Origin: Gemmatimonas sp. | GTDB lineage: Bacteria > Gemmatimonadota > Gemmatimonadetes > Gemmatimonadales > Gemmatimonadaceae | Direction: 5' to 3' | DNA length: 64,000 nucleotides | Assembly: GCF_027531815.1 (NCBI RefSeq) | Contig: NZ_JAPZSK010000007.1 | Coordinates: 62,001-126,000 of the forward strand | In this document: piece after piece, positions 1-64,000 of the stretch | How the letters are laid out: every line of letters starts with the position of its first letter | Position numbering within the stretch: the stretch's first letter is position 1 | Made by a program: the position numbers and the translations under genes | The notes under the pieces: generated by a model | Told to the model about the DNA's origin: nothing | Databases searched by the model: none | The model's input: the letters and a program-made list of their open reading frames with translations, nothing else

Positions 1-303
1 CCGTTCTCCAACCTGGTGAACATGGTGGCCACCTTCCGCGCCGCGAATCAGTACTTCGCGTCACGCCGCGCCGGCATTCCCATGAGCTGGGACAAGACCG
101 AGCATTCGTTGCCGCCTCAGGTGGGCGCCCAGATGCGTCTGGGTGAACGGCTCATCGAGGAGAAGAAGCTCACTACGCAGCAGCTGGTGCTCGCTCTCAA
201 GGAACAGCGTGAGAAGGGCGGTCAGCTGGGGGCCATTCTGGTCAAGCAGGGGGCCGTCTCGCGCGATGATGTGGAGACGATCGTGAGGAGTACCGGCGCA
301 TGA
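1..303 (+). CDS. NfrB-type glycosyltransferase, C-terminal end (5' end outside window)
   Basis: The open frame runs in from base 1 (residues PFSNLVNMVATFRAANQYF) and stops at 303. It matches the tail of NfrB-like inner-membrane family-2 glycosyltransferases: a short NLVNM-x-AT-x-RA segment, a WDKTEH stretch, then a MshEN-type domain (RLGERLIEEKKL...LALKEQ...GGQLGAILVKQGAVS). MshEN domains bind cyclic-di-GMP; in E. coli NfrB this switches on glycan synthesis. The catalytic part and membrane helices lie upstream of the window. The stop codon overlaps the ATG of the next gene (ATGA), so the two are translationally coupled. The NfrB assignment rests on about 100 residues only, and another GT2 protein with a MshEN tail is possible. 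Confidence 0.72.
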   Translation, partial: PFSNLVNMVATFRAANQYFASRRAGIPMSWDKTEHSLPPQVGAQMRLGERLIEEKKLTTQQLVLALKEQREKGGQLGAILVKQGAVSRDDVETIVRSTGA

Positions 304-1496
304 GCCGCCCCCAATGGTTGACGCCACTACGGGGCGTGCCGGTCGTGCCGGGCACACCAAGCGTGGCCGTGGTGGTGGGCACCCGTCCGGAAGTCATCAA
401 GATGGCGCCAGTGGTGCGTGCCTTGCGGAGCGCCGAGAGCCGCGTGGCGTGTACCGTGGTGAGTACCGGACAGCATCGCGACCTGCTGGCCCGTGCCTTT
501 CACGATGTGGGGATGGCGCCCGACATCGAGCTGGGGTTGATGACCGACAACCAGTCGCCCAGCGGTTTCGTGGCGCGGTGCATCGCCGCGCTCGACGAGG
601 TTCTTGCGCAGTGCGGGCCCCAGGCAGTGCTGGTGCAGGGCGATACGAGCAGCGCCTGTGCGGGCGCGATGGCGGCCACCTGGCGCGCGATCCCCGTGGG
701 GCACGTGGAAGCCGGATTGCGTTCCTTCAACTTCCAGGAACCGTTCCCTGAGGAGTTTCATCGGCGGGTGGTGGGGGTGGCGGCCCAATGGCACTTTGCG
801 CCAACGCCGGAAAGCCGCGACAACCTGTTGCGCGAGGGAGTGCCGGTGCATCGCATCTTCGTGACGGGCAATACGATCGTGGATGCGGTCCGGCAGATGG
901 ACGTGTCGCGTGCGTTCGAGAACCCAGCGATCGATCGAATTCCCCCGGGGCGTCTGGCGCTGGTCACGGCCCACCGGCGCGAGAACCAGGGGGAGTCGAT
1001 GCGCGACATTGCGCGCGCGGTGAAACGGCTCGTCGCGGCGGTGGCGGACCTGCAGGTTGTGCTGCCGTTGCATCCGAATCCAAACGTGCGTGGTCTCCTC
1101 GAGCAGGAACTCGTGGGGGTGGAGCGCGTGCACCTGCTGGAGCCGCTGAGCTACCCCGACCTGCTCAAGGTGCTGTGCGCCAGCACGATCATTCTGTCCG
1201 ACAGTGGTGGCCTGCAGGAGGAAGCGCCGAGCGTGGGGCGCCCCATCCTCATCCTGCGGGACCGTACCGAGCGGCCGGAGGTGGTGCAGGTGGGGGCGGG
1301 CATTCTGGTGGGCACAGACCCCGATCTGATCGTGAAGGAGGCGCTGGCCATTCTGTGCGATCCCGTGGTGTACGAGCGCATGGTGACGGTGCCCAACCCC
1401 TTCGGCGATGGTCGGGCGTCGTGGCGGATCGCGGAGATTCTCGCCAGCTCCTTGGTGGACGAGGTGGAGTCGCCGTCGATATCGATGGTGTTGTAG
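300..1496 (+). CDS. wecB: Non-hydrolysing UDP-N-acetylglucosamine 2-epimerase
   Basis: A 398-residue cytosolic enzyme interconverting UDP-GlcNAc and UDP-ManNAc, the precursor of ManNAc-containing surface polysaccharides. Family signatures are all visible: VVVGTRPEVIKMAPV near residue 25, VSTGQHRDLL, VQGDTSSACAGA, GHVEAGLRSF with the FPEEFHRR segment, VTGNTIVDAV, TAHRRENQGE, LPLHPNPNV and the sugar-nucleotide site SDSGGLQEEAPS...RTERPEV. Length is normal for the family (about 370-400), with a short N-terminal extension before the first strand. ATGA overlap with the upstream NfrB-like gene shows an operon and suggests it feeds UDP-ManNAc to that glycosyltransferase. Its stop codon lies inside a 14-bp tandem repeat. 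Confidence 0.95.
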   Translation: MSRPQWLTPLRGVPVVPGTPSVAVVVGTRPEVIKMAPVVRALRSAESRVACTVVSTGQHRDLLARAFHDVGMAPDIELGLMTDNQSPSGFVARCIAALDEVLAQCGPQAVLVQGDTSSACAGAMAATWRAIPVGHVEAGLRSFNFQEPFPEEFHRRVVGVAAQWHFAPTPESRDNLLREGVPVHRIFVTGNTIVDAVRQMDVSRAFENPAIDRIPPGRLALVTAHRRENQGESMRDIARAVKRLVAAVADLQVVLPLHPNPNVRGLLEQELVGVERVHLLEPLSYPDLLKVLCASTIILSDSGGLQEEAPSVGRPILILRDRTERPEVVQVGAGILVGTDPDLIVKEALAILCDPVVYERMVTVPNPFGDGRASWRIAEILASSLVDEVESPSISMVL

Positions 1497-1534
1497 CGCT
1501 GGTGCTGTAGCGCTGGTGCTGTAGCGCTGGTGCC
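1493..1534. repeat. 14-bp tandem repeat, three copies
   Basis: The unit GTAGCGCTGGTGCT occurs at 1493-1506, 1507-1520 and 1521-1534 (last base changed). The first copy contains the wecB stop codon, so duplication may have copied the end of the gene. The rest of the 259-bp gap (to 1755) holds a GC-rich hairpin near 1640-1665 and no recognisable gene. A weak sigma70-like pair (TTGCAT 1568-1573, CATTAT 1592-1597) is too poor to call as a promoter. Confidence 0.85.
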
Positions 1535-1755
1535 ATGATCCGGGTGGTGGCCCGGTTCCCGTCGCTGTTGCATGAATGCAGCACCCTGTTGCATTATGTC
1601 GGTGTCATGTGCCACACAACCTGATTCCTCTGTCCGTGCGGGGGCTCTTGCGCCCCGCGCAGGCCGTGTCGCTCCCATAGGCGCACTGAGCCGTTGGCAC
1701 GGCTTGTGCTGGTGAGAGTGGCAGCAGCAGGGATCACAACTACCCGGAACCGACA

Positions 1756-2556
1756 ATGCTTTCCCCCGTCGCTCGCGCCGCCCTGACCGTAGCCCTGGTT
1801 GGAAGTTCCGCGTCCCTTGCTGGTGCGCAGACCTTTGCGGATCTGGCGTACAACAGCCCGACCAACCCGAGTTTCCCGACGCAGTGGAACTCCCACCTCT
1901 GCCAGTGGGGGGGACAGGCGATCGGGCCGAACTACGCGGGATCGACCTGGACCGGTTTTGCGGCGCTCGACCTCCGCGACTATCTCTTCTCCGGGGGGCA
2001 GAGCACGCAGGGGCGCTGCTTCGTGAACGGTCGGAGCTCGGCGACGGGCTTCTATCAGGGCGTTTCGTCGGCCGAGTCGCTCACGGGGTATCAGCAGCAG
2101 TATGCGGCCTACAACCCCAGCGCCACGAATGTGGTAGCGGTCGGGTCCGGCACGGCCTCGATTCAGCGGTCGACGGCGTTCACCCTCGAGTCGATGCTGG
2201 TGGGCGCCGGGTGGGGCAACGTGTCCAATCTGAACATCACCGGCTGGCGGAGTGGCACACAGGTGTGGTTCCGCGATTTCAGCTTTCTGGGGACCGGCGG
2301 CATGACGCAGGCGTTCGGTATGGCGGGGCTGATCGATGAGATCCGCTTCGCGGCCACCTACGATGCCGGCGCCTTTGCCGATCCGTACGATTCGGTGAAC
2401 GAGCAGCTCGGCTACGGTATCGCCAATCCCACCCCGTACCGGACGTACTTCATCGACAATGTCGCGGTGGCGGTGCCGGAGCCGGCGTCGCTGGCGCTGG
2501 TGGCGGTCGGTCTGGCAGGATTGGCGGGCGTGGCGCGCCGTCGCCGGGTCCGCTGA
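1756..2556 (+). CDS. PEP-CTERM sorting-signal exported protein
   Basis: A 266-residue secreted protein of unknown function. Residues 1-25 form a signal peptide (short basic start, hydrophobic core, cleavage near GAQ-T). The C-terminus is a textbook PEP-CTERM tail: VPEPASLALVAVGLAGLAG followed by a basic ARRRRVR end, the signal recognised by exosortase for sorting to the outer surface in EPS-producing Gram-negative bacteria. The middle is rich in Gly, Ser, Thr, Tyr and Asn and has no recognised catalytic domain; an all-beta LEVG-type fold is possible. It lies 260 bp downstream of EPS genes, the usual genomic setting for this system. No exosortase gene is visible here. Confidence 0.85.
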   Translation: MLSPVARAALTVALVGSSASLAGAQTFADLAYNSPTNPSFPTQWNSHLCQWGGQAIGPNYAGSTWTGFAALDLRDYLFSGGQSTQGRCFVNGRSSATGFYQGVSSAESLTGYQQQYAAYNPSATNVVAVGSGTASIQRSTAFTLESMLVGAGWGNVSNLNITGWRSGTQVWFRDFSFLGTGGMTQAFGMAGLIDEIRFAATYDAGAFADPYDSVNEQLGYGIANPTPYRTYFIDNVAVAVPEPASLALVAVGLAGLAGVARRRRVR

Positions 2557-2954
2557 GCGGCCCAACGGGTGGGGCGCGGCCTCGGCCACTGAGCCGGGGG
2601 AGCCCAGCGGTACACGGTTGTGGGGCAGCACTCTTGGCGGCTCGGTCCGGGTTGACTTCCAGGACCGAGCCGTTCATGTTGAAAGTCTGTCGGAAACGGC
2701 TCCGGAACCTCGGATCAGACGGAATTGATCGCGGGGCCTGGTGCCGCCTCCCGGATAGCCAACTCAACGTCGTGTCTGGAGTCCGCAGTTCTCCGGATGT
2801 GGCGCGCCAGGGTCCCCACTCGCGCAGCAGCGGCGAGCGTACCCGGCGACAGCGGATGGATACCGCTCCCTCATGGGAGGTCTGGTCCAGCCGTTTTTTT
2901 GCTGGTTCACTTTGTACACTCACTGCGTCGCTCTGGCGGCGCTGACCGAGAACT
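2557..2954. other. 398-bp intergenic region before fusA, with a hairpin
   Basis: No convincing gene. It contains a perfect 11-bp inverted repeat (2638-2648 with 2662-2672, 13-nt loop) about 80 bp after the PEP-CTERM gene stop. This could act as its terminator, although no T-run follows. A T-rich stretch with TACACT (2915-2920) lies 35 bp before fusA and may be part of a promoter, but no matching -35 box is seen. The small open frames here do not have coding character. Confidence 0.4.
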
Positions 2955-5075
<2,121 letters not shown>

Positions 5076-5114
5076 GCCTCACCCCTCATTCACTACCCAA
5101 GCACAGACAGAACC

Positions 5115-6317
<1,203 letters not shown>

Positions 6318-6350
6318 CACTGCGAACCGATCGGTTCCGGGTTTTGGGTT

Positions 6351-6382
6351 CGGGTTCCGAGTACTGAGTGACTCGGAACCCG
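6351..6382. repeat. 12-bp perfect inverted repeat between tuf and rpsJ
   Basis: Arms 6351-6362 (CGGGTTCCGAGT) and 6371-6382 pair perfectly around an 8-nt loop. The flanks are degenerate copies of the same words (GGTTCCGGGTTTTGGGTTCGGGTTCC). There is no T-run, so this is a weak terminator at best; it could be an RNA-processing hairpin or an intergenic repeat. It lies 34 bp after the tuf stop. Confidence 0.6.
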
Positions 6383-6431
6383 CAACTCGAACTCACGACC
6401 CGCGACTGATTCGTTCCGAACCGAGATACAG

Positions 6432-6740
6432 ATGGCTGGCCGCATTCGCATTCGCCTCAAGGCATTTGACCACGCCGTGATCGACCAGGCTTCGGCGGAC
6501 ATCGTCCGCACGGCCGAGAAGACCGGCGCGTCGGTATCGGGCCCGATCCCGCTGCCCACGAAGACGCAGCGTTGGACGGTGCTCCGTTCGCCGCACGTCG
6601 ACAAGAAGTCGCGTGAACAGTTCGAACTGAAGACGCACAAGCGCGTGATCGACATCCTCGATTCGCGGGCCGGCACGGTGGACGCGCTGACGAAGCTCGA
6701 TCTTCCGGCGGGCGTGGACGTCGAAATCAAGGTCGAGTAG
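6432..6740 (+). CDS. rpsJ: 30S ribosomal protein S10
   Basis: A 102-residue protein of the 30S head that also serves as NusE in transcription antitermination. Recognised by [17 protein letters not shown], the [29 protein letters not shown] block (spanning residues about 37-65) and the ending [12 protein letters not shown]. Length is normal. It is first in the S10-type cluster and is separated from rplC by 185 bp containing a 7-bp tandem repeat. Confidence 0.98.
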
Positions 6741-6750
6741 TCGACCGGCG

Positions 6751-6785
6751 GGACGCAGGATGCAGGACGCAGGACGCAGGACGCA
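6751..6785. repeat. 7-bp tandem repeat, five copies
   Basis: The unit GGACGCA repeats at 6751, 6758 (one variant base), 6765, 6772 and 6779, followed by a partial copy. It lies in the 185-bp gap between rpsJ and rplC. No known regulatory element was recognised in this leader. Confidence 0.9.
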
Positions 6786-6925
6786 GGACAGCGAGAGTTC
6801 ACGTCGCGGCAGGGCCTCTTCGGGGGCGGCGACGCGTACTGATGGTGCTGCACAGGGCGGCACCATCCACAGTCCAACGGTGATCCATGGGGGATCACCG
6901 CGACTCGTACGGAGTGAGTTCATTC

Positions 6926-7606
6926 ATGATCGGCATCATCGGCAAGAAGCTGGGGATGACCCAGCTGTTCAACGAGCAGGGGCAGCAAGTGCCCTGCACC
7001 GTGGTGGAGGCCACGCCCAACCCCGTCACGAAGGTGATGACGGCGTCGGAGGCGGGCTTTGCCGCCGTGGAGCTCGGATATGGCGCGCAGCGGACGGCGC
7101 GCCCCAACAAGAAGGGTGAGCGCACGCCCAAGGGCGATCGCGCTACGAAGGCGGAGCTGGGCCACGCGAAGAAGGCCGGCCTCGAGGCCGCGCCTGCCGT
7201 GCTCAAGAGCTTCCGCCTCGACGACGCGCCGGCGAACGGCGACGTTCCCGCGTACAGCGTGGGCGACGTGATCAAGGTGGACATCTTCACCCCCGGTGAG
7301 CGGGTGAAGGTCACCGGCACGTCGAAGGGTCGCGGGTTCCAGGGTGTCGTGAAGCGCCACGGTTTCGGTGGCGGTCCGAACACCCACGGTAACACCAAGC
7401 ACCGCAAGCCCGGCTCCATTGGCGCGGGCACCGACCCGTCGCGCGTCATCAAGGGCAAGAAGATGCCCGGCCAGTACGGCAACAAGCAGCACACGGCGAT
7501 CAGCATCCGCGTGGAGAAGGTGGATGCCGAGCGTAACCTCATTTATCTGCGCGGCAGCGTGGCGGGGCCGACGAACGGCATCGTCTTCGTGCGGAAGCAG
7601 GGCTGA
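6926..7606 (+). CDS. rplC: 50S ribosomal protein L3
   Basis: A 226-residue 50S protein near the peptidyl-transferase centre, one of the first assembly proteins. The start is placed at the ATG of MIGIIGKKLGMTQLF, preceded by a CGGAG ribosome binding site 11 bp upstream; an in-frame ATG at 6887 would add 13 residues unlike any L3. The central loop (GTSKGRGFQG, VKRHGFGGGPNTHGN) and the MPGQYGNKQHT segment, whose Gln is the site methylated by PrmB in E. coli, are present. It is followed 2 bp later by rplD. Confidence 0.97.
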   Translation: MIGIIGKKLGMTQLFNEQGQQVPCTVVEATPNPVTKVMTASEAGFAAVELGYGAQRTARPNKKGERTPKGDRATKAELGHAKKAGLEAAPAVLKSFRLDDAPANGDVPAYSVGDVIKVDIFTPGERVKVTGTSKGRGFQGVVKRHGFGGGPNTHGNTKHRKPGSIGAGTDPSRVIKGKKMPGQYGNKQHTAISIRVEKVDAERNLIYLRGSVAGPTNGIVFVRKQG

Positions 7607-7608
7607 TC

Positions 7609-8250
7609 ATGACGACGGAAACCAAGACCTTCGAGGCGCCGGTGTACTCGGCGCAGGGGAAGCAGGGCGGCATGCGCCAGCTCCCCGAGGGCACGTTCGA
7701 CGGCATCGTGAACGTGCCGGTCATGCACCAGGCGGTGAAGGCGTACCTCGCCAACCAGCGTCAGGGCACGGCCAAGACCAAGACGCGCGGGGAAGTCACC
7801 GGCGGCAACCAGAAGCCGTGGAAGCAGAAGGGCACCGGTCGCGCCCGTCAGGGCTCGACGCGCGCGCCGAACTGGCCGGGCGGTGGCACGGTGTTCGGCC
7901 CGCAGCCGCGCAGCTACACGCAGATCGTCCCGAAGCAGGTGCGGCAGCTGGCTCGCAAGAGCGCGCTGAACGCTCGCGCCCGTGAGCAGGCCGTACTCCT
8001 CGTTGACGCGCTGTCGTTCAGCGCGCCGAAGACCAAGGCCATGACGCAGCTGCTCGCGTCGCTCGGGGTGGCCGAGAAGAAGGTGCTGCTCCTCACCGAC
8101 GGCGTGAAGTCGAACGTGTACCTGAGCGCCCGCAACCTCGGTCGCGTGATGGTTCTGCCGTACTCCGACGCCAGCACGTACCACATTCTCTGGTCGGATG
8201 TGGTCGTGATCGAGTCGGCCGCGCTCACCCACAACTCCGCGGAGGGCTAA
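7609..8250 (+). CDS. rplD: 50S ribosomal protein L4
   Basis: A 213-residue 50S protein lining the exit tunnel; in E. coli it also represses its own operon. The long tunnel loop is visible at about residues 55-85 (KTRGEVTGGNQKPWKQKG, GRARQGS), followed by GPQPRSYTQIVPKQVRQLARKSAL. Length is normal. It lies 2 bp after rplC and 3 bp before rplW. Confidence 0.98.
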   Translation: MTTETKTFEAPVYSAQGKQGGMRQLPEGTFDGIVNVPVMHQAVKAYLANQRQGTAKTKTRGEVTGGNQKPWKQKGTGRARQGSTRAPNWPGGGTVFGPQPRSYTQIVPKQVRQLARKSALNARAREQAVLLVDALSFSAPKTKAMTQLLASLGVAEKKVLLLTDGVKSNVYLSARNLGRVMVLPYSDASTYHILWSDVVVIESAALTHNSAEG

Positions 8251-8253
8251 GCG

Positions 8254-8538
8254 ATGAGTCTCTATCGTACCATCGTGCGCCCGATTGTCACGGAGCGCAC
8301 CTCGGCCGCGTACCAGGATCGCGGCGAGTACACGTTCGAAGTGGCGCCGAGCGCCACGAAGCACGCCATCAAGGCGGCCGTCGAGCAGCTGTTCGGCGTG
8401 AAGGTCACTGGCGTGTGGACGTCGAATGCGCGCGGGAAGGCGCGCCGCGTCGGCCAGTCGATCGGTCGCCGCCCCCACACCAAGAAGGCGATCGTGAAGC
8501 TGCGTGACGGCGACACCATCGCGATCTTCGAGGGCTGA
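8254..8538 (+). CDS. rplW: 50S ribosomal protein L23
   Basis: A 94-residue protein at the tunnel exit, where trigger factor and SRP dock. Recognised by [12 protein letters not shown] at the start, [26 protein letters not shown] and the basic loop [20 protein letters not shown]. Length is normal; very tightly packed between rplD and rplB. Confidence 0.97.
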
Positions 8539-8543
8539 GACCA

Positions 8544-9374
8544 ATGGGTATCCGTCAGTTCAAGCCGGTCACGAAGGGCACGCGCTTCCGCTCGGTCTCC
8601 GATTTCGCCGAGATCACGCGCAGCACGCCCGAGAAGTCGCTGGTCGAGCCGCTCAAGAAGTCGGGCGGGCGCGACAACCACGGCCACATCTCGATGCGGC
8701 GCATCGGTGGCGGCCACAAGCGCATGTATCGCGTCATCGATTTCAAGCGCGACAAGCACGGGGTGCCGGCGACCGTCGCGCACATCGAGTACGATCCGAA
8801 CCGCTCGGCGCGCATCGCGCTGCTCGAGTACGCGGACGGTGAGAAGCGGTATATCCTGCACCCGAAGGGGCTGAAGCAGGGGGATACGGTGGTGTCGGGT
8901 CCGGGCAGCGACGTGCGCACGGGCAACGCGATGCCGCTGAAGGAAGTGCCGCTCGGCACGTCGGTGCACAACATCGAGCTGAAGATCGGCAAGGGCGGCC
9001 AGATGGCGCGCTCGGCCGGGACCTTCGCCCAGGTCGTGGCGAAGGAAGGCGATTACGTCACGCTGCGCCTGGCCTCCACGGAGATGCGCCTCGTGCACGG
9101 CAACTGCGCGGCGACGATCGGTGAAGTGGGCAACGCCGAACACGAGCTGCAGTCGCACGGCAAGGCAGGCAAGAGCCGTTGGCTCGGCAAGCGCCCGAAG
9201 GTGCGTGGTGAAGTCATGAACCCGGTGGATCACCCGCATGGTGGCCGCACGCGCGGCGGCCGGAACGTGGTGAGCCCGTGGGGCAAGAAGGAAGGCGTCA
9301 AGACGCGCAACAAGAAGAAGGCGTCGACGCGTCTCATCGTGCGCGGCCGCAAGCGCGGCCGGGCCACGCAGTAA
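8544..9374 (+). CDS. rplB: 50S ribosomal protein L2
   Basis: A 276-residue primary rRNA-binding protein needed for subunit joining and peptidyl transfer. Family landmarks: [16 protein letters not shown], the [23 protein letters not shown] block (residues about 38-60), [18 protein letters not shown] and [14 protein letters not shown], containing the conserved His near the catalytic centre. Full length with the typical basic C-terminal tail. Confidence 0.99.
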
Positions 9375-9398
9375 CCGCCAGGCGAGACGAGAACCGAT

Positions 9399-9695
9399 AT
9401 GTCGAGAAGCATCAAGAAGGGTCCGTTCGTCAGCGAGCGCCTGGAGGCGAAGGTGGTTGCGATGAACGCCAAGAGCGAGAAGAAGGTCGTGAAGACCTGG
9501 TCGCGCGCGAGCACGATTCTGCCGGAGTTCGTGGGGCACACGTTCGCGGTGCACAACGGGAACAAGTTCATCCCGGTGTACGTGACGGAAAACATGGTGG
9601 GCCACAAGCTGGGCGAGTTTTCGCCAACGCGTCTGTTCCGCGGTCACGCGGGGCAGAAGACGGACGCGAAGAAGTCCGGCAAGGGAGGCAAGTAA
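9399..9695 (+). CDS. rpsS: 30S ribosomal protein S19
   Basis: A 98-residue 30S head protein that contacts S13. Recognised by [33 protein letters not shown] and [15 protein letters not shown]. Its C-terminal tail is lysine/glycine rich, as usual. It lies 24 bp after rplB and 3 bp before rplV. Confidence 0.98.
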
Positions 9696-9698
9696 TCC

Positions 9699-10076
9699 AT
9701 GGCCAAGACCATGAAGGCCGGCATCGAGGCGCGGGCCATCCAGCGCACCACGCGGCAGTCGCCGTACAAGATGCGCCTGGTGATCGACCAGATCCGGGGT
9801 CAGCGCGTGAACGACGCGCTGGCACTGCTGAAGTTTTCGAAGAAGCACGCGGCTGAGCAGATCGAGAAGACGCTCAACAGTGCCGTGGCGAACGCGGAAC
9901 AAGCGGCCCGTGCCGCCAACACGTCGCTCGATGTCGACGCGCTGGTGATCACGAAGGCCATCGTGAACGAGGGGCCGAAGCTCAAGCGTTGGACGCCGGC
10001 GGCCATGGGCCGTGCGACGCCGATGCTGAAGCGGACGAGCCACGTGGAGATCGTCGTGACGGAGGCGGTGCGCTAA
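9699..10076 (+). CDS. rplV: 50S ribosomal protein L22
   Basis: A 125-residue exit-tunnel protein. Typical segments: [54 protein letters not shown] (residues about 40-70) and the tunnel hairpin FRPMA-equivalent region [18 protein letters not shown]. Its stop codon shares one base with the rpsC start (TAATG), indicating coupled translation. Confidence 0.97.
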
Positions 10077-10735
10077 TGGGACAAAAGACCAATCCGATCG
10101 GCTTCCGCCTCGGCGTCACGAAGAACTGGCGTTCGACGTGGTATGCCAAGAAGGAGATGCCGGCGCTGTTGAAGGAAGACGCGCTGCTGCGCAAGTACCT
10201 GAAGGCGCGTCTGGACAACGCGGCGATTGCCGACGTGACGATCGAGCGCAAGCCGGGGAAGGTCGTGGTGACCGTCCACACGGGGCGTCCGGGCGTGGTG
10301 ATCGGGAAGAAGGGCGCGGAAGTCGACAAGCTGCGTGACGAGCTCGCTCAGCTGACGGGGAAGGAAGTCGGCATCAACGTCGAAGAGATCAAGCGCCCCG
10401 AGGTGGAGGCGCAGCTGGTCGCCGACAACATCGCCGCGCAGCTGTCGCAGCGCATTTCGTTCCGCCGCGCCCTCAAGCGCGCGGTGCAGAGCGCGATGCG
10501 CATGGGTGCGCTGGGGATCAAGGTGAAGGCCGGCGGCCGCCTCGGTGGCGCCGAGATCGCGCGCGTGGAAGGGTACATGGAGGGCCGGGTGCCCCTTCAC
10601 ACGCTGCGCGCCGACATCGACTACGCGACGAGCACCGCGAAGACCACCTACGGCACCATTGGTGTGAAGGTGTGGATCTTCAAGGGCGAGATCGTGGAAG
10701 ATCGTCGCGGCAAGACCTACTCGACCGGCAACTGA
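10076..10735 (+). CDS. rpsC: 30S ribosomal protein S3
   Basis: A 219-residue 30S protein at the mRNA entry channel with helicase-like activity. The start is at ATG 10076 ([18 protein letters not shown]), coupled by TAATG to rplV; the frame is open further upstream but that region is rplV. The KH domain [17 protein letters not shown] is near residues 65-80, and the C-terminal domain has [30 protein letters not shown] (split here over residues about 155-185). Length is normal. Confidence 0.98.
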
Positions 10736-10746
10736 GGAACTGAGAG

Positions 10747-11175
10747 ATGCTGAGTCCGAAGCGGGTCAAGTTCCGCAAGATGTTCAAGGGCCGCACGACC
10801 GGCCTGGCGTACCGGGGGAGCGATCTCTCGTTCGGCACGTTCGGCCTCCAGGCGCTGGAGCCGGGGTGGGTGACGAGCCGGCAGATCGAAGCGTGCCGCG
10901 TTGCGATGACGCGTCACATCAAGCGTGGTGGCAAGGTTTGGATCCGCATTTTCCCGGACAAGCCGATCACGAAGAAGCCGGCGGAAACCCGCATGGGCAA
11001 GGGCAAGGGATCGCCGGAGTTGTGGGTGGCGGTGGTGAAGCCGGGCCGAGTGATGTTCGAGATCGAGGGGGTGACACGGGAACTCGCCGAGACGGCGATG
11101 GCCCTGGCCGCCGCGAAGCTCGGCGTGAAGACCAAGTTCGTCGCACGCGAGGAGGCGGTGACCAATGAAGGCTGA
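10747..11175 (+). CDS. rplP: 50S ribosomal protein L16
   Basis: A 142-residue protein that organises the A-site region of the 50S subunit. Recognised by [55 protein letters not shown] and the WVAVVKPGR strand. Its 3' end overlaps rpmC by 11 bp, a longer overlap than others in this cluster. Confidence 0.98.
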
Positions 11176-11368
11176 AGAGATCCGCGGACTGGCTGACGAC
11201 GAGCTCGTGTCCCGCATTGCGGAGCTGGAGGAGGAGCGTTTCCGCCTCCGTTTCCGCAGTGGCACCGAAGCGCTGGAAGAGCCGCTGCGGTTGCGCAGCA
11301 TCCGCAGGGACATCGCGCGCCTCAAGACGGTGCAGCGCGAGCGCCAGCTCGCCGGCCGTGGCCGCTAA
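11165..11368 (+). CDS. rpmC: 50S ribosomal protein L29
   Basis: A 67-residue two-helix 50S protein near the tunnel exit. Sequence shows the family pattern: [27 protein letters not shown], then [18 protein letters not shown]. The start codon lies inside rplP (11-bp overlap); it is the only Met giving normal length. Confidence 0.95.
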
Positions 11369-11382
11369 CCGAGATACGACTG

Positions 11383-11679
11383 ATGGCTGAGACGAAGAAC
11401 GCGAGCGCCGCGCAGAACGGCGCCCCCGACCGCACGGCGCGCAAGGTGCGCGTCGGACTGGTGGTGAGCGACAAGATGGAGAAGACGGTGGTCGTGCGAA
11501 TCGACCGCCGCATGCCGCACCCGCAGTACGGCAAGATGGTGACGAAGACCCGCAAGCTGAAGGCTCACGACGAGGAGAACTCGGCGAAGGTCGGCGACAC
11601 GGTGCGCATCATGGAGACCCGGCCCTTGTCGAAGGACAAGCGGTGGCGCGTGGTCGAGATCGTCGAACGCGCGCGCTAA
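11383..11679 (+). CDS. rpsQ: 30S ribosomal protein S17
   Basis: A 98-residue early-assembly 30S protein. The OB-fold core reads [42 protein letters not shown] and [19 protein letters not shown]. About 20 extra polar residues precede the core compared with the shorter E. coli form. Confidence 0.97.
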
Positions 11680-11691
11680 GGGGAGACGACG

Positions 11692-12060
11692 ATGATTCAG
11701 CAGGAATCGGTAGTGAAGGTGGCGGACAACAGCGGTGCGAAGCGTGCCCTGGTGATCCGCGTGCTGGGCGGGACGCGCCGGCGGTATGCGGGGTTGGGTG
11801 ACCGCGTGATCGTGGCGGTGAAGGATGCCCTGCCGAACGGCACGGTGAAGAAGTCCGATGTGGCGAAGGCCGTGGTGGTGCGCACGGTCAAGGAGACGCG
11901 CCGCAAGGACGGTTCGTATATCCGCTTCGACGAGAACGCGGTCGTGATCATCAACGACAACGGCGAGCCGAAGGCGACGCGTATCTTCGGCCCCGTGGCG
12001 CGCGAGCTTCGCGAGAAGCGCTACATGAAGATCGTCTCGCTGGCGCCCGAGGTGCTCTGA
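11692..12060 (+). CDS. rplN: 50S ribosomal protein L14
   Basis: A 122-residue protein that forms an intersubunit bridge. Nearly textbook sequence: [55 protein letters not shown] and [25 protein letters not shown]-type ending. Separated from rplX by a single base. Confidence 0.98.
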
Positions 12061-12061
12061 G

Positions 12062-12466
12062 ATGCGGAAGAACGTGTACTACAAGACGGATCGCGGGCAG
12101 CGCCTCGGCGCCGCGCGTCACGCCCTGAAGGCGTCGCGCGAAGCGATCCACGTCACCAAGGGTGACACCGTCCGCGTGATGCGCGGCGACGACAAGGGGA
12201 AGGAGGGGAAGGTTCTCCAGGTGTACCCCAAGACGGGCCGCATCAAGGTGGAAGGGATCAATATCGTGAAGAAGCACCGCAAGGCGCGCACGGCGGAGGA
12301 GACGAGCGGCATCGTGGAGATGCCGGCGCCCTTCCATGCGTCGAACGTCATGCTGCTCGATTCGAAGACCGGCAAGCCGACTCGGGTTCGCGCCCGGCTC
12401 GACAAGGACGGCACGAAGGAGCGCATCGGCGTGAAGAGCGGTGAAGTCATTCCCCGCGCGCGCTGA
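12062..12466 (+). CDS. rplX: 50S ribosomal protein L24
   Basis: A 134-residue assembly initiator of the 50S subunit. The KOW motif is at HVTKGDTVRVMRGDDKGKEG, followed by VEGINIVKKHRKA and MPAPFHASNVMLLD. It is longer than the E. coli protein (about 104) because of roughly 30 basic residues before the KOW domain. Confidence 0.97.
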   Translation: MRKNVYYKTDRGQRLGAARHALKASREAIHVTKGDTVRVMRGDDKGKEGKVLQVYPKTGRIKVEGINIVKKHRKARTAEETSGIVEMPAPFHASNVMLLDSKTGKPTRVRARLDKDGTKERIGVKSGEVIPRAR

Positions 12467-12480
12467 CGGAGTAACTGGAC

Positions 12481-13254
<774 letters not shown>

Positions 13255-13269
13255 CCGAGACGAGAGCAG

Positions 13270-13575
13270 ATGGCGAAGACGAGCAAGCTGGCCCGCAACG
13301 CCCAGCGCAAGGAGCTGGTGGAGCGGTTTGCCCAGAAGCGCGCGGCCCTGAAGGCCGTGATCAGCAGCCCCAAGAGCACGCCGGAGGAGGTGCAGGCCGC
13401 GGTAAACGCGCTGCACAAGATGCCGCGGAATTCGTCGGCAACGCGTGTGCGTAACCGCTGCAGCATGAGCGGCCGCCCCCGCGCCTACCTGCGGCACTTC
13501 GGGCTGAGCCGCATTGCGCTCCGGGACATGGCCCTCAATGGCCTGATCCCCGGCGTGCGCAAGGCGAGCTGGTAA
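13270..13575 (+). CDS. rpsN: 30S ribosomal protein S14 (zinc-free, long type)
   Basis: A 101-residue 30S head protein. It lacks the CxxC...CxxC zinc ribbon and has the long-form length. Landmarks: [50 protein letters not shown] (residues about 51-80) and [23 protein letters not shown]-type end. A 204-bp gap with a stable hairpin follows before rpsH. Confidence 0.97.
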
Positions 13576-13586
13576 CAGCAGAACGG

Positions 13587-13614
13587 CGGTGGCGTCCCCT
13601 TGGGGGCGTCGCCG
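13587..13614 (+). promoter_or_regulatory. 12-bp hairpin in the rpsN-rpsH gap
   Basis: Arms 13587-13598 and 13603-13614 pair over 12 positions (three of them G-U) around a CTTG tetraloop, 11 nt after the rpsN stop. No T-run follows, so it is not a simple terminator. It could be a processing site, an attenuator or a protein-binding site splitting the S10-spc transcript. The remaining roughly 165 bp to rpsH show nothing clear. This is the only large gap within the ribosomal run after rplC. Confidence 0.4.
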
Positions 13615-13779
13615 ACCTGCTGGTTCAATTCGAGCTGTGGGCTTGGCGTACGGGCCAGGCGGGGTGAGATTGCAAGGCTCCCCCCGCGGGGCGCGGCGCG
13701 CCGTTCCCGGAGCTCGCCCATTCTTTCACTTCCTACCGGTCCGCCTCGGCGGCGGATACCCTAGGAGACATATCAGAGC

Positions 13780-14181
13780 ATGAGCCTGAACGACCCTATT
13801 GCCGACATGCTGACGCGGCTTCGCAACGCGTGTGCCTCCCGGCACCGCCGCGTCGACATGCCGGTCTCGAAGATCAAGATCGAGATCGCGCGCATCCTCA
13901 AGGAAAACTCCTTCGTGCAGGACTACCGCGTGGTCGAGCTCGAGGATGGCAAGAGCGTGCTGCGGGTGATTCTCAAGTACGCGCACGGTGGCCAGTCGGT
14001 CATTCGGCAGGCCAAGCGGATTTCGACGCCCGGTCTGCGGAAGTACGTGGGCGTGTCGGAAATCCCCCGCGTCCGCAACGGCCTCGGCATGGCCATCCTG
14101 AGCACGTCGAAGGGCATCATGTCCGACCGTGATGCGCGCACTGCCAATACCGGCGGTGAACTCCTCGCCCTCGTCTGGTAA
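13780..14181 (+). CDS. rpsH: 30S ribosomal protein S8
   Basis: A 133-residue central-domain rRNA-binding protein; in E. coli it represses the spc operon by binding its mRNA. Recognised by DPIADMLTRLRNACASRHRRVDMPVSKIK, the ILKENSFVQDYRVVE region and the C-terminal GLGMAILSTSKGIMSDRDAR...GGELLALVW. AGGAG lies shortly upstream of the ATG. Confidence 0.98.
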   Translation: MSLNDPIADMLTRLRNACASRHRRVDMPVSKIKIEIARILKENSFVQDYRVVELEDGKSVLRVILKYAHGGQSVIRQAKRISTPGLRKYVGVSEIPRVRNGLGMAILSTSKGIMSDRDARTANTGGELLALVW

Positions 14182-14195
14182 GGAGACGCATACAC

Positions 14196-14735
14196 ATGTC
14201 GCGTATTGGTAAGCGCCCGATTCCGGTTCCGGCCGGCGTGACCGTGGCGATCTCCGGCAGCCACATCACGGTGAAGGGGCCGAAGGGCGAACTCGCCCGC
14301 GTGCTCCCGGCCGAGATGATCGTGGCGCACGAAGGTGCAGAGATGCAGGTGAAGCGTCCGTCGGATGAGGAGCGCCACAAGGCGCTGCACGGTCTGACGC
14401 GCACGCTGGTGGCCAACATGGTCGAAGGCGTGACGACGGGGTTCAAGAAGGTCCTCGAGATCACAGGCGTCGGCTACAAGGCCGAGATCAAGCCCTACGG
14501 CGCGCTGCTGTCGCTGGGGTTCTCGCACCAGATCGAGTACAAGGCGCCGGCTGGCGTGTCGATCACCGCACCGAATCCCACCACGGTGGTGATCGAAGGT
14601 GCGAGCAAGGAGCTCGTGGGCCAGGTGGCCGCCGAGATCCGCAGCTTCCGCAAGCCCGAGCCCTACAAGGGCAAGGGCGTCAAGTACCAGGGCGAAGTCA
14701 TCCGGCGCAAGGCCGGTAAGGCCGGAGGCAAGTAA
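14196..14735 (+). CDS. rplF: 50S ribosomal protein L6
   Basis: A 179-residue protein near the factor-binding site. Landmarks: [56 protein letters not shown] and [28 protein letters not shown]-type end. Its stop shares a base with the rplR start (TAATG). Confidence 0.98.
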
Positions 14736-15091
14736 TGGCGAAGATCGCGATCCCGCGTACGAACGCGGAGAAGCGCAAGCGTCGGCATCTGCGCGTGCGC
14801 AAGGCAGTGAACGGGACGCCGGAGCGTCCGCGCCTGGTAGTATTCCGTTCGCTCAAGCACATCTACGCCCAGATCGTGGACGACGTCGCGCAGCGTACGC
14901 TGCTGACCGTCGGCGACGAGAAGCTGAGCGGTACGAAGTCCGAGCGCGCCTTGGCGGTAGGCAAGGCGGCGGCGGAGAAGGCGAAGGCGGCGGGTATTTC
15001 GAAGGTGGTCTTCGATCGCGCCGGTTACCAGTACCATGGCCGCGTGAAGGCCGTTGCCGAAGGCGCCCGAGAGGGCGGCCTGGAGTTCTGA
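14735..15091 (+). CDS. rplR: 50S ribosomal protein L18
   Basis: A 118-residue 5S rRNA-binding protein. Recognised by [63 protein letters not shown] and [11 protein letters not shown]. Normal length; coupled to rplF and only 2 bp from rpsE. Confidence 0.98.
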
Positions 15092-15093
15092 TC

Positions 15094-15876
15094 ATGGCAG
15101 ACGCACAGAATCAGGGTGGCGCTCCGGCGCGTGGTGGACGTGGCCCCGGCGGCGGCGCAGGCCGTGGCCGTGGTGGCCCGGGCGGTGGTCGTGGGCGCGG
15201 CGGTCCGGGCGGTGGCCCGGGCGGCGGCCGTGGCCGTGGCCCCGGTGGCGAAGGTGGCGGTCAGGGCGGCCGGGACGGCCGTGGCCGTGGCCCCGATCGC
15301 GGCGGCCCGCAGCAGGAGCGCGAGCAGAGCGATCTGGTCGAGAACGTGATTGCGATCAACCGCGTGGCGAAGGTCGTGAAGGGTGGCCGCCGGTTCTCGT
15401 TCAACGCGCTTGTCGCCGTGGGCGATGGCCAGGGCAAGGTGGGCTATGCCACCGGCAAGGCGAACGAAGTGTCCGAGGCGGTCCGCAAGGCCGTGGAGGC
15501 CGCGCGTCGCAGCATGGTGGCCGTGCCGCTCACCGGCTCGACGATCCCGCACGAGGTGGTCGGCAAGCATGGCGCCGGTAAGGTGCTCATGAAGCCGGCC
15601 GCTCCCGGTGCCGGCGTGATTGCCGGTGGTGCGGTGCGCGCGGTGCTTGAGTGCGCCGGCATCCACGATATCCTCACCAAGTCGCTCGGCTCGACCAATC
15701 CGCACAACATGGTGCGGGCGGCGATCGACGGGTTGACGCACCTCATCACCGTCGAGCAGGCGGCGAAGGAGCGCGGCATCGAGGTCTCGCAGATCGGGTA
15801 CAAGTCGCGGGCGAAGTCGAAGACGGAAACGGTGAGCACCAGCAAGGCGGCCGTGGTGGCCGCGGAGGTGGCATAA
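15094..15876 (+). CDS. rpsE: 30S ribosomal protein S5 with RGG-like N-terminal extension
   Basis: A 260-residue protein; S5 is normally about 165. The core begins near residue 80: [28 protein letters not shown]-like [55 protein letters not shown] and [14 protein letters not shown]5 acts in decoding fidelity and forms part of the mRNA entry tunnel. Residues 8-72 are almost only Gly, Arg and Pro ([17 protein letters not shown] units), resembling RGG RNA-binding tails. Start ATG at 15094 follows the rplR stop by 2 bp; the frame is open upstream but overlaps rplF/rplR. Confidence 0.95.
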
Positions 15877-16130
15877 TGCCGCGTACGTTTGTGTGGCATC
15901 CGTCCAAGGGCCCGGCCAAGACGCCGAAGCTCGAGAAGCCGACGGATGGCAAGGTGCAGATCACGCAGGTGCGCAGTGCCATCGGCCACTCGTGGCGCAT
16001 GCGCGCCACGCTGGCGGCGCTGGGCCTGCGCCATCATCAGGCGACGGTTGTGCAGCAGGATTCCGCCTCGCTGCGTGGCCAGCTCAAGAAGGTGCGTCAC
16101 CTGGTTCAGGTGACGCCGGTGGAGGGGTAA
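15876..16130 (+). CDS. rpmD: 50S ribosomal protein L30
   Basis: An 84-residue protein; L30 is usually about 60. The core is VQITQVRSAIGHSWRMRATLAALGL, HHQATVVQQDSASLRGQLKKVRHLVQV. About 25 additional basic residues ([18 protein letters not shown]) come first. The ATG overlaps the rpsE stop (TAATG). Confidence 0.92.
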   Translation: MPRTFVWHPSKGPAKTPKLEKPTDGKVQITQVRSAIGHSWRMRATLAALGLRHHQATVVQQDSASLRGQLKKVRHLVQVTPVEG

Positions 16131-16133
16131 TCC

Positions 16134-16610
16134 ATGGCGAATGACGCCGAGAAGACCGAGCAGATCGGTCTGCACAACCTGAAGCCGGCGCCGGGCTCGC
16201 ACCGCTCGCGTCGCCGGGTGGGTCGTGGTCCGGGCTCCGGCCTGGGCAAGACCTCCGGCAAGGGTCACAAGGGCTCCATGGCGCGTTCCGGCCATGGCGG
16301 TCCCGGTGGCGGCAAGCCGCATTTCGAAGGCGGCCAGATGCCGATCACGCGTCGCATTCCGAAGCGCGGCTTCACCAATCCATTTCGTGAAGAGGCGCAG
16401 CTGGTGCGCCTCACGGATCTGGCGCGGGTGGCCGGTGACGAAGTGACGACGGAAACGCTGGTGGCTGCCGGCCTCATGCGCGAGGGCCAGGGGCCCGCGA
16501 AGCTGCTCGCCAACGGTGAAGTTTCGCGTGCGGTGACGGTGAAGGGCGTGAAGGTCAGCGCCTCCGCCAAGGCGAAGATCGAGGCGGCCGGCGGCCGCGT
16601 CGAAGGCTGA
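16134..16610 (+). CDS. rplO: 50S ribosomal protein L15
   Basis: A 158-residue late-assembly 50S protein. Recognised by LHNLKPAPGSHRSRRRVGRGPGSGLGKTSGKGHKG (residues about 12-45), GGQMPITRRIPKRGF and the C-terminal VTVKGVKVSASAKAKIEAAGGRVEG-type end. It lies 3 bp after rpmD and 17 bp before secY. Confidence 0.97.
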   Translation: MANDAEKTEQIGLHNLKPAPGSHRSRRRVGRGPGSGLGKTSGKGHKGSMARSGHGGPGGGKPHFEGGQMPITRRIPKRGFTNPFREEAQLVRLTDLARVAGDEVTTETLVAAGLMREGQGPAKLLANGEVSRAVTVKGVKVSASAKAKIEAAGGRVEG

Positions 16611-16627
16611 CGGAGAGCATTCAGCGC

Positions 16628-17977
16628 ATGGCAGACCAGAACAACGCGGCGGCGAACGCTGTCGCCAACATCTACCGGACGCCTGAGCTGTGGGCGAAGA
16701 TCACCTTCACGTTCCTGTGCATGGTGATCTATCGCGCCGGCTCGCATATCACGGCGCCCGGGATCGACGTCCAGGCGCTGACCGACTACTTCACCCGCCA
16801 ACAGGGCGGGGGGCTTCTCGGCCTCTACGACATGTTCGTGGGTGGTGGTCTCTCACGTGCCACCGTGTTTGCGCTCGGCATCATGCCCTACATCTCGGCG
16901 AGCATCTTCGTCCAGATCGCCGGGGCCGTGCTGCCGAACGTGGACAAGATGCAGAAGGATGAAGAGGGGCGGAAAAAGCTGACGCAGTACACCCGCTACC
17001 TCACCGTGGTGCTGGCGCTCATCCAGGCATACGGCTTCGCGCTGTTCACGGCGTCGTTGCCGGCAGCGGTGTCGCGGCCCGGCCCGTGGTTCACCGTGCA
17101 GATGATGCTCTTCCTCACCACGGGCGCGATCTTCGTGATGTGGCTGGGCGAGCAGATCACCGAGCGTGGTTTGGGCAACGGTGCCTCGCTGATCATCTTC
17201 TTTTCGATCGTCGAGCGCATGTGGCCGTCCATCTTCCAGTCCTTCAACTTCGTCACGACCGGAGCGGTGTCGCCGCTCACGCTGGTGGTGTTGGCGATCG
17301 TCATGGTGGCGGTGGTGGCGGGCGTGGTGGCGATCACCGTGGCGGCCCGCCGGGTGCTCATCCAAATCCCGCAGCGCACGATGGCGCGGGGCCGACAGCG
17401 TGAGGCGGCGCGCAACTTCATTCCGTTGCGCATCAACACCGCCGGCGTCATGCCGATCATCTTCGCCCAGTCGGTGATTGTCATCCCCGGCGCGCTGGCC
17501 CAGTTCAGCGGCAACGCGAAGCTGCAGGAGATCGCGGAGTACTTCAATCCGCAGGGCCCGAATCCGTGGCTCTACTTCGTGCTGTCGGCCGTGCTCATCA
17601 TGCTGTTCACGTACTTCTACACGTCCATCATCTTCAATCCGGTCGACCTGGCCGAGAACCTGAAGAAGCAGGGCGGATTTGTGCCGGGGATCAAGCCGGG
17701 CGCGAAGACGGCGGAGTACATCGAGCAGGTCGTGGAGCGCATCACGCTGCCGGGCGCGATATTCCTTACGGTCATCGCCCTCATGCCGATCGTGATCGCC
17801 CGCCTCGTGAACGTGCCCTTCGCCTTTGGTGGCACGTCGCTGCTGATCGTGGTTGGTGTGGCGCTCGATACCATGTCGCAGATGCAGCAGCACCTGCTGC
17901 TCCGCAAGTACGACGGCTTCATGAAGAAGGGTCGTGTCAAGTTCCGCGGTCGTCAGGCGACCCAGGGCGGCTTCTAA
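16628..17977 (+). CDS. secY: Protein translocase subunit SecY
   Basis: A 449-residue inner-membrane channel of the Sec translocon with ten predicted transmembrane helices. Landmarks: LGIMPYISASIFVQI (plug/TM2 region), QYTRYLTVVLALIQAYG, ITERGLGNGASLIIF, the cytosolic loop IQIPQRTMARGRQREAARNFIPLRINTAGVMPIIFAQS (around residues 240-285) and the loop KKQGGFVPGIKPG. The C-terminal cytosolic RKYDGFMKKGRVKFRGR tail contacts SecA/ribosome. Standard position at the end of the spc run. Confidence 0.98.
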   Translation: MADQNNAAANAVANIYRTPELWAKITFTFLCMVIYRAGSHITAPGIDVQALTDYFTRQQGGGLLGLYDMFVGGGLSRATVFALGIMPYISASIFVQIAGAVLPNVDKMQKDEEGRKKLTQYTRYLTVVLALIQAYGFALFTASLPAAVSRPGPWFTVQMMLFLTTGAIFVMWLGEQITERGLGNGASLIIFFSIVERMWPSIFQSFNFVTTGAVSPLTLVVLAIVMVAVVAGVVAITVAARRVLIQIPQRTMARGRQREAARNFIPLRINTAGVMPIIFAQSVIVIPGALAQFSGNAKLQEIAEYFNPQGPNPWLYFVLSAVLIMLFTYFYTSIIFNPVDLAENLKKQGGFVPGIKPGAKTAEYIEQVVERITLPGAIFLTVIALMPIVIARLVNVPFAFGGTSLLIVVGVALDTMSQMQQHLLLRKYDGFMKKGRVKFRGRQATQGGF

Positions 17978-17986
17978 ACTCCTCCA

Positions 17987-18637
17987 ATGATCATCGTCCT
18001 GCTTGGACCTCCAGGCGCGGGCAAGGGAACACAAGGCGAGCGGCTAGCCGCTCGCCTTGACGTTCCCAAGATCGCGACTGGCGATGTCCTCCGCGCCGCG
18101 GTCCGTGACGGCACTCCACTTGGTCTCGAAGCCAAGGCAGCCATGGATCGCGGCGATCTCGTCCCCGATGCGGTCATCATGGGGATCATGAAGGAAGCGC
18201 TCGCGTCGCCCATGGCGGCGAAGGGAGCCATCCTCGACGGCGTCGTACGCACCACGCCGCAGGCCGAGGGGTTGGCGGAAACGCTCGCCACCCTCGGGCG
18301 GACGCTCGACGCGGTCTTGCTCTTCGAGGTGGATGAAGAGGAGCTGGTGCGTCGGCTCAGCGGCCGCACCACCTGCGACGTATGCCAGCGTCCGTTCTTC
18401 GGGCGTGAGCCCGGCGAAGCCTGTGGGGTGGACGGGGACGCGCCCCAGGGGACCCTCGTGCGTCGCAGGGACGACGAACCCGAGGCCATTCGCAAGCGCA
18501 TGCAGGTCTATCGCGACCAGACGGCGCCCGTCATCGACTGGTACTCGGCCCAGGGCGCCAACATGGTGCGCGTCGACGCCATCGGTTCGCTCGAGGATGT
18601 CGAAGCGCGTGTGCACGCGGCGCTCGGACTGACGTGA
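17987..18637 (+). CDS. adk: Adenylate kinase
   Basis: A 216-residue cytosolic enzyme catalysing ATP + AMP to 2 ADP. P-loop GPPGAGKGTQGERLA at residues 7-21, AMP-binding segment ATGDVLRAAV, and DGVVRTTPQAEGL in place of the usual DGFPRT. The LID carries CDVC followed twelve residues later by CGVD, a probable zinc-binding CxxC/CxxD set as in Gram-positive enzymes. Standard neighbour between secY and map; its stop overlaps the map start (TGATG). Confidence 0.95.
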   Translation: MIIVLLGPPGAGKGTQGERLAARLDVPKIATGDVLRAAVRDGTPLGLEAKAAMDRGDLVPDAVIMGIMKEALASPMAAKGAILDGVVRTTPQAEGLAETLATLGRTLDAVLLFEVDEEELVRRLSGRTTCDVCQRPFFGREPGEACGVDGDAPQGTLVRRRDDEPEAIRKRMQVYRDQTAPVIDWYSAQGANMVRVDAIGSLEDVEARVHAALGLT

Positions 18638-19416
18638 TGGCGTTTGGGAACAGCGCGCCGGCGACGTTGCTCAAGTCGCCGCGCGAGATCGACATCATGG
18701 CGCGGGGCGGGGCAATTTTGCACGCCACGCTCATGCAGGCCAAGGCACACGTGCGAGCCGGGATCTCCACCCTCGAGCTCGACCAGGTCGTGGAGAGCTT
18801 CATCCGCTCGCACGCCGGCGCCGAACCCGCGTTCAAGGGGTTGTACGGATTCCCAGGGAGCGCGTGCATCTCCATCAACGAGGAGATCGTGCACGGGATT
18901 CCCTCGCGCAGGCGGCTCCTCAACGAGGGGGACATCGTGACGGTCGATGTCGGCGTGAAGCTCGAGGGGATGTACACCGACGCGGCGATCACCATTCCGG
19001 TGGGGCAGATCGACGCGGAGACGCAGCGGCTGCTGGATGTGACGCAGCGGTCGCTGGAGGCAGGCATCGCCGCCGCCACGCCGGACAATCACGTGGGCGA
19101 TATCGGCGCCGCCGTGCAGACGGTGGTGGAGGCGGCGGGCTTTGGGGTCGTGCGCGAGCTCGTCGGACACGCCGTGGGCTTCTCACCGCACGAGGAGCTG
19201 CAGATCCCCAACTACGGGAAGCCGAAGCGCGGGAAGAAGCTCAGCGTGGGGCTCACGATCGCCATCGAACCGATGGTCAACGTGGGGACCGCGAAGACGC
19301 GCACGCTCAGCGACAAGTGGACCGTGGTGACCGCCGATGGCAAGCGTTCGGCGCACTTCGAGCACACGGTGGCGATCACCGAGAACGGACCGCGCATTCT
19401 GACGCTGCCGGGCTGA
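18637..19416 (+). CDS. map: Methionine aminopeptidase type I
   Basis: A 259-residue enzyme that removes the N-terminal Met from nascent proteins. Metal ligands are visible: two Asp in DVGVKLEGMYTDAA, His in GHAVGFSPHEE, Glu in AIEPMVNVG and Glu in FEHTVAIT; the substrate His is in NEEIVHGIP. The ATG at 18637 overlaps the adk stop; a GTG at 18634 is an alternative adding one residue. Map is the last gene of the ribosomal run here. A short nested inverted repeat (19420-19449) lies in the 21-bp gap to the convergent ftcD. Confidence 0.96.
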   Translation: MAFGNSAPATLLKSPREIDIMARGGAILHATLMQAKAHVRAGISTLELDQVVESFIRSHAGAEPAFKGLYGFPGSACISINEEIVHGIPSRRRLLNEGDIVTVDVGVKLEGMYTDAAITIPVGQIDAETQRLLDVTQRSLEAGIAAATPDNHVGDIGAAVQTVVEAAGFGVVRELVGHAVGFSPHEELQIPNYGKPKRGKKLSVGLTIAIEPMVNVGTAKTRTLSDKWTVVTADGKRSAHFEHTVAITENGPRILTLPG

Positions 19417-19437
19417 CGATCTCCCGCCCCGATGGGG

Positions 19438-20970
19438 TTACCGGGGAGACATGGCCCGCTCCGCCGCCGCCTCGGCAATACGGGCATGCATTGCCGCGGC
19501 ATCGAGCAACTTGCGAGCTTCACTGGCCAGCGCGGCACCGCGCTCGGCGCCGGCCTGGTCGAGTGAGGCCACATTGATGCGCACGTTGAGCACGGCGCCC
19601 TTGCACGCGGCTTCGGCGAGCAACGCGCCCACGCAGGCGTCGCTGACTGCGTTACTGTTGCCCCGCTCGGCAAGGGCGGCGGCAAGCGCTCCCACCTCCA
19701 CGGCGGTCCGGGCCGTTTCCAACGGCACTTCGGCGGCCCCAATGAGCGCTTCGCGAACGGCGGACGCGCGGGCGGCCTGCTGGTCGTCGGACTCCTTGGG
19801 GAGCTGGTACGCGCTGCGGACGGCTTCGTATGACTGCGCATCGCGTTCCACGAGGGCATTGAGCGTGCGCCGCAGCGACGTGGCCAGGAGCGCGAGCTGC
19901 TTCATCTCCTCCTCCACGGCCGCGTACTTCTTCTTGCCAATGGTCAGCCCGGCGACCATCTGCGCCAGCGCGGCGCCCAGTGCCCCCGCGTGCGCGGCCA
20001 CACTCCCGCCGCCGGGCGTGGGCGTGGGGCCGGCCACGCTCGACATGAAGCCGTCCACGGTTTCGCCGCCGCTCATGACTTCCCGCACTTTCGTTTCGAG
20101 CAGCATGCCCTTGTGGAAGCTGCGCAGCTGGATGTGCCGGGCGCCCGCGTCGAGGATGACGCGCTCGGGCACCAACCCGACGATCTCGCTCCACGTGGGC
20201 GCCACGCCGTAGGCTGCCGCTTCGGTCTTTACGAAATCGAAGACCCGATGCAACGGCGTCTTCTCCGTATCCACGAGATTCATGCTCACCTGGGCCTGGC
20301 CGTCCACTTCCATGCCCAGTCCCTTCACGTAGCGCAACCCGCCGCTGGAGCCGCGAATGGCCTTCGCGACTTCCTTGGCAACGGGGAGGTTGCTCCGGTC
20401 GCCCAGGTACACGTTGTACGCCACGAGGAAGGGACGGGCTCCGACGGCCGTGGCGCCGGCGGTGGGGTGCAACTGCGCCTCGCCATAGTCGGGCCGGCGG
20501 GCCGGGTTGGCGCGCACGTCGTCACGCAGCCCCTCGAACTCCCCCCGACGCACGTCGGCGAGATTCTCGCGCGTGGGCGTGGTGGCCGCGCGCTCGTACA
20601 GGTACACCGGAATGCCCAGTTCACGCGCGGCCCGCTCCCCCAACGCGCGTGCCAGCGCAATGCAATCGTCCATCGTGGCGCCATCGAGCGGAATGAACGG
20701 CACGACATCGGTCGCCCCGATGCGAGGATGCTCCCCCTGATGACGGGTGAGATCGATGCGATCGCGCGCTTCGCGCATGGCCGCCAGCGCTGCCGGTACC
20801 GCCGCCTCGAGCGTCGCGACGAACGTGATGACGGTGCGGTGGTGTGACGGATCGCTGGACACATCGAGTACGTGCGCACCGCTGGTGGTGGCAATGGCAT
20901 CGCGGATGGCCGCGATGACGGTGGGATCACGGCCTTCGGAGAAGTTGGGGACGCACTCGACGAGGGGCAT
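19438..20970 (-). CDS. ftcD: Bifunctional glutamate formimidoyltransferase / formimidoyl-THF cyclodeaminase
   Basis: A 510-residue fusion in folate-linked histidine catabolism. Residues 1 to about 300 are the formiminotransferase: MPLVECVPNFSEGRD, HHRTVITFVA, QGEHPRIGATDVVPFIPL and the GLRYVKGLGMEVDGQAQVSMNL region. Residues about 310-510 are the cyclodeaminase: TPTPGGGSVAAHAGALGAALAQMVAGLT and NSNAVSDACVGALLAEAA. It transfers the formimino group of formiminoglutamate to THF and then releases ammonia to give methenyl-THF. No other hut gene is near. It is 121 bp downstream of suhB on the same strand, the gap holding an 8-bp tandem repeat. Confidence 0.93.
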   Translation of the reverse strand: MPLVECVPNFSEGRDPTVIAAIRDAIATTSGAHVLDVSSDPSHHRTVITFVATLEAAVPAALAAMREARDRIDLTRHQGEHPRIGATDVVPFIPLDGATMDDCIALARALGERAARELGIPVYLYERAATTPTRENLADVRRGEFEGLRDDVRANPARRPDYGEAQLHPTAGATAVGARPFLVAYNVYLGDRSNLPVAKEVAKAIRGSSGGLRYVKGLGMEVDGQAQVSMNLVDTEKTPLHRVFDFVKTEAAAYGVAPTWSEIVGLVPERVILDAGARHIQLRSFHKGMLLETKVREVMSGGETVDGFMSSVAGPTPTPGGGSVAAHAGALGAALAQMVAGLTIGKKKYAAVEEEMKQLALLATSLRRTLNALVERDAQSYEAVRSAYQLPKESDDQQAARASAVREALIGAAEVPLETARTAVEVGALAAALAERGNSNAVSDACVGALLAEAACKGAVLNVRINVASLDQAGAERGAALASEARKLLDAAAMHARIAEAAAERAMSPR

Positions 20971-21021
20971 GGGGCTGGCTCAGTGGTTGTCGTGGCGAAA
21001 CCGCATGCGCGGAGTCGCGCC

Positions 21022-21045
21022 GGAGCGGAGGAGCGGAGGAGCGGA
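21022..21045. repeat. 8-bp tandem repeat, three copies
   Basis: The unit GGAGCGGA repeats at 21022, 21030 and 21038 in the gap between suhB and ftcD, flanked by diverged GCGGAGTCG words. It resembles the other short intergenic repeats of this window in style but not in sequence. Confidence 0.8.
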
Positions 21046-21091
21046 GTCGTGGCGGAGCGGCGAGGTCGCGGGAGGTGTCAGGCCACACCCA

Positions 21092-21907
21092 TCAGTTCGC
21101 GGGCGCCCTGGTCCGGTCGTTGAGGATATCGAGAAACCAGTCGTGCAACACGCCATTGGACGCCACGACGGGGCCGCCGATGAGGCGCGCATCGTGGCCA
21201 TCCAGGTCGGTGACCCTGCCGCCCGCTTCGCGCACGAGGAGCACACCGGCGGCCAGGTCCCATGGGTTGAGCCACAGTTCCCAAAAGCCGTCGAAGCGAC
21301 CGTTGGCCACGTCGGTGAGATCCAGCGCGGCGCTGCCGGCGCGTCGCATGCCGGCGGTCACCGGCATGAGGCGACGCATCATGCCAAGGTAGCGCTCGGC
21401 GTACGACACATCGCGAAAGGGGAAGCCGGTGCCGATAAGGGCGCGCGCGGGGTCCACGATGCTGGACACATGCATGGGCTGCCCGTTGACGTGGGCTCCG
21501 GTACCCGCCGCGGCCGTGTAGATACCGCCGCGCGCGACGTCATGAATGACGGCCGCCTGCGGTACGCCGTCGAGGGCAATGCAGATGGAGACGCCGTAGC
21601 TGGGGAAGCCATGAAGGAAGTTGGTGGTGCCGTCGAGCGGGTCGACGATGGCCACCAGTCCGGTCTCGGGATCGGCGTCGTTGCTCAACTCCTCCCCCAC
21701 CACGCGCAAGTCGGGTACCTGCGACAGCAGGACGTCGCGAATGCGCTCCTCGGCCCCCAGGTCCACGTGGCTCACGAAGTCGGTGGCGCTCTTGGCCTCC
21801 CACGCAATGGCTCGGTGGGTGCGCGCCTCATGGGCGATGAAATCGGCGGCCACCTGCGCGGCGGCGGTGGCGGCAGCAAGCCAGAGGTGACGGTCGGCGG
21901 AGGACAT
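21092..21907 (-). CDS. suhB: Inositol monophosphatase family protein (SuhB-like)
   Basis: A 271-residue Mg-dependent phosphatase. Family motifs: VVGEELSND (metal Glu), IVDPLDGTTNFLHGFP (metal Asp residues) and NPWDLAAGVLLVREAGGRVTDLDG. It hydrolyses inositol phosphates or related sugar/nucleotide phosphates; SuhB of E. coli also joins the rRNA antitermination complex. The start is at MSSADRHLWL; the frame remains open upstream but would run through the divergent trpS promoter region and gene start. Divergent from trpS by 117 bp. Confidence 0.9.
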   Translation of the reverse strand: MSSADRHLWLAAATAAAQVAADFIAHEARTHRAIAWEAKSATDFVSHVDLGAEERIRDVLLSQVPDLRVVGEELSNDADPETGLVAIVDPLDGTTNFLHGFPSYGVSICIALDGVPQAAVIHDVARGGIYTAAAGTGAHVNGQPMHVSSIVDPARALIGTGFPFRDVSYAERYLGMMRRLMPVTAGMRRAGSAALDLTDVANGRFDGFWELWLNPWDLAAGVLLVREAGGRVTDLDGHDARLIGGPVVASNGVLHDWFLDILNDRTRAPAN

Positions 21908-22024
21908 GCGTGGAAACTGGCGAGGGGCGCCACGAAACTGCAGGAGGCAGACGGCCGCGCCGCCCCCACACCGCCGTCCGCCATTGCTGTTGGCCGCCTC
22001 GGCGGTGTTGGCTACGTTACCTCC

Positions 22025-23017
22025 ATGGCACGCATCTTCTCCGGCATCCAGCCCTCGGGCGAACTCCACATCGGCAACTATCTCGGTGCCGTCAAGAACT
22101 GGGTGAAGCTCCAGGGGGAGCACCCCGGCGCCATTTACTGCGTGGTGGATTATCACGCCATCACGGGGGCCTACGATCCGGCCGTGCTGCGGGCGCGGCG
22201 CTGGGGCATGGCCAAGAGCCTGCTGGCGTCCGGCATTGATCCGGCGCAGGCGATCCTCTTCATGCAGAGCGACGTGCCCGAGCACACCGAGCTGTCGTGG
22301 ATCTTCACCACGATCACGCCGCTGGGGGACCTCGAGCGCCAGACGCAGTTCAAGGACAAGTCCTCAAAGCTGGAAAGCATCCCGGCCGGTGTGCTCATGT
22401 ATCCGGTGCTGCAGGCGGCCGACATTCTCCTGTACCGCGCCGACAGCGTACCGGTGGGCGAGGATCAGATCCAGCACCTGGAGCTCGCGCGCGACACATC
22501 GCGCAAGTTCAACGCCAAGTTCGACGTGGCATACTTCCCCGAACCCAAACCGCTGCTCACCCCCACGCGGCGCATCCTTGGACTCGACGGCAACGCCAAG
22601 ATGTCGAAGTCGATGGGGAACACCATCGGGCTGCTGGAGAGTGACGACGAGATCTGGCAGAAGCTGCGGCCGGCGATGACCGACCCGCAGCGGGTGCGAA
22701 AGAGCGACCCGGGGCGCCCGGAGGTGTGCAATATCTTCCAGCTGCACAAGGCGTTCAATGCGGAGCACACCGTGGCGCAGGTGGCCGACCAGTGCAGCAC
22801 CGCGGGGTGGGGGTGCATGGACTGCAAGAAGGTGCTGCTGGAGGGGATGGTGCAGGAGCTGACGCCCATCCGTCGGCGGAGCGCCGAGCTCGACGCCGAG
22901 CCGTCGCGGGTGCTGGACGCGCTGGCGGACGGCGGGCGCGCCGCGCGGGCGATTGCCCAGCAGACGATGGGAGAAGTGCGGGAAATCATGGGGCTGAGCG
23001 GGCTGCCGGCCACGTAA
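22025..23017 (+). CDS. trpS: Tryptophanyl-tRNA synthetase, probable Fe-S type
   Basis: A 330-residue class I synthetase charging tRNA-Trp. Signatures: GIQPSGELHIGNYLGAVKNW (HIGH region), YPVLQAADILLY, PVGEDQIQHLELARD and KMSKSMGNTIGL. Near residue 235 a cysteine set C-x21-C-x6-C-x2-C (ending CSTAGWGCMDC) closely resembles the C-x22-C-x6-C-x2-C [4Fe-4S] site of Thermotoga maritima TrpRS. The start is the ATG of MARIFSG; a long open frame upstream is antisense to suhB and not coding. Confidence 0.96.
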   Translation: MARIFSGIQPSGELHIGNYLGAVKNWVKLQGEHPGAIYCVVDYHAITGAYDPAVLRARRWGMAKSLLASGIDPAQAILFMQSDVPEHTELSWIFTTITPLGDLERQTQFKDKSSKLESIPAGVLMYPVLQAADILLYRADSVPVGEDQIQHLELARDTSRKFNAKFDVAYFPEPKPLLTPTRRILGLDGNAKMSKSMGNTIGLLESDDEIWQKLRPAMTDPQRVRKSDPGRPEVCNIFQLHKAFNAEHTVAQVADQCSTAGWGCMDCKKVLLEGMVQELTPIRRRSAELDAEPSRVLDALADGGRAARAIAQQTMGEVREIMGLSGLPAT

Positions 23018-23029
23018 ATCCCGGCGCGT

Positions 23030-23082
23030 GTGACGGCGGGGCCACCGGCGTGACACCGGCGTGACACCGGCCCCCTGTCACG
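23030..23082 (+). terminator. GC-rich imperfect hairpin after trpS, containing an 11-bp direct repeat
   Basis: GTGACGGCGGGGCC (from 23030) can pair imperfectly with GGCCCCCTGTCAC, and the loop holds two copies of CCGGCGTGACA (23045-23055, 23056-23066) plus a further CCGG. It begins 13 bp after the trpS stop. There is no T-run, so a terminator role is only suggested; the direct repeat could also be an operator for the following pilT gene. Confidence 0.3.
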
Positions 23083-23166
23083 TTGCCGGAACTCTTGCAG
23101 GGTCGTCCCGGAACCGGGAGCACGTGAGCCGCGTGCGTCCGTTTCCTTCGAGCCGACCAAGAGACC

Positions 23167-24468
23167 GTGGCAATCGAACGCATCATCAAGGCAGCCGTCG
23201 AACGTGGGGCATCCGACGTGCACATCAAGGCGGGCGACGTCGTGCGCGCCCGCATTGACGGGCGGTTGGTGGTGCTGACGAAGCAGGCGCTCACGGCCGA
23301 GCAGACGCGAGCCATCGCGCTGCACCTCGTGAGCAACGATGCCGACCGCGCGACGATCGACACGCTGCGCGACTTCGACTGCTCCTGGGCGGCCCCCGGG
23401 GTGGGCCGGTTCCGCGTGAACATTCTGCGGCAGCGGGCGTCGCACTCGATCGTGATGCGCGTAATTCCCGAGAGGGTCCCTACCATGCAGTCACTGGCGT
23501 TGCCCTCGGTGCTGGCGCGTATTGCGCACACGGAGCGTGGCATGGTGCTGGTGACGGGCGTGACCGGATCCGGCAAGTCGAGCACGATGGCGGCGCTGGT
23601 GAACGAGATCAATGCGAGCCACGAGAAACACATTCTCACGCTCGAGAACCCAATCGAATTCCTCCACAACGACATCAAGAGCTCGGTGACGCAGCGCGAG
23701 GTGGGGATCGACACCGACACGTTCCGCATGGGACTGCGCGCCGCGCTCCGGCAGGATCCCGATGTGATCCTCATCGGCGAAATGCGCGATACCGAGACGA
23801 TCGACACGGCGATGAAGGCGGCGGAAACGGGGCACCTGTTGATCTCCACGTTGCACACCCCCGACGCCGTGACCACGGTGATGCGCATCGTGGCGATGTT
23901 CCCGCCAGAGGAGCAGCTGGTGGTGCGCATGCGTCTGGCGGAATCGCTGCACGCGGTGGTGTCGCAGCGCCTGTTGCCGCGCAAGAGCGGACAGGGGCGT
24001 GTGGTGGCCGCCGAGGTGATGATCAACACCAGCACCATTCGCGACCTCATCGCCGAGGGGCGCATTGCCGAGATCCGCGACTACATCGCCGACGGGTCGC
24101 AGTACGGCATGCAGACCTTCGACCAGCACCTCACGGAGCTGGTGCACAGCGGCGTGGTGGATTTCGAGGTGGCCAGGGGCGCGGCGACCAACCCCGCCGA
24201 CTTCGAGCTGTCGTTCCGCATGGGGCGGAGCCGCAAGACGCCCATCGCCGGGCAGACCATCAAGCCGACGGCCATGCCGGGGCTGTCGGCCACCACGCGA
24301 CCGGCGGTGCCGGCGCCGGCGCCACTGGGCGCCAACCCGCTCGGCACCGGGCAGCGGCTGCCCCCGCTCGCCACGCGTCCAAGCGGTCACGGCATGGTGA
24401 CGAGCCCCAACCCCCTGCAGAGCGACGCGATCTTCGGCAGCGGATTCGAGAATCTTTTCGGGCAGTAG
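23167..24468 (+). CDS. pilT: Twitching-motility ATPase PilT
   Basis: A 433-residue hexameric ATPase that retracts type IV pili from the cytoplasmic side. Walker A GVTGSGKSST, Asp box LTLENPIEF, Walker B VILIGEMRD, His box HLLISTLHTPDAV and the C-terminal AESLHAVVSQRLLP motif are present in the PilT order. It starts at GTG 23167 (AIERIIKAAVERGASDVHIKAG). The last 80 or so residues are a Pro/Ala/Thr-rich tail absent from shorter PilT proteins (about 345-370). It stands alone with no other pil genes in this window. Confidence 0.93.
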   Translation: MAIERIIKAAVERGASDVHIKAGDVVRARIDGRLVVLTKQALTAEQTRAIALHLVSNDADRATIDTLRDFDCSWAAPGVGRFRVNILRQRASHSIVMRVIPERVPTMQSLALPSVLARIAHTERGMVLVTGVTGSGKSSTMAALVNEINASHEKHILTLENPIEFLHNDIKSSVTQREVGIDTDTFRMGLRAALRQDPDVILIGEMRDTETIDTAMKAAETGHLLISTLHTPDAVTTVMRIVAMFPPEEQLVVRMRLAESLHAVVSQRLLPRKSGQGRVVAAEVMINTSTIRDLIAEGRIAEIRDYIADGSQYGMQTFDQHLTELVHSGVVDFEVARGAATNPADFELSFRMGRSRKTPIAGQTIKPTAMPGLSATTRPAVPAPAPLGANPLGTGQRLPPLATRPSGHGMVTSPNPLQSDAIFGSGFENLFGQ

Positions 24469-24585
24469 CACGCGGGCCGGGCACGGGCAGGGCGTACGCA
24501 GGGGGACGAGGGCTGGGGAGCCGGGCGCCGGAGAATGCGCACGGCAGGCCTCGCGCGGGTGGGGAGGCTGCGGCAACTTTGATGC

Positions 24586-25488
24586 ATGCCCAACCTCTCC
24601 GTCGCCCAGCTGGGCGGGCTCATGGTGCCCGCCATTTCCACGTTCACGCCGAGCGGTGAACTCGATGGCGCTGCCTTTCAGCGCAATCTCGATGCGCACC
24701 TGGCCTTCGGTATGGATGGCGTGCTGGTGGGGGGATCGAGTGGCGAGTCCGCCCTGCTCGAGAACGACGATCGGCGACAGCTGCTGGCGTGGGCGCGCGA
24801 GCGCATCCCGCAGGACAAGTGGCTCATTGCCGGCATCGGCAGCGAAAGCACGCGTCTCACGATCCAGCGTGCGCGCGATGCCCGCGAGGCCGGGGCCGAC
24901 GCGGTGCTGGTGATCTCCCCGCATTACTTCCTCAAGCGCATGACGGAGCGTGCCCTGCTGGCGCACTTCCACACCGTGGCGGACACGAGTCCGTTGCCGG
25001 TGATGCTGTACAACATGCCGGCGTATTCGCACCTCGTGCTGAGCCCGGCGTTCGTGCACGAGATGGCGCAGCATCCGAACGTGATCGGGATGAAGGACAG
25101 CGCCGGCAACCTCCCGGTGCTGCAGCAGTATCTCGAGGCGCAGGGCGACCAGTTCAAGGTCATCACGGGGAGTGGCGGAACCGTGGTTCCGGCGCTGACG
25201 GCTGGCGTGTCCGGGGCCATCCTGGCGATTGCCTTGTATGCCGGGCCGGCGGTGCGTCGCATGGTGGACACGTTCCGCGCCGGTGATCACGGGGCGGCCG
25301 CGGCCATGCAGAGTACGCTCACACCGCTGGCCACCGACATTGCCGGCGCCATGGGGCCGGCGGGAATCAAGGCGGCCATGGACCTCGTGGGGCTGCATGG
25401 CGGTCCCACGCGGGCACCGCTGCTGCCGGTGAGCGCGGAGGAGCTGGAGACCGTGCGGGAGCGGCTGGCGGGGGCGGGGCTGCTGTAG
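24586..25488 (+). CDS. DapA/NanA-family class I aldolase (not a canonical DHDPS)
   Basis: A 300-residue (beta/alpha)8 lyase of the dihydrodipicolinate synthase / N-acetylneuraminate lyase superfamily. The Schiff-base Lys is in VIGMKDSAGN and the catalytic Tyr in MLYNMP. The substrate loop reads GSSGESALL rather than GTTGE, and the Arg that follows YNVPxR in true DHDPS is replaced (YNMPAYSH). The second substrate is therefore uncertain, so dapA is not assigned although lysine/diaminopimelate synthesis remains possible. A distant DapL-like aminotransferase is at 55250. The gene lies 117 bp after pilT. Confidence 0.8.
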   Translation: MPNLSVAQLGGLMVPAISTFTPSGELDGAAFQRNLDAHLAFGMDGVLVGGSSGESALLENDDRRQLLAWARERIPQDKWLIAGIGSESTRLTIQRARDAREAGADAVLVISPHYFLKRMTERALLAHFHTVADTSPLPVMLYNMPAYSHLVLSPAFVHEMAQHPNVIGMKDSAGNLPVLQQYLEAQGDQFKVITGSGGTVVPALTAGVSGAILAIALYAGPAVRRMVDTFRAGDHGAAAAMQSTLTPLATDIAGAMGPAGIKAAMDLVGLHGGPTRAPLLPVSAEELETVRERLAGAGLL

Positions 25489-25615
25489 CCGCTGCGCTCA
25501 TCACCTGAAAGTGGCACGTACGACTCACCACGCGAGTGATGCGTCGTGCGTTCGAGTATTGCGTGGTGCGTCCGCTCGCCGAAACCATGGCCCGCCCGGT
25601 GTCGTACGGAGGGGC

Positions 25616-26134
25616 ATGATCGCCCTCACCCTGCTGGCCGTGGCGCTGGTCGTCGGTCTCCTGCTCGTCCCGCTGGGATTGCCGGGGCTGTGGGTCATGC
25701 TGGCTGCCACCTGCGGGTATTGGCTGGCGGTCCCCGGTGGCAGCGTGGGTGTGCTGACGGTGATCGTTGTGGCCACCCTGGTGATTGCCGCCGAGGTGGT
25801 GGAGTTCGCCGTGGCCGGGCGCTATGCGCGGCAGTACGGCGGTTCCCGCCGTGCCTCGTGGGGCGCCATTCTCGGCGGCCTCGTGGGGGCGGTGGTGGGG
25901 GTGCCGGTGCCGGTGGTCGGGTCCATGGTGGGCGCCTTCGCCGGCGCCTTTGGTGGTGCCCTGGTGGCCGAGCTCACGGTGCCACGCGAACGGCGTGGCG
26001 TCCCGGTGCAGGTGGCGAAGGGGGCGTTGATCGGTCGCGTGGTCGCAGCCGCCCTCAAGGTGGGGTTTGGGGTGGCCATTCTCTTTCTGGTCGGTGCTGC
26101 CGGTCTGGTGGGCCGGATGGCGGCGTCGGGCTGA
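25616..26134 (+). CDS. DUF456-family membrane protein
   Basis: A 172-residue integral membrane protein of unknown function with about five hydrophobic segments: MIALTLLAVALVVGLLLVP, a LPGLWVMLAATCGYWLA segment, VLTVIVVATLVIAAEVVEF, the glycine-rich GGLVGAVVGVPVPVVGSM...GAFAGAFGGA and a C-terminal VGFGVAILFLVG helix. The pattern of short G-rich re-entrant segments is typical of DUF456 proteins. The start is the ATG at 25616 after GGAGGGGC; upstream in-frame sequence is not hydrophobic. It is followed by a structured leader and terminator before purA. Confidence 0.75.
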   Translation: MIALTLLAVALVVGLLLVPLGLPGLWVMLAATCGYWLAVPGGSVGVLTVIVVATLVIAAEVVEFAVAGRYARQYGGSRRASWGAILGGLVGAVVGVPVPVVGSMVGAFAGAFGGALVAELTVPRERRGVPVQVAKGALIGRVVAAALKVGFGVAILFLVGAAGLVGRMAASG

Positions 26135-26136
26135 GG

Positions 26137-26180
26137 GCCACACCGTCGAGTGTGCCCGACCTTCGGTGTGGCGCGCACTC
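26137..26180 (+). promoter_or_regulatory. Pseudoknot-capable RNA element upstream of purA
   Basis: Helix 1 is a perfect 9-bp pairing of 26137-26145 with 26164-26172. Helix 2 pairs 26148-26155, inside its loop, with 26173-26180 (8 bp, one G-U), immediately 3' of helix 1. This is the geometry of an H-type pseudoknot with 2-nt and 8-nt loops. It begins 3 nt after the DUF456 stop and ends 24 nt before an intrinsic terminator. It could be part of a leader controlling purA or the 3' end of the upstream transcript. Functional status is inferred only from pairing. Confidence 0.4.
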
Positions 26181-26184
26181 CGGT

Positions 26185-26200
26185 GAGGATCTAGATTCTC
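26185..26200. promoter_or_regulatory. 16-bp near-palindrome with possible -10 box
   Basis: GAGGATCT at 26185-26192 faces AGATTCTC at 26193-26200 with one mismatched pair. The embedded TAGATT (26192-26197) could be a -10 element, which would place transcription start at about the terminator hairpin. No good -35 box is seen. A candidate operator for purA. Confidence 0.3.
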
Positions 26201-26203
26201 TCC

Positions 26204-26235
26204 ACGCCCTGCGGATCGTCCGCGGGGCGTTTTTT
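26204..26235 (+). terminator. Rho-independent terminator 35 bp upstream of purA
   Basis: A 12-bp stem (26204-26215 with 26219-26230, one G-U pair) closes a 3-nt loop and runs into TTTTTT (26230-26235). It would end the transcript from the DapA-family/DUF456 genes. Only 35 bp separate it from the purA ATG, so either purA starts within or downstream of it, or it acts as an attenuator. Confidence 0.85.
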
Positions 26236-26270
26236 GTGCGCGGCCGCCGAGGCCGCCGGAGACCGATCGC

Positions 26271-27557
26271 ATGTTCGATTCGAAGACGCGCACCGTGGTG
26301 GTCGTTGGGGCGCAGTGGGGCGACGAGGGTAAGGGCAAGCTGGTCGACGTGCTGGCTGAGCAGGCCGACTGGGTGGTGCGCTACCAGGGCGGCGCCAACG
26401 CCGGGCATACGGTGCATATCGGCGACACGTCGTTCATCCTGCACCAGATCCCGAGCGGCATCCTGCACCCGGGTGTGCGCTGTGCGATCGGCAACGGCGT
26501 GGTCATGGACCCCGAGACGCTCTTCACGGAAATCGACGAGCTGGTGGCCGACGGCGTGGACGTTGAGGGGCGCCTTTATGTAAGTGAACGGGCGCATCTG
26601 GTGATGCCGTATCACAAGCTGGTGGACAAGGCCAGTGCCGCCAGCAAGGCCATTGGTACGACGGGTCGCGGCATCGGTCCCGCCTACGAGGACAAGGTGG
26701 CGCGCCGCGGCGTCCGCGTGCTCGACCTGCGCAACGCGGACCGTCTCCGGGAACTGGTGAGCGCCGGCGTGGAGCGCGCCAACGCGCAGCTCGAGCGCAG
26801 CGGCGCCGAGGTGCGGGCCAGTGTGGAGCATACCATGCACGTGCTCGAAGCGCTGGCGCCGCGGCTGCTGGGGCTGGCCGACGATGTGGGGCTGTGCGTG
26901 CACCGCGCCATCAAGAGCGGCGCCGCCGTGCTGCTGGAAGGCGCGCAGGGGTCGCTGCTCGACATCGATCACGGCACGTATCCGTTCGTCACGTCGAGCA
27001 ACACGACGGTGGGCGGCGCGGCGACCGGGGTGGGGATCTCGCCCATGGCGCTCAACGCCGCGTTGGGTGTGGTGAAGGCGTACACCACTCGCGTGGGCAA
27101 CGGACCGCTCCCCACGGAGCTCGAGGAGCCGTTGCACAGCCACGTACGTCAGCTTGGACATGAGTTCGGCGCCACCACGGGACGTCCACGTCGCTGTGGC
27201 TGGTTCGACGGCGTCGTGGTCAAGTACGCGGCCCGTGTGAACGGCCTGACGGGGTTGGCCATCACCAAGCTCGACGTCCTCGATTCGCTGGACCAGCTGG
27301 CCGTGTGTACGGGCTACAAGGTGGGCGATGACGTGTACACCGAGTTCCCGGCGGATCTCGCGTTGCTCGAGCGGGCCGCGCCGATCTACGAGTGGTTCCC
27401 GGGATGGAAGCAAAGCACGCAGGACGCACGCTCGCTGAGCGACCTGCCGCCGGCGGCCCGGGCGTATCTCGACCGGCTGGAACAGCTGTGCGAGGCGCCC
27501 ATCGCGTACGTGAGCGTGGGGACGCGGCGCGACCAGATCATTGCGCTCGAGCGCTGA
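26271..27557 (+). CDS. purA: Adenylosuccinate synthetase
   Basis: A 428-residue enzyme of AMP synthesis: IMP + aspartate + GTP to adenylosuccinate. The N-terminal loop VVGAQWGDEGKGKLVD carries the catalytic Asp, and GGANAGHTV the catalytic His. IGTTGRGIGPAYEDK, EGAQGSLLDIDHGTYPFVTSSNTT (near residues 222-245) and RPRRCGWFDGVVVKY follow. Length is normal. It is preceded by a terminator and structured leader and followed 21 bp later by a flavoprotein gene. Confidence 0.98.
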   Translation: MFDSKTRTVVVVGAQWGDEGKGKLVDVLAEQADWVVRYQGGANAGHTVHIGDTSFILHQIPSGILHPGVRCAIGNGVVMDPETLFTEIDELVADGVDVEGRLYVSERAHLVMPYHKLVDKASAASKAIGTTGRGIGPAYEDKVARRGVRVLDLRNADRLRELVSAGVERANAQLERSGAEVRASVEHTMHVLEALAPRLLGLADDVGLCVHRAIKSGAAVLLEGAQGSLLDIDHGTYPFVTSSNTTVGGAATGVGISPMALNAALGVVKAYTTRVGNGPLPTELEEPLHSHVRQLGHEFGATTGRPRRCGWFDGVVVKYAARVNGLTGLAITKLDVLDSLDQLAVCTGYKVGDDVYTEFPADLALLERAAPIYEWFPGWKQSTQDARSLSDLPPAARAYLDRLEQLCEAPIAYVSVGTRRDQIIALER

Positions 27558-27578
27558 GGCGTTTCAGCCAACCACCGG

Positions 27579-28613
27579 GTGACCGTGGAGACCACGACCG
27601 TAGACCTTGCCGTCGTCGGCGCTGGCCCCTGCGGGTTGGCGGCGGCAATCGCCGCGCAGCGCGCAGGGCTGTCGGCTGTCGTGTTCGATCGCGGCTGTCT
27701 CGTGAACGGGATCGCCGGCTACCCCACGTACATGACGTTCTTCTCCACGGCGGAGCGCATCGCCATCGGTGGGGTGCCGTTCATCGTGGCCACAGAGAAG
27801 CCCACGCGTCGCGATGCGCTGGCCTATTACCGTGGGGTGGCCGACGTGTACGGGCTGGACGTGCGGCAGTACGAGACGGTGCAGACCATGCGTCAGGTAC
27901 GTGTGGACCCGCGTCCCGGGCCGTCGGAGTCGGAGCGGGCGGCGCGGTGGCTGCTGCGCAGCGAGAAGCGTTCCGGGGTGGTGCGCGAAACGGCGGCCCA
28001 TGCGGTGGTGATCGCCACGGGCTACTTCGGACGCCCCAACCGCCTGGGGGTGCCGGGAGAATCGCTGTCGCACGTGCGACACGGCTACCTCGAGGGGCAC
28101 GCCGCCTGGCGGGAGCCCGTGGTAATCGTGGGGGGCGCCAACAGTGCGGTGGACGCGGCGCTGGACATGTACCGCGCCGGCGCACAGGTAACGATGGTGC
28201 ACGTCGCCGAGGGGCTCGATGCAAATGTGAAGCCGTGGGTGCGTCCGGAGATCGAGGCGCGCCTGCGGGAGGGCGCCATCACGGCGCGCTTCGGCTCACG
28301 CGTGGTCGCCATCGAGCTGGAGACCGTGGTGATCGAGGGGCCCGCCGGCACCGAGCGGCTGCCCGCGACGCAGGTATACACCATGACCGGCTACCTGCCG
28401 GAGACGGGGCTGCTCGAACAGATCGGTGTGCCCATCGATGCGCTCAGCGGTATCCCCGCGCACGACCCGATCACCATGGCCACACCGCTCCCGGGCGTCT
28501 ACCTTGCGGGAGTCATCGCGAGCGGCAACCAGGCCAATCGCATCTTCATCGAAAACGGCCGCGATCATGGCGACGCCATCGTGGCCCATCTGCTCCGCCA
28601 TTCGCTGCGCTGA
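27579..28613 (+). CDS. ypdA: YpdA-like NAD(P)/FAD-dependent oxidoreductase (putative bacillithiol-disulfide reductase)
   Basis: A 344-residue thioredoxin-reductase-like flavoprotein. An N-terminal FAD Rossmann motif GAGPCGLAAAIAAQRAGL and a second dinucleotide site VIVGGANSAVDAAL are clear. It lacks the CxxC redox pair of thioredoxin reductase, as do YpdA/Bdr proteins, which reduce bacillithiol disulfide with NADPH. The segments FDRGCLVNGIAGYPTYMTFFST and ATGYFGRPN and the end GNQANRIFIENGRDHG fit that family. It starts at GTG 27579 (another GTG at 27585 is possible). Bacillithiol use by this organism is inferred, not shown. Confidence 0.75.
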   Translation: MTVETTTVDLAVVGAGPCGLAAAIAAQRAGLSAVVFDRGCLVNGIAGYPTYMTFFSTAERIAIGGVPFIVATEKPTRRDALAYYRGVADVYGLDVRQYETVQTMRQVRVDPRPGPSESERAARWLLRSEKRSGVVRETAAHAVVIATGYFGRPNRLGVPGESLSHVRHGYLEGHAAWREPVVIVGGANSAVDAALDMYRAGAQVTMVHVAEGLDANVKPWVRPEIEARLREGAITARFGSRVVAIELETVVIEGPAGTERLPATQVYTMTGYLPETGLLEQIGVPIDALSGIPAHDPITMATPLPGVYLAGVIASGNQANRIFIENGRDHGDAIVAHLLRHSLR

Positions 28614-28668
28614 CGCCCGGCATCCAGCCGGGTCATCCGGTGCAGCGCGACCCTGAACACCGAGTGCC

Positions 28669-30012
28669 ATGAGTCATCCCGATGTGATGGACAAGCTGGT
28701 GTCGCTGTGCAAGCGACGGGGCTTCATCTTCCAGTCGTCCGAGATCTACGGCGGCACGGGATCGGTGTGGGACTATGGCCCGCTGGGCGTGGAGCTCAAG
28801 AAGAACATCAAGGATCGCTGGTGGCACGCGATGGTGCGGTCGCGCGACGATATCGAGGGGCTCGACGCGGCCATCCTCATGCATCCGCGCACCTGGGAAG
28901 CGAGCGGGCATGTGGCCGGTTTCGTGGACCCGCTCGTGGACTGCAAGACGTGCAAGGGCCGTTTTCGCGCCGACAAGCTGGAAGATGCGCGCTGCCCGCA
29001 GAAGCCGAGCAAGCAGCCGGGCCAGCACGACGCCTGCCAGCTCACCGAGGCGCGGCAGTTCAATCTGATGTTCAAGACGCACATGGGCGCGCTGGAGGAG
29101 AGCGCGAGCATCGTGTACCTGCGGCCGGAAACGGCGCAGGGGATCTTCGTGAACTTCCTGAACGTGCAGCAGAGCATGCGCCAGAAGGTGCCGTTCGGCA
29201 TCGCGCAGATCGGCAAGGCGTTCCGCAACGAGATCACGCCGGGGAACTTCATTTTTCGCACGCGCGAGTTCGAGCAGATGGAGATGCAGTTCTTCGTCGA
29301 ACCCGGCACGGACATGGAGTGGTTCGAGACGTGGAAGGCGCTGCGCATGCAGTGGCACCTCGACCTTGGCCTCTCGCCCGACCGTCTCAAGTTCCACCAG
29401 CACACGGCGGGTGAACTGGCGCACTACGCGCGCGCGGCGTTCGACGTGACCTTCGACTTTGGCGGCACGCTGGGCTACCAGGAAATCGAAGGTGTGCACA
29501 ACCGCAGCGACTTCGACCTGACGCAGCACCAGCAGTTCTCGAGCAAGAAGCTCGAGTACTTCGACCAGGTGAACAACAAGCGCTACGTGCCGTACGTGAT
29601 CGAAACGTCGGTGGGCGCCGATCGCGTGACACTGGCTGCCCTGGTGAATGCCTACCGCGAAGAGGTGGTGGAAGGCGAGGCCGAAGGGCGCGTGGTGCTG
29701 GGGCTGCACCCGTCGATTGCGCCGATCAAGGCGGCCATCTTCCCGCTCACCAAGAAGGACGGGCAGCCGGAGATGGCGAAGAGGCTGCTGGACGATCTGC
29801 GCGGGGCGTTCACCGTGGACTACGACGAAACGGGCTCGATCGGTAAGCGCTACCGGCGTCAGGACGAAGTGGGCACGCCGTTCTGCATCACGGTGGACGG
29901 GCAGAGCACGGGCGACCACACGGTCACGGTGCGCGACCGCGATACGCTGGCGCAGGACCGGGTGGACGCGTCGCAGCTTCGGGCGTACCTGGCGGGCAAG
30001 CTTCTCGGCTAA
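28669..30012 (+). CDS. glyS: Glycyl-tRNA synthetase (alpha2 type)
   Basis: A 447-residue class II synthetase of the single-chain homodimeric type rather than the alpha2beta2 form. Motif 2 and flanks: [41 protein letters not shown]; motif 3: [15 protein letters not shown]-terminal anticodon-binding domain begins near [14 protein letters not shown]. An insertion near residue 90-115 contains three Cys (CKTCKGRF...CPQ), possibly a zinc site. It lies 55 bp after the YpdA-like gene. Confidence 0.96.
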
Positions 30013-30362
<350 letters not shown>

Positions 30363-33300
30363 ATGTTCCCAGTGCGTACCCTCGCGCTGCTGTCGCTTCC
30401 GGCGGCCGCGCTGCTTCAGCCGCCGGCCCGCCCCGCCAGCCGCTCTGCGGCTCCTCCGGTGGCGCTGGCGCCGGTCACGCTCGATTCGGCTTTCCTCAAG
30501 AACTTCCGCTGGCGCAACATCGGCCCCGATCGCGGCGGGCGTTCCATTGCCGCCAGCGGGGTCAAGGGGCGCAAGAACGAAGCGTACTTCGGGGCTACGG
30601 GCGGCGGGTTGTGGAAGACCACCGACGGCGGCGAGACGTGGACGCCGGTAACCGACGGGCAGATCACCAGCGCCTCGGTGGGCGCCGTGGCGGTGAGTGA
30701 GAGCCACCCCGACGTGGTCTACATCGGCACGGGCGAGAGCGCGATCCGCGGCAACATCATGCCCGGGGACGGCATCTACAAGAGCACCGATGCCGGCAAG
30801 CGCTGGAAGCATGTGGGGTTCCGCACCGCCGACGCGATCTCCAAGATCCGCGTGCACCCCACCAACCCCGACATCGTCTACGCCGCGGTGTTCGGCAAGT
30901 ACAGCGTGCCGAGCGAGGAGCGCGGCGTGTACAAGAGCACCGATGGCGGGGCCACCTGGAAGCGCGTGCTCTTCCGCGACGCGAAGAGCGGTGCCGTGGA
31001 TATCGCGATCGATCGTACCAATCCGCAGGTGCTGTACGCGGCCATCTGGGAAGCCTACCGCAAGGAGTACCAGATGTCCTCCGGTGGGCCGGGCTCGGGG
31101 CTGTTCAAGAGCACCGACGGTGGAGAGACGTGGACCGAGATCACGCGTGCCACGGGGCTCCCCAGCGGACTCGTGGGCAAGATTGGCGTGGCGCTCACCG
31201 CCGCGAAGCCTGGTCGCGTCTATGCGCTCATCGAAAACGAGAATGGCGGTCTCTTCAAGAGCGATGACGCCGGGGCCACGTGGACCTTCGTGAACGGCGA
31301 TCGCAACATCCGGCAGCGTGCATTCTACTACACGCACCTGTTCGCCGATCACCAGAACGCCGACCTCGTGTACCTCCAGAACGTGTCGTTCTTCCGCTCG
31401 AGTGATGCCGGCAAGACGCTCGTGAGCATCGGCGCCGGCAGTCATGGCGACTGGCACGACCTGTGGATCAACCCGGACGACCCGACGCATCTCGTTGCCG
31501 GGAACGACGGGGGCGGTACGGTGACCTTCGACACCGGGAAGAAGTACAGCGAGCAGGATTTCCCCACCGAGCAGTGGTACCACGTGATCACCACCAAGCA
31601 CGTGCCGTTCCATGTGTGTGGCTCGCAGCAGGACAACAGCACGCTGTGCACGCCGATGAACTGGAATCTCGGCCGGCAGAATGCGGCGCCCGGTCAGGAA
31701 GCGCAGGGCGGCATGGCGGTGTCGTATCAGGTCGGTGGTGGTGAGCCGGGCTACATCGCCCCCGACCCGCTCGACCTCGATGTGTTCTTCTCCGGTACCA
31801 ACAACGGCGGCTACGTCGACAAGTTCAATCGCAAGACCGGGCTCTCGCGCGAGGTGAATCCGTACCCCTGGTTCTATTCGGGCGAACCGTCGAAGGAAAT
31901 CCGGGAACGCTGGCAGTGGACCTTCCCCATCCTGTTCTCGCAGGTGGACCCCAAGCTGCTGTTCGTGTCGTCGCAGCGCCTGTGGGCCACGCGTGACGGT
32001 GGCCGTACCTGGAAGAACCTCAGCCCTGATCTCACGCGCCACGCCCCGGAAACGCAGGAGAAGTCGGGCGGCCCGATCACCGGTGACATGAATGGCCCCG
32101 AGGTGTATGGCACGATCTTCTCGGTGGGGCCGAGCAAGAAGGATGTGAATACCATCTGGACCGGGTCCGACGACGGCCTCGTGCACGTGACCCGCGACTT
32201 CGGCCGCACATGGACGAATGTCACGCCCAAGGCGATGCCCGAGTTCGGCCGCGTGTCGCAGATCGACGCGTCGAACTTCGACAATGGCACGGCGTACCTG
32301 TCGGTGCGCCGTCCACTGCTCAACGATCGGGCACCGTACATCTTCAAGACCACCGATTACGGCAAGACGTGGACGAAGATCGTGATGGGGCTGGGCGCCG
32401 AGGACTATGTGCACGCGGTGCGTGAAGACCCCACGCGCCGCGGGCTGCTGTATGCGGCGACGCAGCATGGCGTGTACATCTCGTACGACGACGGCGCGCA
32501 GTGGCAGAGCCTCAAGCTCAACATGCCCGACGTCCCGGTGGCCGATCTCATCGTGGAGCGCGACGAACTCGTCATCGGCACGCACGGGCGCGGCTTCTGG
32601 GTGCTCGACAACGTGACGCCGCTGCGGCAGGCCACGCCGCAGGTCCTCGCCGCGCGCTCGCATCTGTTCACCCCGGCCGTTGGGCTGCGCTCGTCCCCCG
32701 GCGTGGCGCTCAGCTGGACGCTCGCCGAAAAGCCCAAGCGTGGCATGCTCGCCGTGCTCGACTCCACCGGGGCGGTGTTGCGCGAGTTCACCGGCGACAC
32801 CGCCGCGCCGGCCAGCGGCGCGGCCGCGGGCGGTCGCCGTCGCGGGACCTCGAGCAGCTTCCCCCTCCAGGTGGGGCTCACGCGCTTCACCTTCGATCTG
32901 CGCGCCACGGGCATTGAAAGCTTCCCCGGGATGATTCTCTGGGGAGCGGGCACCGCCGGACCCGCGCTTCCCCCAGGACGCTACACCGTGCGGCTCACCA
33001 CCGACGGGCAGGAACTCAAGGCGCCGCTGGTCATCCGTCGCAGCCCGCTCGTGCCCGAGGTGTCCGACGCCGACCTGCGGGCGCAGTATGCGTTCGGCAA
33101 GCAGGTGCGCGACAAGACCAATGAGGCGCAGCGCGCGGTCATCGAGATTCGTAACGTGAAGGCGCAGCTGGACGATCGCTACAAGCGGGCGAACGACGAT
33201 GCGCAGCTCAAGGCCAAAGGGGAAACGCTCCGCTCCAACGCCTTTGCGGTGGAACAGAACGTCTACCAGGTCAAGAACCAGTCAGGGCAGGATCCGCTCA

Positions 33301-33551
33301 ACTTCCCCATCAAGGTGAACAACCGGCTCGCCAACCTGCTGTCGATGGCTGAGCGTGGCGACGGTCCGCCGGGCACGTACATGCCGGAGATCCTGTCGAT
33401 CCTGTCGAAGGAACTCGGCGGCTACCAGGCGACGCTGGAGAAGGTGTGGAAGGCCGACCTCCCGGCGGTGAACGCGGAACTCGCGCGCCTCAAGCTGCCC
33501 GCCATCAATCCCAAGTGCACGGTGGTGGCGGGATGCTCGGCGACACCGTGA
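30363..33551 (+). CDS. Large secreted Asp-box (BNR/sortilin VPS10-like) beta-propeller protein
   Basis: A 1062-residue exported protein. Residues 1-26 are a signal peptide (MFPVRTLALLSLPAAALLQ). From about residue 40 to 760 there are at least ten Asp-box turns of S/T-x-D-x-G-x-T-W type, for example TTDGGETW, STDGGATW, TRDGGRTW, TTDYGKTW, which build one or two multi-bladed propellers like those of VPS10/sortilins and exo-acting glycosidases. The remaining part has beta-rich repeats and a helical, charged segment. No catalytic residues can be assigned; it may bind or hydrolyse glycans or peptides. The ATG at 30363 is chosen for the signal peptide. Its stop overlaps the next start (TGATG). Confidence 0.85.
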   Translation: MFPVRTLALLSLPAAALLQPPARPASRSAAPPVALAPVTLDSAFLKNFRWRNIGPDRGGRSIAASGVKGRKNEAYFGATGGGLWKTTDGGETWTPVTDGQITSASVGAVAVSESHPDVVYIGTGESAIRGNIMPGDGIYKSTDAGKRWKHVGFRTADAISKIRVHPTNPDIVYAAVFGKYSVPSEERGVYKSTDGGATWKRVLFRDAKSGAVDIAIDRTNPQVLYAAIWEAYRKEYQMSSGGPGSGLFKSTDGGETWTEITRATGLPSGLVGKIGVALTAAKPGRVYALIENENGGLFKSDDAGATWTFVNGDRNIRQRAFYYTHLFADHQNADLVYLQNVSFFRSSDAGKTLVSIGAGSHGDWHDLWINPDDPTHLVAGNDGGGTVTFDTGKKYSEQDFPTEQWYHVITTKHVPFHVCGSQQDNSTLCTPMNWNLGRQNAAPGQEAQGGMAVSYQVGGGEPGYIAPDPLDLDVFFSGTNNGGYVDKFNRKTGLSREVNPYPWFYSGEPSKEIRERWQWTFPILFSQVDPKLLFVSSQRLWATRDGGRTWKNLSPDLTRHAPETQEKSGGPITGDMNGPEVYGTIFSVGPSKKDVNTIWTGSDDGLVHVTRDFGRTWTNVTPKAMPEFGRVSQIDASNFDNGTAYLSVRRPLLNDRAPYIFKTTDYGKTWTKIVMGLGAEDYVHAVREDPTRRGLLYAATQHGVYISYDDGAQWQSLKLNMPDVPVADLIVERDELVIGTHGRGFWVLDNVTPLRQATPQVLAARSHLFTPAVGLRSSPGVALSWTLAEKPKRGMLAVLDSTGAVLREFTGDTAAPASGAAAGGRRRGTSSSFPLQVGLTRFTFDLRATGIESFPGMILWGAGTAGPALPPGRYTVRLTTDGQELKAPLVIRRSPLVPEVSDADLRAQYAFGKQVRDKTNEAQRAVIEIRNVKAQLDDRYKRANDDAQLKAKGETLRSNAFAVEQNVYQVKNQSGQDPLNFPIKVNNRLANLLSMAERGDGPPGTYMPEILSILSKELGGYQATLEKVWKADLPAVNAELARLKLPAINPKCTVVAGCSATP

Positions 33552-34012
33552 TGCGGCGCGCGGCTCGAGGGGGGCGCTCCCGGGCGCGTATCGTGACGGC
33601 AATGCTCAGTACCGCGGCACTGGGCGTTGCCCTCTCGGGATGCGGACCCAGTCTGCGCGGGAAGGTGGTGACTGCCATGAGCGAGTGCGTTGCCGTGCGC
33701 AATCCGCTCTTTGTGGCGGGTCGTCCCAACGAGGCCTTGGCCACGAAGCTGCCGGCCGCTGTCGATTCGCTCGCCGACGAAACGGCGTATGCGTTCGGGT
33801 TCATCGTGTATCAGGAAGCGGCCAACGCGGCGGAGACCCAGGCTGAGCTTACCTGTGCGTTGGAGCTCGCATCGCACTATGTCGACGCTGATGTTCGGGT
33901 ATGGCTGACCGACTACTCGCGCCATCCCAACGAGCCGGTGGCGGCGCTCGCCAAGCAGCTGTACGAGGCGCAACTGGTACGCATCGGCAGGGCCGTGCCT
34001 GCGAGCCCGTGA
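33551..34012 (+). CDS. Small predicted lipoprotein, function unknown
   Basis: A 153-residue protein with a basic N-terminus (MRRAARGGRSRARIV) and a hydrophobic stretch ending in lipobox LSGC, so it is likely lipid-anchored. The mature part is helical, with CVAVRNP and CALELASH each holding one further Cys that could form a disulfide. No known domain was recognised. It is translationally coupled to the upstream Asp-box protein (TGATG), which suggests an accessory role at the same envelope site. An ATG at 33602 (MLSTAALG) would give a shorter signal peptide. Confidence 0.7.
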   Translation: MRRAARGGRSRARIVTAMLSTAALGVALSGCGPSLRGKVVTAMSECVAVRNPLFVAGRPNEALATKLPAAVDSLADETAYAFGFIVYQEAANAAETQAELTCALELASHYVDADVRVWLTDYSRHPNEPVAALAKQLYEAQLVRIGRAVPASP

Positions 34013-34121
34013 GAAAAGGCCGGTCGGTGCGTGAATCGAGCCACGGCGTTCGTACGGATGCCGTGGAAACGGAAGTCGTGGCGTAACATCGGCGGCGTCA
34101 CGCCACGCGGTCGGCAGCACA

Positions 34122-34159
34122 CCAACGGGGCGTCGCGATCACTCGCGACGCCCCGTTGG
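34122..34159. terminator. Bidirectional terminator between convergent genes
   Basis: A perfect 17-bp inverted repeat (34122-34138 with 34143-34159) closes a TCAC tetraloop, between the lipoprotein gene (+) and the TonB receptor gene (-). T-rich tracts are weak on both sides (CTTTCG to the right), but the stem is long and GC-rich and well placed. Confidence 0.75.
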
Positions 34160-34204
34160 GCTTTCGATCAACGCCGGTCCAGGCGGCGTCTCATCGACCA
34201 GGCA

Positions 34205-37051
34205 TCAGCGCTCGATGCGGATGCCGAGCATGCCCCACGGCTTGTAGAACTCGAAGCTGGGGTCGTCGCCGCCACCGCCGCGGTTCGGGCGATCGCCCAC
34301 GTACGCGCGCAGCGGCGTGTTGGAAAGGTTGATGAACTCGCCGAAGATCTTCATCCCCTGGCGCAGCTGGTAGCTGCCGGACGCGTCCACCTGGAAACGG
34401 GCCTTGGTACGGGTGTCCGCCTCCGGGGAGACGGCACTGATGGTGGAGACGAAGGAGCCGGCATAGTTGCCGCCCAGGCGGAGTGACAGCGGGCCCCGGT
34501 CGAAGAAGAGGCCAATGTTGCCTGCCTGCGGCGCCTGCTCGGGGATGGGCGCATTCACCCCGTCGCGCCCGCGGCCGGGGATGTCGGCCGACGACTGCGT
34601 GTAGGTGTAGTTCGCGTTGATGCCGAACGACTTGAGCCACCCCGGCAGGAACGTGAAGTTTTGCTGCCACGCCACTTCGAAGCCGTAGAGCGTGGCGGTT
34701 GGTCCGTTCACCGGCTGGATGATCTGCGTGGCATCGGGCCCCACGGCGTCTTCGTTGGTGCGGGCCCGGGCCGTGGCGAAGATGAAGTTGTCGAGCGACT
34801 TGGCAAAGGCGCCCACGGCGATGAAGCCGACGTTCGTGAAGTAGTGCTCGACCATGAGGTCGTAGTTGATGGCGGTCGTGGCCTTGAGATCGGGGTTGCC
34901 AACGGACGCCGTCTGCTGACCGGCCTGCACGTTCACGTAGGGCACCATGTCCCCGAACTGCGGGCGCACGAGCGCCGTGGTGACCGCGGCCTTCACGTTG
35001 GTGTACTCGCCCAATCGATACGTGGCGTTGAGCGAGGGGAACACATTCACGTAGCTCCCGTTGGCCGTGGTCGCCCGGATGGGCTCGACCAGGGCGTTAC
35101 CGGCGCTATTGAGTCGCACGAGGTTGCCGGTGTTCTGCACCTCGGTGGCTTCCACGCGCACGCCCGGCACGAGGCGCAACGCGCCGGCATCGAGCGTGGC
35201 CATGAGGTAGCCGGCGTAGACATCTTCGCGCACCGCGAAGGAGCCACCGGCCGTCGCTGTCTGGGACGACAGCTGATTGAGCGTGAAGGCGTTGGGATTG
35301 GCGGTGATGAAGTCGCGCATGCGCCGCGGGTCGAAGGTGCGACCGAAGGCGTAGTCACCGTCGAAGAGGTTGCGCCCTGTGGTTTCCGTGGTGAGCAGCC
35401 CCATGAGCGTGGCGCCCGTCGCGTTGAGCGAGTTGGCACCGAGCGCATTCGTGTAGTTGAAGACGTTCACCGCGTTGGATCGGTCCTTGAGGCGCGCCGA
35501 CAGACCGCCCTTGATGGCGCCGCTGAAGGCACCGAACTGCACGGGGATGGAGCCGTTGATCTTGGCCGAGAGATCCTCGTCGCGCGTGTCGCGCACTTCG
35601 TTGGCCAGGCTGTTGAAGCCGAAGCGCGCGGGATCATCGAGCGAACCGGTCACCACATACGCCCGCGGACGATCGGCGTCAGCGAAGTTGTAGGCGAGCG
35701 ACATGTTGCTCTGGCGGAAGCCCATGGTGAGCGCCCCCGGGCGGTTCTCGGTCGCGCGGGAGAAGCCCACGGCCCAGTCGAGGGCCTTGCCATCGCTGCT
35801 GTAGTGCTCACCCCCCAGCTGCGCCGTATAGATGTCCTGCAGCACTTCGCGCAGGCGGATGTCGCGGTCGAACTGCGAACCCGTGGTGACGCCCGAGTCG
35901 GCGCTCACCTGCGTCCAGCGTGATCCGCCGCCTCCGCGGAAGCGGAAGCGGGCGCGCGCGCGGATTTCGTCGTCGTTGAACTGATTCCACGAGCCGCGCA
36001 GGAACAGCTTGCCGCTGTTCGGCAGCAGGTAGTCGAGCGTGCCATTCACGCCCGTCCGCAGGCGATCGACCTGCGGGTAATCGCGATACTCGAACAGGTT
36101 GGGCGCGTCGAGTGACGTGAGCGAAGCGCCCACGCCGCAGTTGCGGGTCTGCGAGCACCAGTCGCCTTCGACGTTCTGCGAGGCGCGGTCGTTGCGGTAG
36201 TAGGTGCCACCGAACATGGCCCCGAACTTCTGGCTCTTGCCGAAACGCTTGCCGGCGTTGGCGCCGATGTTCATGAGCGCACCACCGCCGAGCTGGTTCT
36301 GACCGCCGGCGGCCGTGAAGTTGAGCAGTGGCCGGTTGGCCTGCGCGGTGCGCGTCACGATGTTCACATTGCCGCCGATGGCGTCGGCGTCCATGTCGGG
36401 CGTGAGCGTCTTGGATACCTGGATCTGGCTGGCCTGATCGGAGGGCACGATGTCCATGGGCAGCTGCCGGCTGTTCTGCTCTGGCGTGGCGAGGCGCAGG
36501 CCGTTGATGGACATGCCGTTGAAGTTCGGGCTTGTGCCACGGATCTGCACGAACCGCCCCTCACCCTGGTCGCGCAGCACGGCAATGCCGGGCACGCGGG
36601 CAAGCGCTTCGGCCATGTTGGGATCGGGGAGGCGCCCCACCAGTTCGTTGTCGATGACGCTGGAGATGGTGGAGGCCGTGCGCTGCTGGTTGAGCGCCGA
36701 GGCCTGACCCACCACCTGCCCGCGCACTTCGATGGCGGTGAGCGACGTGACCGCTTCGCTCAGCTTCACGTCCAGCGTGGCGGTGCGCCCATCGCTCACC
36801 GTGACGGTCTTCGACGTGGGCTGGTAGCCGATGTAGCGGAAGGTGAGCGTCCGGCTGCCGGCGGGCACATTGAGCGCACGGTACTGCCCGCGGTCGGTCG
36901 ACGTGCGAATGCTGGTGCCGTCCACGAGGACGAGCACGCCGGAGAGCGGGCGGCCGCTGGGGTCGGTAACCGTGCCGGTGACCACGCCCTGAGCGCTGAG
37001 CGCCGAGCTGGTGCACACAAGGCCAATGGCAACGCGAAGGAGGAAGCGCAT
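34205..37051 (-). CDS. TonB-dependent outer-membrane receptor, probable phytate-linked
   Basis: A 948-residue outer-membrane transporter. Signal peptide MRFLLRVAIGLVCTSSALSAQ, then a carboxypeptidase-regulatory-like domain (about 22-100: GVVTGTVTDPSGRPLSGVLV...FRYIGYQP), a plug domain (about 115-240: IDNELVGRLPDPNMAEALARVPGI, IRGTSPNFNGMSING, DMDADAIGGNVNI) and a 22-strand barrel ending in aromatic/charged IRIER. The start is set at 37051 because a GTG at 37099 would extend beyond the signal peptide. It lies 77 bp downstream of a beta-propeller phytase gene on the same strand, which suggests uptake of inositol phosphates. Confidence 0.93.
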   Translation of the reverse strand: MRFLLRVAIGLVCTSSALSAQGVVTGTVTDPSGRPLSGVLVLVDGTSIRTSTDRGQYRALNVPAGSRTLTFRYIGYQPTSKTVTVSDGRTATLDVKLSEAVTSLTAIEVRGQVVGQASALNQQRTASTISSVIDNELVGRLPDPNMAEALARVPGIAVLRDQGEGRFVQIRGTSPNFNGMSINGLRLATPEQNSRQLPMDIVPSDQASQIQVSKTLTPDMDADAIGGNVNIVTRTAQANRPLLNFTAAGGQNQLGGGALMNIGANAGKRFGKSQKFGAMFGGTYYRNDRASQNVEGDWCSQTRNCGVGASLTSLDAPNLFEYRDYPQVDRLRTGVNGTLDYLLPNSGKLFLRGSWNQFNDDEIRARARFRFRGGGGSRWTQVSADSGVTTGSQFDRDIRLREVLQDIYTAQLGGEHYSSDGKALDWAVGFSRATENRPGALTMGFRQSNMSLAYNFADADRPRAYVVTGSLDDPARFGFNSLANEVRDTRDEDLSAKINGSIPVQFGAFSGAIKGGLSARLKDRSNAVNVFNYTNALGANSLNATGATLMGLLTTETTGRNLFDGDYAFGRTFDPRRMRDFITANPNAFTLNQLSSQTATAGGSFAVREDVYAGYLMATLDAGALRLVPGVRVEATEVQNTGNLVRLNSAGNALVEPIRATTANGSYVNVFPSLNATYRLGEYTNVKAAVTTALVRPQFGDMVPYVNVQAGQQTASVGNPDLKATTAINYDLMVEHYFTNVGFIAVGAFAKSLDNFIFATARARTNEDAVGPDATQIIQPVNGPTATLYGFEVAWQQNFTFLPGWLKSFGINANYTYTQSSADIPGRGRDGVNAPIPEQAPQAGNIGLFFDRGPLSLRLGGNYAGSFVSTISAVSPEADTRTKARFQVDASGSYQLRQGMKIFGEFINLSNTPLRAYVGDRPNRGGGGDDPSFEFYKPWGMLGIRIER

Positions 37052-37128
37052 GGGATCGAAAAGAGGAGGGGAGCCGGCACGACGCGCCGACTCCCCCACG
37101 ATCCGTCATCCAGATCACAACTCAGCCG

Positions 37129-38313
37129 TTACCTCGTAACAACCGTGTCTCGACGTGCGATGCGGGCCTTTATGTCCCGCCAGTCGAAAAAGTGGAAAGT
37201 GCGATCGGTGGACATCATGACCAGCAGCCCCTCCGGGAAGCGCGGTCCGAGCGGCGTGGCGGTGACCTCCAGTCCATCGGTCTCCTTGGCGCTCACGGGG
37301 ATGATGGCGAGCAGCTGGTGGGTGTACGGCGCCCCTGCGCTCCCCTCGCGGCTGAACACCCGCAGTCGCTGCCCCTGCTGGTCGGAGATGAGCAGGTAGC
37401 CGGTACTGTCGCTGGTGGGGTAAATGCCAATCCCCTCGTGATCGCTCACGAACCCGGATGTTCCGAAGAGCGCCAGCTCCTCGTTCGCCCCGGGGGCGTC
37501 GGGATCGGCCCGGTACTGCCGCACCCCCACGGTTTCGTCGCTGTAGTACACGAAGCCCAGTGTGCGATCCACGGCAATCGCCTCGATTTCCTTCTTGCCG
37601 CTGTATCGGCCGAAGGCGCGCACCTTGGTACCCTGCACGATCCCCTTGGCGTTGGCCACCAGCCGATACTGCCAGAGGTAGCCGTCGATGGGGCCGGCCT
37701 TGCCACCCACGATGGCGAAGACGGCGCCGTCACTCGCGCGCCGGTGCAACGCGACGCCCATGGGAGCCCGGGTGACATCGCCGTCGAAGACGCGAATGCC
37801 GCCCCCGTCGATGGGGGTCATGTCGGGAAGGCGATACACGCGCAGCGCCTGCTTCCCGCGCTCCGTCATGACGGCGATCGATATGGTGTCCCGGCCCATG
37901 ACGAAGCCGTCCACGATGTCGACGTTATTGGGGCGCATGAGCGGACGGCGCGTGCGCGCGCTGTCGATGGTGCCGTCGAGGCGGAAAACATACAGGCCCC
38001 CCGTGCTGTCGCCCTTGTCGGTGCCCACCACGAGCGACTGCTCGGGTGCCGCCGGATCGATCCAGATGGCCGGGTCGTCGGAGTCGTTGAGCACGGTCTG
38101 GGTGACGACGGCCGCCTGTAGCGTGTCGTTGGTAGCAGCAGCTGCGCCGCTGGTGCTCCCCGTGGCGGAGTCGGCGGAAGGTGGGCGCGTTTCCCCGCAG
38201 GCCGTGCCAAGCAGCAGCGCCGACAGGGCAGCCAGGGACCTCGTGGTCAGGCGCCGGTGAGGGGTACGCGGGGTGGCCGCGACCGTGCGGGGGCAAACGG
38301 GAGTGGAGGGCAT
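37129..38313 (-). CDS. Beta-propeller phytase (3-phytase) lipoprotein
   Basis: A 394-residue exported enzyme releasing phosphate from phytate in a Ca-dependent way. The N-terminus is basic, then hydrophobic, ending in lipobox LLGTAC (near residue 39), so it is probably anchored to the outer membrane. Family segments: DDPAIWIDP, GTDKGDSTGGLYVFRLDG, RPNNVDIVDGF, GGKAGPIDGYLWQY, DRTLGFVYYSDETVGVRQYRADPD (residues about 243-266), DHEGIGIY and LLISDQQGQRLRVFSREG. Acidic residues of these loops form the Ca/phosphate sites in known enzymes. It is followed by a TonB receptor gene, a pairing seen for these phytases in other Gram-negatives. Confidence 0.9.
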   Translation of the reverse strand: MPSTPVCPRTVAATPRTPHRRLTTRSLAALSALLLGTACGETRPPSADSATGSTSGAAAATNDTLQAAVVTQTVLNDSDDPAIWIDPAAPEQSLVVGTDKGDSTGGLYVFRLDGTIDSARTRRPLMRPNNVDIVDGFVMGRDTISIAVMTERGKQALRVYRLPDMTPIDGGGIRVFDGDVTRAPMGVALHRRASDGAVFAIVGGKAGPIDGYLWQYRLVANAKGIVQGTKVRAFGRYSGKKEIEAIAVDRTLGFVYYSDETVGVRQYRADPDAPGANEELALFGTSGFVSDHEGIGIYPTSDSTGYLLISDQQGQRLRVFSREGSAGAPYTHQLLAIIPVSAKETDGLEVTATPLGPRFPEGLLVMMSTDRTFHFFDWRDIKARIARRDTVVTR

Positions 38314-38426
38314 ACGGAATAGTCGATGGCCACAGGGCAGGGTGGGGGTACCGGATTGTCACGAATCGGTAATGCCAGCGCCGGGCAACGGCTGCCGGGG
38401 GTCCCGGTTCATCCCTAACTTGCGGG

Positions 38427-39137
38427 ATGACCCAGAACCTGCTCCGACCGGTCGCGCTGGTGACCGGCGCCTCGCGAGGCATCGGCCGCGCCATTGCCGC
38501 GCGGCTTGCCCCGACGCATGACCTGGTACTCACCGCACGTGATGCGGCGCGCCTGGGCGACGTTGCCGCCACCTGCGAAGCGGTCGGAGCCCGGGTGCGC
38601 ACAATGGCGGTGGACGTCCGCGATGGGGCCGCCGCCGGCGCGGCCTTTGCCGGCCTCGAGATCGACGTGCTGGTGAACAATGCCGGGGTGGCCGTGCTCA
38701 CGCCGTTCCTCGACATGACAGCTGAGGAGTGGCACCGTCAGGTGGACGTGAACGTGAACGCGCTGTATCACGTGACGCGTGCCGTGCTCCCCGGCATGGT
38801 GCAGCGTGGCCGTGGGCACGTGTGCATCATTGGCAGCACGGCCGGGCGCAACACCTTCACTGGCGGCAGCTGCTACGCGGGCACGAAGCATTTCGTGATG
38901 GGCTTCGCCGAGTCGCTCATGCTGGAGGTGCGCGATGCCGGCGTGGGGGTGAGTGTGATCACGCCGGGCTCGGTGGCCACCGAGCTGTTCCCCGAAGGCA
39001 CCAACACCGCGTGGATGCTCGAGCCGGAGAACGTGGCCGACGCCGTGCTGTTTGCCGTCACCACCCCTCCGCATATGCTGGTGCATCGGCTCGAAGTGCG
39101 GCCGCTCTCGCCCAAGCGTCCCCGCGACAGCTTCTGA
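38427..39137 (+). CDS. Short-chain dehydrogenase/reductase
   Basis: A 236-residue NAD(P)-dependent oxidoreductase. Cofactor motif TGASRGIGRAIAARL (residues about 11-25), NNAGVAVLTPF, catalytic Ser in IIGSTAGRNTF and YAGTKHF with the Tyr-x3-Lys pair, then ITPGSVATELF. Closest in style to YdfG-type general SDR enzymes; the substrate cannot be told from sequence. It is the first gene of an 18-kb co-directional run and ends 10 bp before the GAF-domain gene. Confidence 0.92.
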   Translation: MTQNLLRPVALVTGASRGIGRAIAARLAPTHDLVLTARDAARLGDVAATCEAVGARVRTMAVDVRDGAAAGAAFAGLEIDVLVNNAGVAVLTPFLDMTAEEWHRQVDVNVNALYHVTRAVLPGMVQRGRGHVCIIGSTAGRNTFTGGSCYAGTKHFVMGFAESLMLEVRDAGVGVSVITPGSVATELFPEGTNTAWMLEPENVADAVLFAVTTPPHMLVHRLEVRPLSPKRPRDSF

Positions 39138-39147
39138 GCACCGCCTG

Positions 39148-40422
39148 ATGAGTGAAGCGCGCGAACTGCTGGCGGTACGGGAAATCGCCCACGCCTTTCT
39201 GCTGGCCGACCATCCGGGCGATGTGCAGCAGTTCGCCCTCAATCGCGTCACCCCGCTGCTGGGGGCGACCTTTTCGCTGGTGATGCAGCTGAGCGACGAC
39301 GGCGAACTGCTGCGTCCCGTGGCGCAGCACGAGTGGCCCGCCACCTACCGGCAGTGGATCGGCGCCCTGCGGGTGCGGGTGGGCGATGGGCCAAGTGGCG
39401 TGGCCGTAGCCGAGCGACGGCTCGTGGAAGTGGTGGATCTGTTGGCCGACCCCGAGCTGGCGCCGTGGCACGATGTGGCGCGCGAGCTGGGCTTTCGCAG
39501 CATCCTGGCGGCCCCGCTGGAAACGGCAGACGGTCCCCTTGGCGTGGTGGCCTTCTACTTCGCCGATGCCACGCATGTCACGGATGAGCAACGTGCGCTG
39601 GTGCGATTGGTGGCCGATCAGCTGGCTGCCGCGACCGACAAGTCACGTCGTGCCGATGCACTGCGGCGGGCCAACGCCGCGCTGGCTGAAGCCAATGCGG
39701 AACTCGAGCAGCGGGCGCGGCAGTGGCAGGACGCGCAGCGCGCCCGTGATGCTTCCGAATCGGTGGTGGTCGATGCGCTGCTTGCCCTGACCGATGCGGC
39801 CGACACCCGACCGCCCGCGGTGCGGTTGCAGGCGGTGCATCAGCTGGCGCGCGCGGCGCGCGAATATGGCGAGGCAACGCAACCGGCCTTCGCCCTGACT
39901 CTTGCCGATGTGGACCCACGCGACGCCCTGCAGCGGGCTGCCGCCACGTGGCGCGCGCGCGCGCCCATGGTGCCCGTGCAGGTGGACGAGCCAACCGTGC
40001 TGCTGCCCACCATGCGCACCGATCCGGCCTTACTGGAACGCACGCTCGAGCTGGCCATTGGACTGGGCGTGGCGGGGGCGTCGCTCGATGGCGGTCAGGT
40101 GCGGACAGGGATCCGCCTGGGGCGCGGCTTTCTGGCAGTGCAGGTGGCCTGGGACGGACGTCCCGTCTTCGAGGAGCCGGCGGCGGCACCTGACCCGTCG
40201 CGGGCTGCTATACTTCGCATTCGCGCCGACGCGCTGCGGTGGGAGGCGAACGACGTGTATGCCGATGCGCGCCGCTGGATCACGGCGGTGGACCTGCCGC
40301 TCGCCCGGGCGCTGGCCAGTCGGCAGGGTGGCGAGCTGCGGGTGGAGCTGGTCGATACGGCGGAGGCGACGCGCGACCTGCTGCTGGTCTTCCCCGTGGT
40401 CGCTGAGCCACACCAGCCGTAG
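39148..40422 (+). CDS. GAF-domain protein with degenerate histidine-kinase C-terminus
   Basis: A 424-residue soluble protein. Residues about 5-160 form a GAF sensor domain (VGDGPSGVAVAERR, ILAAPLETADGPLGVVAFY), followed by an Ala/Glu/Arg coiled coil (LRRANAALAEANAELEQRA). The C-terminal 160 residues follow the outline of a histidine-kinase ATPase domain (DPALLERTLELAIG in place of the N-box; LPLARALASRQGGELRV in place of the G2 box and last strand). The phosphoacceptor His, the N-box Asn and the DxGxG motif are missing, so it should not be an active kinase. The ATG at 39148 follows the SDR gene. It may act as a sensor scaffold for the following operon, a guess based on position. Confidence 0.72.
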   Translation: MSEARELLAVREIAHAFLLADHPGDVQQFALNRVTPLLGATFSLVMQLSDDGELLRPVAQHEWPATYRQWIGALRVRVGDGPSGVAVAERRLVEVVDLLADPELAPWHDVARELGFRSILAAPLETADGPLGVVAFYFADATHVTDEQRALVRLVADQLAAATDKSRRADALRRANAALAEANAELEQRARQWQDAQRARDASESVVVDALLALTDAADTRPPAVRLQAVHQLARAAREYGEATQPAFALTLADVDPRDALQRAAATWRARAPMVPVQVDEPTVLLPTMRTDPALLERTLELAIGLGVAGASLDGGQVRTGIRLGRGFLAVQVAWDGRPVFEEPAAAPDPSRAAILRIRADALRWEANDVYADARRWITAVDLPLARALASRQGGELRVELVDTAEATRDLLLVFPVVAEPHQP

Positions 40423-40489
40423 CGCGTCCGCGCTCGCCGCGCCACCGATTGCCGTCCTGCCGTAGACACTCCCCTGAACCACGGTCCTC

Positions 40490-40837
40490 ATGTCGTCACA
40501 ACATCAGCAGTCCAACCGCAAGGTGATGGACACGCTCACCTCGCTTTCGGTGGCCGAGGCGCTGGCCGCTGCCGCACAGTTCTTTGGCCGTCACGGCGGT
40601 GTCTATACGGCGTTCGTGGAGAAGCAGGGGCCCAACCACGTGACGTTGCGGGGGCAGGGCGGCGAGGAGATCGCCATTGGCGCACGCGACACCGCTGCCG
40701 GGACGGCCGTGACCGGGTCGAGCTATCTGTTCGACCAGCAGGTGGCCCGATTCCTCGAGTCGTTGCCGCCGGCACCGCCGGTGGCGGACGCTCCCGCGGC
40801 ATCGGGAGAGGAAACGGTCTCCCCCCCTACTGCGTAA
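40490..40837 (+). CDS. Uncharacterised 115-residue protein at the head of the MoxR operon
   Basis: No known family recognised. Residues about 12-90 look folded, alternating helix and strand: SVAEALAAAAQFFGRHGGVYTAF, then VTLRGQGGEEIAIGARD, then GSSYLFDQQVARFLESLPP. The last 25 residues are Pro/Ala rich and probably disordered. No signal peptide or membrane helix. It is 67 bp after the GAF gene and 7 bp before the ubiquitin-like gene, so it is likely part of the MoxR operon, perhaps as an adaptor. Confidence 0.7.
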   Translation: MSSQHQQSNRKVMDTLTSLSVAEALAAAAQFFGRHGGVYTAFVEKQGPNHVTLRGQGGEEIAIGARDTAAGTAVTGSSYLFDQQVARFLESLPPAPPVADAPAASGEETVSPPTA

Positions 40838-40844
40838 GAGGCGC

Positions 40845-41192
40845 ATGAGTCAGAGCGATCAGACGACCGGCCAGTTCGCGAACCAGCTCCGCGTGCGTCC
40901 CGAGGTGTTGCATATCGCGCCGGCGGGCGCCGCTGCCACCTGGGTGGTGCGGGTGCAGGCGGCGGAGGCGTGGGATGCGGTACGGGTGGCGTGCGCCCCG
41001 CAGAACACGGTGCGGGAGCTCAAGCGGGCGGCCATGGCCAACCTGCTTCCGGATATCGCGGAAATCGATGCCTACCTCGTGAAGCTGCATGGCGCCGAGG
41101 TGACGCAGGAGTCGGTGACGCTGCAGGCGGCGGGCGCGAAGGATGCGTCCACGTTCTTCCTCACCTCGCGACGCCGCCGGCCACTCAAGTGA
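40845..41192 (+). CDS. Predicted ubiquitin-like (beta-grasp) small protein
   Basis: A 115-residue cytosolic protein. After a 25-residue lead, the order of elements matches ubiquitin: strand TWVVRVQAA, strand DAVRVACAP, helix TVRELKRAAMANL, strand AYLVKLHGAEV, then TL and a final strand STFFLTSRRRR. The pattern G-x2-V-x4-VTLQ...STFFL parallels G-x2-L-x4-TL...STLHL of ubiquitin. It ends in RRRRPLK without a Gly-Gly, so conjugation is not expected, as with YukD/EsaB-type proteins. It ends 2 bp before the MoxR ATPase gene. The fold call comes from reading the pattern, not from a profile search. Confidence 0.6.
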   Translation: MSQSDQTTGQFANQLRVRPEVLHIAPAGAAATWVVRVQAAEAWDAVRVACAPQNTVRELKRAAMANLLPDIAEIDAYLVKLHGAEVTQESVTLQAAGAKDASTFFLTSRRRRPLK

Positions 41193-41194
41193 CC

Positions 41195-42214
41195 ATGATC
41201 GTGGAGCCGGGCGCCGGCGAGGCGCGCAGCGTGTCGTCGCTGATTGCCGCGGTGCAACGGCTGCGCGGCGAAATCGGCAAGCGCGTGGTGGGGCAACAGG
41301 CGGTCGTCGACGAGATTCTCATGGCGCTCGTGGCTGGCGGACACGCGCTGCTGGTGGGTGTGCCGGGGCTGGCCAAGACGCTCATGATCAAGTCGCTGGC
41401 CGATGCCATGCAGCTGGAGTTCCGCCGCATCCAGTTCACCCCGGATCTGGTGCCCAGCGACATCACGGGTACGGAGATCCTCGAGGAGAGTGGAGGTGGG
41501 CAGCGCGCGTTTCGTTTCGTGCGCGGGCCCGTGTTTGCGAACATCGTGCTGGCCGACGAGATCAATCGTGCGCCGCCACGTACCCAGGCGGCGTTGCTGG
41601 AGGCGATGCAGGAGCACAGTGTGACCGCGGCCGGGCAGACCATGCGCCTGCCGGAGCCCTTCTTCGTGCTCGCGACCCAGAACCCGATCGAGCAGGAAGG
41701 CACGTATCCGCTGCCGGAGGCGCAGCTCGATCGGTTCCTCTTCGACATTCGGGTGGGCTACCCCACCGAGGCCGACGAGGTGGCCATCCTGCGCACCACC
41801 ACGGGCGCTCGCGGCGCACCGATCGACGCGGTCTTCACCGCCGATGACGCGCTGGCGCTGCAACGGGCCGTACGGGCGCTGCCGTGCAGCGAGCTGTTGC
41901 TGCACTACGCCGCTCGGCTCGTGCGTGCATCGCGCCCGCAGGAGGGGAATGCGCCGGCGCTGGTGCGGCAGTACGTGCGCTGGGGAGCGGGGCCGCGTGC
42001 CGGTCAGGCGCTCATTCTGGGGGCCAAGGCCTGCGCGCTGCTGGGCGGACGTGCGGCGGTGTCGCCCGCGGACATTCAGCGCGTGGCGATGCCGGTGCTG
42101 CGGCATCGCCTGCTCCCCAACTTCGCAGCGGAAGCGGACGGCGTGGCGGCGGAGTCGTTGATCGACGCGTTGCTGGCGCACGTGCCGGTGCCGTCGAGCG
42201 CCACGGCCCCCTGA
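41195..42214 (+). CDS. MoxR-family AAA+ ATPase
   Basis: A 339-residue ATPase. Walker A VGVPGLAKT near residue 53, sensor and Walker B IVLADEINRAPPRTQAALLEAMQE, the PIEQEGTYPLPEAQLDRF motif with sensor 1 (ATQNP), and the C-terminal lid domain. MoxR proteins act as chaperones with vWA partners, often to assemble or load metal into enzymes or control envelope processes. The start ATG at 41195 is 2 bp past the ubiquitin-like gene stop and gives the usual length. DUF58 follows after 7 bp, the classical MoxR pairing. Confidence 0.95.
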   Translation: MIVEPGAGEARSVSSLIAAVQRLRGEIGKRVVGQQAVVDEILMALVAGGHALLVGVPGLAKTLMIKSLADAMQLEFRRIQFTPDLVPSDITGTEILEESGGGQRAFRFVRGPVFANIVLADEINRAPPRTQAALLEAMQEHSVTAAGQTMRLPEPFFVLATQNPIEQEGTYPLPEAQLDRFLFDIRVGYPTEADEVAILRTTTGARGAPIDAVFTADDALALQRAVRALPCSELLLHYAARLVRASRPQEGNAPALVRQYVRWGAGPRAGQALILGAKACALLGGRAAVSPADIQRVAMPVLRHRLLPNFAAEADGVAAESLIDALLAHVPVPSSATAP

Positions 42215-42221
42215 TCGGCTG

Positions 42222-43148
42222 ATGTCGGCATACGGCCCCCTGCTCGACGCGTTGCGCGGCGTGCGCTGGCCGGCGCGCCGTGCGGTGGGGAATGCGCCCC
42301 CCGGCGCGCACCGCTCGACGCAGAAGGGCACGGCCGGGGAGTTCACCGAGTATCGCCTGTATCGACAGGGCGACGATCCCCGGGCCCTCGACTGGCGATT
42401 GCTGGCGCGCAGCGATCGCGCGTTCGTGCGCCTCAGCGATGACCGGGTGCTGCTGTCCACATGGATCGTGGTGGACGCGAGCGCGAGCATGGCGTTTCCC
42501 GAGGAGGCCGCGGCGCACAGCAAGTTCGCGCAGGCGCGACTGGTGGCCGTGGCGTTGGCGGCCATTGCCCATGCCTCGAGCGATCCGGTGGGCTTGCTGG
42601 TGCTGCACGCGCAGGGCGTGCAGCGCGTGCCGCCGCGCACGCGCCGTGGCACGGTGCAGGAGCTTGCCCGCGTGCTGGATGGTGTGCGCCCGGGTGGCTC
42701 TGCGCCGCTGGCGCCGTCGCTGGCCCAGTTGCCGGTGCACGCCCGGGTGGTGCTGCTCACCGACTGTCTGGGCGACGCCGATGCGCTACTCCGGACGGTG
42801 GCGGCGCACACGGTGGCGGGGGCACAGGTGGAGTGCGTCCATATCGTGGCCGACGCCGAGCTGACGCCGCCATCGGCCACGTTTCTCGTGCACGACCCGG
42901 AACAGCCGCGTGATGAACGCGTACTGTCGGCGGCCGGCCGCGCCGCGTACCGTGAGCGCTTCGACGACTTCCGGCGCGACATGAGCACGCGCTGGCGTGC
43001 GGCAGGGGCGGGCTACACCGAGGTCCGGACCGGCGACGACGCGGCACGTGCCGCGCGTGCGGTGGTGATGGGCACGGCGCTGTCGGGTACGCGGCAACCA
43101 GCTGAGGGGCTCCCGACGCCCGCGCTGCCGGCATCGGCCAGGCGCTGA
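42222..43148 (+). CDS. DUF58 protein with von Willebrand A-like domain
   Basis: A 308-residue cytosolic protein, the standard partner of MoxR. The DUF58 signature GEFTEYRLYRQGDDPRALDWRLLARSDR is at about residues 39-66. The vWA part starts with VVDASASMAF, holding an intact DxSxS MIDAS metal site, and continues through VVLLTDCLGD. The C-terminal segment is Ala/Arg-rich. No transmembrane helices. One base separates its stop from the GTG of the next gene. Confidence 0.93.
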   Translation: MSAYGPLLDALRGVRWPARRAVGNAPPGAHRSTQKGTAGEFTEYRLYRQGDDPRALDWRLLARSDRAFVRLSDDRVLLSTWIVVDASASMAFPEEAAAHSKFAQARLVAVALAAIAHASSDPVGLLVLHAQGVQRVPPRTRRGTVQELARVLDGVRPGGSAPLAPSLAQLPVHARVVLLTDCLGDADALLRTVAAHTVAGAQVECVHIVADAELTPPSATFLVHDPEQPRDERVLSAAGRAAYRERFDDFRRDMSTRWRAAGAGYTEVRTGDDAARAARAVVMGTALSGTRQPAEGLPTPALPASARR

Positions 43149-43149
43149 C

Positions 43150-44535
43150 GTGCTCACGGTGGCGTTCCCGTGGATCCTTGGCGCGGCGGTGGCGGCGTCG
43201 TGTGGCATCACGCTGCTCCATTTTCTGTCGGTGCGCACCCCGCCGGCGCTGGCGCTCCCGACCGCACGATTCGTGACCACCGGCAACGCCCGCGCCGTGG
43301 CCCGACAGCCGCGACTCAACGATGTGCTGTTGCTGCTGCTGCGCGTGCTTGCGCTACTGTGTGCGGGGGCGGCGCTGTCGGGTGTGCGCTGGCAGCAGTC
43401 GTCGGCGTCGATGCTGCGCCTCGTGGTGGCCGACGACGCCCAGTGGGGCAATCGCCCCTGGCGTGATTCCGTGGCGCGCACTCTGGCCCGCGCCGACGCC
43501 ATGGTGGAGGTGCATGGCGCGCCTGGTGTGGCCGACGACCCCGGCGCGGCACTCGTGGCGGCCACGCAGCATGCCGCGCGGGCCGTGGCGCGCCACCCGG
43601 CGCTGACGGCCGTGGAACTCACGCTGCTGCTGCCATCTTCGGCAGCAACGACGCAGGGGTACACGGCGTGGCGCCCATATTGGCCCGGAGCCGTGCGCGT
43701 GCTGCTCAGCGCGCCTCCGCCACGAGCCGCGCGCGACACTACAACGGGTGCCTCGGCTTCAGCGCGCGCCGCCGTGCGGGTGCGAGGCGGGACGCGCGAT
43801 GATGCCGTGACGGCGGCCGTTGGGCGGTGGGCGCCGGTGGGAGCGCTTCAGGATGTCGTGATCGAGCGTGCGCCGACGGCAGATCGTGCGGTGAGTGCCG
43901 ACACCGCCGCCGCACCTGTCGGGCCCTTCGTGCACTGGCCCGCCGACGGTGTCCCGCGCGGGTGGGTCCCGCGTGCGCCCGCCGACAGTGTCGGCGCGCT
44001 GGCTGCGGCAGGTGGAGTGCTGGTGGGGCCCTTCGTGCGTCGAGCCACGCCGGGGCCACAGCTGGCGGCGCGCATCGATTCGGGAGGTCGCGCTGCCGTG
44101 CCGGTGCAGGTGGTGGCGTGGTGGAGTGACGGCCTGCCGGCAGCGGTGGAAGAGCGCGGCGAGGCAAGGCCGGTGGCGGGATGCCTTCGCACCGTGGCGG
44201 TGTCGGTGCCGCGTGGCAGTGATCTGCTCCTGTCGCCCGGCGCGCGCCCGTTGATGAACGCCCTGGTCGCGCCCTGCGGTGGTGTTCGAGTGGCTTCGGC
44301 ATTGGCGATCGCGCCAGACATGGTGCGCCCGATTGCGGTGCCGTCGGACTCCGCAGTCGCTGCGGTATCTGCAGGAAACGACGAGCGGCTGGCGCCCGCC
44401 GCCGCCTTTCGGAACGCGCAATCGCGGTGGCAGCGGGGGAGCGATCCGTGGTGGTTGGCCCCGGCATTGCTGGCGTTGGCGCTCCTGGCACTGGCAGCGG
44501 AGTGGCTGTTGCGCGACCGGGAGGCGGTGTCGTGA
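43150..44535 (+). CDS. BatA-like membrane protein (aerotolerance-regulator N-terminal domain)
   Basis: A 461-residue inner-membrane protein starting at GTG 43150. The N-terminus carries the BatA N-terminal pattern: a first helix (FPWILGAAVAASCGITLLHFL) with the RTPPALALPTARF motif, then LNDVLLLLLRVLALLCAGAAL as a second helix. A domain with vWA-like order follows, but the expected DxSxS site reads VADDAQWG, so metal binding seems lost. A last helix WWLAPALLALALLALAAEW is close to the C-terminus. The gene overlaps the next by GTGA. Confidence 0.82.
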   Translation: MLTVAFPWILGAAVAASCGITLLHFLSVRTPPALALPTARFVTTGNARAVARQPRLNDVLLLLLRVLALLCAGAALSGVRWQQSSASMLRLVVADDAQWGNRPWRDSVARTLARADAMVEVHGAPGVADDPGAALVAATQHAARAVARHPALTAVELTLLLPSSAATTQGYTAWRPYWPGAVRVLLSAPPPRAARDTTTGASASARAAVRVRGGTRDDAVTAAVGRWAPVGALQDVVIERAPTADRAVSADTAAAPVGPFVHWPADGVPRGWVPRAPADSVGALAAAGGVLVGPFVRRATPGPQLAARIDSGGRAAVPVQVVAWWSDGLPAAVEERGEARPVAGCLRTVAVSVPRGSDLLLSPGARPLMNALVAPCGGVRVASALAIAPDMVRPIAVPSDSAVAAVSAGNDERLAPAAAFRNAQSRWQRGSDPWWLAPALLALALLALAAEWLLRDREAVS

Positions 44536-46700
44536 GCACGGCGCTCGGTCCGGTTTCGGAGCCCGCTGCTGCCACGCTGATTGGGCGCATCAGGGCGGTG
44601 CAGACGGCCTTGCGCACCGTGCAGGTGGGGCGACAACTGCTGTTGGCGGGTGCTGCCGCCTGCGCTGTGCTGTTGATGGCGCGCGTGCTGATGGCCGAGC
44701 TGGCTGGGCGCGGCGATGGTGGCACGGCCGCGGCCTGGTGGTGGACGGCGGCCGCGGCGCTGGTGGCGGCGGTGGCCACTTGGTGGCGTACGCGCGCGCC
44801 GGTGCCTGATCTCGCCCGTACTGCGCTCTGGGTGGAGGAGCAGGGCGCGGCCTCACGCGGTCAGGCGCCGGACTTTGCGTTGACGACGGCGGTGGAGCTG
44901 CTCGAGGCGCGCGCAGAGCTCCCGCTCTCGCTGGCCGCCGCCGCCGCGCGCGCTCTCGACACCGCGCCAACGGTGCCCGGGCTGGCCGCCGCGCGCCGGC
45001 GCGCGTGGCTTGCCCCCGCGGCCTTCGGGGTCGGGGGGGCGCTGCTGCTGCTGCTGGGTCGCGAACGCCCCACAATCGCAGATCGTACCGCGGTCCCGGG
45101 TACCGCCGGCTCGGCGGCCGCGCCCGCGAGCGCCGCGCCAATGCCGTTGGGGACGTGGCGAGTGCGTGTGCGTCCGCCTGCGTACGCCGCGCTGGCGGTG
45201 CAGCCCTACGACGATCCCGCCACGGTGTCGGCGCTCGCCGGCAGCGTGGTGGAGGTGCAGGGCAGCGGCGATGCCCCAATCGTGCACCGCGCCGTCGTTC
45301 CGGTTGCCGGGGATGACAGCGCCGGGCGCCGCGGTGGCCCCATGGCGGTGGTGGTGAGTGAGGGCGAATGGCGCACCTCGATCGTGGCCAACGGCGGAGC
45401 GCAGAGTCTGCGGATCGAACGTGGTGGACGCGCCCGACTGCTCATTGTCGAAGGGCGCGCCGATTCCGTTCCGCGCGTGTCGCTCGAATTGCCGGCGCGC
45501 GACAGCGTCTTTCGTGAGGCGCGTGGCCTGTTGGCGCTCGCCGCGACGACGCATGACGACATCGGCCTCGCCCGCGCGCACTTCGAGCTGCTGGTGACAT
45601 CGGGAGAGGGCGAACGCTTCACCGTACGCACGGTCCTGCTGGCCGCACAACAGTGGAACGGGCGGGCCGGCGTGCGCGATGCGCGGCTGCGGACCACGCT
45701 CGATCTGCGGGCGCTGGCGCTGCAGCCCGGCGACGTGGTGCACCTGCGAGCGGTGGCGCGCGACGCCCACCCCAGTGCCGATCGCGAATACGGCAGCAGC
45801 GAAACGCGCGCGTTTCGTATTGCGCGCATCGCCGAGTACGACTCGGTGGCGGTGGAGCCGGCGCCGCCACCGGAAGTGGACAAGTCTCTGCTGAGTCAGC
45901 GCATGCTGCTGCTGCTCACGGAGAAACTCGACAAGGCGCAGCGGCGTCTTGCGCGCCCGGCGGTGTTGCGTGAATCGCAGAAGCTGGCGCGTGATCAGGC
46001 CCGCCTGCGCCTCGCGGTCGGGGACGTGGTGTTCCAGCGGCTGAGCGGAGAGTCCGCCGCGGAACATGCGCATTCGGCCGGCGATGGTCACGATCACGGT
46101 GTGGATCTGCAAGGGGGGAAGCTGTCGGTCAGCACGTCGAGCACGACGGGCATGCTCGAGGAAGGCAATGATTCACCGGTGATCGCCATCAATCAGCCGC
46201 TGCTGGAGGCGTACAACGCCATGTGGGATGCAGGGCGCTCGCTCGAGCAGGGAGATCCGCACGGTGCCATTCCGCCCATGAAGCGCGCGCTCGAGGCGAT
46301 CGAGCGCTCGCGCGCGGCATCGCGGCTGTACCTGCGCGGCAAACCGCCGCAAGTGATCGTGGACTTGGCCAAGGTACGACTGACGGGCAAGGACACCGGG
46401 CACGTCACACAGCGGAGTCGTCGGGCACCGCTGTCGGTGCGTGATGCCGAGCGCGATGCGCGTCTCGTTCGCGCGGCCTCGCTCGTCGCTGTTGACGGCA
46501 GTGCCGCGCGCGACACGGTGGCGTTGCTGCGCGTGGACGCGCTGGCAGACGCCCCCGCCTTTGCGGCGGCGCTCGGGGCCGTGCTCGACGTGCTCGAACG
46601 TGGCGGGGACGCGACGGCGGTGGTCGTGCAGGCACGCCGTGTCTTGGGCAACGTATCGCGCACCCGCGCGACCGTGTGGTCGGGGGGCGTGACACCGTGA
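44532..46700 (+). CDS. DUF4175-like large membrane-anchored protein
   Basis: A 722-residue protein starting at a GTG that overlaps the previous stop (GTGA). Two N-terminal helices (GRQLLLAGAAACAVLLMARVL and WWWTAAAALVAAVATWW) and a third near residue 190 (FGVGGALLLLLG) are followed by a long periplasmic part with beta-rich domains and a helical segment (LSQRMLLLLTEKLDKAQRRL). A His/Asp-rich stretch HAHSAGDGHDHG could bind metal. It resembles the DUF4175-type partners found next to MoxR/DUF58/BatA genes. Function unknown. Confidence 0.72.
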   Translation: MSTALGPVSEPAAATLIGRIRAVQTALRTVQVGRQLLLAGAAACAVLLMARVLMAELAGRGDGGTAAAWWWTAAAALVAAVATWWRTRAPVPDLARTALWVEEQGAASRGQAPDFALTTAVELLEARAELPLSLAAAAARALDTAPTVPGLAAARRRAWLAPAAFGVGGALLLLLGRERPTIADRTAVPGTAGSAAAPASAAPMPLGTWRVRVRPPAYAALAVQPYDDPATVSALAGSVVEVQGSGDAPIVHRAVVPVAGDDSAGRRGGPMAVVVSEGEWRTSIVANGGAQSLRIERGGRARLLIVEGRADSVPRVSLELPARDSVFREARGLLALAATTHDDIGLARAHFELLVTSGEGERFTVRTVLLAAQQWNGRAGVRDARLRTTLDLRALALQPGDVVHLRAVARDAHPSADREYGSSETRAFRIARIAEYDSVAVEPAPPPEVDKSLLSQRMLLLLTEKLDKAQRRLARPAVLRESQKLARDQARLRLAVGDVVFQRLSGESAAEHAHSAGDGHDHGVDLQGGKLSVSTSSTTGMLEEGNDSPVIAINQPLLEAYNAMWDAGRSLEQGDPHGAIPPMKRALEAIERSRAASRLYLRGKPPQVIVDLAKVRLTGKDTGHVTQRSRRAPLSVRDAERDARLVRAASLVAVDGSAARDTVALLRVDALADAPAFAAALGAVLDVLERGGDATAVVVQARRVLGNVSRTRATVWSGGVTP

Positions 46701-47335
46701 GCGTGGCGGAAATGGGGACCGCTGGCGCGCCGTTCGTGTTCGCCACGGCGCAGTACGAGTCGGGTGACTGGGACTCCGCCCCGCTCGTACCCGCCAACAT
46801 CATCGATTCGGTGGCCCGCTACACCGCGTTGGCCGTGCGTCCGCAGGGGGTGATTGTCCCGCTGTCGAGCGAGGCGGTCTTCCAGTACCCGCTGCTGTAT
46901 CTCACGGGACATCTGCCCGTGCGGTTCACCAGCCGGGAGCGGGAAGTGCTGGGCAAGTATCTCGATCGTGGCGGCCTGCTGTTCGTGGACGACCACAACC
47001 ACGACGTGGACGGCGCCTTCAACAAGACGGCGCGCGAGGAGATCCGGCGTGTGGCGGGGCCCCTGCTGCCGCTCCCCAACACCCATGAGCTGTATCGCTG
47101 CTTCTTCGTGTTCGAGAACGGGCCCCCCACCACATCGCACGAGATGAACGGCTGGGGAGACAACCTCGTGCACGAACAGCTCGACGCCGTGGTGAAGAAC
47201 GGACGCATTCGGGTGCTCTTCTCCAACAAGGACTACAGCTCGGAGTGGAGCTTTCACCCCGACAACAAGCGATTCCTGTCGGTGGACAACACGCGGTTCG
47301 GGGTGAACCTCGTGGTGTACGCGCTCACGCGATGA
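46697..47335 (+). CDS. DUF4159 domain protein
   Basis: A 212-residue protein. The whole sequence fits DUF4159: FVFATAQYESGDWDS, NIIDSVARYTALAVRP, LTGHLPVRFTSREREVLGKYLDRGGLLFVDDHNHD and NGWGDNLVHEQLDAV. The domain has a flavodoxin/GATase-like order; the DDHNHD stretch is acidic/His-rich. The start is set at GTG 46697 overlapping the previous stop (GTGA), like its neighbours; ATG at 46712 is the alternative. In family members a signal or TAT-type leader may be present, but none is seen here. Confidence 0.85.
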   Translation: MSVAEMGTAGAPFVFATAQYESGDWDSAPLVPANIIDSVARYTALAVRPQGVIVPLSSEAVFQYPLLYLTGHLPVRFTSREREVLGKYLDRGGLLFVDDHNHDVDGAFNKTAREEIRRVAGPLLPLPNTHELYRCFFVFENGPPTTSHEMNGWGDNLVHEQLDAVVKNGRIRVLFSNKDYSSEWSFHPDNKRFLSVDNTRFGVNLVVYALTR

Positions 47336-48795
47336 CCCGCCTTCTCGTGGAACGGCTGTGTCGCCTCGTAGGCGTGCTGGCGCTGCTGGTGGCCTTGGTC
47401 GTGCACTGGCGTGCCGCCCGTGCCGCCCGTGCCGGCGAGGCAGCCGTGCCAACGCGACGGGTCGTGCGACTTGCCGAGGGCGCAGGGCCGGATAGCACGG
47501 CGCGCGCGCTGGTTGCCGTACGCGAGGCGCTGCTGGCCGGCGCACCGGCGGCGGGGGCCGCTGACGGCGCAACAGATGCGCCCGACATGGCTACCCCGTT
47601 GCGCGACATCCTCCCGTCGCGCGATACCCTCGCCCTGCCGCTGGCGACGGTACCCGCCGCCGCCGTGCGCGCCGGACTTGGCAGTGTGCGGGCGAGCGGT
47701 GTGCCGCTGGTGTGGCTGGATGGCACCATGGCCCGCGGTGTGGCGGCGTCGGTGACCCGTGCGGCGGTACCTGGCGCGCCGCTCGATGTGCGGGTGGCGG
47801 TATCCGCGGGTACGTCACTGACGCTCGCCGACGCGGGTGGTGTGCTCGACTCGGTATCTACCGCGCAGCTCGTGACGACCTGGCGGCTGCGCAGCGCGGC
47901 CGCTCCGCTACGTGTTCGGCAGGGGCGCAGCGCCATGTCCCTGCCGGTGCCTGATTCGGGCGCGGCGCGCCGTCTGCTGGTGCTGGCCGAACCGGGGTGG
48001 GAGGGGAAGTTCGTGGTGGCGGCGCTCGAGGAAGCGGGTTGGGAGGTGGATGGGACGCTGCGCGTATCGCCCACAGGGCGCGTGACGATCGGGGAACCGG
48101 CACGGCTCGACACGGCGCGCTATGCGGCTGTGGTCGTGACCGACAGCATGCCCGTGGACGGCGCGGCGCTGTCGCAATTCGTGGCGCGTGGCGGCGGACT
48201 GCTGTTGGGCGGTGATGCGCTGCGCATTCCCGGGCTCGCCGCCCTGCGTCCGGCTCGGGCGACGGAGCTTCGGGGCGCCATTGCCGGTGGGTTGCTCACC
48301 GCCAGCCCACGCAGTGGCCTCGAGGCCTGGGAGCTTGCCATGACCGCTGACGCGCTCGTGCTGGAAACGGATCAGAGCGATCACGGGCATGATGAACCGG
48401 CGTTGGTGGCGCGTCGGGTGGGAGCTGGGCGGGTGGTCGCCATGCCGTACCGCGAAAGCTGGCGGTGGCGCATGCAGGGGAGTGACGACGGCATGGCGGC
48501 GCATCGGGCGTGGTGGCAGGGGGCCGTTGCCCTGGCGGTCCCGGCTGTGGGTAGCGCGATGCCCGTGGCGCCGGACCGGTACCCGGGTGATCGTGCGCCG
48601 TATGCGGACCTCGTGTCGCGCGTGGGCCGCGCCGCGCCGGCGCTTCGCGAGCCGCCGGGGGGCGACCCCGGAGGTGACGATGGGCGCGGTGTGGGCGACA
48701 TTCCTTTCGTGCTGCGTCCCTGGGTGCTGCTGCTCACGACGCTGCTGGCGCTGCTGGCGGAGTGGGGCTCGCGGCGACTGCGCGGTGCCCGATGA
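47332..48795 (+). CDS. Two-TM membrane protein with GATase-like middle, end of the MoxR operon
   Basis: A 487-residue protein. The first helix is CRLVGVLALLVALVVHW (residues about 10-26) and the second is at the C-terminus (RPWVLLLTTLLALLAEWGSRR). The long middle is periplasmic and Ala/Val/Arg-rich, with a segment resembling a glutamine-amidotransferase fold (AAVVVTDSMPVDGAALSQFVARGGGLLLGG) without a clear catalytic Cys. The ATG overlaps the DUF4159 stop (ATGA). Proteins of this layout close BatA/MoxR operons in several phyla; function unknown. A 67-bp gap follows. Confidence 0.72.
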   Translation: MTRLLVERLCRLVGVLALLVALVVHWRAARAARAGEAAVPTRRVVRLAEGAGPDSTARALVAVREALLAGAPAAGAADGATDAPDMATPLRDILPSRDTLALPLATVPAAAVRAGLGSVRASGVPLVWLDGTMARGVAASVTRAAVPGAPLDVRVAVSAGTSLTLADAGGVLDSVSTAQLVTTWRLRSAAAPLRVRQGRSAMSLPVPDSGAARRLLVLAEPGWEGKFVVAALEEAGWEVDGTLRVSPTGRVTIGEPARLDTARYAAVVVTDSMPVDGAALSQFVARGGGLLLGGDALRIPGLAALRPARATELRGAIAGGLLTASPRSGLEAWELAMTADALVLETDQSDHGHDEPALVARRVGAGRVVAMPYRESWRWRMQGSDDGMAAHRAWWQGAVALAVPAVGSAMPVAPDRYPGDRAPYADLVSRVGRAAPALREPPGGDPGGDDGRGVGDIPFVLRPWVLLLTTLLALLAEWGSRRLRGAR

Positions 48796-48862
48796 GGTCG
48801 GTGCGTCGTGCCGCCCCGTGGTCAATGAGCGGCTGTTCACGCCTTCACCCCCTGAGTGAGCC

Positions 48863-49795
48863 ATGAGCGAGCGCGTTGCGCTGATTTCTCATCCTGATTG
48901 CGGCCGGCACGATACCGGGTGGGAACACCCGGAGCATGTCGGTCGACTGGTCGCCATCCCGCGGGCGCTCAAGTACGACGTGGCGCTCTTCGAGGCGCTG
49001 CTGCACGTGGAAGGACGGCACGCGAGCGAGGATGAGCTCGCGCTGGCGCACGACCGCGACTACATCGCGCGCGTGCGCGACACGGTTGCCGCGGGCGGTG
49101 GGCGGCTCGATCCCGACACGGTGGTGAGTGAGGGCTCCTGGGATGCCATCACCGCGGGCGCGGGGTGTGTGCTGGACGGCGTGGACATGGCGTTCGATGG
49201 CCGTGCGCGGCGCAGCTTCTCGGCGGTTCGTCCGCCGGGACACCATGCGCTGCGGGATCGCGCCATGGGCTTCTGTCTGTTCGGCAATGTGGCCATTGCC
49301 GCGCACTATGCCATTGCCAGGCATGGATGCGAGCGGGTGCTGATCATCGATTGGGATGTGCACCACGGGAACGGCACGCAGGCGCTGGTGGAGCAGGAGC
49401 CGCGCATCCATTTCGTGAGCATGCATCAGTGGCCGTGGTACCCTGGCACGGGTGCGGCAGACGACCGTGGCCCACACGAGACCGTGTGGAACGTGCCCAT
49501 GCCCCCGTCGCTGCCGCCGGCGCGATACATCGAGGCGCTGCTGTCGGCGGTCGATGCGGCCGCCGAGGGATTCACGCCTGACCTCATCCTGCTCAGCGCG
49601 GGCTTCGACTGTCTCGAGGGTGACCCCCTGGGCGCCTTCACGCTTACGCTGGACGATGTGGACACACTCACGCGGGCGCTCGTGGAACGCGCCGAGCGGT
49701 GGTGTGGCGGGCGCCTGGTGAGCGCCCTGGAAGGAGGGTATGCGCCCGACGCCGTCGCCAAGGCGGTGCTGGTGCATCTGCGGGCACTGGCCTGA
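48863..49795 (+). CDS. Histone deacetylase-like amidohydrolase
   Basis: A 310-residue zinc amidohydrolase. Active-site elements are intact: RPPGHHA (His pair), DWDVHHGNGTQ (zinc Asp and His), STAG-equivalent LLSAGFDCLEGDP (zinc Asp) and ALEGGYAP (the segment that usually holds the catalytic Tyr, here GGY). Bacterial homologues deacetylate acetylpolyamines, acetoin-pathway enzymes or other acyl-lysines; the substrate here is not known. Ends 9 bp before corA. Confidence 0.92.
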   Translation: MSERVALISHPDCGRHDTGWEHPEHVGRLVAIPRALKYDVALFEALLHVEGRHASEDELALAHDRDYIARVRDTVAAGGGRLDPDTVVSEGSWDAITAGAGCVLDGVDMAFDGRARRSFSAVRPPGHHALRDRAMGFCLFGNVAIAAHYAIARHGCERVLIIDWDVHHGNGTQALVEQEPRIHFVSMHQWPWYPGTGAADDRGPHETVWNVPMPPSLPPARYIEALLSAVDAAAEGFTPDLILLSAGFDCLEGDPLGAFTLTLDDVDTLTRALVERAERWCGGRLVSALEGGYAPDAVAKAVLVHLRALA

Positions 49796-49804
49796 GCATC
49801 GCCC

Positions 49805-50824
49805 ATGACGCGTATCGTTCCCACGTCCGTGCCCGGTCAAGTCGATCCGGCCCCGCGTACCATCCACAGGTCGAAGCAGGGTGAGGTGGTGCTCGATTGC
49901 CATCCACGCGACGTCCCGGCGCTGCTGGCAGCGGGCGGGCCGCTGTGGATGGACATCGACAGCACCGTGCAGTCGCAGCATGCCCTGTTGGAGCAGCTGT
50001 TCCGGTTTCACCCGCTGGCCATCGAGGACACGCTCAACCCCGCGTCCCGAGTCAAGCTGGAGGAATACCCGGGGTTCGTGTACATCGTCATTCGCGCCGT
50101 GCAGCTGGCCGCGGATACCGACGATCCGTACGACCTCGAAACCAAGGACCTGCACTGCTTCCTGGGACCGTCGTATCTCGTCACGGTGCATGCGGGTGCC
50201 ATGGCCCCGGTGGATACGGTGTGGGAGATCATGCGCCGATCGCCCGAGCTGCTCGATCGTGGCGTGGAGCGTACACTGCACGCCGTGCTCGACACGGCCA
50301 TCGACGGCTACTTCCCCATCCTCGACCAGATCGACGACTTCATCGACGGGCTGGAGGAGCGTGTCTTCGCGCGCTTCGACCAGGAGGCGCTGCGCGACCT
50401 GTTCCAGGTGAAGCGGCTGGTGCTGTCGTTGCGGCGCTATCTCGGGCCGTCGCGCGAAGTGCTGAATGTGCTCACGAACCGCCCGAGCACGCTGGTGGCC
50501 CAGGAGGTGCAGATCTACTTCCGTGACACGTATGATCACGTGCTGCGCATCAACGATGCGCTGGACACCTATCGCGACCTTCTGAGCAGCACGATGGACG
50601 CGTATCTCACCCAAGTGTCCAACCGCCTGGGTGCCACCACCAAGGGATTGAGCGTGGTGGCGACCATGTCACTGCCCTTCGTGGTGGTGAGCGGCATGTG
50701 GGGAATGAACTTCAGCCGTATGCCCATGGCCCAGTGGCCGAACGGATTCTGGGTCCTGCTGCTGGTGCAACTGGGGCTTGGTCTGTTGCTCCTCATGCTG
50801 CTGCGTCGTCGTAACTTGTTGTAG
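49805..50824 (+). CDS. corA: CorA-family magnesium/cobalt transporter
   Basis: A 339-residue inner-membrane channel. The large N-terminal cytosolic domain (FHPLAIEDTLNPASRVKLEEYPGFVYIV) leads into a long helix and two C-terminal helices: LSVVATMSLPFVVVSGMWGMNF with the signature GMN, then FWVLLLVQLGLGLLLLMLL. It ends in a short basic tail. GMN is essential for Mg selectivity in this family. Confidence 0.93.
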   Translation: MTRIVPTSVPGQVDPAPRTIHRSKQGEVVLDCHPRDVPALLAAGGPLWMDIDSTVQSQHALLEQLFRFHPLAIEDTLNPASRVKLEEYPGFVYIVIRAVQLAADTDDPYDLETKDLHCFLGPSYLVTVHAGAMAPVDTVWEIMRRSPELLDRGVERTLHAVLDTAIDGYFPILDQIDDFIDGLEERVFARFDQEALRDLFQVKRLVLSLRRYLGPSREVLNVLTNRPSTLVAQEVQIYFRDTYDHVLRINDALDTYRDLLSSTMDAYLTQVSNRLGATTKGLSVVATMSLPFVVVSGMWGMNFSRMPMAQWPNGFWVLLLVQLGLGLLLLMLLRRRNLL

Positions 50825-50862
50825 ATTGGTCGGCTCCCCTTCTCTCCGTCTTCCGCTCCCCG

Positions 50863-51861
50863 ATGTTCTGCCCTGACTGCGGCACCTGGAACCGCGCTGC
50901 GGCGCCGCGGTGCACGCGCTGCAGCGTGCCGTTGCCAGAGGTGTCGGCGCCCCCACTCGATATTCCCGATGAGGAGCTGAGGGAGCTGCGCACCGCCACG
51001 GGCAACCGGTATACGGTGGTGAAGCGGTTGGGCAGCGGCGGCATGGCGCATGTGTATCTGGCGCGCCACGCGGTGCTGGGGCGTCCGCTGGTCATCAAGG
51101 TGTTGCATCGCACGCTGTCGCGGGAACCGGAAATGCGGGAACGATTCCGGCGCGAGGCGGAGGCGGCGTCGCGGCTCGTGCACCCGTACATCTGCGCGAT
51201 CGCCGACATGGGCACTTCGGGGGAGCTCGAGTACGTGGCCATGCCGTACTACGCCGGCGGTTCGCTGGCCGACCTGCTGTCACGACGCAAGACGGTGTCG
51301 GCCACGACGGCCGCCTCGGTGGCTTCGCAGGTGGCCACGGCACTGGACTACGCGCACCGGCAAGGGGTGGTGCACCGCGACATCAAGCCGGACAACATCC
51401 TCTTCGACGAGGATGGCAATGTGGCGCTCACCGACTTCGGCATTGCCACGGCCCGCTTTCATGGTCGCCTCACGGCCAGCGGGCGTGCCATGGGCACGCC
51501 GCACTACATGAGCCCCGAACAGGCCATGGGGCGGCTGGTGGACGGACGCAGCGATCTGTATGCCGTGGGGTTGCTGCTGTACGAGATGGTGCTGGGGCAT
51601 CCGCCGTTCGACGGCGACGACTCGTACGCCGTGGGCTACAAGCACGTGCACGAGGCGCCCGCCCCCCCCGACCAGGTGGATACGCGTGTGCCGGCGGCGC
51701 TCAGTGCCATCATCATGCGCTGTCTGGCCAAGCAGCCGGCCGAGCGCTACGATCGTGGTTTCGAGCTGGCGGACGCGCTGGTGCAGTTCCTGTCGTCCTG
51801 GGGTGGTGCCGAGTATCGCCAGGCGCGCGTGTCACGCGCCTCGGGACTCACGCCGCTCTGA
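50863..51861 (+). CDS. Serine/threonine protein kinase with N-terminal zinc ribbon
   Basis: A 332-residue Hanks-type kinase. It begins with FCPDCGTWNRAAAPRCTRC, a C-x2-C-x10-C-x2-C zinc ribbon, then the kinase domain from residue 47: GSGGMAHVYLARH (glycine loop), VIKVL (ATP Lys), HRDIKPDNILFD (catalytic loop), LTDFGIATA, GTPHYMSPEQ and the DLYAVGLLLYEMVLGHPPF region. The protein ends shortly after the kinase domain, so there is no transmembrane helix and no PASTA or other extracellular sensor. It starts 38 bp after corA. Confidence 0.94.
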   Translation: MFCPDCGTWNRAAAPRCTRCSVPLPEVSAPPLDIPDEELRELRTATGNRYTVVKRLGSGGMAHVYLARHAVLGRPLVIKVLHRTLSREPEMRERFRREAEAASRLVHPYICAIADMGTSGELEYVAMPYYAGGSLADLLSRRKTVSATTAASVASQVATALDYAHRQGVVHRDIKPDNILFDEDGNVALTDFGIATARFHGRLTASGRAMGTPHYMSPEQAMGRLVDGRSDLYAVGLLLYEMVLGHPPFDGDDSYAVGYKHVHEAPAPPDQVDTRVPAALSAIIMRCLAKQPAERYDRGFELADALVQFLSSWGGAEYRQARVSRASGLTPL

Positions 51862-51882
51862 TCGCCGTACGCGTCACGCCCC

Positions 51883-52926
51883 ATGCAATTGCACGCACAG
51901 ATCGTCACGGTGCACACCCGGCACCCGTTCATCATTGCCCGCGGCGGGACCAGCGCCTACCGGGTGGTATGGGTGCGTCTGGTGGATGGCGATGGCGCCG
52001 AAGGGTGGGGTGAGGCGTCGCCCAGTCGCTACTACGGCGAGACGGCCGACACGGTGATGGCGGCGCTGCAGCAGTACGCGCCGTTGCTCGAGGCGGCCGA
52101 CGCGTGGAGTCTCGACGCCGTGGAACGCACGCTGGAGCGCGCGCTGCGGCATCACGCGGCGGCGCGGAGCGCCGTGAGTGCGGCGCTGCACGATCTCGTG
52201 GCGAAACGCCTGGGCATTCCCCTGTATCGCTATTGGGGACTCGACGCCACGGCCGCGCCGCTGTCGAGCTTTACGATTGGCATTGCTCCCGACGCCGAGA
52301 CGCTGCGCGCGCGGGTGCGCGAGGCAGCGCCGTACCCCATTCTCAAGGTCAAGCTGGGCTCGTCGTGGGACCGGGAAATCCTGCGCCTCGTGCGTGAGGA
52401 GGCGCCGCAGGCCGTGCTGCGGGTGGATGCCAACGGCGCATGGAGTGCGGCGCAGGCGGTCGGTATGCTGCCCGCGCTGCACGACGCGCGCGTGGAGATG
52501 CTGGAGCAGCCGGTGGCCGGGCATGATCTGGCCGGCCTGCGCTTCGTGCGCGAGCGGGCCGCGCTGCCGGTGGTGGCCGATGAATCGTGCGTGGTGGCCG
52601 CGGACATTCCGCGCCTGGCGGGTGCGGTGGACGGGGTGAACATCAAGCTCGCGAAGTGCGGCTCCCTGCGTGAGGCGCTGCGCATGATCGCGGTGGCGCG
52701 CGCGCACGACCTGCGCGTGATGTGCGGCTGCATGATCGAAACCACGCTGGGTATTGCCTCGGCCGCGCAGCTGGCGCCGCTGCTCGACGATGCCGATCTC
52801 GATGGCGCCGCGCTGCTGGCCGACGACCCGTTCGCCGGGCCGGCCATGGTGAACGGCCGCCTCGACCTGGGGGACGCGCCGGGACTGGGAGTGACGCGCC
52901 GCGGTGGCGATCCCGTGCGGGGGTGA
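51883..52926 (+). CDS. Dipeptide epimerase, L-Ala-D/L-Glu type (enolase superfamily)
   Basis: A 347-residue enzyme of the mandelate racemase/muconate cycloisomerase group. Catalytic Lys pair member LKVKLG, metal ligands RVDANGAW (Asp), LEQPVAG (Glu) and ADESCVVA (Asp), and the second Lys in VNIKLAKCGSLREAL. The combination fits L-Ala-D/L-Glu epimerases used in murein peptide recycling, but specificity can vary within this family. It lies 21 bp after the kinase gene and 22 bp before priA. Confidence 0.85.
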   Translation: MQLHAQIVTVHTRHPFIIARGGTSAYRVVWVRLVDGDGAEGWGEASPSRYYGETADTVMAALQQYAPLLEAADAWSLDAVERTLERALRHHAAARSAVSAALHDLVAKRLGIPLYRYWGLDATAAPLSSFTIGIAPDAETLRARVREAAPYPILKVKLGSSWDREILRLVREEAPQAVLRVDANGAWSAAQAVGMLPALHDARVEMLEQPVAGHDLAGLRFVRERAALPVVADESCVVAADIPRLAGAVDGVNIKLAKCGSLREALRMIAVARAHDLRVMCGCMIETTLGIASAAQLAPLLDDADLDGAALLADDPFAGPAMVNGRLDLGDAPGLGVTRRGGDPVRG

Positions 52927-52948
52927 CGCGCGGGGCTACGTTTCAGGG

Positions 52949-55240
52949 ATGTCCGAGCAGCTGTGGCCGACCTCTCCCCGCGTCGTCGAAGTGGCACTGG
53001 CGGTGCCGCTGTTTCGTACGTTCGCGTACAGCGTGCCGGCGGAGATGGCGTGGCCCATTGCGCCGGGCACCCGGGTGCTGGTGCCGTTCCGCAACCGCAC
53101 GGAGATCGGCATCTGTCTCGGGGACACGGAGCCGCCGGCGGGGGTAACGCTCAAGGCCTTGCGAGCGGTGGTCGACGACACGCCCTCGCTGCCGGCGCCG
53201 TTGCTGCAGACAGCGCGGTGGATCGCCGACTGGTACGCGGCGCCGCTGGGGCTCACGGTACGGGCCATGCTGCCCACCGCGCTGCTGCAACCGGGCGCCG
53301 CCGTGCCGGCGTCGCGGACGCAGCGCATGGTGCACCTGGTGCAGGAGTTGCCCTCGCTGTTGCAGCGCGAGCAGGCGTTTGCGCGCGCCCGGCAGCAGCG
53401 CGCGGTGTACGAGCTGCTCGAGGCGCAGGGCGGCGCGGCGTCGCTCGAGTCGCTGCGCGCGCAGGCGGGGTGTTCGGCCAGCGTCTTCACGGCCATGGCG
53501 AAGCGCGGGCTCATTGCGGTGCGCGACGAATCAGTGCAGCGCGATCCGTTCGCCGCGCGCGCCGGCGTGGCACCACCGCCGCATCCCTCGCCGGCGCAGC
53601 GCGCCGCCATCGAGGCCATCCTGGCGGGTGACCCCGGGCAGGTGTTCCTGCTGCACGGCATCACCGGCAGCGGGAAGACGCTCGTGTATATCGAAGTGCT
53701 GCGCGCCGTGCTGCGTACGCAGGGGCGCACGGCCATCGTGCTGGTCCCCGAAATCGCCCTCACTTCGCAAACGGTCGATCGCTTCCGCGGGGCCTTCGGC
53801 GACGACGTGGCGGTGTTGCACTCGGGGCTCAGCGATGGGGAGCGGTTCGACGCGTGGCAAGCGCTCCGTCGCGGCGAGCGTCGCATCGCCGTGGGCGCGC
53901 GCTCGGCGCTCTTTGCCCCCCTCGAGCGGGTCGGCGTGGTGATCGTGGACGAGGAGCACGAGAGCAGCTACAAGCAGTCGGAAACGCCACGATACCATGC
54001 GCGCGAGGCGGCCATTGTGCGTGCCCGCGCCGAGGGGGCGCTGGTGGTGCTGGGCAGCGCCACGCCGAGTCTCGAGAGTTGGGAACGGGCCGATCGTGGA
54101 CAGGCGGTGCGCCTCACGTTGCCGGATCGGGCGGGCGGTGCGCAGCTGCCGCCGGTGCAGCTGGTGGACATGCGGCGCGCCGTCAAGGAAGCACTGGCCA
54201 CCCGCGCGCCGCAGGCGCCGTACGATCCCATGCTGAGTGTCTTCAGCCCCGCGCTGCTCGCGGCCATCGAATCCCGCCTCACACGCGGTGAGCAGAGCCT
54301 GCTGCTGCTCAACCGGCGCGGGTTCGCCGCCTTCGTGCAGTGCCAGGGGTGCGGCGATGTGCAGGTGTGCCCGCACTGCAGCATTTCGCTCACGTATCAT
54401 CGCGTTCCCGAGTCGCTGGTGTGCCACTACTGCCAGCATCACGCCGACGTTCCCGCCAGCTGCGCGCGCTGCGGGCACGCCACGCTGCAGCGGCGGGGGC
54501 TGGGGACGCAGCAGGTGGAGAAGCTCGTGGCCGAACGGTTCCCCGAGGCCCGCATTGCGCGCATGGATGTGGACACCACGAGCGGGAAATGGGCCCACAC
54601 GCAGATTCTCGATCGCGTGGGCCGTCAGGAGGTGGACATCCTGCTGGGCACGCAGATGATCGCCAAGGGGCTCGACTTTCCCAACGTGACGCTGGTGGGC
54701 GTGGTGGATGCCGACACCGGGCTCAACCTGCCCGACTTCCGGGCCTCCGAGCGCACCTTTCAGCTGCTCAGTCAGGTGGCGGGGCGCGCCGGCCGCGGGC
54801 CCAAGGGCGGTGATGTGATCGTGCAGACGCGCATGCCGCATGCCCATGCCGTGACCCATGCCCTGACGCACGATTTCGTGGGGTTCGTGCACGAGGAGTT
54901 GGGGGCACGTCGCCACCCTGCCTATCCGCCATTCGTACACATTGCCAACGTCATCGTGAGCGGCGTGCATCAGGGTGCCACGGCGGCGGCGGCCACGGCG
55001 GCGGCCGAGTGGGTGACGCAACTCATGCAGCGGCAGGGGCTGCGGGATCTCGTGCTCGTGGGGCCGGCCCCGTGCCCCATCGATCGGATCAAGGATCGCT
55101 GGCGGTGGCATTTCCTGCTCAAGAGTTCGCAGCCGCGGCTCATGACGCGCGTGGCCGGCTACGTGGCCGAACGGTGTCCGGTGCCGGCGGATTCGGAGCT
55201 GCGGCTGGTGGTGGATCGCGATCCGGTGAGTCTGTTGTAG
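52949..55240 (+). CDS. priA: Primosomal replication protein N' (helicase PriA)
   Basis: A 763-residue 3'-5' helicase that restarts stalled replication forks. The N-terminal 3'BD (VEVALAVPLFRTFAYSVP...GTRVLVPFRN) is followed by Walker A LLHGITGSGKTLVYIEV, Walker B IVDEEHESSYKQ and the zinc-binding Cys pairs CQGCGDVQVCPHC, CHYC and CARC. The late motifs (GTQMIAKGLDFPNVTLVGVVDAD, QVAGRAGRGPKGG) are complete. The ATG at 52949 is chosen since upstream in-frame residues lie over the epimerase gene. Stop at 55240, 9 bp before the aminotransferase. Confidence 0.97.
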   Translation: MSEQLWPTSPRVVEVALAVPLFRTFAYSVPAEMAWPIAPGTRVLVPFRNRTEIGICLGDTEPPAGVTLKALRAVVDDTPSLPAPLLQTARWIADWYAAPLGLTVRAMLPTALLQPGAAVPASRTQRMVHLVQELPSLLQREQAFARARQQRAVYELLEAQGGAASLESLRAQAGCSASVFTAMAKRGLIAVRDESVQRDPFAARAGVAPPPHPSPAQRAAIEAILAGDPGQVFLLHGITGSGKTLVYIEVLRAVLRTQGRTAIVLVPEIALTSQTVDRFRGAFGDDVAVLHSGLSDGERFDAWQALRRGERRIAVGARSALFAPLERVGVVIVDEEHESSYKQSETPRYHAREAAIVRARAEGALVVLGSATPSLESWERADRGQAVRLTLPDRAGGAQLPPVQLVDMRRAVKEALATRAPQAPYDPMLSVFSPALLAAIESRLTRGEQSLLLLNRRGFAAFVQCQGCGDVQVCPHCSISLTYHRVPESLVCHYCQHHADVPASCARCGHATLQRRGLGTQQVEKLVAERFPEARIARMDVDTTSGKWAHTQILDRVGRQEVDILLGTQMIAKGLDFPNVTLVGVVDADTGLNLPDFRASERTFQLLSQVAGRAGRGPKGGDVIVQTRMPHAHAVTHALTHDFVGFVHEELGARRHPAYPPFVHIANVIVSGVHQGATAAAATAAAEWVTQLMQRQGLRDLVLVGPAPCPIDRIKDRWRWHFLLKSSQPRLMTRVAGYVAERCPVPADSELRLVVDRDPVSLL

Positions 55241-55249
55241 TATTCCGAT

Positions 55250-56401
55250 ATGGCCTCTACCCTCGACCGACTTCCGCCGTACGTGTTCTACGAGCTCGAC
55301 GCCCGCCGCGCGCACCACCGCGCGCAGGGGCGCACGCTCATCGACGTGGGGATCGGCAGCCCCGATGGGCCCATCCCGCCCGTGGTGGTGGAGGCGATGC
55401 AGCGCGTCGCGGCCGACCGGGCATTGAGCGGCTACCCGTACTTCCGGGCTGATCCTGCCTTTGCCGCCGCCGCCACCACCTATCTCGCCCAGCGCTTCGG
55501 GGTCACGGTAGATCCCGCGCGCGAGTTCCTCGCCCTCGCCGGCTCGAAGGAGGGGATCGCGGAGCTCATTCTCGCCCACGTGAACCCCGGCGAGGCGGTG
55601 CTGGTGCCGGAGGTGTACTACCCGGTGTATGCGCGGGCCACGCTGCTGGCGGGGGCGGAGCCGGTGTTCATGCCGTTCCTGCTCGACGGCCGGCTCGACC
55701 TCGATGCCATCCCGGCCGAGCCGCTGTCGCGCGCGAAGGTGATGATCATGAATTACCCGGGCAACCCCACCACCGCGTCGGTGTCGCTCGACGAGCTGGC
55801 GCGATACGTGGCGTTCGCCGAGCGGCATGGCCTGCTGCTGCTGAGCGACCTCGCCTACAGTGAGCTGTCGTTCGATGGGTTTGCCGTGCCGAGTGTGCTG
55901 CAGGTGCCCGGCGCCGCGCGGGTGGCGGTGGAGACGCACACGTGCAGCAAGAGCTTCAACATGGCGGGGGTGCGCATTGCCTTCGTGGCTGGCCAGCACG
56001 CGGCCATCGCGCGGCTCGATGCCTATCGCTCGAACATCGGCTACGGCGTGAGCACGTTTGCACAGATGGCGGGCGCGGCAGCGTTCGCGAATGCGGCCAC
56101 CATCGTACCGCCCATCGTGGCGGAGTACCGCACGCGACGCGATGCCATTGTGGCGGCGTTCAACGCCGGGGGGTGGCCGGTGCAGGCGCCGCGGTCGACG
56201 ATGTACCTGTGGCTCGACGTGCCGGCGGGCTTTGGCGACTGGGAGTGGGTCGATGCGCTCATGGCAGGCCCCGGCGTCGTGGTCACCCCGGGGATCACGT
56301 TCGGCGACGCGGGGCGGGGGAAGTTCCGGGTGTCACTCGTGCAGAGTGCGGAGCGGCTGGAAGCGGCGGCGCAGGGCATCATCGCCGCGGCGAGACGGTG
56401 A
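55250..56401 (+). CDS. PLP-dependent aminotransferase, class I/II
   Basis: A 383-residue fold-type I aminotransferase. DVGIGSPDGPIPPVVVEA at the start, NYPGNPTTASVSLDEL (the substrate/PLP Asn-Pro-Gly), SDLAYSELSFDG (Asp/Tyr), and SKSFNMAGVRIAF holding the Schiff-base Lys. Its closest style is LL-diaminopimelate aminotransferase/AlaA-like proteins; which amino acid it uses is not clear. It is the last gene of the co-directional array. Confidence 0.88.
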   Translation: MASTLDRLPPYVFYELDARRAHHRAQGRTLIDVGIGSPDGPIPPVVVEAMQRVAADRALSGYPYFRADPAFAAAATTYLAQRFGVTVDPAREFLALAGSKEGIAELILAHVNPGEAVLVPEVYYPVYARATLLAGAEPVFMPFLLDGRLDLDAIPAEPLSRAKVMIMNYPGNPTTASVSLDELARYVAFAERHGLLLLSDLAYSELSFDGFAVPSVLQVPGAARVAVETHTCSKSFNMAGVRIAFVAGQHAAIARLDAYRSNIGYGVSTFAQMAGAAAFANAATIVPPIVAEYRTRRDAIVAAFNAGGWPVQAPRSTMYLWLDVPAGFGDWEWVDALMAGPGVVVTPGITFGDAGRGKFRVSLVQSAERLEAAAQGIIAAARR

Positions 56402-56438
56402 GATTCGAGAGGTGAGCTGGAGAATCGAATTGCCAGCG

Positions 56439-56492
56439 TGAGAGGTGGGCTCGGATAGAGGTGAGAGGTGCGTTGGCCAGAAGTGAGAGGTG
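56439..56492. repeat. 22-bp spaced tandem repeat in the intergenic gap
   Basis: GTGAGAGGTG recurs at 56439, 56461 and 56483, exactly 22 bp apart, with diverged spacers; a related GAGAGGTGAGCTGG word precedes at about 56407. The same kind of word (GTGAGAGTTGAGCTGG) forms the large inverted repeat at 62073-62173, so a small family of intergenic repeats is likely. Confidence 0.8.
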
Positions 56493-56505
56493 CGGGGAAA
56501 ACGAA

Positions 56506-56535
56506 AGCCCCCCGAGCGCGCTGCGCCGGGGGGCT
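56506..56535 (-). terminator. Rho-independent terminator of yceI (minus strand)
   Basis: A 9-bp stem (56506-56514 with 56527-56535, AGCCCCCCG/CGGGGGGCT) has a 12-nt GC-rich loop. On the minus strand it is followed by TTTCGTTTT. It lies 18 bp after the yceI stop and may also stop plus-strand transcription from the aminotransferase gene. Confidence 0.8.
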
Positions 56536-56552
56536 GTACTGCACTGGTGCGG

Positions 56553-57134
56553 TTACTTCGCGGCGGGCTTGGGCTCGGCCAGTGCAATGTCCCACTGCAC
56601 CTGCACTTCGGGCTGGATGGGGTTGAGCTTGGAGTCGTAGCTCACGCCGTAGTCCATACGGTTGATCGCGAACTGCCCGCGGAAACGCCCCATGCCTCCT
56701 TCGTAGAACACCATCGTGGCGGGCACCGTGATGCGCTTGGTCGTGCCGCGCACCGTGAGATCGCCGGTGATGTCGAGCTTGTTCGCGCCGGTGGACTTCA
56801 CGCTCACCGACTTGAAGGTGATGTTCGGGTGCTTCTCGACGTCGAAAAAGTCGGCGCTGCGCAGGTGCCCGTCGCGGCGTTCCACCCGCGTGTTGATACT
56901 GGCGGCATCAATGGTGATGGCGACCGACGAATTCTCCCACTTGGCGGCGTCGAGCTTCACGTCGGCCTCCCACTTCCCGAAGAAGCCGTGGGCGCTGAGC
57001 ATGCGCGAGTCGGCGACGAAGTTGATCTCGCTGTGCGCCTTGTCGATGGTGTGCGGCTTGGCGTCGGACAGCGGACGGGCGGCAACGAACAGCGGCAGCG
57101 CCAGCAGGGCGGCCAGGCGGCGGGTGGCGAACAT
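56553..57134 (-). CDS. YceI-family periplasmic lipid-binding-like protein
   Basis: A 193-residue exported protein. Signal peptide MFATRRLAALLALPLFVAARP, then the YceI lipocalin-like barrel: IDKAHSEINFVADSRM, HGFFGKWEADVKLDAAKW, SINTRVERRDGHLRSADFFDVEKHPNITF (residues about 84-112) and GDLTVRGTTKRITV. Members bind isoprenoid-type ligands in the periplasm. The start at 57134 gives the signal peptide; longer in-frame starts upstream do not. Confidence 0.92.
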   Translation of the reverse strand: MFATRRLAALLALPLFVAARPLSDAKPHTIDKAHSEINFVADSRMLSAHGFFGKWEADVKLDAAKWENSSVAITIDAASINTRVERRDGHLRSADFFDVEKHPNITFKSVSVKSTGANKLDITGDLTVRGTTKRITVPATMVFYEGGMGRFRGQFAINRMDYGVSYDSKLNPIQPEVQVQWDIALAEPKPAAK

Positions 57135-57349
57135 GGTGCGGTCCTCGAGTGTTGGCGATGAAGGGATGCGGGGCGGGATGGAGTATGGACCCGGCAGCGT
57201 TCGGTCAGACGATGGTTCGACAAGCAATGGTTCATTGGTAAGATACTGGATCGATCGCAATGCGCAACCCCTGCCTGCGCCTTGTTTGCAGGCACGAGCG
57301 CCGGTGATCTTTCGGTGTTGCCCCCGATGTATCCCCCGCGCCCGCGTCC

Positions 57350-58078
57350 ATGACCGCTCCGGTACCCGCCCACGTTGACGAACAGCCGCTCGACGCCCCC
57401 GTTCCCCAGCCGGTGCTGCCCGATCGCGCCGACGCCCCAGTGTCCGAGGTGGCCGAGCGGTTCCTGCGCACCGTGGTGGCGGACGTCCCGCTGGCGCTGA
57501 TCGAGGAGCTTCACCTCTTCTCGCCCTTGCGTCAGGGCACCGTGGAAACGGGGATCGCCGTACTCGCGGCGCGGGTGCCGCTGGCCCTCGCCGCAGAGCC
57601 GCTGGCTGATCAGCAGGCCGATGACCCGCAGCTGCCGCTCGCCGGCGATGCGCAGCACGTCGAGGCGATTGAGCCGGGGCTGCCGGACGCCCTGGACGGT
57701 GACGACGATGACCAGGACGCGTTGCCGGTGATCGCCACGGCGGGCGACGACGATGATGACGTGTCGTACCTCGAGGAACTCGCCGCCGACGCCTCGGCCG
57801 ACGAGGGTGACGAAGCCGAGGCCGTGGCGCTCGAAGCAGCGCCCGCGACGGTGCGCCCCGTCCGGCACACCGTCTATACCGCGCGCTATCGGTACGTCAT
57901 CAAGGGCCCGGAGCGCGGCAAGTGGGAGTCGAGCATCAAGGCCGAAGCCGATGCGCCGCTCATCACCGTGGAAACGGTGGTGCGCGGCGTGCAGCGCCGT
58001 GCCGGAGAGGATTCGGAGATCGTGCGCTACACGGCGGCGCAGCTGGCCAAGGCACTGCGGCTGCCCTTCCCCGAGTAG
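57350..58078 (+). CDS. Uncharacterised acidic protein
   Basis: A 242-residue protein, no family recognised. The N-terminal 90 residues are Pro/Ala/Val-rich with a short helix pair (VAERFLRTVVADVPLALIEELHLFSPL). Residues about 95-160 are extremely acidic (DGDDDDQDAL, GDDDDDVSYLEELAADAS, DEGDEAEAVALE), probably disordered. The last 75 residues are basic/mixed and look folded (HTVYTARYRYVIKGPERGKW...VETVVRGVQRRAG). It ends 17 bp before fur. It could bind a basic partner or metal, but nothing supports a specific role. Confidence 0.75.
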   Translation: MTAPVPAHVDEQPLDAPVPQPVLPDRADAPVSEVAERFLRTVVADVPLALIEELHLFSPLRQGTVETGIAVLAARVPLALAAEPLADQQADDPQLPLAGDAQHVEAIEPGLPDALDGDDDDQDALPVIATAGDDDDDVSYLEELAADASADEGDEAEAVALEAAPATVRPVRHTVYTARYRYVIKGPERGKWESSIKAEADAPLITVETVVRGVQRRAGEDSEIVRYTAAQLAKALRLPFPE

Positions 58079-58095
58079 CGGTCCGCTTCCGTTTC

Positions 58096-58581
58096 GTGAC
58101 CCATCCCTCCACCGACGCGGCCGTCGCTGCCGACAAGGAAGCGTTTCGTGCCTTTCTGCGCGACCACAACCTGCCGGCCACCGCGCAGCGTCTGGCCATA
58201 GCCGATGTGGTGCTCGGAACCGACCGCCACCTGTCGGCGGAAGAGGTGGCCACGGAGCTGCGCAGCCGTGGCGCGTCGGCCGGTACCGCTACCGTCTACC
58301 GCACGCTCGACGTACTCGTGCGCAGCGGCCTGGTGGTGGAGCGCGACTTTGGCGAGGGGTTCAAGCGCTACGAAGCGTCGCGTGGCGTGCCGCACCACGA
58401 ACATCTGCTCTGTACGGTGTGTGGTCGCGTGACGGAGTTTCGCGACGAGCGCCTCGAGCGCATGACGACCCTGTTGGCCGAAGCCCACGATTTCTCACGC
58501 CAGCGGCATCGGCTGGTCATCTACGGCCTGTGCGGCGACTGTCGCCGAGGCCGACTCTCCGGAACTGCCCGTGGCTCCTGA
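58096..58581 (+). CDS. fur: Fur-family metal-responsive repressor
   Basis: A 161-residue winged-helix regulator. HLSAEEVATELRSRGASAGTATVYRTLDVLVRSGLV is the DNA-binding part (about residues 38-75), then the metal-sensing HHEHLLCTVCGRVTEF with HxH and CxxC, and CGDC near the end for structural zinc. Fur versus Zur/PerR cannot be separated by eye. It starts at GTG 58096, just after the acidic gene stop; no better start is present. It overlaps ccdA by 11 bp. Confidence 0.88.
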   Translation: MTHPSTDAAVAADKEAFRAFLRDHNLPATAQRLAIADVVLGTDRHLSAEEVATELRSRGASAGTATVYRTLDVLVRSGLVVERDFGEGFKRYEASRGVPHHEHLLCTVCGRVTEFRDERLERMTTLLAEAHDFSRQRHRLVIYGLCGDCRRGRLSGTARGS

Positions 58582-59296
58582 ATCCCTGACCGTGCTGGTG
58601 GCGTTCACCGCGGGGCTGCTCAGCTTCCTGAGCCCCTGCGTGCTGCCGCTGGTGCCCAGCTATGTCACGTTTATCACGGGCATGGGACTCGACGATGTGT
58701 CGCGCGCCCGACGGACGGCACTGCTGCACTCCGTGCTGTTCGTGCTCGGCTTCACTTTCATCTTCGTGGCGCTGGGAGCCGGTGCGTCGGCCTTCGGCCA
58801 GCTCCTTCGCGAGTATCGCGTGTGGATTGCGCGCGTAGGCGGGGTGATGATGGTACTCATGGGGCTGTGGATGCTCGACGTCATCAAGCTGGGCGCGCTG
58901 CAGCAGGAGCGGCGCTTCCACCTGAGCGACAAGCCACTGGGCTATCTGGGCACGGTGTTCGTGGGGATCGCCTTCGGCGCGGGATGGACGCCGTGCCTTG
59001 GCCCCACACTGGGCGCCATTCTCCTGCTCGCGGCCAACGAAACCGAGCTGGCCAAGGGCATTGGCCTGCTCACGGCCTACTCGATGGGACTGGCCGTGCC
59101 CTTCCTGCTGAGCGCCCTCGCCATCGAGCGATTCCTCGGCTTCTTCCAGAAGTTCAAGCACAACATTGGTCGCGTGAACCGCCTGGCCGGCATCCTGCTG
59201 GTCATCGTGGGGCTTCTCATGTTCACCGGCTGGTTCGAGCGCCTTGCCGCCTGGCTGCAGCCGCTCACGCCGGCGTTTCTGGTCGAGCGGCTGTAG
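58571..59296 (+). CDS. ccdA: CcdA-type thiol-disulfide transmembrane transporter
   Basis: A 241-residue inner-membrane protein with six helices that passes electrons from cytoplasmic thioredoxin to periplasmic thiol proteins, typically for cytochrome c maturation. The two redox Cys are in FLSPCVLPLVPSYVTF and GWTPCLGPTLGAIL. It starts at GTG 58571, overlapping fur by 11 bp. No cytochrome biogenesis genes are in the window. Confidence 0.92.
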   Translation: MAPESLTVLVAFTAGLLSFLSPCVLPLVPSYVTFITGMGLDDVSRARRTALLHSVLFVLGFTFIFVALGAGASAFGQLLREYRVWIARVGGVMMVLMGLWMLDVIKLGALQQERRFHLSDKPLGYLGTVFVGIAFGAGWTPCLGPTLGAILLLAANETELAKGIGLLTAYSMGLAVPFLLSALAIERFLGFFQKFKHNIGRVNRLAGILLVIVGLLMFTGWFERLAAWLQPLTPAFLVERL

Positions 59297-59326
59297 GCTT
59301 GGCGGCGCGGGGGCCCACCCACGCGC

Positions 59327-61105
59327 TCACCTGGCCTCGATGGCGTCGAGCAGCTGCTGGCGGCGCAGCATGTCGGCGTAGCGGCCGTTGTGCGCCACGA
59401 GTTGTTCGTGGCTGCCCGATTCCACCACGCGTCCTGCGTCGAGGACGATGATGTGATCGGCTTCGCGCACGGTGCTCACACGATGTGAGGCGATGAGCGC
59501 CGTGCGATCGGCGAGCGCCTCGCGCAGCCCGTGCAGAATGGCTGCCTCGGTGTGGGTATCGACGGCGCTCAGCGCATCGTCGAGCAGCACGATATCGGGT
59601 TGTCGCGCGAGCGCCCGCGCGAGGGCCGCGCGCTGCTTCTGTCCCCCCGACAGGTTGATGCCGCGCTCGCCCAACCGCGTGTCGTAGCCGGCAGGGAGCC
59701 CGGCGATGGTATCGGCGAGCTGCGCGATGCGCGTCGCCTGGTCCCGACGCGCCGCCACGTGTGTGTCCGACGCGTTGCCGGCGAGGCCATAGGTGATGTT
59801 GTCGCCCACGGTTTCACTGAAGAGCAGCGACTCCTGAGGCACATAGCCGACGGCGGCACGCAGGGTGGCCAGCGGAATATCCCGGATGTTGACGCCGTCG
59901 ATGAGAATCTCGCCCACCTGCGGCTCGTACAGGCGCGGCAGGAGATCCATGAGAGCGCTCTTGCCCGATCCGGTGGCGCCCACGATGGCCAAAGTACCGC
60001 CGGCGGGAATCGTGAACGACACGTCGCGCAGCACCCAGCGCACTTCGTCGGACGCGGGGAAATGAAACGACACGTTCCGGTACTCGATGCGGCGGCCGGT
60101 GCCCCCGGCGGGCAGGTGAGCCATTCCCGTGTCGTGCACCGTTACGGGCGATGCGTCGAGCAGCTGCAGCACACGCGTGAGTGACGCCGCGCCGCGCTGG
60201 AAAAGATTCGTGGTCCACCCCAGCGCGATGAGTGGCCAGGTGAGCATCCCCAGGTAGATGGTGAATGCCACATAGCTGCCCACGGTGAGCTGCGCCTCGA
60301 TGAGCAGCGTGCCGCCCGCGGCGATGGTGACGGCCATGCCGAGTCCGGCGAGCAAGGCAAAGCCGGGACTCATGAGGCCGTTGAGTCGGGCGAGCGCCAT
60401 GTTGGCGTCGAGGTACTCCTCACCCAGCTGGTTCCAGCGCGCCATTTCGGCGCCTTCCTGGCGGTACGCGCGCACGACGCGCACGCCGGCGAGATTCTCC
60501 TGCGCGCGCGTGCTGAGGCGACTGAACTGCTCCTGCGCGTGTTCGAAGCGCGTATGCACCAGCTTGCCGAGGCGCAGCATGAGCACGGGCAGTCCGATCA
60601 TGGGGAGGAGTGCCAGTGCCGTCAGTCGCGGCGAGATGCGCACCATCATGGTGAGTGCGAACAGGCCACCGGCAAGGGTATTGGCGAAGTACATGATGGC
60701 TGGCCCAGCGGCCATGCGTACGGCGCTGAGGTCGTTGGTGAGGCGGGCCATGAGGTCGCCGGTGCGCCAGGCGGCGTACCACCCGGCATCGAGGGTGGTG
60801 AGCCGTTCGAAGAGCTGGCGCCGGAGGTCGGTTTCGATGCGCCGGCTCACGCCGTTCATGGTGAAGCGCATGGTGAAGCGCAGCAGGCCACTGGCGAGGG
60901 CGGTGACGAGCATCACCATGGCCAGTCCCAGGAGATCGCGCGCGGCGGCGCCCTCGCGCATGCTGTCGAGGCCGCGCTGCAGGAAGGAGGGCTGCAGCGC
61001 GACGAGGGCGGACGAGGTAACGACCGCTGCCAGCCCCAGCGCAACTTGCAGGCGGTAGGGGTGGTAGTATGGGAGCAGTCGGCGCAGCGTGCGCCACGCC
61101 TTCAC
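59327..61105 (-). CDS. ABC exporter, fused membrane and ATPase domains
   Basis: A 592-residue half-transporter (MsbA/multidrug-exporter type) that works as a dimer. Six helices in residues about 1-300, with the coupling-helix region SRLSTRAQENLAGVRVVRAY. NBD: Walker A VGATGSGKSALMDLLPRL, Q-loop GYVPQESLLFSE, signature NLSGGQKQRAALARAL, Walker B IVLLDDALSAVD and H-loop ASHRVSTV. The start is placed at GTG 61105 because GAGGAAGG lies just upstream. An ATG at 61135 would add 10 residues but would overlap the start codon of the divergent lipoprotein. Substrate unknown. Confidence 0.9.
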   Translation of the reverse strand: MKAWRTLRRLLPYYHPYRLQVALGLAAVVTSSALVALQPSFLQRGLDSMREGAAARDLLGLAMVMLVTALASGLLRFTMRFTMNGVSRRIETDLRRQLFERLTTLDAGWYAAWRTGDLMARLTNDLSAVRMAAGPAIMYFANTLAGGLFALTMMVRISPRLTALALLPMIGLPVLMLRLGKLVHTRFEHAQEQFSRLSTRAQENLAGVRVVRAYRQEGAEMARWNQLGEEYLDANMALARLNGLMSPGFALLAGLGMAVTIAAGGTLLIEAQLTVGSYVAFTIYLGMLTWPLIALGWTTNLFQRGAASLTRVLQLLDASPVTVHDTGMAHLPAGGTGRRIEYRNVSFHFPASDEVRWVLRDVSFTIPAGGTLAIVGATGSGKSALMDLLPRLYEPQVGEILIDGVNIRDIPLATLRAAVGYVPQESLLFSETVGDNITYGLAGNASDTHVAARRDQATRIAQLADTIAGLPAGYDTRLGERGINLSGGQKQRAALARALARQPDIVLLDDALSAVDTHTEAAILHGLREALADRTALIASHRVSTVREADHIIVLDAGRVVESGSHEQLVAHNGRYADMLRRQQLLDAIEAR

Positions 61106-61133
61106 CTTGCCTTCCTCACTCGGGAGTCTGCCC

Positions 61134-62009
61134 ATGCGTCAATATATCCGTTCGCGTCGTGCGGTCCTGGCTACCACCCTCACCTCGGCGGCGCTCGTCG
61201 CGCTTGCCGCCTGCGGTGACACGGGCGCCGACAGCAGCGCGCTCGCGAGCGATTCGGCACTGGGGCGCGACCTCGCACTCGCGCAGCAGGACGGCGCGTC
61301 GCAACCGCAGTTGCAGGACATTTCCGCAGCACCGGAACCGTCGCCGGCGCCGGAGCCCACGGTCGCCCCGGCGCCGCGTCCGGCGCCGCGTCCGGCGCCA
61401 CGTCCCACGCGGCCGGCGCCACGTCCCACCGCGGCCGCGCCGGCGCCGGCGCCCGCGCCTGCCGCGCCGGTGAGTGGTACGGTGGCGAGCGGCACGCGCC
61501 TCTCGTTCTCGTCGTCGTCGAAGGTGTGCAGCAATACGATGCCGGTGGGCGAGAAGTTCACCGCGGAGCTCTCCGAGTCGGTGAGCGCGAGCAACGGCGT
61601 GAGCATCCCGGCCGGCGCCACGGGCACCTTCGAGGTGGTGGAGGCCAAGACGGCGCGCAACAGCAACGACGAGACCACCCTGCGCGTGCGCCTGGTGTCG
61701 GTGCAGTTCGGCGACCGGACATATCCGGTGGAGAGCACCGTGCAGACGGCGAGCACCGAGCGGGTCCGTAGCGCGACCAAGGGTACCGACGCCAAGAAGG
61801 TGGCGGGCGGCGCCATTCTGGGCGCCATCGCGGGTCAGGTGATCGGCAAGAGCACCAGGGGCACGGTGATCGGTGCGGCCGCGGGCGCGGCCGCAGGCAC
61901 GGCGGCGGCAGCCGCGACGGCCAACTTCGACACGTGCATCAACAGTGGGGCGATGATTGCGGTCACGTTGGACGCGCCAGTGACGGTGCGGCCGGCGCCG
62001 GTGCCGTGA
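61134..62009 (+). CDS. Glycine-zipper lipoprotein with Pro/Ala-rich linker
   Basis: A 291-residue predicted lipoprotein. Signal peptide RRAVLATTLTSAALVALAAC ends in lipobox ALAAC. Residues about 60-130 are a repetitive Pro-Ala-Arg linker (RPAPRPAPRP, APAPAPA) that probably spans the wall/periplasm. The second half has a beta-rich domain and a glycine zipper (AGGAILGAIAGQVIGKS, GTVIGAAAGAAAG) typical of outer-membrane-inserting or SlyB/YMGG-like proteins. GGGAG lies upstream of the ATG. Divergent from the ABC exporter. Confidence 0.85.
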   Translation: MRQYIRSRRAVLATTLTSAALVALAACGDTGADSSALASDSALGRDLALAQQDGASQPQLQDISAAPEPSPAPEPTVAPAPRPAPRPAPRPTRPAPRPTAAAPAPAPAPAAPVSGTVASGTRLSFSSSSKVCSNTMPVGEKFTAELSESVSASNGVSIPAGATGTFEVVEAKTARNSNDETTLRVRLVSVQFGDRTYPVESTVQTASTERVRSATKGTDAKKVAGGAILGAIAGQVIGKSTRGTVIGAAAGAAAGTAAAAATANFDTCINSGAMIAVTLDAPVTVRPAPVP

Positions 62010-62015
62010 CCGCGC

Positions 62016-62057
62016 GCTCAACGCTCAGCGCTCAGAGCTGAGTGCTGAGCGTTGAGC
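62016..62057. repeat. 20-bp imperfect inverted repeat after the lipoprotein gene
   Basis: 62016-62035 pairs with 62038-62057 over 20 positions (one G-T), with nearly no loop. Words GCTCAACGCTCAGC occur in both arms. It starts 6 bp after the lipoprotein stop and could end its transcript, but lacks a T-run. Confidence 0.75.
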
Positions 62058-62072
62058 TGGCAGCAGGAGAGT

Positions 62073-62173
62073 TGAGCCCGGATCGCGGTGAGAGTTGAGC
62101 TGGCTAGCAGCGAGAGTTGAGGTGCTCAACTCTCACCGCTAGAGCGCTCAACTCTCACTGCTATCCGGGCTCA
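62073..62173. repeat. Large inverted repeat, 49-bp arms
   Basis: Arms 62073-62121 and 62125-62173 around a 3-nt centre are about 84% complementary; the core words are TGAGCCCGGAT, GTGAGAGTTGAGC and GAGAGTTGAG. Each arm itself contains two copies of the GAGAGTTGAG word. It is followed by TCTCACGTCTC direct repeats up to the ggt stop. It sits between convergent genes and could form a long hairpin acting as a bidirectional terminator, or be a small repeat element of a family also present near 56439. Confidence 0.85.
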
Positions 62174-62216
62174 CGTCTCCTTCTCACGTCTCTTTCTCAC
62201 GTCTCCGTCTCACCCC

Positions 62217-64000
62217 TCAGTAACCCACCGCCCCCCCCGAGCGCCGGGGTTCCGGTTGCCCCTCCCATCCCCCTTTCACGCGCATGATCGCGTTCACGTT
62301 CACGAGGCTGCGGACTTCGCGCATGGCGTGACCGAAGGCGCGCAGGGAGTCGAGCACGGTGGGGCGAACACCGCCGGCTTCGAAGGTGAGGGAATCGGGG
62401 AGCGCCTGATGATGAATGCGGGGGGCGCGCATGGCATCGGCCAGCGTCATGCGATGTTCGATGACGTTGAGAATGACCTGGCTGGTGCCCGTGATGATGG
62501 TGGGGCCGCCGGCAGCCCCCGCCACGAGCAGCACCTGATCGCGCGAGTCGAGCACAATGGTGGGGGCCATGGCGCTCAGCATGCGCTTGCCCGGCTGAAT
62601 GGCGTTCGCTTCGCCCTGTACGAGGCCGAACATGTTGGGCTTCCCCGGCTGCGCGGCGAAGTCATCCATCTCGTCGTTCAGCATGAAGCCCGCGCCGCGC
62701 ACCCACACGCCCGAGCCCCACGAGTTGTTGAGCGTGGTGGTGGTGGAGACCGCATTGCCCCGCGCGTCCACCACGGCATAGTGCGTGGTGTGTTCGGGCT
62801 CGCGCGCGGCTTGCGCCATGAGTGGCTCGAGGTCTCGCGTTGGTGTGGCGCGGGTATCGGCGATGGTAGCCTTGAGGCGCGCCGCGTAGCTCTTGCTCGT
62901 GAGCTGGGCGAGTGGCACCGGCACGAAGGCGGGGTCGGCCAGCTTCGCGTTGCGGTCGATGAAGGCCCGCTGGTACGCACTCCCCACGAGATGGAACCAG
63001 CGGGTGCTGCCGTAGGCGGGCAGTGTCGGATATTGCTCGAGCACGTTGAGCGCCTCGGCGGTGGTCACGCCGCCGCTCGAGGACGGCGGCATGGAGAGCA
63101 GCGCGTAGCCGCGATACGTGGTGCGGATGGGCGTGCGCCACACCGGCGCATAGGTGGCGAGATCGGCCCGGGTGATGATGCCGGTCGTGCCCTCGGCGCC
63201 GCGCTGCATTTCGGCCACCAGCGAGTCGGCCACCCAGCCGCTGTAGAAGGCCCGCGCGCCCTGATCGGCGATGGCCTGCAGCGTGCGCGCGAGGTCGGGC
63301 TGCACGAGGCGTGCGCCCGCCGCCAGCGGCGTGCCGTTGGGAGTGAACGGCGACTGGCGCTGGAAGCGCAGCAACATCTTCGAGGCGCGTTCGATGGACG
63401 TGGCCAGCGCGGTGTCCACCACGAAGCCGTCGCGTGCCAGCCGGATGGCCGGCTGCATGACCTTCGAAAGCGGCATGGTGCCGTAGCGTTCGAGCAGGGC
63501 GGTCAGCCCCGCGACCGCCCCCGGCACACCCGAGGCAAGGTGCCCGTAGATGCTCTTGTCGGTGAGCTTGCCGTTGGCGTCGAGGTACATGTCCCGCGTG
63601 GCCGCCAACGGTGCGATTTCGCGATAGTCGAGGGCGGCGGTGCGACCGTCCGCCAGCCGCACCACGGTATACCCACCGCCACCAATGTTCCCCGCCTCGG
63701 GCCACGTGACCGCCAGCGCGAACCCCAGCGCCACCGCCGCATCCACGGCGTTGCCGCCTTCGCGCATGATGTCGGCGGCGGCGGCGCTGGCCTCGCGGCT
63801 GTTGCTCACCGCCATGACCTGCGGGGCGAAGGTGGCGCGCTGCCCCGCCGGCAGACGCCAGCCGGCGGGGAACTGCGCCGCCGCCCGCTCGGGAATGGCG
63901 GGATCGCCGGGTTGCCCGGCGCCGGACACGTTCGCGGCCGTCACACCGGATGCGGAAGCGGACGTGGACGTGGACACGGACGTGCCCGCACAGGCACCCA
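62217..64000 (-). CDS. ggt: Gamma-glutamyltransferase, lipoprotein form (5' end outside window)
   Basis: At least 594 residues are in the window; the frame stays open to the right edge, where residues GACAGTSVSTSTS look like the end of a lipobox (GAC) plus a Ser/Thr linker, so the signal peptide lies beyond. Family sites: EGGNAVDAAVALGFALAVTWPEAGNIGGGGY (split over residues about 70-105), SGVPGAVAGL, the autoprocessing and nucleophile segment EHTTHYAVVDARGNAVSTTTTLN with Thr before HYAVVD, and the acceptor loop GSGV. It cleaves gamma-glutamyl compounds such as glutathione outside the cytoplasm, and processes itself into two chains. Confidence 0.92.
   Translation of the reverse strand, partial: GACAGTSVSTSTSASASGVTAANVSGAGQPGDPAIPERAAAQFPAGWRLPAGQRATFAPQVMAVSNSREASAAAADIMREGGNAVDAAVALGFALAVTWPEAGNIGGGGYTVVRLADGRTAALDYREIAPLAATRDMYLDANGKLTDKSIYGHLASGVPGAVAGLTALLERYGTMPLSKVMQPAIRLARDGFVVDTALATSIERASKMLLRFQRQSPFTPNGTPLAAGARLVQPDLARTLQAIADQGARAFYSGWVADSLVAEMQRGAEGTTGIITRADLATYAPVWRTPIRTTYRGYALLSMPPSSSGGVTTAEALNVLEQYPTLPAYGSTRWFHLVGSAYQRAFIDRNAKLADPAFVPVPLAQLTSKSYAARLKATIADTRATPTRDLEPLMAQAAREPEHTTHYAVVDARGNAVSTTTTLNNSWGSGVWVRGAGFMLNDEMDDFAAQPGKPNMFGLVQGEANAIQPGKRMLSAMAPTIVLDSRDQVLLVAGAAGGPTIITGTSQVILNVIEHRMTLADAMRAPRIHHQALPDSLTFEAGGVRPTVLDSLRAFGHAMREVRSLVNVNAIMRVKGGWEGQPEPRRSGGAVGY

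What the first reader, a model, noticed from the sequence alone, without database searches (positions are those of the whole stretch)
40845..41192. Ubiquitin-like protein wired to a MoxR AAA+ ATPase
The element order and the G-x2-V...VTLQ...STFFL pattern match the ubiquitin beta-grasp, ending without Gly-Gly. Its gene sits 2 bp before moxR. Bacterial ubiquitin-like proteins tied to AAA+/vWA systems are scarcely described; it could be a substrate tag, adaptor or fixed subunit, as YukD/EsaB is for type VII secretion.
Basis: inference. Interest (0 to 1): 0.7.

Follow-up and report, generated by a model that had tools for sequence, protein, structure and literature searches.

The report
Ubiquitin-fold protein paired with p2
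A small bacterial protein with the ubiquitin fold is real and nearly universal in its order of Gemmatimonadota, but its lasting partner is the small gene just upstream and not the MoxR machine beside it, which it meets only in part of one family.

Summary
In detail: window 40845-41192 encodes a 115-aa protein 2 bp upstream of moxR. AlphaFold2 gives a confident beta-grasp (pLDDT 88.3), and Foldseek/VIA match ubiquitin, ISG15 and bacterial BilA (VIA Z about 11). The wiring to MoxR does not hold as a general rule. moxR lies directly downstream in 37 of 56 fetched loci of the own family and in 0 of 42 loci of two sister families. At least six genomes carry both but unlinked. The constant partner is the unnamed small gene directly upstream ('p2', 40490-40837): it precedes the UBL in 97 of 98 loci, with a 4-base stop/start overlap in 85 of 97. 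The pair recurs as an isolated two-gene unit in other families of the class. p2 is predicted as beta-alpha-beta4-alpha, the fold class of START/SRPBCC and KA1 domains. The closest parallel is therefore proteobacterial RatA-RnfH, though no RnfH homology was found. The UBL lacks Gly-Gly, has lysine at ubiquitin's Ile44 position, and ends in a conserved basic tail, RR(R/Q)P(V/L)R. No linked E1/JAB in the order and no WXG100 were found. Most likely it is a non-conjugated, fixed subunit or adaptor working with p2. The function is untested and the MoxR link is at most a local recruitment.

The parts
40845..41192 (+). UBL: ubiquitin-fold protein, 115 aa, C-terminus ...RRRRPLK
   Evidence: AF2 model pLDDT 88.3; Foldseek/VIA to ubiquitin, ISG15, BilA; homologues in 182/298 phylum genomes
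40490..40837 (+). p2: unnamed 115-aa protein, beta-alpha-beta4-alpha fold, invariant motif RGxGxE; constant partner of the UBL
   Evidence: directly upstream in 97/98 loci; AF2 pLDDT 89.3; no Pfam/NCBIfam family; weak fold matches to SRPBCC and KA1
41169..41189 (+). C-terminal basic tail RRRRPLK of the UBL, conserved as (R/A/S)RR(R/Q)P(V/L/I)(R/K) in the order
   Evidence: 98 homologues
41195..42214 (+). moxR, AAA+ ATPase (AAA_3 E 3.6e-63); facultative neighbour
   Evidence: present downstream in 37/98 loci
42222..43148 (+). DUF58 protein of the MoxR cluster
   Evidence: Pfam E 1.5e-27
43150..44535 (+). BatA-like N-terminal two-anchor membrane protein of the MoxR cluster
   Evidence: Pfam BatA E 2.9e-5, just below cutoff
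44544..46700 (+). large protein of the MoxR cluster, no named family (start uncertain)
46676..47335 (+). DUF4159 protein of the MoxR cluster (start uncertain), used as cluster marker
   Evidence: Pfam E 8.4e-50
47332..48795 (+). last protein of the MoxR cluster, no named family (start uncertain)
39127..40422 (+). GAF-domain protein upstream of p2, conserved in much of family f1 (start uncertain)
   Evidence: Pfam GAF_2 E 3.8e-17
48863..49795 (+). histone-deacetylase-like protein; follows the UBL in relatives that lack the MoxR cluster
   Evidence: homologous cluster 5; distances; family name by reading, not by profile

Best explanation
The gene encodes a non-conjugated ubiquitin-fold protein that works as a fixed subunit or adaptor together with the small upstream protein p2. 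The pair is made in step by translational coupling and most likely forms a heterodimer. The conserved basic C-terminal tail would be the part that docks on a third partner, and p2, whose fold class binds ligands, lipids or protein clients, would supply the other contact. In part of family f1 the MoxR-DUF58 cluster moved in next to the pair, and it may or may not have become a client. Shown: the fold (predicted, confident), the gene pairing, the usual overlap, the tail, the absence of Gly-Gly. Inferred: the heterodimer, the docking role of the tail, the absence of conjugation. Unknown: the client.
For: p2 directly upstream in 97 of 98 loci, with stop/start overlap of exactly 4 bases in 85 of 97 and in 40 of 42 f2/f3 loci. 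Across 172 genomes of the order, UBL+p2+ 156, UBL only 1, p2 only 9, neither 6 (tallied). In families f7/f9 a diverged p2-UBL pair stands alone, in several loci between genes on the opposite strand. Fold confirmed. Ile44 of ubiquitin corresponds to a Lys that is at least 90% invariant (K80), and Gly75-Gly76 to Arg-Pro (alignment). No E1 or strong JAB gene lies near the pair in the order genomes examined.
Against: Cross-gene covariation between p2 and UBL does not exceed within-clade shuffles (3-5 of 60 reach the maximum, 5-15 of 60 the top-20 mean; effective N 59), so contact is not shown. p2 persists without the UBL in genus g10 (8 genomes) and in G090, and one genome (G103) has the UBL without p2, so neither strictly needs the other. 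In the window itself p2 and UBL are 7 bp apart, not overlapping. The start codons were chosen to lie closest to the p2 stop, which favours the overlap count.
Confidence: 0.55

Rival explanations
1. The UBL is an adaptor or substrate tag of the MoxR AAA+ ATPase, and the MoxR-DUF58 cluster is its real machine (with p2 as a helper), the link having been lost elsewhere.
For: UBL stop and moxR start 2 bp apart in the window; moxR adjacent in 37 of 56 fetched f1 loci; 33 of 49 genomes with the orthologous cluster keep it within 6.5 kb; in G047 and G094 the cluster lies on the other side, next to p2; genus g10 lacks both the orthologous cluster and the UBL in the five genomes tested for both.
Against: 0 of 42 f2/f3 loci have moxR downstream. 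UBL is kept in many genomes without the cluster (G024, G026, G129, G199, G202, G212, G241). Cluster and UBL are unlinked in at least G079, G244, G158, G080, G021, G037. The g1 genome G269 has no moxR downstream.
Confidence: 0.2
2. The UBL is a covalently conjugated modifier, activated by a ThiF/MoeB-type E1.
For: True ubiquitin fold close to BilA; every genome tested has a ThiF; in family f7 a ThiF-rhodanese gene lies about 3-7 kb upstream (with a JAB gene in G124), and f7/f9 UBLs end in a conserved single Gly.
Against: No Gly-Gly in any fetched homologue of the order, and tails extend past that position with RPVR. In the own genome the single strong ThiF is on another contig and the JAB hit is marginal. 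In f7 the E1 and UBL are separated by opposite-strand genes.
Confidence: 0.08
3. The UBL is a YukD/EsaB-type part of a type VII secretion system.
For: Single-member Pfam hits are best for YukD (35 of 78 members, best 3.5e-7); 4 members hit EccD weakly.
Against: No WXG100 gene in any of 10 genomes, own genome included (the control search did find Bacillus subtilis); no secretion genes recognised beside the pair.
Confidence: 0.03
4. p2 and UBL are a toxin-antitoxin pair, as was once proposed for RatA/PasT and RatB/PasI.
For: Two small, translationally coupled genes; parallel to pasTI/ratAB.
Against: p2 persists without the UBL in nine genomes. The pair is a near-core single-copy locus, not mobile. 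For RatA itself the toxicity was traced to a mis-annotated start (PMC11988751). No PADLOC hit for the UBL.
Confidence: 0.05

Closest known systems
RatA(PasT)-RnfH(RatB/PasI) operon of beta/gamma-proteobacteria
   Same: A START-fold gene directly followed by a stand-alone ubiquitin-like gene in a bicistron, with no E1 or transfer system (PMC1779556 for the gene neighbourhood, PMC11988751 for the bicistron; that yfjF/ratB is RnfH is from my own knowledge); p2 falls in the same broad fold class as START/SRPBCC.
   Different: No Ub-RnfH (PF03658) match in 10 genomes or among 78 UBLs; p2 is much shorter (about 90 aa in most relatives) and matches no Pfam family; no SmpB linkage noticed.
YukD/EsaB (type VII secretion)
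   Same: Small non-Gly-Gly ubiquitin-fold protein; weak profile similarity. YukD is reported not to be conjugated (PMC1779556).
   Different: No WXG100 genes and no secretion cluster; C-terminal basic tail; p2 partner.
BilA and other bacterial conjugated Ubls
   Same: Same fold, VIA Z 11.1 over 81 residues.
   Different: No linked E1/E2/DUB operon; no C-terminal Gly-Gly.
TmoB (toluene monooxygenase subunit)
   Same: Ubiquitin-fold protein acting as a fixed subunit (PMC1779556).
   Different: Bound to an oxygenase cluster; no such genes here.
MoxR-vWA ternary conflict systems with Ubl conjugation (PMC7159879)
   Same: MoxR near a Ubl in the window.
   Different: Those Ubls come with JAB, E1, E2 and RING genes and an EAD1 domain; none is present here, and the MoxR link is facultative.

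Membership tests
Ubiquitin-like beta-grasp fold | beta-beta-alpha-beta-(beta)-beta core superposing on ubiquitin | tested here: met
   AF2 pLDDT 88.3; VIA Z 11.6, 1.9 A over 79 residues to ISG15 C-domain
Conjugated Ubl / sulfur carrier (ubiquitin, ThiS, MoaD, BilA) | C-terminal Gly-Gly (or exposed after processing) | tested here: not met
   0 of 98 homologues have GG in the last 8 residues; tail RR(R/Q)P(V/L)R
Conjugated Ubl / sulfur carrier (ubiquitin, ThiS, MoaD, BilA) | linked E1 and JAB genes | tested here: not met
   own genome: ThiF on C14, marginal JAB on C10, UBL on C7; proximity without operon only in family f7
YukD/EsaB of type VII secretion | linked WXG100 and EssC-type ATPase genes | tested here: not met
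   WXG100 absent from 10 genomes; EssC not searched
YukD/EsaB of type VII secretion | YukD sequence profile above cutoff | tested here: inconclusive
   35 of 78 members match at E<=0.1, best 3.5e-7; the two rescanned members that match YukD score 14-17 bits against a cutoff of 27
RnfH | Ub-RnfH profile PF03658 | tested here: not met
   0 of 10 genomes, E. coli control positive
RatA-RnfH-like bicistron | upstream partner with START/SRPBCC fold | tested here: inconclusive
   p2 is beta-alpha-beta4-alpha; Foldseek best E 1.6e-3, SRPBCC and KA1 mixed, VIA Z 9.6 at best
   61 of 98 loci without moxR downstream, all 42 f2/f3 loci among them
Conjugated or adaptor Ubl | physical contact with p2, MoxR or substrates | not testable with these tools
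   covariation null; no complex prediction available

The most novel reading that the evidence does not exclude
The p2-UBL pair is a phylum-specific two-protein module in which a ubiquitin fold, stripped of Gly-Gly and of the Ile44 patch, acts through a conserved arginine-rich C-terminal tail; in one family it has been recruited to deliver clients to a MoxR-DUF58 AAA+ chaperone.
Probability: 0.2. Interest if true: 0.75.

Novelty: new variant of a known kind. Interest (0 to 1): 0.5.

Why it matters
Stand-alone bacterial ubiquitin-fold proteins that are not conjugated are few and poorly understood. This one is in about 91% of sampled genomes of its order (157 of 172), single copy, with a constant small partner and an unusually constant basic tail, and no family model describes either protein. 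Its repeated pairing with a beta-alpha-beta4-alpha partner recalls RatA-RnfH, described as enigmatic in 2006, and gives a second system in which to ask why a START-like domain and a ubiquitin fold travel together. It also corrects a tempting reading from one genome: the MoxR neighbour is facultative.

Tried and rejected
MoxR wiring as a general rule: rejected by comparison of 98 loci. Type VII secretion: no WXG100. Conjugation: no GG, no linked E1/JAB in the order. RnfH membership: no profile match. Defence system: no PADLOC match for the UBL. p2-UBL covariation: not above within-clade shuffles, underpowered. Family naming of p2: no Pfam or NCBIfam model, scattered sub-threshold hits only. Spread outside the phylum: the genome-contig scan, sensitive to close relatives only, found eight loci, seven titled Gemmatimonas/Gemmatimonadetes and one an unnamed bacterium; plasmids none; the viral scan could not be run with this alignment; so presence elsewhere is untested. 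Foldseek/VIA lists for p2 did not settle between SRPBCC and KA1.

Full report
OBSERVATION. The ORF at 40845-41192 is a 115-aa protein whose stop lies 2 bp before the moxR ATG at 41195. The window is part of a 4.3-Mb genome of the Gemmatimonas kind (named relatives). The family is real: a single-sequence search finds 153 of 298 phylum genomes, a profile 182 of 298, one copy each in nearly all.

FOLD. With an alignment of 78 homologues (A1) AlphaFold2 gives pLDDT 88.3 and pTM 0.78. The order of elements is the ubiquitin one. Foldseek matches ubiquitin, ISG15 and the bacterial Ubl BilA with probability 1.00 and target TM mostly 0.80-0.84, and VIA gives Z about 11 with 1.5-2.9 A over 73-84 residues for nearly all rows. 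Sequence profiles agree: members hit YukD, DUF2604 and ubiquitin in Pfam, and the profile hits tandem ubiquitin in the PDB, with single ubiquitins at about E 0.03-0.1. Family f1 has an extra N-terminal strand (model residues 16-23) that the shorter f2 proteins (mostly 83-94 aa) lack.

WHAT IS CONSERVED. Aligned to ubiquitin, Ile44 corresponds to a nearly invariant Lys (K80), Arg72 and Arg74 to arginines, and Gly75-Gly76 to Arg-Pro. The chain usually ends in (R/A/S)RR(R/Q)P(V/L/I)(R/K); no homologue has Gly-Gly in its last 8 residues. The usual hydrophobic patch and conjugation terminus of ubiquitin are therefore missing, while the tail itself is held constant.

THE PARTNER IS p2. The gene directly upstream, p2 (40490-40837), is present in 97 of 98 loci. 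In 85 of 97 loci the UBL start overlaps the p2 stop by 4 bases, though I chose the start nearest the p2 stop, which favours this count, and in the window the two are 7 bp apart. Over 172 genomes of the order the two co-occur: both 156, UBL only 1 (G103), p2 only 9 (genus g10 and G090), neither 6 (tallied). In families f7 and f9 of the class a diverged UBL is again preceded by a diverged p2, as an isolated pair, with a different conserved tail ending in a single Gly. p2 is predicted confidently (pLDDT 89.3) as beta-alpha-beta4-alpha; matches are mixed between SRPBCC/START-like proteins and KA1 domains and none is strong. From general knowledge of fold classification these belong to one broad fold class (TBP-like). 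No Pfam or NCBIfam family names it.

MoxR IS FACULTATIVE. moxR lies directly downstream of the UBL in 37 of 56 f1 loci and in none of 42 f2/f3 loci, most of which had about 4-6 kb of downstream sequence. Where it is missing, a deacetylase-like gene usually follows; in the window that gene is at 48863, beyond the MoxR cluster, as expected for an insertion (or for its loss elsewhere). Using DUF4159 as marker, 49 genomes have the orthologous cluster and 33 keep it within 6.5 kb of the UBL. Of 16 others, at least six are truly unlinked (G079 2.7 Mb apart, G244 1.5 Mb apart, G158, G080, G021, G037); some of the rest may be contig breaks. In G047 and G094 the cluster sits on the other side, beside p2. 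A local tie within f1 is possible; a family-wide one is not.

CONJUGATION AND SECRETION. Every genome tested has a ThiF gene, but in the order not near the pair; JAB hits in f1 are marginal. In family f7 a ThiF-rhodanese gene is about 3-7 kb away, with a JAB gene in G124, separated by opposite-strand genes. WXG100 is absent from ten genomes while the control search finds it in Bacillus subtilis.

COMPARISON. Published RnfH neighbourhoods pair a START-domain gene with a stand-alone Ubl and no transfer system (PMC1779556); ratA and ratB form a bicistron in E. coli, and RatA is now seen as a Coq10-like lipid chaperone rather than a toxin (PMC11988751). The arrangement here looks like that, but no Ub-RnfH homologue was found in ten genomes, so I claim likeness, not membership. 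MoxR systems with Ubls described in PMC7159879 carry full E1/E2/JAB sets, which are absent here.

MECHANISM. I commit to a non-conjugated UBL-p2 subunit/adaptor pair with the basic tail as docking element (0.55). The covariation test that might have supported contact was null, and no complex prediction was available.

Noticed in passing
L174, L172, L173 (genus g10): GAF-p2-deacetylase order kept in L174 but the UBL is missing from all eight g10 genomes sampled; in the five tested the orthologous MoxR cluster is missing too.
   Followed up: partly
L202, L204, L200 (family f7): ThiF/MoeB-rhodanese (and JAB in G124) genes lie about 3-7 kb upstream of the diverged p2-UBL pair, whose UBL ends in a conserved single glycine.
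   Followed up: partly
window 40490-40837: p2 carries an almost invariant RGQGGEE loop (R54, G55, G57, E59 invariant in 76 sequences) of unknown role.
   Followed up: no
L044 (G047) and G094:C62: The MoxR-DUF58-DUF4159 cluster sits upstream of p2 instead of downstream of the UBL.
   Followed up: partly
L098 (G244): This UBL has an N-terminal extension of about 60 residues, and its p2 a long Pro/Ala-rich C-terminus.
   Followed up: no
G000:C6:321212-321799: A second, distant DUF4159 gene (36% identity) in the own genome, perhaps part of a second MoxR-type cluster.
   Followed up: no
window 49805-50824: CorA-like magnesium transporter (by reading) following the deacetylase-like gene, the same order as in g10 (L174).
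   Followed up: no
L175, L176, L177, L179, L182 (family f6): p2 homologues occur without a detected UBL in family f6, so p2 is the more widespread half of the pair.
   Followed up: partly
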